From a bacterium HR26 (GTDB lineage: Bacteria; Chloroflexota; Chloroflexia; Thermomicrobiales; Thermomicrobiaceae), in contig BEIC01000003.1 in the NCBI GenBank assembly GCA_002898875.1, forward strand, positions 1-38,399: a stretch of 38,399 nt of DNA. The letters run 5' to 3'. The notes below the pieces were generated by a model. It saw only the letters and a list, made by a program, of their open reading frames with translations. It did no database searches and was not told where the DNA came from. Positions 1-38,399 of the stretch are shown here, one piece after another. The translations under genes and the position numbers were made by a program. Each line of letters begins with the position of its first letter. Position 1 is the stretch's first letter.

Positions 1-858
1 GCCTGCGAGCACCCCGCATGCGAGCAGCACCTCTCCGGCGACCCGCAGCCCGCTCGTCCGGGCGAGCAGCCCGGCCACTCGCAGCGCGGTGCCCGAGGCT
101 ACCAGGCCCAGCGCGACGGCGAGGACGGCGGAGCGTGGCGCCGGCGTGCGGAAGAAGAGCGGGAACGTGCGGCTGCCCATGGCCAAGGCGATCGGGAGCA
201 GGAATCCATAGAAGCCGATCACAGTTGCCGCGGTGCCGACCGGGCCCGGGATAAGCCCGCGGAGCAGGTCGTCGGTGGCCGCAGACCAAACACCGGTCAG
301 GTTGAGCAGCAGACCAGCTCCGTAGGCCGTCGACCCGACCAGCAGTGCCGCCGTGAAGACGCGAAGCGGCCGCTTGTGTGTGACGCCCGGCCGGCGCAGG
401 GTATCGGCGAGTGCCCAGACCAGCAGTCCCGCTCCGGCCAGCTCGAGCAACCCCGAGGCGATCAGCCCGGCGGCCACCGGAAGCGCAGCCGTGCTCTCGG
501 CCAACCCGGCCAGCAGCGGCTGGCTAAGGATGCGGAGCGCCAGCCCGGCGCCGAGGAGCAAGAGCCCGAGCCAGCAGATTCCCGGAGCGGGCGGGCTCAC
601 CCCGCGTAGCCGGGGGACGAAGTGCTGGGCCACGCCCAGCGTGATGAGCCCAGCGAAACCATAGATCTGCACATGCCCGTGGGCCTGGGCGAGCGCTGCC
701 GGCCAGCTCGCTGCCAGACCGGCCGGATCGGCAAGCAGAGCGAGCGAGCCTGAGGCGAAGCCGGCCAGGATCGCCAGCACGAGCCCGGCCACGGCGAAAC
801 CTCGCCAGACCTGCAGGGCAGGCGTGCTCGCCACCCTGGTGCTCGGTTCTCCGGTCAT
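1..858 (-). CDS. NnrS-like / heme-copper-oxidase-like multi-pass membrane protein, C-terminus truncated by window edge
   Basis: Manual minus-strand reading from ATG at 858: MTGEPSTRVASTPALQVWRGFAVAGLVLAILAGF...AQAHGHVQIYGFAGLITLGVAQHFVPRLRG...MGSRTFPLFFRTPAPRSAVL. The stretches I checked are open to base 1; hydrophobic, with NnrS-like HGHxQxxGFxGL and FPLF motifs. Absent from the ORF track because there is no stop in the window. Confidence 0.75.
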   Translation of the reverse strand, partial: MTGEPSTRVASTPALQVWRGFAVAGLVLAILAGFASGSLALLADPAGLAASWPAALAQAHGHVQIYGFAGLITLGVAQHFVPRLRGVSPPAPGICWLGLLLLGAGLALRILSQPLLAGLAESTAALPVAAGLIASGLLELAGAGLLVWALADTLRRPGVTHKRPLRVFTAALLVGSTAYGAGLLLNLTGVWSAATDDLLRGLIPGPVGTAATVIGFYGFLLPIALAMGSRTFPLFFRTPAPRSAVLAVALGLVASGTALRVAGLLARTSGLRVAGEVLLACGVLAG

Positions 859-1085
859 CTGCCAGCTCCATGCGTCATGGGCACACCTGCCGGGTACAGG
901 GAGCGGTCGGCAGGCGTCCGGTCAGATACGATAGCGCGGGTGGAGCTCGGGCGGGAGGGGCGTTATCGGCCCGCGCGGGTGGGGCCAGGTCAAGCCGCCG
1001 TGTCCGCGCCCGGGCAACCAAGCCTGGCCGCTGCTAGAATCACGCTGTCTCGCTGCGGGACGGCTGATGTGAGGGGCAAAGACAG

Positions 1086-2498
1086 ATGACCGAGTCCGTC
1101 GAGCAGGCGCTCGCGCAGTACCGGTGGGCCTCCGAGTACCTTCTCGGCCTCATCCAGGGGCCGCCCTCGCCGCCCCCGGGGGCGACGACGGAGGAGATCC
1201 GGGCGCGGGCCAGAGCTCGCCTCGAGCGGCTCGCCGGGTTCCTGGACTTCATCGGCCGGCCGCAGGATGCCTATCCCACGGTGCACGTCACCGGCACCTC
1301 CGGCAAGGGCTCGACGGCGACGCTCATCGCCAGCATCCTGACCCAGGCCGGCTACCGCACCGGGCTGCACCTCTCGCCCTACCTTCAGGTGGAGACCGAG
1401 AAGCTTCAGATCGATGGCCGGCTCCTGCCGGCGGATCGCTTCGCCCGCTACGTCGCCGAGCTGGACGGGCTGGTCGACTCCTGGGTCGCGCAGGGCGGCC
1501 AGCGCCTCACCTATGGCGAGTTCTGGGTGGCACTGACCTTCCTAGCCTTCGCCCGCGAGCAGGTCGACGTGGCGGTTGTCGAGGTGGGAGCCGGCGGGCG
1601 CTTCGACCTCACCAATGTGTTGTTGCCTGAAGTGGCGGTCATCACCTCGGTCGGGCTCGACCACGTGCGCACGCTGGGGCCGACGCTGCTCGACATCGCC
1701 TGGCACAAGGCCGGGATTATTAAGGCCGGCCGGCCGGCGGTGACGACCGTGACCGAACCCGGACCGCTCGCCGTGATCCGCCGCGAAGCCGAGATCCAGT
1801 CCGCTCCACTCGACGTGCTCTATCCCGGACAGGACTACGCAGTGCTCGACTGCGACGAGCAGGGCACCCGCATGCTCGATCTCCGGCGCGGCCGGGCCTA
1901 CCGGATCAGCCTGCCCGGGCGCTTCCAGGTCGCGAACGCTGCTGTTGCTATCGCGGCGGTCGAGAGACTCGGTCACCTGTCGCGTGGCCCGGTGGCCGAG
2001 GAGATCATCGCCGCCGGTCTGGAGCGGGCCCGCATCCCCGGGAGGGTCGAGGTGGTGCAGGCGACCCCGCAGGTGGTCCTGGATGGGGCGCACAATCCGG
2101 ACAAGGTCGGGGCCTTGCTCGAGAGCCTGGGCTGCCTGGGGCGTCCGCGTCGGCGGATCGTCGTCTTCGGGGTACTGGAGGGCCACGATGCGACGGCGAT
2201 GGCACGCCAGCTCAGCGTAGCCGCCGATCAGGCAGTGGTGACTGCGCCGGCCGCGGTGCAGCGCGAGCACGCGCCGCTGGAGCCGCTGGTCGAGACCTTT
2301 CAGACGCAGGGCTGCCCGGCGATCGCTATCCCCGAGCCGCTGGAAGCCGTGGCCTGGGCGCTGGGGCAGGCTGGGCCGGAGGACCAGGTGCTGGTGACCG
2401 GGTCGCTCTACCTGGTGGGCCAGGCTCGCGAGCGCTGGTACCCGGCGAGCGAGATCGTGCTCCAGTGCTCCTGCTGGCCGCTGGTGACTACCGGCTAG
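1086..2498 (+). CDS. folC: Bifunctional folylpolyglutamate synthase/dihydrofolate synthase
   Basis: 470 aa; VHVTGTSGKGSTATLIASIL P-loop, GRFDLTNVLLPEVAVITSVGLDH, VVLDGAHNPDKV: Mur-ligase/FolC motifs. Confidence 0.93.
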   Translation: MTESVEQALAQYRWASEYLLGLIQGPPSPPPGATTEEIRARARARLERLAGFLDFIGRPQDAYPTVHVTGTSGKGSTATLIASILTQAGYRTGLHLSPYLQVETEKLQIDGRLLPADRFARYVAELDGLVDSWVAQGGQRLTYGEFWVALTFLAFAREQVDVAVVEVGAGGRFDLTNVLLPEVAVITSVGLDHVRTLGPTLLDIAWHKAGIIKAGRPAVTTVTEPGPLAVIRREAEIQSAPLDVLYPGQDYAVLDCDEQGTRMLDLRRGRAYRISLPGRFQVANAAVAIAAVERLGHLSRGPVAEEIIAAGLERARIPGRVEVVQATPQVVLDGAHNPDKVGALLESLGCLGRPRRRIVVFGVLEGHDATAMARQLSVAADQAVVTAPAAVQREHAPLEPLVETFQTQGCPAIAIPEPLEAVAWALGQAGPEDQVLVTGSLYLVGQARERWYPASEIVLQCSCWPLVTTG

Positions 2499-2517
2499 CG
2501 CGCAGCAGGAGAGCGGT

Positions 2518-2540
2518 ACCCGCGCGTTCATGGCGCGGGT
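2518..2540 (+). terminator. Stem-loop downstream of folC, possible terminator
   Basis: ACCCGCGC-GTTCATG-GCGCGGGT: perfect 8-bp stem with 7-nt loop, 20 bp after the folC stop; no clear U-tract. Confidence 0.45.
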
Positions 2541-2669
2541 CTCGATATCATCTAAGTGGACAGGGTAAAATAGCGAAGGTTCCAGTGCGCTTGCCGATCG
2601 CGACACTGGTCAACCCACCGAGCTATCAGCATACCTGAGCGCCGCGAGCGATTCCCCCGGGCACGGGGC

Positions 2670-3791
2670 GTGAGTGGGGGAGGAGACAGCTTGGGCCGCA
2701 CCGCCGACGTCGAGCTGCGCAACGTCAGCAAGGTTTTCGACAACTCTGTCGTCGCGGTCGACGACGTCTCGCTCGAGATCGAGCCGGGAGAGTTCTTCTC
2801 GCTGCTGGGACCATCCGGGTGCGGCAAGACGACCACGTTGCGGATGATCGCCGGCTTCGAGATGCCGACTTCCGGTGAGATCTATATCGAGGGCCGGCCG
2901 ATGGGGGAGACCCCGCCCTTCCGTCGCAACGTCAACACGGTCTTCCAGAACTACGCGCTCTTCCCGCACATGACGGTAGCGGAAAACGTCGCCTTCGGGC
3001 TGCGCATGAAGCGGGTGCCGAGGGACGAGATCGCCCGCCGGGTACGGGAGGCGCTCCAGCTCGTCCGGCTGGCCGGCTTCGAAGACCGCTACCCACGCCA
3101 GCTCTCCGGCGGCCAGCAGCAGCGCGTGGCCCTCGCCCGAGCTCTGATCAACCGGCCCCGCGTGCTGCTCCTCGATGAGCCCTTGGGCGCCCTCGATCTC
3201 AAGCTACGCAAGGAGATGCAGCTCGAGCTCAAACACCTCCAGATGACGGTCGGCATCACCTTCATCTACGTGACTCACGATCAGGAAGAGGCGCTGACGA
3301 TGTCCGACCGGATCGCGGTCATGAACGCCGGCCGCGTGCTCCAGGTCGGCACCCCTTTGGAGATCTACGAGCGGCCGAGCAGCCGGTTCGTCGCCGACTT
3401 CATCGGTGAGTCGAACTTCCTGGAGGGGCGGGTGACCGGGCTCAATGGGCAGCAGGTGACGGTGGTGATCGACGACCGCGTGCCGGTGCCGGCGCGCGCG
3501 CAGGACGGCCTGGCCGTCGGCGAGCAGGTGACGGTGGCCATCCGGCCGGAGAAGATCCGCCTGCGCCCGCCAGGCATGGAGCGAACCGATGGGTGTGTCC
3601 GCGGCCGCGTAGAAGAGGTGGTCTACATCGGAACCGACACGTACTACTTGGTCCGGCTGACCGAGCGCTGCACCGTGCGCGTGCGCGTGCAGAACAGCCA
3701 GAACCGGCTCGACAGCGGCGAGGCGGTCGGTGAAGGCGCGGAGGTCCTGCTGAGCTGGGTCCCGGAGACCGCGATGGTGCTGAAGGCATGA
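2670..3791 (+). CDS. potA: Spermidine/putrescine-type ABC transporter ATP-binding protein
   Basis: GPSGCGKTT Walker [16 protein letters not shown] signature, [11 protein letters not shown] Walker B, TOBE-like C-terminus; followed by two permeases and a binding protein. GTG start. Confidence 0.93.
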
Positions 3792-3870
3792 GCGCCGGTA
3801 CGCGGCCTGGCTTGCGGGCGCAGGATCGCCGTCTCGTCGATCCGGTCGATCAGACAAAGGGGAGCTGAGC

Positions 3871-4788
3871 GTGGCGCTGGCCGAGCGGGTCGAGACACAG
3901 CCGGAGCGACCGGCGAGCCTGGCGGCCCGCGTGGTCGACTGGATCCGCCGGCGCTCGGGGGTGAAGCTCTCGCTGGTCCTGGGACCGGGGGCGTTCTGGC
4001 TCGTGGTCTTCTTCCTCATCCCCCTGGGCGTGGTGCTGGCCTACAGCTTCGCCAGCCGCGGCGCCTATGGCCAGGTGATCTGGCGCCTCACACTCGAGAA
4101 CTACACCCGGTTCTTCGACTGGCTCTACATCCGCGTCTTCCTCGTCTCCGTCTGGATCGCGCTGCTCACGACCGTTATCTGCCTCGTCATCGGCTACCCG
4201 TTCGCCTTCGTGATGGCCCGGGTGCCGCGCCGCTGGCGCAACGCGCTGCTGGTGCTGGTGATGGTGCCCTTCTGGACCAACTTCCTGGTCCGAACCTACG
4301 CTATCATGCTGCTGCTGCGCAACGAGGGGTTGATCAACAGCGCGCTCCGGTGGCTTGGGATCATCGAGCAGCCAGTCACCATGCTCTTCACCACCTTCGC
4401 CGTGGTGCTGGGGCTAGTCTACGGCTACCTGCCCTTCATGATCTTGCCGCTGTACGCCTCCATCGAGAAGTTCGATTTCACCCTGGTGGAGGCAGCGCAG
4501 GACCTGGGGGCCAACACCTGGCAGGTCTTCACCCGGGTGATGCTGCCGCTGACCATGCCGGGCGTGGTGGCGGGATCCATCCTTGTCTTCATCCCGTCGG
4601 TCGGCGCCTTCGTCACGCCGGATCTCTTGGGCGGCGGTAAGGTGGTCATGATCGGCAACCTGATCCAGCAGCAGTTCCTGACGGTTCGGCACTGGCCGTT
4701 CGGCTCGGCAGTCTCCTTCGTCCTGATGGCCGTGGTGCTGATCTCGACGATGGCCTACTTCCGGGTCGGCGGGGAGCGACGGGTATGA
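3871..4788 (+). CDS. potB: Spermidine/putrescine-type ABC transporter permease (PotB-like)
   Basis: 305 aa hydrophobic; EAAQDLGANTWQVFTRVMLPLTMPGVVAGSI EAA loop. Confidence 0.9.
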   Translation: MALAERVETQPERPASLAARVVDWIRRRSGVKLSLVLGPGAFWLVVFFLIPLGVVLAYSFASRGAYGQVIWRLTLENYTRFFDWLYIRVFLVSVWIALLTTVICLVIGYPFAFVMARVPRRWRNALLVLVMVPFWTNFLVRTYAIMLLLRNEGLINSALRWLGIIEQPVTMLFTTFAVVLGLVYGYLPFMILPLYASIEKFDFTLVEAAQDLGANTWQVFTRVMLPLTMPGVVAGSILVFIPSVGAFVTPDLLGGGKVVMIGNLIQQQFLTVRHWPFGSAVSFVLMAVVLISTMAYFRVGGERRV

Positions 4789-5648
4789 GCACGACGGCGA
4801 CGACAGCCCCACAGACTGCGCCGCTCGCGACCCGGCGACGCTGGCGGCTGAAGCCAGGCTGGCTGGTGCTCAACAGCAACGTGCTGCTCACCTTCCTCTT
4901 CCTGTATGCTCCCATCGTGATCCTGGTCATCTTCAGCTTCAACGCCTCGCGCCAGCAAGCGGTCTGGGTCGGCTTCACGATCGAGTGGTACGAGCAGATG
5001 ATAAGGGACGAGAGGGTCATCGCCGCGGCCAAGAACAGCCTGATCATCGCGCTGGTCTCGACGGCGGTCTCGACGGTCATCGGCACGCTCACCGCCCTGG
5101 CGCTCGATCGCTTCCGCTTCCGGGCCAAGACCGCCTTCGAGGGGGCGATGTACCTGCCGATCATCGTGCCGGAGATCGTGATGGCGATCTCGCTTCTGGT
5201 CTTCTTCAACACCTCGTTCAACCTGCTCGACCGCTGGCTCGGCCTCACGCTCAAGTTCGGGCTGGGAACGATCACGATCGCGCACATCGCCTTCTCCTTC
5301 CCCTTCGTGGCTGTGGTCGTTCGTGCCCGGCTGGCCGACTTCGACCGCACGCTCGAGCAGGCGGCCCAGGACCTCGGTGCCAACGAATGGCAGACCTTCC
5401 GCTACGTGACGCTGCCGCTGCTGATGCCCGGCATCCTGGCCGGTGCGCTGCTGGCCTTCACGCTCTCGATCGACGACTTCGTGATTACCTTCTTCAACGC
5501 GGGGATCGGCGCCACGACGCTGCCGCTCGAGATCTACGGCCGCATCCGGCGCGGGATCACCCCTGAGGTCAATGCGCTCTCGGCGGTGCTGCTGCTCGCC
5601 TCGATCGCGCTCGTGCTCGGATCGGTGCTCCTGCAACGCCGGCGATAG
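4785..5648 (+). CDS. potC: Spermidine/putrescine-type ABC transporter permease (PotC-like)
   Basis: 287 aa; EQAAQDLGANEWQTFRYVTLPLLMPGILAGALLAFTLSIDDFVITFF EAA loop; 4-nt ATGA overlap with potB. Confidence 0.9.
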   Translation: MSTTATTAPQTAPLATRRRWRLKPGWLVLNSNVLLTFLFLYAPIVILVIFSFNASRQQAVWVGFTIEWYEQMIRDERVIAAAKNSLIIALVSTAVSTVIGTLTALALDRFRFRAKTAFEGAMYLPIIVPEIVMAISLLVFFNTSFNLLDRWLGLTLKFGLGTITIAHIAFSFPFVAVVVRARLADFDRTLEQAAQDLGANEWQTFRYVTLPLLMPGILAGALLAFTLSIDDFVITFFNAGIGATTLPLEIYGRIRRGITPEVNALSAVLLLASIALVLGSVLLQRRR

Positions 5649-5740
5649 AGTGGAGGTGACCAAAGGGAGCTCAGCTCAAGGTGGGGTCAACCAGACTATC
5701 GGTATACCTGTGTGCAGCAGCCAACCGTGAGGAGGACGAC

Positions 5741-6994
5741 ATGAGGCAGGATACCCGCGTGCTACGGCTCATCCGAACCTGGCAGCAGGGCCGGCTCTCC
5801 CGTCGTGAGCTCATCCGCCGGCTCACGCTTATGGGGCTGAGCCTGCCGGCCATCGCTGCCCTGCTCGCCGCCTGCGCCCGCCAGGCCGAGACGCCGACGG
5901 CGGTGCCAGGCGGAATCACGCCGGCCGCTGGGGAGACGCCGGCTGCGGGCGAGACTCCTGCTGCTGGCGAGACGCCGGCTGCGGGCGGCATCCCTGACTA
6001 CATCGACCGCAGCAAGCTGGACAAGGAGCTAAACTTCTACAACTGGTCCGAATACCACGACCCCGAGGTGATCACCGAGTTCGAGCAGACCTACGGCGTG
6101 AAGGTGACCCAGGATACCTATGCCAGCAACGAGGACCTGCTGGCCAAGCTGCAGGGTGGTGCTACCGGCTACGACGTGATCGTCCCCTCGGACTACATGG
6201 TCAGCATCATGATCAACCTGGGGATGCTCGAGCCGCTCGATTACGACGTGATCCGGACCATCGAGCACATCGATCCCAACAACCTGAAGCCGTACTACGA
6301 CCCGGAGAACACCTACAGCGTCCCCTACATGTGGGGCACCTCCGGCTATAGCTACGACACCGCGGTCCTGGGCGAGGATCTGGAGAGCTGGAAGGAGGTC
6401 TTCGAGCCACGCCCGGAGGCGCAGGGCAAGATCGTCATGCTCGACGACCAGCGGGAGGTCATCGGCGCGGCCCTGATGTACCTCGGCTACTCGATCAACG
6501 AGACCAGCGACGAGGCACTCGCCAAGGTCAAGGAGCTGCTCTTGGCCCAGAAGCCGTACGTCCTGGCCTACAGCAGCCAGAACAACGACGACCTGCTCGT
6601 GGCCGGCGAGGCCGTTATCTCACACATCTGGACCGGAGATGCACTGCTGGCGGAGCAGGAGCGCGAGGGCCTGCGCTACGTGATCCCGATGGAGGGCTGC
6701 ACCGTCTGGCAGGACAACCTCTGCGTGCCGGCAAGCGCGCCGCACAAGTACACAGCGATGGCGTTCATCGACTTCATGAACCGGCCCGACATCGCCGCCC
6801 GCAACGCGAACTTCATCTGGTACGGCTGCCCGAACAAGACGGCGCGTGAGCAGGGGCTCATCGACGAGGCGATGCTCAACCATCCCGGCGTCTACCCGCC
6901 GGACGAGGTGTGGCAACGGCTCCAGTGGATCGAGGACGTCGGCGAGGACACGCTCAAGTACGACCGGCTCTGGACCGAGATCAAGACGGCGTAG
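5741..6994 (+). CDS. potD: Spermidine/putrescine-type extracellular substrate-binding lipoprotein (PotD-like)
   Basis: SRRELIRRLTLMGLSLPAIAALLAAC signal/lipobox; ELNFYNWSEYHDPEVITEFEQTYGVKVTQDTYASNEDLLAKL is PotD-like. ATG at 5741 with GGAGGA upstream preferred to the track start at 5681. Confidence 0.92.
   Translation: MRQDTRVLRLIRTWQQGRLSRRELIRRLTLMGLSLPAIAALLAACARQAETPTAVPGGITPAAGETPAAGETPAAGETPAAGGIPDYIDRSKLDKELNFYNWSEYHDPEVITEFEQTYGVKVTQDTYASNEDLLAKLQGGATGYDVIVPSDYMVSIMINLGMLEPLDYDVIRTIEHIDPNNLKPYYDPENTYSVPYMWGTSGYSYDTAVLGEDLESWKEVFEPRPEAQGKIVMLDDQREVIGAALMYLGYSINETSDEALAKVKELLLAQKPYVLAYSSQNNDDLLVAGEAVISHIWTGDALLAEQEREGLRYVIPMEGCTVWQDNLCVPASAPHKYTAMAFIDFMNRPDIAARNANFIWYGCPNKTAREQGLIDEAMLNHPGVYPPDEVWQRLQWIEDVGEDTLKYDRLWTEIKTA
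5918..5989 (+). repeat. Four 18-bp tandem units encoding (T-P-A-A-G-E/G)4 linker
   Basis: Direct reading: ACGCCGGCCGCTGGGGAG / ACGCCGGCTGCGGGCGAG / ACTCCTGCTGCTGGCGAG / ACGCCGGCTGCGGGCGGC. Confidence 0.9.
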
Positions 6995-7136
6995 CGCGCC
7001 TGACGGCGTCGCGCTCTCACGCCCGGACGGGAGCAAGATGGCCCTTGCCCGGATGCTCCATCCGCAGCGCGCGGCGTGGCGAGGGGGCGAGCAGGGCGTA
7101 GCGGATCACCTGCCGCCCGGTCTCTCCCGGCTCACT

Positions 7137-7185
7137 CCTCTCACCGTGCCAGCGGCGGGTCAACGGCGAGATCGGCGGTGAGAGG
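7137..7185. terminator. Inverted repeat between convergent genes, possible bidirectional terminator
   Basis: CCTCTCACCG - 29 nt - CGGTGAGAGG, perfect 10-bp arms, between potD (+) and amidohydrolase (-) stops. Confidence 0.4.
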
Positions 7186-7212
7186 TCAGCGGTGTGCTTC
7201 CGTGCGAGCGCG

Positions 7213-8832
7213 CTACTCCGGGCAGCCGCTGGCGCCCCAGCGTAGCACCCGGCCGGGCCGGGCGCCGGTGTGTCGCCCCTCGGCCACCACCGGCACGCCG
7301 TTGACGACGACCCAGTCGATCCCGACCGGATACCGGTGCGGCTTGGCCCAGGTCGCCGTCTCGTCCACGGTGGACGGGTCGAAGACGACGACATCGGCCT
7401 TGTACCCGGTGACCAGCCGGCCCCGGTCCTTGAGCCCCAGCCGGTGTGCTGGCAGCCCGGTCATCTTGCGGACGGCCTCCGGTAGGCTCAGCACGCGCTC
7501 CTCGCGCACGTAGTGGCCGAGCACGCGCGGGTAGGTTCCGTAGGAGCGCGGGTGTGGCTTGCCGCGCGCCAGTGGCCCGTCGGCTGCGAGCGAGGAGCCA
7601 TCTGAGCCGACCATGACCAGCGGGTGGCGCATGATCTCGCGCACGTCGTCCTCGCTCATCGCAAAGCGGATGATCGCGACGTCACCCGCGGCCGCCTCGA
7701 GCAGCCGCAGCACCGTCTCCTCTGGCTCGACCCCCAGCTCCTCGGCAATCGCCGCGATCGTCTTCCCCTCCCAGCTCGGGTTGGGGGCGAAGGAAGCGAC
7801 GACGATATCGTCGAAGGTGCAGCCGCTCATCAGCGGGTTCGGCCAGTCGGGTGCGCCTTCGGTGATCTGGCGCCGGATCAGTGCCCGCTGCTCGGCGTCG
7901 GCGAGCCGGCCCAGCATCGCCTCGGTGCCACCGCTGAGCGCCCAGGGCGGTAGCACGGCGGTCAGTGTAGTGCTGCTGGCGACGTAGGGATACTGGTCGG
8001 CCATCACGTCCACGCCGTCGGCGCGGGCGCGCTCGATCAGCGAGAGCAGCTCCGGCGCGCGTCCCCAGTTGTTCCGCCCAGTTGCCTTCAGGTGGGAAAC
8101 CTGCACCGGCACCCCAGCCTGTCGGCCGACCTCGATCGCCTCCGCGACCGCCTGGGCCACGGTGTCGCCCTCGCCGCGGATGTGGCTGGTGTACAGCCGC
8201 CCGTACTCGCGCAGCACCTGAGCCAGGGCCACGATCTCGTCGGTGTCGGCGTACATGCTCGGCGCGTAGATCAGGCCCGTCGAGAGACCGAGCGCTCCCT
8301 GCTCGAGCTCCCGGCGGAGCAGCTCCTGCATCGCTCGCAGCTCATCCAGGCTTGGTCGCCGTTGCTCCGGTCCCATCACCGCCGTGCGCAGCGTGCCGTG
8401 CCCGACTAGGAAGGCGACGTTGAGCGCGACGCCGCGCTCCTCCAACTTCGCCATCACGTCGCCGGTCGACTGCCAGCGCCAGCGCTGCAGCTCGTCGTCG
8501 GGTGGCGCCAGCCGGCGCAGCCGCCGCTCCACCGCCGCCGTCCACGGCCCCGGCGAGGTGCCGCAGTTACCCACCACCTCGAGCGTGACGCCCTGCATCA
8601 CCTTGCTCATGGCGCGGCCATCGACGAGCAGCGGCAGCTCGGAGTGGGTGTGGATGTCGATGAACCCCGGCGCGACGACCTTGCCGCGCGCCTGGATCAC
8701 CCGGCGCGCCGGCGCGTCGCCGAGCTGCCCGATGGCCGCGATCCGGTCCCGCTCGATCGCCACGTCGGCCTGGAATCCGGCCCGGCCGCTGCCGTCGATA
8801 ACCTCACCGCCGCGGATCAGCAAGTCGTACAC
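7213..8832 (-). CDS. N-acyl-D-amino-acid deacylase/D-aminoacylase family amidohydrolase
   Basis: MYDLLIRGGEVIDGSG..., KVVAPGFIDIHTHSELPLL, VVGNCGTSPGP, GLSTGLIYAPSMYADTDEIVAL, YTSHIRGEGD, VQVSHLKATG: amidohydrolase/D-aminoacylase motifs. Confidence 0.9.
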   Translation of the reverse strand: MYDLLIRGGEVIDGSGRAGFQADVAIERDRIAAIGQLGDAPARRVIQARGKVVAPGFIDIHTHSELPLLVDGRAMSKVMQGVTLEVVGNCGTSPGPWTAAVERRLRRLAPPDDELQRWRWQSTGDVMAKLEERGVALNVAFLVGHGTLRTAVMGPEQRRPSLDELRAMQELLRRELEQGALGLSTGLIYAPSMYADTDEIVALAQVLREYGRLYTSHIRGEGDTVAQAVAEAIEVGRQAGVPVQVSHLKATGRNNWGRAPELLSLIERARADGVDVMADQYPYVASSTTLTAVLPPWALSGGTEAMLGRLADAEQRALIRRQITEGAPDWPNPLMSGCTFDDIVVASFAPNPSWEGKTIAAIAEELGVEPEETVLRLLEAAAGDVAIIRFAMSEDDVREIMRHPLVMVGSDGSSLAADGPLARGKPHPRSYGTYPRVLGHYVREERVLSLPEAVRKMTGLPAHRLGLKDRGRLVTGYKADVVVFDPSTVDETATWAKPHRYPVGIDWVVVNGVPVVAEGRHTGARPGRVLRWGASGCPE

Positions 8833-8990
8833 GCGTGTTCCCTCCCCTCTCCTGCCTGGCTCGCTCGCGTCCCCGTGCTCAGCTCCCCGCTGTCCCCGTC
8901 CCTGGCTTCCACCGGGACCACGAGGGCGGCCTCTCCACTACGCCTGAACCCACCCACGTCACGCCTTCTTCCCAGCGGGACTATCATAAA

Positions 8991-9018
8991 GTAGGGGCAA
9001 ATAATCATTCGCCCCTGC
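8991..9018. repeat. Imperfect inverted repeat, copy 1 of a dispersed REP-like family
   Basis: GTAGGGGCaaataatcattcGCCCCTGC, directly after the HAD gene stop (9021, minus strand); shares ATCATTCGCCCCT with 15824-15836. Confidence 0.6.
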
Positions 9019-9020
9019 AG

Positions 9021-9725
9021 CTACCGCGATCCGTCGTTCGGGCCGGTTTTCCGCTCCAGCCAGCTCTGTGCCTCCAACCAGGGCAACACCTCGTGGAGCG
9101 AGGGCAGAATCGCATCCGCCTCCTCCAGCCCTGGCAGCGACCTCGTGTGCTCGTTGGGGATCGCAAGGCAACGCAGGCCGGCCGCTCGGGCCGCCCGCAC
9201 CCCGAGCGGGGCGTCCTCGAGCGCCAGGCAGGCTTCCGGCGGCAAGCCCAGCCAGTCCGCCGCCAGCCGGTAGCAGTCCGGCGCCGGCTTGCCCTGCTCC
9301 ACATCCTCAGCCGTTACCAGCACGGGGAACATGCCGGCCAGCCCGATCTCGGCCAGCGCGCGCTCGACGTAGTGCCGGTGGCCCGAGGTGGCCAGCGCCA
9401 GCGGCACCCCGCGCTCGGCCAGCTCCGTGACCAGCTCCCTTGCGCCGGGCATCGGGCACAGCCGCCCGGCGAGCGAGTCGAGAAAGATCGCGTCGCGCTC
9501 GGCAAGCACCTGCTCGAGGGTAAGCGGCAGCGCCAGCCGCTCAATCACCAGCCGGGCCGAGTCGCGGAGCCGTAGCCCGAACAGCTCGCTAAGGAGACCG
9601 TCTTCGAGCCGCTTGCCGTAGCCGGCCAGGAACGCCTGCCAGGCGGCGATCTGCAGCGGCTCGCTGTCCACCAGCAGGCCGTCGAGGTCGAAGACGACTC
9701 CCTGCACGATGACTGCCGGCCCCAT
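9021..9725 (-). CDS. HAD superfamily hydrolase, beta-phosphoglucomutase-like
   Basis: GVVFDLDGLLVDSEP motif I, LALATSGHRHYVERAL motif II, GKPAPDCYRLAADWLGLPPEACLALEDAPLGVRAARAAGL motifs III/IV. Confidence 0.9.
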   Translation of the reverse strand: MGPAVIVQGVVFDLDGLLVDSEPLQIAAWQAFLAGYGKRLEDGLLSELFGLRLRDSARLVIERLALPLTLEQVLAERDAIFLDSLAGRLCPMPGARELVTELAERGVPLALATSGHRHYVERALAEIGLAGMFPVLVTAEDVEQGKPAPDCYRLAADWLGLPPEACLALEDAPLGVRAARAAGLRCLAIPNEHTRSLPGLEEADAILPSLHEVLPWLEAQSWLERKTGPNDGSR

Positions 9726-10738
9726 CAGCGCCTCCGCAGCCGGAGGTAGAGCCCGGCCCGGCGCTGGGCTGTCTGGAAGAGCCCCGGTGTGGCGACCAGC
9801 AGGTACATCCGTCCCTCGAGGCGATCGACCAGCTCGGCCGGGATCGCCTGGGCGCCGAGGTATGCCCCTGCCAGCGCGCCGGTCATCGCGGCGATCGAGT
9901 CGGTATCCCCGCCGGCGTTGACCGCGGTGAGCACCGCGGCGGCGAAATCGTCCGGGTGAGCCGCGAAGCAGTAGAAAGCGGCGGCCACTGCTTCGGCGAC
10001 GTATGATGACGTGCCGATCTCCCGCAGGTTGGCGAGGTCGCGCTCCCGCTTGCCGCCGTGTGCGGCCAGCGAGGCGGCCAGGCGCAGTCGCCGGGCGACC
10101 GCGTCCTCGTCGATGAAGTGCAGCACGTCCTCGATCAGCATCTCCGGCGGGACTTCGGCCGCCACCAGCAGGCGCACCGCGTAGGCGATCGCCAGCGCGC
10201 CGTTGATTGCCTCTGGATCGCTGTGCGTGATCAGGCAGGCGCGCAGGACGTCGCGGGTGAAGATCTCTGGGTTGAACCGGCCGAGCGAGTGCATCAGCCC
10301 GATCGGGGCAATCCGCGCAGCCGCCGAGCAGTTGGGCCGCTGCTCGCCGCCGATCCCCTGCTGGAAGTCGTCGGTCTCGGCGGCCCGCTCGAGGGCGCGG
10401 CGGGTGGTCGGGTCGAGGAACCGCCCGCTGTCGCTCCGGAGGACACGCAGGAAGCGGTAGCCGGCCGCCTCGGGGTCGACGAAGCCGTGGGCGCCGATCA
10501 GGCTCTCGACGAGGCAGAGCGCCAGCTCAGTGTCATCGGTGAACTCCCCGGCTGGCGTCTCCACCTGGCCGTCGGGACCGAGGCGCGGCAGGTAGCGGTC
10601 GATCCAGCCGTACTGCTCGCGGATGCGCTCCGGCGACCAGCCCTCGACCGGCATGCCGAGCGCATCGCCGATCGCCAGGCCGAGCAGGCAGCCCAGGAAG
10701 CGCCCTTGCAGCTCTTGCTCGTCGCGATAGCGTTCCAA
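9725..10738 (-). CDS. ADP-ribosylglycohydrolase family protein
   Basis: GCLLGLAIGDALGMPVEGW, EFTDDTELALCLVESL, AVNAGGDTDSIAAMTGALAGAYLG: ADP-ribosylglycohydrolase metal-binding motifs. Stop/start overlap TGATG with the HAD gene. Confidence 0.92.
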   Translation of the reverse strand: MERYRDEQELQGRFLGCLLGLAIGDALGMPVEGWSPERIREQYGWIDRYLPRLGPDGQVETPAGEFTDDTELALCLVESLIGAHGFVDPEAAGYRFLRVLRSDSGRFLDPTTRRALERAAETDDFQQGIGGEQRPNCSAAARIAPIGLMHSLGRFNPEIFTRDVLRACLITHSDPEAINGALAIAYAVRLLVAAEVPPEMLIEDVLHFIDEDAVARRLRLAASLAAHGGKRERDLANLREIGTSSYVAEAVAAAFYCFAAHPDDFAAAVLTAVNAGGDTDSIAAMTGALAGAYLGAQAIPAELVDRLEGRMYLLVATPGLFQTAQRRAGLYLRLRRR

Positions 10739-11093
10739 CGCTCGATCCTCCTGCGACCCGGATGCAGGTTGTCCCGTCGACCACTCGGATCCGGATTCAC
10801 CGGCGCGGCGTCATATCGGACGAAGCGCTGGTAGGCATCCGCCTGCCCCAGAGATCCGCGCCGGCACGGCGACAGCGTCAGGGAAGTAAAGCACGGCGGG
10901 CGCGCAGCGGCAACGGCGGGGTGCAACCAGCTCAGGCGATGGTGCGATCTACCTGACCATAGGAGCAGGACTTCCGACTGCACAAGTACTACAATTGACT
11001 GTAATGCTCAGCCAGCACCCTTGCGCCCCAACGTCGGGTGCCGGATACTCCACAACCGTGTGGCGCTCCTGAGGAGCGGCGAAAGGATGAGCG

Positions 11094-11438
11094 ATGTATT
11101 TGATCGAGGCGCTACAGCGAGTTCGCCAGCGACTGATCGAGAACCAGGCCCGGCCGGAGACGATCCGGCTGGTGGACAGCGTGATGCAGACGGCCGAGCG
11201 GCAAGGTGGCGAACAGGCGCAGGTGCGCTCCCAGCTCGAGCTGGTCCGTCGCCTGATGCGCACTCCCGCTGCGAACGCCAATATCAGCATCTACGACGAC
11301 CTGGCAGTCCTGGAGGAGCAGCTCGTCCAGGCCGCCGCCCAAGCCGCCGCCGCGCGTGAGGCGGAGGAGAGCCGGCCGCTGCCCAAGCCGAAGAAGTACT
11401 ACCGCCAGCTCAAGGAGAAGGAACAGCGTAAGTCCTGA
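11094..11438 (+). CDS. Small hypothetical protein, predicted helical, basic C-terminus
   Basis: 114 aa ORF; upstream GGCGAAAGGATGAGCG resembles an RBS; C-terminus KPKKYYRQLKEKEQRKS; plus-strand orientation as in following genes. Confidence 0.65.
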   Translation: MYLIEALQRVRQRLIENQARPETIRLVDSVMQTAERQGGEQAQVRSQLELVRRLMRTPAANANISIYDDLAVLEEQLVQAAAQAAAAREAEESRPLPKPKKYYRQLKEKEQRKS

Positions 11439-11498
11439 GCGAGAGGTATTTCGACAGTCGGCCGCGTGCAGGTGGAGCAGGGTGGGAGAGCGCAGTAG

Positions 11499-12497
11499 AT
11501 GAAGGTCTATCGCGTTGTCCAGTTCGGCCTGGGGCCGATTGGGCAGGAACTGGCGCGGTTAGCGGCGCAGCGGGAATCGTACGAGCTGGTCGGTGCCGTC
11601 GACATCGACCCGGGAAAGGTGGGGCGTGACGTCGGGGAGGTCATCGGGCTGGGTCGCGCGCTCGGCGTGACCGTGCGCAGCGATGCTGAGCGGCTGCTGG
11701 CTGAGACGAAGCCCGATTGTGTGCTGCACAGCACCGGCTCGTACCTGCGCCAGGTCTGGCCACAGCTCGAGTTGATCATCCGGAGCGGCTGCAACATCGT
11801 GTCCACCTGCGAGGAGCTATCCTTCCCGGCCGCGCAGCACCCCGACCTTGCACGGGAGCTCGACCGGCTGGCGCGGGAGCACGAGGTCACCGTGCTCGGT
11901 ACGGGGGTGAACCCCGGCTACGTGATGGATGCGTTGCCGCTGTTCTTCAGCGGCGTCGCGCAGGCGGTCACCGCGGTCCGGGTGCAGCGCGTGCAGAATG
12001 CCTCGACCCGGCGTCGCCCGCTGCAGGCCAAGATCGGCTCGGGCAAGACGGTCGAGGAGTTCCGCGAGCTGGTGGCCGCCGGCACGGTGCGGCACGTCGG
12101 GCTGCAGGAGTCGGTCTACCTGATCGCGGCCGGGCTCGGCTGGGAGCTGGACGACTACCGCGAGTCGATAGAGCCGATCATCGCCGAGCGACGGATCACG
12201 ACGCAATACTTTACGGTGGAGCCAGGCTATGTCTGCGGCGTCGAGCAGCTCGGACGGGGCTACGTCGGTGGCGAGGAGAAGATCACGCTTCACCTGCGCA
12301 TGTACCTCGACGCCGATCCGGCCTACGACAAGATCCTGCTCGAAGGGCCGACACCATTAGAGCTGGTTATCCCGGGCGGTCTCCAGGGGGACCGGGCGAC
12401 CACCGCGATCGCGCTCAACGCGGTGCCGCGCGTGGTGGAGCACACGCCCGGCCTGGTCACGATGAAAGATCTCCCGGTCGTTACCGCCCGCGCCTGA
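11499..12497 (+). CDS. 2,4-diaminopentanoate dehydrogenase / dihydrodipicolinate reductase-like NAD(P)-dependent oxidoreductase
   Basis: MKVYRVVQFGLGPIGQELARLAAQRESYELVGAVDIDPGKVGRDVGEV Rossmann start; VLGTGVNPGYVMDALPL motif. Confidence 0.82.
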   Translation: MKVYRVVQFGLGPIGQELARLAAQRESYELVGAVDIDPGKVGRDVGEVIGLGRALGVTVRSDAERLLAETKPDCVLHSTGSYLRQVWPQLELIIRSGCNIVSTCEELSFPAAQHPDLARELDRLAREHEVTVLGTGVNPGYVMDALPLFFSGVAQAVTAVRVQRVQNASTRRRPLQAKIGSGKTVEEFRELVAAGTVRHVGLQESVYLIAAGLGWELDDYRESIEPIIAERRITTQYFTVEPGYVCGVEQLGRGYVGGEEKITLHLRMYLDADPAYDKILLEGPTPLELVIPGGLQGDRATTAIALNAVPRVVEHTPGLVTMKDLPVVTARA

Positions 12498-12571
12498 GCG
12501 TGTGCGATCGGGATCACATCGGGAAGGTGAAGGGGGTGGGCGTGGGTGCCCCGTGGTGGCATGTAGAAGAG

Positions 12572-12589
12572 CCAGATGAGCATATCTGG
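12572..12589 (+). promoter_or_regulatory. Small hairpin abutting the purine-rich RBS region of the NYN gene
   Basis: CCAGAT-GAGCAT-ATCTGG, perfect 6-bp arms; right arm overlaps GGAGGA (12588-12593) upstream of ATG 12608. Confidence 0.3.
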
Positions 12590-12607
12590 AGGAAGTCAGG
12601 GTTACAG

Positions 12608-13252
12608 ATGATTCAGCCTGAAAAGCTCGACCGCGTCGCAGTCTTCTTCGACATGTCTAACCTCTACTTCACAGCGCGCGATCTGGGCGTGCGGATCGAC
12701 TACACGAAGCTGCTCGAATTCCTGGTAGCCGGGCGCCGCCTGTACTGCGCATACGCGTATGTCGCGCTCTCCGGGGACGACAGCACCGCAGTGCCATTCC
12801 TGACTTGGCTGCGGCGTAACGGGTTCCGGGTCGTGACCAAGTCGCTGAAGCGCTTGCCTGACGGCTCGCTCAAGGGAGACCTGGATCTCGAGCTGGCGGT
12901 CGATCTCCTGACCCAAGCGCCTCACTTCGACGTCGCCGTGCTGGTCAGTGGGGATGGCGACTTCACCTACCTCGTCGAGAGCGCACAGCGCCTGGGCCTG
13001 CGCGTCGAGGTCGCCTCGACACCGCGCAACACGTCGGTCGAGCTGATGGAAGCAGCCGACCGCTACATCGATCTCGAGGCGAACCTCCGCCACTTCAGCC
13101 AGCCGCGGCCAGCCGGCTACTCGGAGTGGTCGCGCAACACTGGCACCGGCCGGCTCGACCCCGAAGCCTGGCGATACCGCCCGGCAACGCAGCGCTTCGA
13201 CCTGCCTGCGGAGGAGGAAGAAGAGGAAGAGCCACATGAGCCTGATCGGTGA
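12608..13252 (+). CDS. NYN (LabA/DUF88-like, PIN-fold) domain protein with acidic C-terminal tail
   Basis: RVAVFFDMSNLYFTARDLG, KGDLDLELAVDLLTQAPHFDVAVLVSGDGDFTYLVESAQRLGLRVEV, ELMEAADRYIDL: NYN acidic residues; tail EEEEEEEP. Start ATG 12608, internal to track ORF 11717-13252. Confidence 0.88.
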   Translation: MIQPEKLDRVAVFFDMSNLYFTARDLGVRIDYTKLLEFLVAGRRLYCAYAYVALSGDDSTAVPFLTWLRRNGFRVVTKSLKRLPDGSLKGDLDLELAVDLLTQAPHFDVAVLVSGDGDFTYLVESAQRLGLRVEVASTPRNTSVELMEAADRYIDLEANLRHFSQPRPAGYSEWSRNTGTGRLDPEAWRYRPATQRFDLPAEEEEEEEPHEPDR

Positions 13253-14369
13253 GGTGGCGCGCCGGCGCGAGGCGCTGCTCGAGAGCCTGCGAGAGATCGT
13301 TACCCTCGAATCGCCCAGCACCGACAAAGCTGCCGTCGACCGGCTGGCTAGGCTCCTCCAGGAACGCTGTCGTGGGCTGGGCGCCGAGGTGACCGTGTAC
13401 CCGCAGGCCGAGTACGGCGATCTCATGGTTGCCTCCTGGCCGGCCCGCGGGCGAGACGCCGAGCCGCTGCTGGTCATGACCCACATTGACACGGTCTGGC
13501 CGCTCGGCACGATCGAGCGCCGGCCGTTCGTTGTGGAGGATGACGTTGCCCGTGGCCCCGGCGTCTTCGACATGAAGGCCAGCGTCGCCATGATGCTGGA
13601 GGCGGTGCGCTGGCTCGATGAGCGTGGCCTTGAGCACCGCCCGATCCGCTGGCTGATCAACACGGAGGAGGAGGTCGGCAGCCCGGTCTCCCGGCCGTTG
13701 ATCGAGGAGCTGGCGCGGCAGAGCAGCTACGTGCTCTGCCTGGAGCCGCCGGTTCCCCCGATGGGCGCGCTGAAGACCTCGCGCAAGGGGGTTGGCATCT
13801 TCACCGTGCGCATTCGAGGGCGGGCGGCCCATGCCGGCGCCGATCCGGAGAAGGGGGTCAGCGCGATCCAGGAGCTGGCCAACCAGATCCAGTACCTGCA
13901 CAGCCTGACCGACTTCAGCCTGGGCACGACCGTCAACGTGGGCGTCGTCGGCGGTGGGACACGCCCGAACGTCGTCGCTGAGGAGGCGTGGGCGCGAGTC
14001 GACCTGCGCGTGGCGACGATGTCGGAGGCCGAGCGGGTGGTGGCGGCGATCCTCGGCAGCCGGCCCTGGCTGCCCGGCGCCGAGGTCACGGTCGAGGGCG
14101 GGCTCAACCGGCCGCCGATGGAGCGCACGCCGGTCATCGTCGCCGCCTTCGAGCGAGCCCGCGAGATCGGGCGGGAGATCGGCCTGGAGCTGACCGAGGC
14201 TGCGACTGGCGGTGCCAGTGACGGGAACTTCACCGCCGCGCTCGGCGTACCCACGATCGATGGGTTGGGCTGTCCCGGCGACGGCGGCCACGCCGAGCAT
14301 GAGTACATCCGGATTAGCGGGCTGGTCGAGCGCACCGCCCTGCTGATCGCGCTCTTGCACAAGCTGTAG
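13236..14369 (+). CDS. M20 family metallopeptidase (glutamate carboxypeptidase / ArgE-DapE-like)
   Basis: LLVMTHIDTVWPLGT, GPGVFDMKASVAMMLEAV, INTEEEVGSP, GGASDGNFTAALGVPTIDGLGCPGDGGHAEHEYI. Confidence 0.92.
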   Translation: MSLIGEVARRREALLESLREIVTLESPSTDKAAVDRLARLLQERCRGLGAEVTVYPQAEYGDLMVASWPARGRDAEPLLVMTHIDTVWPLGTIERRPFVVEDDVARGPGVFDMKASVAMMLEAVRWLDERGLEHRPIRWLINTEEEVGSPVSRPLIEELARQSSYVLCLEPPVPPMGALKTSRKGVGIFTVRIRGRAAHAGADPEKGVSAIQELANQIQYLHSLTDFSLGTTVNVGVVGGGTRPNVVAEEAWARVDLRVATMSEAERVVAAILGSRPWLPGAEVTVEGGLNRPPMERTPVIVAAFERAREIGREIGLELTEAATGGASDGNFTAALGVPTIDGLGCPGDGGHAEHEYIRISGLVERTALLIALLHKL

Positions 14370-14410
14370 TGGCATCCGGCGGCGCGACATGGTCAGGAAG
14401 GAGAGGCGCA

Positions 14411-15691
14411 ATGGCGGCACCGGAGTTGAATCCCCTAGAGCTCATCCCGCGTGTCCTCACGCGGTACTCGCCGGTCGTGGTGGACCGCGCGGAGGGGCTC
14501 TACGTCTGGGACATCCATGGCGAGCGGTGGGCTGACTTCACGTCGGGGATCGCGGTCGTCAATACCGGGCACTGCCATCCCAAGGTCGTCGCCGCGATCC
14601 GCGAGCAGGCCGGCAAGATTATCCATGCCCAGGCCAACATCCTGGCGCACGAGCCGATGATGCGGCTCGCCCAGGCGATCACGGCCACGCTGCCGCCAAA
14701 GCTGAACCAGGTCTTCTTCAGCAACTCCGGCGCCGAGGCGGTCGAGGGGGCCGTCAAGCTGGCCAAGGTTGCCACCGGCCGGCCGGCGATCATCGCCTTC
14801 CGGGGCGCGTTCCATGGGCGCACGCACCTGGCTATGGCACTCACCAGCTCCCGGGTGAAGGTGCGTGGCCACTACGAGCCGCTGGTGCCCTCGATCTACT
14901 ACGCTCCCTACCCCTACCCGTTCCGTAACCCCTACGGGGTGCCGCCGGACGAGGTCGACCTCGTCTGCCTGGCCGAGCTGGAGCGCCTCTTCGAGACGAT
15001 GGTCATGCCGGACGACGTGGCAGCCATCATCGTGGAGCCGATGCTCGGCGAGGGGGGCTACATCCTGCCGCCCAAGCGCTTCCTCCAGAACCTCCGGCGG
15101 CTGTGCGACCAGTACGGGATTCTCTTGATCGTCGACGAGATCCAGACCGGGGTGGGCCGCACCGGCCGGATGTGGGCGTTCGAGCACTTCGAGATCGTGC
15201 CCGACATCGTGACCATGGCCAAGGGGATCGCCTCGGGGCTGCCGCTCTCGGCGGTCGTCGCCAGCCGCGAGCTGATGGACAAGTGGGCGCCCGGCGCCCA
15301 CGGCGGGACGTACGGCGGCAACGCCGTTGCCTGCGCCGCGGGCGTGGCGACCTTCGAGGTGATGCGCGAGGAACGGCTGCCGGAGAACGCCGAGCGGATC
15401 GGTAATTTCCTGATGGCCCAGCTCCGCGAGCTGCAGGACGAGTTCCCGGTGATCGGCGAGGTGCGCGGGTTGGGGCTGATGATCGGGGTCGAGTTCGTCA
15501 AGCCCGACCGTTCGCCCAACCCCGACGCGGTCAAGCGGGTGATCCAGCGCGCCCAGGAGCTGCGGACGCTGCTGATCACCGCCGGTGAGCACGACCAGGT
15601 GATCCGGGTCATCCCGCCGCTGATCATCAACCAGCGCCAGGCCGAGGAGTTCCTCGACGTGTTCGCGGAGGCAGTGAAGAGCGCCTCGTAG
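14411..15691 (+). CDS. Class III aminotransferase (4-aminobutyrate/acetylornithine-type)
   Basis: FFSNSGAEAVEGAVKLAKVATGRPAIIAFRGAFHGRTHLAMALT, LLIVDEIQTGVGRTGRMWAFEH, TMAKGIASGLPLSAVV (PLP lysine). ATG at 14411 preferred to the GTG at 14369. Confidence 0.92.
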   Translation: MAAPELNPLELIPRVLTRYSPVVVDRAEGLYVWDIHGERWADFTSGIAVVNTGHCHPKVVAAIREQAGKIIHAQANILAHEPMMRLAQAITATLPPKLNQVFFSNSGAEAVEGAVKLAKVATGRPAIIAFRGAFHGRTHLAMALTSSRVKVRGHYEPLVPSIYYAPYPYPFRNPYGVPPDEVDLVCLAELERLFETMVMPDDVAAIIVEPMLGEGGYILPPKRFLQNLRRLCDQYGILLIVDEIQTGVGRTGRMWAFEHFEIVPDIVTMAKGIASGLPLSAVVASRELMDKWAPGAHGGTYGGNAVACAAGVATFEVMREERLPENAERIGNFLMAQLRELQDEFPVIGEVRGLGLMIGVEFVKPDRSPNPDAVKRVIQRAQELRTLLITAGEHDQVIRVIPPLIINQRQAEEFLDVFAEAVKSAS

Positions 15692-15782
15692 GTCACCCGA
15701 GGCTCTCGTCCACCCCCCTCTCCTGCGCGTGCGCTCGGTTCTGAACCTCGACAGGGCCATGGCAAGCGCCAGCGGCGCGGCC

Positions 15783-15798
15783 GCCGCGCACGCGCGGC
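15783..15798. terminator. GC-rich stem-loop downstream of aminotransferase
   Basis: GCCGCG-CACG-CGCGGC followed by TCGTCAATAATT. Confidence 0.3.
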
Positions 15799-15811
15799 TC
15801 GTCAATAATTG

Positions 15812-15838
15812 GTAGGGACGAAGATCATTCGCCCCTAT
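15812..15838. repeat. Imperfect inverted repeat, copy 2 of the dispersed REP-like family
   Basis: GTAGGGACGAAGATCATTCGCCCCTAT; 13 nt identical to copy 1. Confidence 0.6.
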
Positions 15839-15844
15839 AGGACA

Positions 15845-15872
15845 GTAGGGACGACCGGCCGGTCGTCCCTAC
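15845..15872. repeat. Perfect 28-bp palindrome
   Basis: GTAGGGACGACCGGCCGGTCGTCCCTAC equals its own reverse complement; convergent intergenic region between aminotransferase (+) and coiled-coil protein (-). Confidence 0.9.
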
Positions 15873-15945
15873 GACAGGTCGCGTGCCCGGAAATGTTCGC
15901 AATTCTGCCCGCCGGTCCGGGCGAGGGGCATGCGGACGCTGAGCC

Positions 15946-16746
15946 TCAGTGGGATACATCGGCGAAGGCGGTGTCCTCTCCCTGGAAGTCGGCCCAGAGA
16001 TCCTGGATCTGTGCCCAGGCTGTGCTCACCGCCTGCCGGACGCGTGCCCGCTGCTCGTCGTTCAGCAGGCCGAAGTAGACGAGCGCTCCGGCCGCGCCAG
16101 CCCAGAACCCGATCGCCGCCGTCTCTTGCGCTGCCCTGCCGATTCGCGAGAGCAGCCGGCCCGGCACCTCACGGGCGGCCTGCGTGCGGACGCGAAGCCG
16201 GCCACCGCGCCGCCTCGCGCGGATCGGAGCCACCTGGCCGACCACACCCAGCACGGTACCGGCGCGCTCGCGAGCGCGGCCCGGCAGCTCTTGGCGCGCG
16301 CGACCCGTTACCGCCTCGGCGCGCTGCCGGGCGACGCCCAGGAGCTCCTCGGCCTCGCGCAGCGCTTCCTGCGCCAGCCGCTGCGTCGTCGGTGCCACCT
16401 CGCGCTCCAGTACCTTGGTCAGATGCTCTCGCTCGGCTTCGAGCTGCTTGATGGCACGCCGCGTGCGCTTCGGTAGCTCTCGCCGGGTGACGGCTGCCAG
16501 CGGCTTCAGCCGGTGCTCCATGACTTGCCGCACAACTCGCCCGTCCTCCGGCAGGTATTCCCGCACCTCGCCCATCGCCTGGCGCAGCGACTCGAGTGCC
16601 GAGCGCACATCGATTTCCTCGGCCAGCCGCTGGCGCAGCGTCTTCGGACGACGCTTGGCCCGCAGCGCGAGCAGCCCGAGCCCGAGCGCGAGCGCGCCGC
16701 CTGCTGCCAAGCCTATCGACCTCCAGTCCTGCCCTTCCTGCACCAT
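15946..16746 (-). CDS. Coiled-coil protein with N- and C-terminal hydrophobic segments, unknown function
   Basis: ATG 16746 preceded by AAGGGAGGGCACCG; IGLAAGGALALGLGLLALRA and TAAIGFWAGAAGALVYFGLL hydrophobic segments flank a long charged helical region. Confidence 0.7.
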   Translation of the reverse strand: MVQEGQDWRSIGLAAGGALALGLGLLALRAKRRPKTLRQRLAEEIDVRSALESLRQAMGEVREYLPEDGRVVRQVMEHRLKPLAAVTRRELPKRTRRAIKQLEAEREHLTKVLEREVAPTTQRLAQEALREAEELLGVARQRAEAVTGRARQELPGRARERAGTVLGVVGQVAPIRARRRGGRLRVRTQAAREVPGRLLSRIGRAAQETAAIGFWAGAAGALVYFGLLNDEQRARVRQAVSTAWAQIQDLWADFQGEDTAFADVSH

Positions 16747-16825
16747 CGGTGCCCTCCCTTCCTGAATTGCACGCTCCCGGCACTGCTGTCGTGACCTGGA
16801 TAGCTCATCCTCGCTCACCGGCGCC

Positions 16826-16853
16826 GGTCGCCCCTATGATGGGTCGCCCCTAT
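16826..16853. repeat. Two direct half-units GGTCGCCCCTAT related to the REP-like family
   Basis: GGTCGCCCCTAT at 16826-16837 and 16842-16853; close to GGTCGTCCCTAC of the 15845 palindrome. Confidence 0.55.
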
Positions 16854-17108
16854 CATGCTTCGCCACGACAGAATTTGCCAGCCTGGCACCGAACACTGAC
16901 CATGCCGTCGCGACGGTTGACGTCTCTCCTGCTCGCGCGTGCGCCGCCTCGGCTATACTACCCGCCATGATCGAGAGACAGCACGCGGCATTCGACAGGA
17001 TTGTCGTCGGAGCCGGCACGATGCCGGTAGGTGAGGTGATATCGACGCCCCGTCTCGAGCCGCAGGCGATGGTGCGATAGACTTCGTCAACGTGTTTGGA
17101 GACCGCAT

Positions 17109-17840
17109 GTGCGCATCCTGATCATCGCCGATATTCACGCGAATCTCGTGGCCCTCGAATCGGTCCTCGCCGCCGCTGGCACGGTCGACGATGTCTGGTG
17201 TTTAGGTGACATCGTCGGGTATGGTCCACGCCCCCGCGAGTGCGTGGAGCGCGTCAGGAGTATTGCGACCGAGGTCAGCGTGGTCGGCAACCACGACTGG
17301 GCCTGTCTGGGCCGGGCTGCCCTCGAGGGGTTCAACCCGATTGCCCAGTACGCGCTGCGCTGGACGATTGCCCAGCTTGGCCGCGAGCACCTGGCCTATC
17401 TCGAGGGGCTGCCGAACCGCGTGATCTCCGGAGCGTGCACCGTCGTGCACGGGAGTCCGCGGAACCCCGTGTGGGAGTACGTCTATAACGCGCATCTGGC
17501 TGCGGTCAACTTCAACTATTTCGACACAGCAATCTGCTTCTTCGGCCACACGCATGTGCCGTTCGTGATCCGCGAGCGGGAGGCGCTCCGTGGTCTGCCA
17601 CCTTACGCGCCGCGTCACGGTGACCGGATTCAGCTCGGTGACGACCGCTACATGATCAATCCCGGCGCGGTCGGCCAGCCACGCGACGGCGACCCCCGCG
17701 CTGCGTATGCGATCTTCGATCCTGACGAGGGCGTGGTGAGCTTCCACCGTGCACACTACGCGATCGAGCAGGTACAGGAGGATATGCGCACTGCCGGCCT
17801 TCCGGAGCCGCTGATTCGCCGCCTCGCGCTCGGGGTATAA
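17109..17840 (+). CDS. Calcineurin-like metallophosphoesterase
   Basis: MRILIIADIHANLVALE, VWCLGDIVGYGPRP, VVGNHDWACLG, VVHGSPRNP, CFFGHTHVPFV. GTG start. Confidence 0.92.
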   Translation: MRILIIADIHANLVALESVLAAAGTVDDVWCLGDIVGYGPRPRECVERVRSIATEVSVVGNHDWACLGRAALEGFNPIAQYALRWTIAQLGREHLAYLEGLPNRVISGACTVVHGSPRNPVWEYVYNAHLAAVNFNYFDTAICFFGHTHVPFVIREREALRGLPPYAPRHGDRIQLGDDRYMINPGAVGQPRDGDPRAAYAIFDPDEGVVSFHRAHYAIEQVQEDMRTAGLPEPLIRRLALGV

Positions 17841-17938
17841 CGCTCCCTGCCGCGGGAGTGAATACTTGTAGTATGAGGCTCGAACGGGACATGACTGGTG
17901 AAGAAACTCGGCAGATGCGAAGGTAGGAGCGATAACGC

Positions 17939-18388
17939 GTGTATCGCCGCATCATCGTACCGGTGAGTGGACTGGCCGGTGACCGCCGGGCGATCGACCT
18001 GGCTGCGGCGATCTGTAGCTCCGGGGAGACCTGGCTCACGCTGGTCTACGTCGTCGAAGTGCCACAGCGATACGCGCTCGACAGCGAGCTGCCGGATCAA
18101 ATCGAGCAGGGGACCAGCATCCTGGAGGCCGCTGCGAGCTATGCGCAGAAGGTGGCTCGCGGTCGCTGGAAGCGGATTACGACCGAGCTGTTGCAGGCCC
18201 GGGTGGCGGCGGCGGCGATCGTGGATGAAGCCATCGAACGCGCGGCAGATGCCATCATCATGGCGACCACGAGCCGCTGGCACCTCGGCGTGCTGACCCA
18301 GGGTGAGACGCTCCCCTACATCCTCGATAATGCGCCGTGCGATGTCGTCGTCATCCGGGTGGCGAGCGAGAGCGAGACGAGAGCATGA
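17939..18388 (+). CDS. Universal stress protein (UspA family)
   Basis: MYRRIIVPVSGLAGDRRAIDLAAAI, LTLVYVVEVP, ADAIIMATTSRW...PYILDNAPCDVVVIR. GTG start. Confidence 0.85.
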   Translation: MYRRIIVPVSGLAGDRRAIDLAAAICSSGETWLTLVYVVEVPQRYALDSELPDQIEQGTSILEAAASYAQKVARGRWKRITTELLQARVAAAAIVDEAIERAADAIIMATTSRWHLGVLTQGETLPYILDNAPCDVVVIRVASESETRA

Positions 18389-18807
18389 GAATCCTCATCG
18401 TTGGTTGTGGTCGAGTCGGCAGTCGACTAGCGACCGAGTTCGTGGCCGAGGGGCACCGGGTCTCGATGGTCGACCAGCGGCAGGAAGCCTTCCGCCGCCT
18501 GCCCGACCGCTTCCCCGGCCAGTTAGTCCTCGGGACCGGGATCGACGAGGATGTCCTCCGTTCGGCGGGGATCGAATCGGCCGACGTCTTCATCGCCGTT
18601 ACCGAGGACGACAACACGAACATCATGGCGGCGCAGATTGCTCAAGTGATCTATCGGGTACCGAAGGTGATCCTGCGGATCTACGATCCAGAGCGTGCTG
18701 AGGTCTACCGCGGGCTGGGGCTTACGGTGATCTGCCCGACGAGAACGGTTGCCGACATGATCGAGGAGCAGGTGCGCCAGGATCGCCCGGTCCGCGTCTC
18801 CGGCTGA
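18385..18807 (+). CDS. TrkA-N (RCK) domain K+ uptake regulatory protein
   Basis: MRILIVGCGRVGSRLATEFVAEGHRVSMVDQ Rossmann GxGxxG; ATGA overlap with the usp stop; ~140 aa. Confidence 0.9.
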   Translation: MRILIVGCGRVGSRLATEFVAEGHRVSMVDQRQEAFRRLPDRFPGQLVLGTGIDEDVLRSAGIESADVFIAVTEDDNTNIMAAQIAQVIYRVPKVILRIYDPERAEVYRGLGLTVICPTRTVADMIEEQVRQDRPVRVSG

Positions 18808-18853
18808 CGCGCAGCAGGCAGGCTACGGCAGCACGCGTGACGGGAGCTCTGTC

Positions 18854-19519
18854 ATGTACATCATCGTCGTTGGCGGCGGGAAAGTCGGCTATTACCTCAC
18901 CAAGACGCTGGTCAACGAGGGGTACGAGGTCTTCCTGATCGAGAAGAACCCGGCAAAGGTACAGGTCTATCGCGATCGGTTCGGCGCCATCGTCATGCAG
19001 GGCGACGGCGCGGAGGTGGCGACGCTGGCTGCGGCCGGTGCGGGGCGGGCCGACGTGGTCATCGCGGTCACTGGCGACGATGAGGACAACCTCGTCATCT
19101 GCCAGATGGCCCGCGAGCGCTTCGGGGTCCGCCGGACGATCGCTCGCGTGAACAACCCGAAGAACGAGGAGCTCTTCCGCAAGCTCGGCATCGACGTGAC
19201 GGTGAGCCAGACCAACGTCATTCTGAGTATCATCGAGCAGCAGATCCCGGAGCGCCCGTTCGTTCACCTCATGGCGCTGCGCCATGCCGACCTGGCCATC
19301 GTCGAGGCTAAGGTCTCCGAGGACTCGCCGGTGATCCATCAGCCGATCTGGCAAATCGAGCTGCCGCCGGAAGCGATCATCACCGCGATCCTGCGCCACG
19401 GGGATCTGATTATCCCAACCGGCCAGACCGTCATCGAGCCGGGCGACGAGCTGATCATCGTGACCAAGCAGCAGCGCGAGGCCGAGCTGCGCGAGCTGAT
19501 CACCGGCCCGGCGGCATAG
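18854..19519 (+). CDS. TrkA family (TrkA-N + TrkA-C) K+ uptake protein
   Basis: MYIIVVGGGKVGYYLTKTLVNEGYEVFLIEKNPAK; C-terminal IIPTGQTVIEPGDELIIVT TrkA-C signature. Confidence 0.92.
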   Translation: MYIIVVGGGKVGYYLTKTLVNEGYEVFLIEKNPAKVQVYRDRFGAIVMQGDGAEVATLAAAGAGRADVVIAVTGDDEDNLVICQMARERFGVRRTIARVNNPKNEELFRKLGIDVTVSQTNVILSIIEQQIPERPFVHLMALRHADLAIVEAKVSEDSPVIHQPIWQIELPPEAIITAILRHGDLIIPTGQTVIEPGDELIIVTKQQREAELRELITGPAA

Positions 19520-19667
19520 TCTTTGTTCACTTACCTTGCGGCCGCGTGGGCCAGTGGGCGAGCGTCCAGGGTGGAGGGATCGGCTGCCCGCCTCTGTCGC
19601 CGGCCGATGGGAGCACTGCTTCAAGCGTTCGAACTCCGCGAGCGAGAGCGAGGGTGAGCGATAGCCC

Positions 19668-22589
19668 TCACACGCTGTGCCCCTCGGCGAGCAGCACGGC
19701 CACCGGCCAGCGCGCGAAGACCTGCGCCAGCGGCAGCCGCGGCGGCTCTCCCGTCGTCATCTCGACAACCTGCCCGGTCAACCGGCACTGCCAGCGGCGT
19801 GGTGCCCCGCCCGGTAGGATGAGCACCGTATCCTGCCAGCTCGGCGGCCCGAGCGGGTAGCTCCGGGTCGGCAGCCCATCCTCCCACGCGACCAGCCGGG
19901 CGGTGAAGCGCGGCACCGCCGTCAGGCTCCACATCTCACCCCGCCGGCGGGTGAACGCGACCACGAACTCCGCGCGCGACCCGTCGCCGGCTGCCGGGAG
20001 GTAGCTCCCGGCCGTGAATAGATCAGGGTAGTCTCGCCGCAGGTGCAGCAGCCGGGCCGTGAGGTGGAGCTTGATCCGGCCGTCTTCCCAGGTCTCGAGG
20101 AGCTCCTCCGCCAGCGCCGGCAGGTCGCCGGCTGCGTGCAACTGCCGGAGTGCGGCTTCCCGGCGGGCAAAGTCGACCGGCCCGCGGTTGTCGGGGTCGA
20201 CCAGCGAGAAGCACCAGAGCTCGCAGCCCTGGTAGAGGTCGGGCACGCCCGGCGCAGTCAGCTTGATTGCGGTCTGGGCCAGGCTGGCGAGGGCGCCGTG
20301 GAAGGCGACAGCCTGCCACAGGCGGCCGAAGTCTTCGCGGAAAGGCTCCGCGCGCCGGTCGGTCAGCAGGGCCTCGGCGAAGCGCACCAGCGCCTGCTCG
20401 TACGCCTCGTTCGGGTTGAGCCAGCTCGTGCGCAGCTTCGCTTCCCGCGCTGCCTTGACGAGATAGCCCTGGAGTCGCGGCAGGAAACCGGCCTGCTCGG
20501 CCGGGTCGAGCGGCCAGGCAGCGAGGAGCGATTGGTAGCAGAGCAGCTCCATGGCCGGGTCGGGGGCCGGCTCACCATCGACGATTGTGCGGAAGGGCGC
20601 AGCGTACTCGCGCCAGCGGCCGACCGCCGCCTGCCAGGCGTCCGGCAGATCGGCCAGGACACAGAGCCGGGCGCGCGCATCCTCGCTGCGCTTGGTGTCG
20701 TGGGTCGAGGTCGCGTTCAGGGTGTACGGCCAGTGCTCTTGCCGCGAGCGGCACCACCGGTGGAAGTCCTCGGGCGCCAGCGGCCCATCAGCCGGCTCGG
20801 CGCCGACCTCGTTGAGAGCCAGCAGGCGGACATCGCGGTAGTGCGCGGTGTCTTCTACCCCCTTCGCCATCGCCGCGCCGGTGAGCTGCTGCCAGCGGCG
20901 GACGAAGCCGAGCCAGTCCTCGCCGGGCCAGTCCTGGGCCAGCAGCACCAGCTTGAGGAAAGCGAGTGCCGCCTCGCCCTCCGGCCAGCGTTGCCTGGCC
21001 TCTGCCAGCGCCTGCTCGATGCATGCCTGGTCAGCCGGCCGCAGAGGCCGGTCGCTGCGGTAGGTGCGGTAGACCGGGAGCGTCGCGGTGACCTCGAACA
21101 GCGCCCGGCGCAGCTCGCCCACGGTGAGATCTCGCCCTTCCGGGCACAGCCGAGCGAGTTTCGCCAGCCGGCTAGCCAGCAGGTCCAGTTCGGCGCTGAA
21201 GAGCTCGTGGAGAACCTGCCGGCGTGCCTGGTCGGCGACTTCGGCAAAGGGCGGAACCTCGCTCGTCTGGTGCTCGCTGACCGGGCGCACGGTCACGCTG
21301 CCCGATGGATCCGCGGCCGTGAGCTCCGGCGCACTTGCCCGCCGCTCGACCTCGGCCCACGCTATCCCGGCAACCGACAGCGCGGTGTTGGCCGCGTATA
21401 GCCGCGCGCTCCCTTCCGGATGGAGGAAGAGTCGCGTCACCTGCCGCGCGAACTCGTACCCGGTCGTCCCGGCAACTGGCCACTCTTCCGGGAGCTCTTC
21501 GTCGCCGGTCAGGATCTTCTCGACCAGGATGTAACATGGCAGCTCCTGGCTCGCCGGCTGGTCGCCGAGCGCGTGCCACAAGCGTCGATGGAGCATCTCC
21601 AGGTAGCCGTCCGGGTCGGCCAGCCCGTCGATGTGGTCGATCCGGAGGCCGGTGACCTGGGCAGAGCGAACGAGGTCGACAATCAGGCGATGGGTGGCGT
21701 CGAAGACGAGCGGGTCTTCCACGCGCACCCCGGCGAGGTCGGCGATGTCGAAGAAGCGGCGATAGTTGAGCTGGCTGATGGTGCTGCGCCAGAACGCTGG
21801 CCGGTAGTGCTGGACTGCGATGAGCCGGTCGAGCCGCTGGGTCGCCTCCGCCCCAGTGCGCGGGTCGAAGCGGTCGAGCGCCGCGGAGATTGCCTGCTCC
21901 AGCTCGGGGAAGGCGGGTAGCAGCGCGCGGAGCTGGTGGGCCACCGCGTCAGGCGCCAGGACTCCCGCCTCCACCTGCCCGGCCAGCCGCTCGATGGCGC
22001 GGCGGAGCATTGGGTCGGAATGCTGCGGCAGCGTCTCAGTGACCGCTTCCAGCGCCATTCTCCAGCCGTGCCGGTTCAGTGGGAGACGGCGGACGTAGTA
22101 GTGGAGAGCGAAGCCGTCGTCGTCCCAGCCCAACTGCACCTCGCCGGCCCGGAGCGCCTCGGCGTAGCGCCGGCCGAGGAGCGGCAGCAGGAGCTGCCCC
22201 TCAAGACCCGGCCACGGAGGATCCCAGTCGATGTCGAAGAAGCGGGCATCCGGCGAGGCCCGGCCGTTCTGGAGTACGGCCCGCCAGCGCGGGTTCTCCT
22301 CGTGGGCTGCCTGGTGATTCGGCACGATGTCGAGCACGAGCCCCTGACCGTGCTCGCGGAGGGCCGCGCTCAGGCGGGCGAACCCTTCAGGCCCGCCGAG
22401 AGCGGAGCTGATCCGGGTCGGATCGGTCACGTCATAGCCGTGGGTGCTCCCGCTGCGGGCCTGGAAGATCGGCGAGAGGTAGAGGTCGGAGACACCGAGC
22501 GCGGCGAGATAGGGGACGATCGTGCGTGCCTGGTCGAAGCTCATCTCCGGGCCGAGCTGGAGCCGGTAGGTCGCCGCCGGGACGCGCAT
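19668..22589 (-). CDS. treY: Malto-oligosyltrehalose synthase
   Basis: MRVPAATYRLQLGPEMSFDQARTIVPYLAALGVSDLYLSPIFQARSGSTHGYDVTDPTRISSALGG, GLVLDIVPNHQA, TGLRIDHIDGLADP, ATSTHDTKRSEDARARL. ATG at 22589 preferred to the track start at 22652. Confidence 0.95.
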   Translation of the reverse strand: MRVPAATYRLQLGPEMSFDQARTIVPYLAALGVSDLYLSPIFQARSGSTHGYDVTDPTRISSALGGPEGFARLSAALREHGQGLVLDIVPNHQAAHEENPRWRAVLQNGRASPDARFFDIDWDPPWPGLEGQLLLPLLGRRYAEALRAGEVQLGWDDDGFALHYYVRRLPLNRHGWRMALEAVTETLPQHSDPMLRRAIERLAGQVEAGVLAPDAVAHQLRALLPAFPELEQAISAALDRFDPRTGAEATQRLDRLIAVQHYRPAFWRSTISQLNYRRFFDIADLAGVRVEDPLVFDATHRLIVDLVRSAQVTGLRIDHIDGLADPDGYLEMLHRRLWHALGDQPASQELPCYILVEKILTGDEELPEEWPVAGTTGYEFARQVTRLFLHPEGSARLYAANTALSVAGIAWAEVERRASAPELTAADPSGSVTVRPVSEHQTSEVPPFAEVADQARRQVLHELFSAELDLLASRLAKLARLCPEGRDLTVGELRRALFEVTATLPVYRTYRSDRPLRPADQACIEQALAEARQRWPEGEAALAFLKLVLLAQDWPGEDWLGFVRRWQQLTGAAMAKGVEDTAHYRDVRLLALNEVGAEPADGPLAPEDFHRWCRSRQEHWPYTLNATSTHDTKRSEDARARLCVLADLPDAWQAAVGRWREYAAPFRTIVDGEPAPDPAMELLCYQSLLAAWPLDPAEQAGFLPRLQGYLVKAAREAKLRTSWLNPNEAYEQALVRFAEALLTDRRAEPFREDFGRLWQAVAFHGALASLAQTAIKLTAPGVPDLYQGCELWCFSLVDPDNRGPVDFARREAALRQLHAAGDLPALAEELLETWEDGRIKLHLTARLLHLRRDYPDLFTAGSYLPAAGDGSRAEFVVAFTRRRGEMWSLTAVPRFTARLVAWEDGLPTRSYPLGPPSWQDTVLILPGGAPRRWQCRLTGQVVEMTTGEPPRLPLAQVFARWPVAVLLAEGHSV

Positions 22590-22597
22590 AGCCGGCC

Positions 22598-25018
22598 TCA
22601 CTCGACCGCGATCCAGAGCGCCTTGCAGAGCTGCCGGAAAGCCTGGATCCACTCCAGCGCCGCATCATCACCCCGCTCGTAGCGCCAGCTCATCTCCGGG
22701 TAGACCGTGTGCAAGACCTCGTAGACGATGTTCTGGACGAGCCAGGTGTTGACCGGTTCCTTGAGGCGCGGTGCGACCGATGACAGGCCGGTCAAGAGAC
22801 CCAGGAGCTCACGGTCCTCTGGGCTCACCCGCCAGCGCTCGGCGGCTCGCTCCAGCGCTCGCTGCAGGGCGTAGGCAAGCCCATGCTGGTCCAGGTCCAG
22901 GTGCCAGGTCTCAGCCTCGCTGAAGAGCCGATCGATCCGCTCGAAGTCGGGCTGTGGAGACTCGATCTCCCGGCGCAGATCGGCGTTGACGGTGAAGCGG
23001 GCCGCGGTCTGGAACGCCGGCGGGATCGGCACGCCGAGGTCGGCGAGAAAGCGCATGAGCGGCTGGCTATCCTCGTACAGATGGCGATACATCCCCTCGG
23101 CCTCTTGCAGCGTCGACTCGAGGATCAGATCGAGGATCTTCCGCTGCTCGTCGCGGAAGAGCGTCCGGAGCGAGTAGGTGGCCGGCCGGAAGTGCTCATC
23201 GAGCGCGCGGATCGTCTCCGGGATGTCGGCCCGCGCGAAGCTCTCGGTGAGCGCGTTCACCAGCTCCTGATACGCCCGCTCGTCATGGTCGCCTCGCACC
23301 CCGCTGATCACGTTGTGATCGCCGAGGTGGAGCGCAGCCACATTGAACACGGCTGATTCCTCCGTAATCAGCGATCGTACCTGGATCTGGCCGGTCAACA
23401 GGTGTGCCCGGCCCGCTTCCTGGACATCGAGCGCGAGCCGATCCACTTGGTAGCAGGCGACTGAGACGGACTCTGGGTAGCCTTCGAAGAGGGCGCTGAC
23501 CGCGTAGTGTGCCGCGACTTTGGGGAGGTCGACGCGCGCCGGGAGCACGAACCGCTCGTAGGCGACTCGTCCGTTGCCGATCTCGGGGATGTTGCTCGGT
23601 GCCTTCTCCAGGATCGCCAGGAACTGCTCCTCGAACCGGTTACCGAAGAGCTCCTCGGCGAGCTGGATCGCCCGACCGGCGTACTGGAGCACCTGCACCG
23701 TCTCGATGCCGGAGATCTCGTCGAAGAACCAGCCGCAGCTCGTGTACATCAACAGTGCGTGCCGCTGAAGCTCGAGGAGCTTGAGCGCCGTCACCCGCTC
23801 GTCCGGCTCGAGCGTGCGGCGCTGCCAGCGCTCCAGGAAGCGGGTGACGTTGTCCTGCGCGCGGTCGAGAATGACGCTGATGTAGTCGTCTCTGGCTGCC
23901 CAGGGATCGGTGAAGAGCTCGCTGCCCATTCGCTCGTACAGGGGGGCCAGCGTGTCGCGCAGCCAGTCGAGCGCCTCGCGCAGCGGCGCGCGCCACTCTT
24001 GAGTCCATCCGGGGTGCATACCGGTGTTGCACCCGCAGTTACTGCGCCAGCGCTCGACGCCGTGGGCGCAGCTCCAGGAGGTGAACTCCTGGACCTCAGC
24101 CTCCCAGGCCGGCGGATGCTGAGCCAGGTAGGCCGCGTAGTTTGTCAGCGCGACGTCGGAGCTGGACTCAATGCGCTCGAGCGCGAAGGCGAGCGCCATG
24201 TCGCCGAAGCGATGATGGTGGCCGTAGGTCTCCCCGTCGGTCGCCACATGGACGAGCGGCTCGCCCTTCGCGTCCCAGGCGGCCGCGAGGAGGCGCTGGG
24301 CGAAGCGCTCGCCGCTGTTGAGCAAGTCGCCGAAGGCGATCTCCCGCGAGATCGGCCCGTTGTAGAAGAAGACCACGATTGAGCGCCCGGAAGGCAGGCT
24401 GACCAGGTAGGGTCTGGTCGTATCCACTCGGCCATCGGAGACGTCCTGCCAGTCCCCGCCCTCGCGTGGCCTCACCCGCCTTGCCTGGTGCGGAGCGAGG
24501 ATGGTGAAGGCGATGCCGTGCTCGGCCAGGATGTCAAGCGTCTCGAGGTCGACGGCGGTCTCAGGCAGCCACATGCCGACCGGGGTGCGGCCGAAGCGTG
24601 CTTCGAAGTCGCGGATGCCCCAGATCACCTGGGTACGCTTGTCCCGCGAGTTGGCGAGGGGCATGATGATGTGGTTGTACGCCTGCGCCATCGCCGAACC
24701 GTGGCCGTCGAAGCGCACCTGGCTCTCACGGTCGGCCGCCAGGATCGCCTGGTAGACCGCCGGCTCCTGCTCGGCCAGCCAGGCCAGCAGCGTCGGGCCG
24801 AAGTTGAAGCTGATGCGGGCGTAGTTGTCGACGATCTTGACGATCCGTCCCTCGCTGTTGAGGATGCGCGACCAGGCATTCGGCCCGTAGCACTCGGCAG
24901 TTATCCGCGCATTCCAGTCGTGGTAGGGATACGCCGAGTCCTGGAGCTCGACGACTTCGAGCCAGGGATTCTCGCGCGGTGGCTGGTAGAAGTGACCATG
25001 TATACAAATATGCTTCAT
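22598..25018 (-). CDS. Glycoside hydrolase family 57 protein (DUF3536-type C-terminus)
   Basis: MKHICIHGHFYQPPRENPWLEVVE, VGMWLPETAVDLETLDIL, HVATDGETYGHHHRFGDMAL, AARDDYISVILDRAQDN: GH57 motifs. Confidence 0.9.
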   Translation of the reverse strand: MKHICIHGHFYQPPRENPWLEVVELQDSAYPYHDWNARITAECYGPNAWSRILNSEGRIVKIVDNYARISFNFGPTLLAWLAEQEPAVYQAILAADRESQVRFDGHGSAMAQAYNHIIMPLANSRDKRTQVIWGIRDFEARFGRTPVGMWLPETAVDLETLDILAEHGIAFTILAPHQARRVRPREGGDWQDVSDGRVDTTRPYLVSLPSGRSIVVFFYNGPISREIAFGDLLNSGERFAQRLLAAAWDAKGEPLVHVATDGETYGHHHRFGDMALAFALERIESSSDVALTNYAAYLAQHPPAWEAEVQEFTSWSCAHGVERWRSNCGCNTGMHPGWTQEWRAPLREALDWLRDTLAPLYERMGSELFTDPWAARDDYISVILDRAQDNVTRFLERWQRRTLEPDERVTALKLLELQRHALLMYTSCGWFFDEISGIETVQVLQYAGRAIQLAEELFGNRFEEQFLAILEKAPSNIPEIGNGRVAYERFVLPARVDLPKVAAHYAVSALFEGYPESVSVACYQVDRLALDVQEAGRAHLLTGQIQVRSLITEESAVFNVAALHLGDHNVISGVRGDHDERAYQELVNALTESFARADIPETIRALDEHFRPATYSLRTLFRDEQRKILDLILESTLQEAEGMYRHLYEDSQPLMRFLADLGVPIPPAFQTAARFTVNADLRREIESPQPDFERIDRLFSEAETWHLDLDQHGLAYALQRALERAAERWRVSPEDRELLGLLTGLSSVAPRLKEPVNTWLVQNIVYEVLHTVYPEMSWRYERGDDAALEWIQAFRQLCKALWIAVE

Positions 25019-25047
25019 GCAGGCTCCATACCTCTTCTCGTGGCAAT

Positions 25048-25104
25048 CACGAACGGGTCCACCGTCTCTTCATTTCATGCGTTCGTGCGGCCTCAATGAG
25101 GCCG
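25048..25104 (-). promoter_or_regulatory. Two adjacent inverted repeats in the treZ/GH57 spacer
   Basis: CGGCCTCA-A-TGAGGCCG (25088-25104) abutting CACGAACG-N24-CGTTCGTG (25048-25087); both arms perfect 8 bp. Confidence 0.5.
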
Positions 25105-25117
25105 AAGCAGCTATCCC

Positions 25118-26965
<1,848 letters not shown>

Positions 26966-27043
26966 CGTGATCGCTCCCTTCATCCCTCTGACGACGTCTG
27001 GCTACGCCTGCCGGTAGCAAGCCCAGCGCAGCCGGGAGAAGGT

Positions 27044-28965
<1,922 letters not shown>

Positions 28966-28969
<4 letters not shown>

Positions 28970-31013
28970 GCCTCACCCCCTTGTCGTCGCAGCTGATCTA
29001 TGTGCGTCAGCAGTGCCCGCAGGGCGGCGGAGCCGGTGAAGTCTTCGAGCGCGTAGCGCGCCTTGCGACGCCAGTTCGGTTGCTCCAGGCCGGTGCCAGG
29101 CCGGTTCTGCGGCTCGGTCTCCAACCACAGGTCTTCGAGATTGATCACGAGCGCCTGAGCGGGGCTGGCGGCGAGGAAGGTCAGGAAGCCGTGAAGCGCG
29201 GCGAGCGCTTCGTCCCCTTCGACGGCGGTGAGACAGCCTCGCTGCCGTAGCCAAGCCAGCAACCGCTGCCGCTCCTCAGCAGGCCAGGACTCCCAGAGGG
29301 CGGCGAACGGCGGCAGGTCGTGCGTGTCCAGGCAGGCGAGCGAGTTCCGTGGTGGGGATTGGGCCTGGCCACCGGGCCTCAGCTCGAAGGGTAGGACGTA
29401 CATCCGGAGCAGCCCGTGCCGTGCCATGGCCCGGCGTACCGCGCCCGGGACCGTGCCGAGGTCCTCACCGACGACGATGCAGCGGCAGCGGTGCGACTCG
29501 AGCGCCAGCACGGCGTACATCTCTTCGGCTGGGTAGCGGATGTAGGCACCATCCCGGCCGTTGCTGCCAGCCGGCACGAGGTACAGCCGGTGCAGCCCCA
29601 TCACGTGATCGATTCTGAGCATGCCGGCGTGGCACAGATGATGGCGGAGGCAAGCTCGGAGGTAACTGTAGCCGTCTTCCCGCTGCCGCTCTGGGTGCAG
29701 CGGTGGGAAGCCCCACACTTGGCCCTCCTCGAAGAACGGGTCAGGAGGCGCGCCGGCGCTGACGCCCTGGAGGAAGAGATCGCGGAATCGCCAGGTGTCG
29801 AACCCATCCGGATGGACGCCGACCGGCAGGTCGAGGTAGAGCCCCAGCCCGTCCTGACCGCTGCGCTGCGCGAGGTGCTGCACCTGCTGCTCGGCTGCCC
29901 ACTGCACGTAGAGATGGTAGCGGGCGACGGCGGGGTCGCCGCCGGTGCGCTGCCCGCTGCGCAGGGGTTCCGGCCAGGCGGACCAGCCTGCGCGGTAACG
30001 CTCGACCGTGGCTCGGAAGGCAGCGTATCGCTCGGCTTCCGGGTGTGCGGCACGCCAGGCTTCGAGCTCCTCGCGCCGGGGGCCGGGCGTCTCCCAGCAC
30101 TGGTGGGCCAAGAGCTCCAGCACGCGCCGTCGCAGGCGCATCCCTGCCTGGTAGTCGACCAAGCGCTCGCTGCGGAGACGGCGGAGCTCCTCCTGGAAGT
30201 CGCGGGAGGCCACGAGGTCCTGAGCAGCACGGCTAGCCTGGAATTCCGGGAGCGCGGTCACATCGAGGTAGAACTCATTCCAGAAGAGGCGGCTGACCGG
30301 GGTGTAAGGGCTGATCTCGAACGGCTCATCGAGATAGGACGCCAGGAGCGGCAGCGTGCCAGTGAACTGCCCTCCCTGGCGTTTTGTCCAGATCAGCAGG
30401 TCGGCGAGGTCACTGAAGTTGCCGGCGCTCCAGCTTCGATCGCTGGTCAACGCGTACAGCGGCAGGAAGGTGCCCCAGGCACGCGCCTGCTCACCGCCGG
30501 GCTGCCAGGCCCGGCCCGGCGCGGCGATGACCGTTGCGGTAGCTAGCCCACCGTCGGGGAACTGGAGGCTCAGCCGGTGGTACCCCCAGGGGAGCCCCTT
30601 GGGCAACGGGAGCGAGCGGACGACGTAGCGACGGCCGTCGATCGACCCCGAGCCGGTGACTGGCAGTTGGCCCAGGTCCGCGTGCAGCTCCCGGCTCGAC
30701 CCGTCCTCGAGCGCGAGCTGGGCGGCGAGCTGCCCGCCGTCGAGCTCGGACGGCAGCCGCAGGAGCAGCTTTGCCGGCTCATCGTCCCAGGCGACCACCA
30801 CCGGCTCGCAGCGGCGGCTCCACTGCTCAACGTCGCGAGCTCGGAGCAGCTCAGGGGCTTCGTCGGGTCGCTCGATCGGGATGCCGAGCGCTCGCAGGAT
30901 GGCCAGCAACGCCTCAGGGCGTGCGACCTGGCGCTGTCCTCGGATATCGCGATAGGCAATCTGGATGCCGTGGGAGAAAGCGAGCTGGCGAAGCTCTCGG
31001 AACCCCGTCGATC

Positions 31014-31017
<4 letters not shown>
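28966..31017 (-). CDS. malQ: 4-alpha-glucanotransferase (GH77)
   Basis: [64 protein letters not shown]. 4-nt ATGA overlaps with both neighbours. Confidence 0.95.
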
Positions 31018-34379
<3,362 letters not shown>

Positions 34380-34400
34380 CGGTACTCGCGCCCCCCTCGC

Positions 34401-36422
34401 CTAGAGGTAGTACTCGAAGTCTTGTTCAGTCCGCACCCGCCGGCGCAGGCGGAAGATATGAGCTGGCAGGATCTGCGGGTCCAGCTCGACGTAATTCGTC
34501 GGCCCGTGCCAGAGGTACCGGCTGTCGCTCAGCAGGTCATGCACCTGGTACGGGTGGAGCGGATCGACGTTCAGGTCTTCCAGCGGGAGCGTCACCCAGC
34601 CGGACTGGGTATGGTATGGGTCCAGGTTGACCACCGTCAGGATCACGTTGCTTAAGTCGTCGGTGGTCTTGGTGTACGCGATCAACTCAGGGTTGTCGAT
34701 CTGGTGGAAGCGCAGGTTCCAATCGCGCTGCAGGGCTGGGTTCTCCCGCCGGATGCGGTTGACGCGCGCGATCAGCGGCGCCAGGCTGTGCGGCGCCTCC
34801 AGATCCCAGTGGCGAATCTCGTACTTCTCCGAGTTCAGGTACTCCTCGCTGCCCGGCGCCAGCGGCACGTGCTCGCACAGCTCGAAGGCCGGCCCGTAGA
34901 TGCCGTAGCTGGCCCCCAGCGTGGCGGCGAGCACCAGCCGGGCGATGAAGGCCGGTCTCCCACCGTGCTGGAGGTACTCGGTGAGGATGTCGGGCGTATT
35001 GGGCCAGAGGTTCGGGCGGAAGAACTCGCGCAGCTCGGTCTGGGTCAGCTCGGTGAAGTACTGCTCCAGTTCCCACTTCGTGTTGCGCCAGGCGAAGTAG
35101 GTGTAGGACTGGGTGAAGCCGAGCTTGGCCAGGTGGTACATCACCTTCGGGCGGGTGAACGCCTCAGAGAGGAAGATCGTCTCCGGATAATCGCGCTTGA
35201 TCTCGGCGATCAGCCATTCCCAGAACCGGAAAGGCTTGGTGTGCGGGTTGTCCACCCGGAAGATGCGCACCCCGTGCTGAATCCAGAAGAGCACGACCCG
35301 CTTCAGCTCGTCCCATAGCTCGCGCCAGTGCTCGGTCTCGAAATCGAACGGGTAGATGTCCTGGTACTTCTTGGGCGGATTCTCCGCGTACTGGACCGTG
35401 CCGTCGGGGCGACGGCGGAACCACTCCGGATGCTGCCGCACGTATGGATGGTCCGGCGAGCACTGGAAGGCGAGGTCGAGCGCGACCTCGATGCCGAGCT
35501 GCTGCGCTCGCTCGACGAAGCGGCGAAAATCGTCCAGCGTGCCGAGCGCCGGATGGATCGCGTCGTGCCCACCCTCCTCGGCTCCGATAGCCCAGGGGCT
35601 GCCTGGATCGTCCGGCCCCGCGACCAGGGTGTTGTTCCGTCCCTTGCGGTTGGTCCGGCCGATCGGGTGGATCGGCGGGAGGTAGAGCACGTCGAACCCC
35701 ATGTTGGCGATGTAGGGCAACCGCGCCTCGCAGTCGCGGAAGGTGCCATGACGGCCAGGCTCCGGTGAGCACGACCGTGGGAACATCTCGTACCAGGTGC
35801 TGAAGCGTGCACGCTCGCGGTCGACGGTTACCCGCAGCGTGTGCTGGTACTGGCTGGCGAACGGGCGGTCATCGTAGCGGGCCATCAGCTCGGCTAGCTC
35901 CGGTTCGAGCGCGAGCTCGGCATGCTCCTGCCCTTCGCGGAGCCGCGCGGCATAAGAGCGCAGCAGCTCACCATCGGCTTCTCCAGCGCGCGCCGCGGCT
36001 GTCTCGATCAGCTCGGCGCCGATCAGCAGGTCGACCGTGACGTCCTGCTCGGCTTGCAGCCGCTTGCGCAGGTCGCGTGCCCAGGTCTGGAACCGGTCGA
36101 CCCAGGCCAGTACCGTGTACTCGTAGGTCCCCAGCTCCACGACCGTGAACATCCCGCGCCAGCGATCGTTCTCGACCAGTGCCATCGGTGCTTCGTCCCA
36201 GTCCGGCTGATGCGCGTGGCGATAGCGCAGGACGGCCGTGACCGCGTCGTGACCATCGGCGAAGATATCGGCCTCGACGACCACCGGCTCGCCGATGGTG
36301 CGCTTGATCGCGAACCGCCCGCAGTCGATCTCCGGGCTGACGCGCGCGATGACGACGCGCTGCCGGCCTTCCGCCGGGAACTGCTCGGCGCTGCTCGCTC
36401 GACTCCGAGGCACCTCAGCCAC
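34401..36422 (-). CDS. glgE: Alpha-1,4-glucan:maltose-1-phosphate maltosyltransferase
   Basis: RCSPEPGRHGTFRDCEARLPYIANMGFDVLYLPPIHPIGRTNRKGRNNTLVAGPDDPGSPWAIG, VRIFRVDNPHTKPFRFWEWLI, FLSEAFTRPKVMYHLAKLGFTQSYTYFAWRNTKWEL: GlgE motifs. GTG start. Confidence 0.96.
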   Translation of the reverse strand: MAEVPRSRASSAEQFPAEGRQRVVIARVSPEIDCGRFAIKRTIGEPVVVEADIFADGHDAVTAVLRYRHAHQPDWDEAPMALVENDRWRGMFTVVELGTYEYTVLAWVDRFQTWARDLRKRLQAEQDVTVDLLIGAELIETAAARAGEADGELLRSYAARLREGQEHAELALEPELAELMARYDDRPFASQYQHTLRVTVDRERARFSTWYEMFPRSCSPEPGRHGTFRDCEARLPYIANMGFDVLYLPPIHPIGRTNRKGRNNTLVAGPDDPGSPWAIGAEEGGHDAIHPALGTLDDFRRFVERAQQLGIEVALDLAFQCSPDHPYVRQHPEWFRRRPDGTVQYAENPPKKYQDIYPFDFETEHWRELWDELKRVVLFWIQHGVRIFRVDNPHTKPFRFWEWLIAEIKRDYPETIFLSEAFTRPKVMYHLAKLGFTQSYTYFAWRNTKWELEQYFTELTQTELREFFRPNLWPNTPDILTEYLQHGGRPAFIARLVLAATLGASYGIYGPAFELCEHVPLAPGSEEYLNSEKYEIRHWDLEAPHSLAPLIARVNRIRRENPALQRDWNLRFHQIDNPELIAYTKTTDDLSNVILTVVNLDPYHTQSGWVTLPLEDLNVDPLHPYQVHDLLSDSRYLWHGPTNYVELDPQILPAHIFRLRRRVRTEQDFEYYL

Positions 36423-36494
36423 AGATCACACCTCTCTACCGCTCCTTCGCGCGTCGGGTTACCGCATCGTGCTCGCCGGTGGGATTCATCTAGA

Positions 36495-36516
36495 CAAACG
36501 GTCGCGCTCGCGTTTG
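36495..36516. promoter_or_regulatory. Operator-like inverted repeat in the glgE/metallophosphoesterase divergent intergenic region
   Basis: CAAACG-GTCGCGCTCG-CGTTTG, perfect 6-bp arms with 10-bp spacer, ~73 bp upstream of the glgE start. Confidence 0.4.
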
Positions 36517-36617
36517 GTATCGTCGGGGACGCGAGGAGCATCGATTGTCTCCTCTTGATCCTAGCAAACTGTGCGGGGGCGTTGGCGATCATGCAGTGTG
36601 CCTGGAAGGAGGGCGGG

Positions 36618-37376
36618 ATGCGGGTCGCGGTGATCTCTGATACGCACGGCAACCTCGCAGCACTGGACGCCGTGCTCGCTGAACTCGACGCGACCGGACC
36701 GTACGACGCAGTGGTGATGGGCGGCGACTTCGCGTTCGGTGGCCCGCGCCCGGCCGAGTGCATCGATCGTATTCGGGAGCGCGGCTTCCCGGCAGTGCGG
36801 GGCAACACCGACGAGTTCATCGTCGAGCTCGCCACCGGAGGCAGGATACCGGCGAAGGTCGCGCACGAGTCGCAGCGTCACACGGCCTCGGAGCCGATGC
36901 TGCAGCGCTACCGCTGGGCGGTCGAGCGCCTGGCGGCAGAGCAGATCGAGTACCTGGCCAACCTGCCGCTGGCCCTTGTGATCCCGGCGCCGGCAGGCCG
37001 GGCGCTCACGGTGGTGCACGCGACGCCGTGGAACGCGCACGATACCGTGCAGGCAGGCGCTCCGGAGGAGCTGGCTCGCCGGATGCTGGACCAGGCCGGT
37101 GGCCAGGCGCTCGCCTACGGCCACATCCACGTGCAGTACCGGCGATGGGTCGATGGGCGGCTTCTGGCCGCAGTCGGCAGCGTTGGGCTGCCATTCGACG
37201 GTGACCAGCGAGCCGCCTACGCCGTCTTCACGCTCGGCGAAGACGGCTGGTCGGTGGAGTTTCGTCGCGTCGCCTACAACGTGGAGCGAGCCGTCGAGGA
37301 GGTCCTCGCCTCCGGAATGCCGGGGGCCGAGGCTCAGGCGTCGATCCTGCGCACGGCGAGACCACCCGGCGCGTAG
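36618..37376 (+). CDS. Metallophosphoesterase family protein (YfcE/MJ0936-like)
   Basis: MRVAVISDTHGNLAALDAVLAEL, VVMGGDFAFGGPRP, AVRGNTDEFIVEL, YGHIHVQYRR. ATG 36618, internal to track ORF 35922-37376. Confidence 0.88.
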   Translation: MRVAVISDTHGNLAALDAVLAELDATGPYDAVVMGGDFAFGGPRPAECIDRIRERGFPAVRGNTDEFIVELATGGRIPAKVAHESQRHTASEPMLQRYRWAVERLAAEQIEYLANLPLALVIPAPAGRALTVVHATPWNAHDTVQAGAPEELARRMLDQAGGQALAYGHIHVQYRRWVDGRLLAAVGSVGLPFDGDQRAAYAVFTLGEDGWSVEFRRVAYNVERAVEEVLASGMPGAEAQASILRTARPPGA

Positions 37377-37499
37377 CAGATTGGGCGTGGCGAGGCAGCG
37401 GCGCGACGCTGCCCCACGTGTGCTAGATGGCACTGGTGGGGCGCCAGGTAGGAACTGCCACCTTGGCCCGAGCGGCAGGCTCACGCGATTCTGAGGAGC

Positions 37500-38399
37500 T
37501 CAGGACATCGGCACCTGAGGGATGATCTTCCCCTCGATCCGCTCGAAGATCTCGTCCATGCTCCGGCCGGTGATCGTCACGCCGTGGTTCTTGAGCCCGA
37601 TGACGGCGCGCGAGGGATCCGGCTCCTGGGCCAGCAGGCGGGAGACCGCCTGTGCCAGCTCGATCGTCCCGCATGGGTAGTTGATCTCGGTCGAGCGGAT
37701 CCCCTCCATCCAGGCGTGGACATGGACGATCGCGCCGATCTCGGGGTGCTGCTGGTAGATCATCCAGTGCTCGATCGCGTCCACCGAGACACGCCGGGGC
37801 TGCACGTGGGGCGGCACGCTCAGGATGATCGCAGGGATGGCGGGGTCGAACCCGGACACGAGGAGGATATCCTGGCCGATCACCTCCAGCTTCGCCTTGT
37901 TGACGCCGCTGGCGCTCATCCAGAAACGATTGCGATCCTTGCGCGCGCTCAGGTTCCCGTAGCTCAATCCCCCGAGGCCATAGAGCCGCTTCACGTGTCG
38001 CAGTTCCCGCTCGGTCAAGATCTCGTGGACGGGGAACGGCGCCGGCAGGAGGTTCATGGCATCCAGCCGCTTGCCGGCGCGAGAGATCTGCTCGGTGATC
38101 TCGTCACCGTTCCACAGCTCCGGCTCGAGGTCAGTGCGGAAGATGTTGTTGATCACGAGTCGCGAGGACGCCAGCGGGTGGAGGCGCTCGTAGATCTCGG
38201 CGAAGAAGTCGTCGTCCCGCCCCGGCCGGTGGCGGATGGTGTAGTGGCCGCGTTCCAGCGTGATGAAGTGCGCCTCGACTCCCTCCTGGCCGGGCAACAG
38301 GAGGATGACCAGGTTCGCTAGAGCTCGCAGTAGGTATGGGTAGCCGGTGACCAGGACATCGCCGGGCCGCTCCGGAAGCTCGGTGATCCCGACGACGAA
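37500..38399 (-). CDS. Class II aldolase/adducin-like protein, N-terminus truncated by window edge
   Basis: LGGLSYGNLSARKDRNRFWMSASGVNKAKLEVIGQDILLVSGFD, HPEIGAIVHVHAWMEG, AVIGLKNHGVTITGRSMDEIFERIEGKI. Frame stays open to 38399: FVVGITELPERPGDVLVTGYPYLLRALANLVILLLPGQEGVEAHF. Confidence 0.82.
   Translation of the reverse strand, partial: FVVGITELPERPGDVLVTGYPYLLRALANLVILLLPGQEGVEAHFITLERGHYTIRHRPGRDDDFFAEIYERLHPLASSRLVINNIFRTDLEPELWNGDEITEQISRAGKRLDAMNLLPAPFPVHEILTERELRHVKRLYGLGGLSYGNLSARKDRNRFWMSASGVNKAKLEVIGQDILLVSGFDPAIPAIILSVPPHVQPRRVSVDAIEHWMIYQQHPEIGAIVHVHAWMEGIRSTEINYPCGTIELAQAVSRLLAQEPDPSRAVIGLKNHGVTITGRSMDEIFERIEGKIIPQVPMS

Follow-up and report, generated by a model that had tools for sequence, protein, structure and literature searches.

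Trehalose synthesis from glycogen by TreY and TreZ normally needs GlgP and TreX for the supply of linear chains (PMC11046441). The GH57 protein discussed here shares with TreX/GlgX its place in treYZ clusters and, presumably, the supply of linear malto-oligosaccharides to TreY, but TreX/GlgX has a GH13 fold and sequence, is an alpha-1,6 debranching enzyme and has no sequence relation to GH57. A closer counterpart is PoGH57 (WP_137759307.1) from Pontibacter sp. SGAir0037, a DUF3536 enzyme that was purified by Bax and Jurak (PMC11206854). In the accessible part of that paper, PoGH57 has low activity on amylose and DP18, trims alpha-1,4 branches above DP6, raises DP3-DP4 linear chains and leaves the number of branches unchanged, and together with its GH13 branching enzyme it gives shorter branches. 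The authors concluded that it has a 4-alpha-glucanotransferase/hydrolytic action; replacement of TreX is not raised in that part of the text. Both PoGH57 and the protein studied here have DUF3536 and the CSR motifs HGHFY and ETYGHH, and PoGH57 is likewise listed between TreZ and TreY. Its cluster also holds TreS, GlgE and GH77, and a GH13_9 branching enzyme is encoded on the opposite strand. However, it comes from another phylum and its cluster sits within a SusC/D locus, the two proteins being likened through their motifs and gene company. The GH57 "non-specified amylases" (Martinovicova and Janecek 2018, PMC6037648) average 785 aa and possess the same FF, T/S and Glu/Asp pair, although that group was defined without gene context and a single member of it has been characterised (Wang et al. 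2011, in PMC6037648). The treZ-GH57-treY arrangement has thus been published for one genome, that of Pontibacter, as far as the accessible text of PMC11206854 goes. What is new here is the breadth of its conservation, the fusions to TreY, the contrast with GlgX and an invariant Cys/His motif.

The window, that is the whole stretch of 38,399 nt that was analysed, comes from bacterium HR26 (contig BEIC01000003.1). Its minus strand carries seven closely spaced genes between 19668 and 36422 in the order glgE > treS-mak > malQ > glgB > treZ > GH57 > treY (Table 1), and all members of the GlgE pathway (glgE, treS, maltokinase and glgB) occur together. A preliminary description had placed an intact 806-aa GH57 protein between treY and treZ, and the reading frame, the Pfam matches and the TIGR02401 and TIGR02402 flanks bear this out. 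The same description had the GH57 gene starting 8-9 nt before treY. The 8-nt spacing is right, but this is where the GH57 gene ends: its TGA (22600-22598) is followed by 8 nt and then by the treY ATG at 22589, which was taken as the start instead of GTG 22652. Since a GAGG overlaps the GH57 stop at this distance from the treY ATG, coupled translation of the two genes is plausible from the sequence. The gap between the treZ stop and the GH57 ATG is 99 nt. Scans for promoters and terminators and an Rfam scan gave nothing above chance.

Table 1. Features of the glucan-trehalose operon and of its GH57 protein (positions in the window).
Feature	Position	Strand	Evidence
glgE, maltose-1-phosphate maltosyltransferase	34401..36422	-	PF11896 208 bits, PF21702 106 bits
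treS-mak fusion, trehalose synthase + maltokinase	31014..34379	-	TIGR02456 935 bits, TIGR02457 509 bits
malQ, GH77 4-alpha-glucanotransferase	28966..31017	-	PF02446 317 bits, TIGR00217 above cut-off
glgB, GH13 branching enzyme	27044..28969	-	PRK05402 1003 bits
treZ, malto-oligosyltrehalose trehalohydrolase	25118..26983	-	TIGR02402 766 bits
GH57 + DUF3536 enzyme, 806 aa	22598..25018	-	Pfam PF03065 + PF12055; AF2 model
treY, malto-oligosyltrehalose synthase	19668..22589	-	TIGR02401 894 bits
GH57 stop TGA / treY ATG junction, 8 nt, GAGG over stop	22589..22600	-	sequence
E153, catalytic nucleophile position (GMWLPE)	24560..24562	-	invariant 79/79; role per PMC6037648
D261, proton donor position (ATDGETYGHH)	24236..24238	-	invariant 79/79
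Fifth GH57 conserved region YTSCGWFFDE, C428 + FF signature	23717..23746	-	C428 78/79, FF 79/79
C317-x-H319 ... C328-x-C330 Cys/His motif	24029..24070	-	79/79 full-length, 6/6 short relatives

The GH57 reading frame opens with ATG and has no internal stops. Pfam scans match Glyco_hydro_57 to residues 108-303 (7.2e-18) and DUF3536 to residues 338-621 (1.3e-118, 396 bits against a cut-off of 25), the latter over the full length of the profile (positions 1-284 of 284). An AF2 model built from 79 sequences has a mean pLDDT of 93. The predicted fold, an incomplete TIM barrel followed by a helical bundle, is that of GH57 enzymes, and the first 25 PDB matches of the model are all GH57 enzymes. The best match and nearest solved fold is 4cmr (TM-score 0.61 on target length, 16% identity, about 600 residues). 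This is Py04_0872, a maltose-forming amylase from Pyrococcus sp. ST04, but it is archaeal and exo-acting, and it is too distant for specificity to be transferred. The idea that DUF3536 is an extra, non-GH57 domain was rejected because the profile corresponds, by predicted secondary structure, to the usual post-barrel helical bundle and, in addition, a beta domain. Viral collections searched for GH57 relatives held one partial match only.

Four motifs in the protein (HGHFYQPP, WLPE, DGETYGHHH and AARDDYI) had been described as catalytic in type and apparently intact. This holds for WLPE, which contains the Glu of CSR-3 (E153), and for DGETYGHHH, which contains the Asp of CSR-4 (D261), both residues being present in all 79 relatives. 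It does not hold for AARDDYI, which lies outside the GH57 catalytic regions and whose D378 is found in only 51/96; the true fifth region is YTSCGWFF. In the GH57 logos, position 23 is Lys in 4-alpha-glucanotransferases and Leu in branching enzymes, and the non-specified amylases are marked by T/S at this position and FF at positions 35-36 (PMC6037648). In our own mapping of residues to the logos, which takes the catalytic Asp and the last residues of CSR-5 as anchors, position 23 is T in 56 and S in 23 of the 79 relatives and CSR-5 ends in FF in 79/79, so each of the two marks is found in every relative. By this fingerprint the GH57 protein is assigned to the non-specified amylase group; the activity assays are those of a relative, PoGH57. 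Identity as a 4-alpha-glucanotransferase was rejected because position 23 of CSR-4 is T/S where Lys is required. A GH57 branching enzyme was rejected as well, HGHFY and ETYGHH standing in place of HxHLP (CSR-1) and ELF(Y)GHW (CSR-4).

Besides the catalytic pair, C317, H319, C328 and C330 (79/79) and C428 (78/79) are conserved, and all five are also kept in a short (~500 aa) DUF3536 branch (6/6). These residues could form a metal site or disulfides. A literature search found no paper on a GH57 CxH...CxC motif with a Cys in CSR-5. The five residues span 24070-23735 on the minus strand. The short branch (L017-L030 and L045-L050) covers profile positions of about 4-153 only, and its copy in L048 directly adjoins GlgE and TreS.

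DUF3536 is found in 33 of 121 genomes of the window's phylum, about 15 of them with the full-length type. GH57 stands directly before TreY in 10/26 TreY genomes of this phylum; in most of these TreZ precedes it, and GlgE, TreS-Mak and GlgB often do so too. Of the 28 TreY genomes in another phylum (around L071, Desulfobacterales), 15 have GH57 next to TreY and 22 have a full-length copy. Sixty named loci with adequate flanks were counted from the best 80 of 578, a choice that leans toward the window's lineage: 23 of them have TreZ upstream and 20 have TreY downstream, GlgB precedes GH57 in 15 and a GH77 MalQ follows it in 12, and GlgX was found within 10 kb in 0/60. The order TreZ-GH57-TreY was found in about a dozen phyla. 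The TreY-linked records are MAGs, of which single taxon labels may be wrong, and are labelled Chloroflexota, Desulfobacterota-type, Verrucomicrobia, Nitrospiraceae, Planctomycetota, Omnitrophota, Gemmatimonadetes, KSB1, Actinobacteria, Elusimicrobia and Desulfuromonadales, with one Thermoplasmata archaeon. Such recurrence over many phyla is far more than chance would give. On the GH57 tree, adjacency to TreY has to change state about 23 times and is therefore easily gained or lost. TreY is absent and GlgB or MalQ is nearby in 28/99 relatives, which shows that the role of GH57 is broader than supplying TreY, and another 30/99 lack all cycle genes in their vicinity.

Several other arrangements were seen. 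L102, L107, L113, L114, L119 and L130, from anammox Planctomycetes, Nitrospira and Omnitrophota MAGs, have GlgB upstream, then GH57, then a GH77 4-alpha-glucanotransferase, with no TreY. In G187 (C5:36586-39920, with 36586-37434 and 38487-39920) a second full-length DUF3536 copy lies about 1 kb from GlgA. L148 and L151 (G061 and G012) have a glgE-treS-glgB-treZ-treY cluster without GH57, and GlgX is elsewhere in the genome.

GH57 and TreY also occur as a single frame, GH57 first, joined by a short linker. Such fusions were found in L031 (1853 aa), L036 (1821 aa, on the same contig as L087) and L088 (9995-15478, a Planctomycetota MAG); two of the three fusion-bearing genomes belong to Chloroflexota and one to Planctomycetota. 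The fused state takes 2 changes on the GH57 tree, and an independent origin of all three was rejected for this reason; a single origin is possible.

The preliminary description had noted the absence of a GlgX/TreX-type GH13 debranching enzyme, and this extends from the window to the whole assembly, which is 81% complete. Searches of the genome for GlgX gave weak matches only, to TreZ, GlgB and similar proteins, and TIGR02100 (TreX/GlgX) was not among the NCBIfam matches in the window. The treX member of the TreX-TreY-TreZ pathway was likewise not found in this 81% complete assembly, nor was a match to glycogen phosphorylase. Other contigs carry GlgA and a GDE_N_bis/MGH1-like protein of ambiguous specificity, and there is one further GH13 protein. 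The L056 locus, which carries the label uncultured Thermomicrobiaceae, repeats the order of the seven genes, and its GH57 is 92% identical; this places the window in Chloroflexota or a near relative of that phylum. The genome behind L056 gave no matches to GlgX or glycogen phosphorylase.

A survey for linkage to treY/treZ and for anticorrelation with treX had been proposed. The linkage was found in many phyla; the anticorrelation is present in the raw counts and is not significant when the TreY tree is taken into account. GlgX occurs in 9/32 treY genomes with full-length GH57 versus 18/22 without it (n=54, Fisher p 2e-4, uncorrected), and it is linked to treY in 1/26 GH57-bearing versus 11/29 GH57-less neighbourhoods (p 0.003), the exception being G238, where both are present. 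On the TreY tree most GlgX-linked treY genes fall in one branch and the contrast tracks a deep split; in independent-pair tests on this tree it is not significant. As a pattern the contrast is real, though few events underlie it. Strict exclusion of GlgX at the genome level was rejected on the pair tests and on Chloroflexus-type genomes, which carry both genes, and the case for GH57 as a strict replacement of TreX is weak.

The reading we favour, with a probability of about 0.6, is that the GH57 protein is a cytoplasmic amylase-type enzyme that trims outer glucan chains to linear malto-oligosaccharides within a glucan-trehalose cycle. The enzyme would attack a glycogen-like glucan made by GlgE and GlgB (and GlgA) at alpha-1,4 bonds of its outer chains and give short linear malto-oligosaccharides, the lengths of which MalQ would even out. 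TreY would then isomerise the reducing end, TreZ would release trehalose, and TreS-Mak and GlgE would return maltose to the polymer, so that the operon may encode a closed cycle. GH57 would take the place of TreX/GlgX in the cluster and in the supply of linear oligosaccharides, alpha-1,6 cutting not necessarily included. The sequence, operon, adjacency, fusions, catalytic residues and fingerprint were observed here. Trimming of alpha-1,4 chains to DP3-4 is carried over by analogy from PoGH57, as described in the accessible part of PMC11206854, and the substrate, the direction of flux and the coupling to TreY in this organism are inferred. Taken with the need of TreYZ for GlgP and TreX, the PoGH57 assay favours alpha-1,4 trimming that supplies TreY and MalQ. 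Conserved adjacency and the three fusions support a functional tie to TreY/TreZ, usually without GlgX nearby. Against the trimming role count the 9 GlgX carriers, the two sets of loci without TreY, the null pair tests, the frequent changes in adjacency and, from the same part of PMC11206854, the low activity of PoGH57 and the 4-alpha-glucanotransferase label given by its authors.

It is rather unlikely that GH57 acts instead in glucan building, where it would trim or rearrange the chains of GlgE/GlgA and GlgB into a denser, short-branched polymer, with adjacency to TreY reflecting a shared operon only. The loci where GH57 accompanies GlgB or MalQ in the absence of TreY, the second copy beside GlgA in G187 and the shorter branches reported for PoGH57 with its branching enzyme fit such a role, but the fusions are to TreY and none is to GlgB, GH57 prefers the TreZ-TreY interval and GlgX is seldom found near a treY cluster that is linked to GH57.

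The roles suggested at the outset were debranching, branch trimming or an amylase that feeds TreY. The fingerprints and the PoGH57 assay point to the latter two. A true alpha-1,6 debranching enzyme, pullulanase- or glucan-maltohydrolase-like and an outright replacement of TreX, is improbable. The lower frequency of GlgX with GH57 is consistent with it, as is the maltose-forming nature of 4cmr, given that GH57 glucan maltohydrolases are said to cleave off maltose units at alpha-1,4 as well as alpha-1,6 bonds; however, that fold match is weak, the number of branches stayed constant with PoGH57 in the accessible part of PMC11206854, and a separate GH133-type debranching enzyme, needless to a debrancher, adjoins GH57 in L085 and G209. 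That GH57 has no direct functional link to TreY and acts on maltodextrins in general, its gene being one of those carried by alpha-glucan clusters, is highly improbable, since the relatives without cycle genes agree with it but the fusions and the multi-phylum TreZ-GH57-TreY order do not.

If GH57 does replace the GlgP/TreX step, this would explain glycogen mobilisation in TreX-less Chloroflexota, Desulfobacterota and others, DUF3536, a domain still called unknown, would gain a function, and the natural GH57-TreY fusion would be a ready tool for one-pot trehalose production. A broader proposal can be offered tentatively: a widespread second route from glycogen to trehalose may exist in which a GH57 whose invariant Cys/His site possibly binds a metal, and which is fused to TreY in some genomes, hands oligosaccharides directly to TreY, so that TreX/GlgX is no longer needed.

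Outside the operon, a gene with a calcineurin-like phosphoesterase domain (36618-37376, plus strand) is divergent from glgE. Past the downstream end of the operon lie a second phosphoesterase-like frame (17109-17840, plus strand) and, close to it, a TrkA-like frame (18854-19519), both identified by eye. Between 11499 and 15691 on the plus strand, genes for a 2,4-diaminopentanoate dehydrogenase-like protein, an M20 peptidase-like protein and a class-III aminotransferase stand in a row and are perhaps involved in ornithine or diamino acid breakdown.
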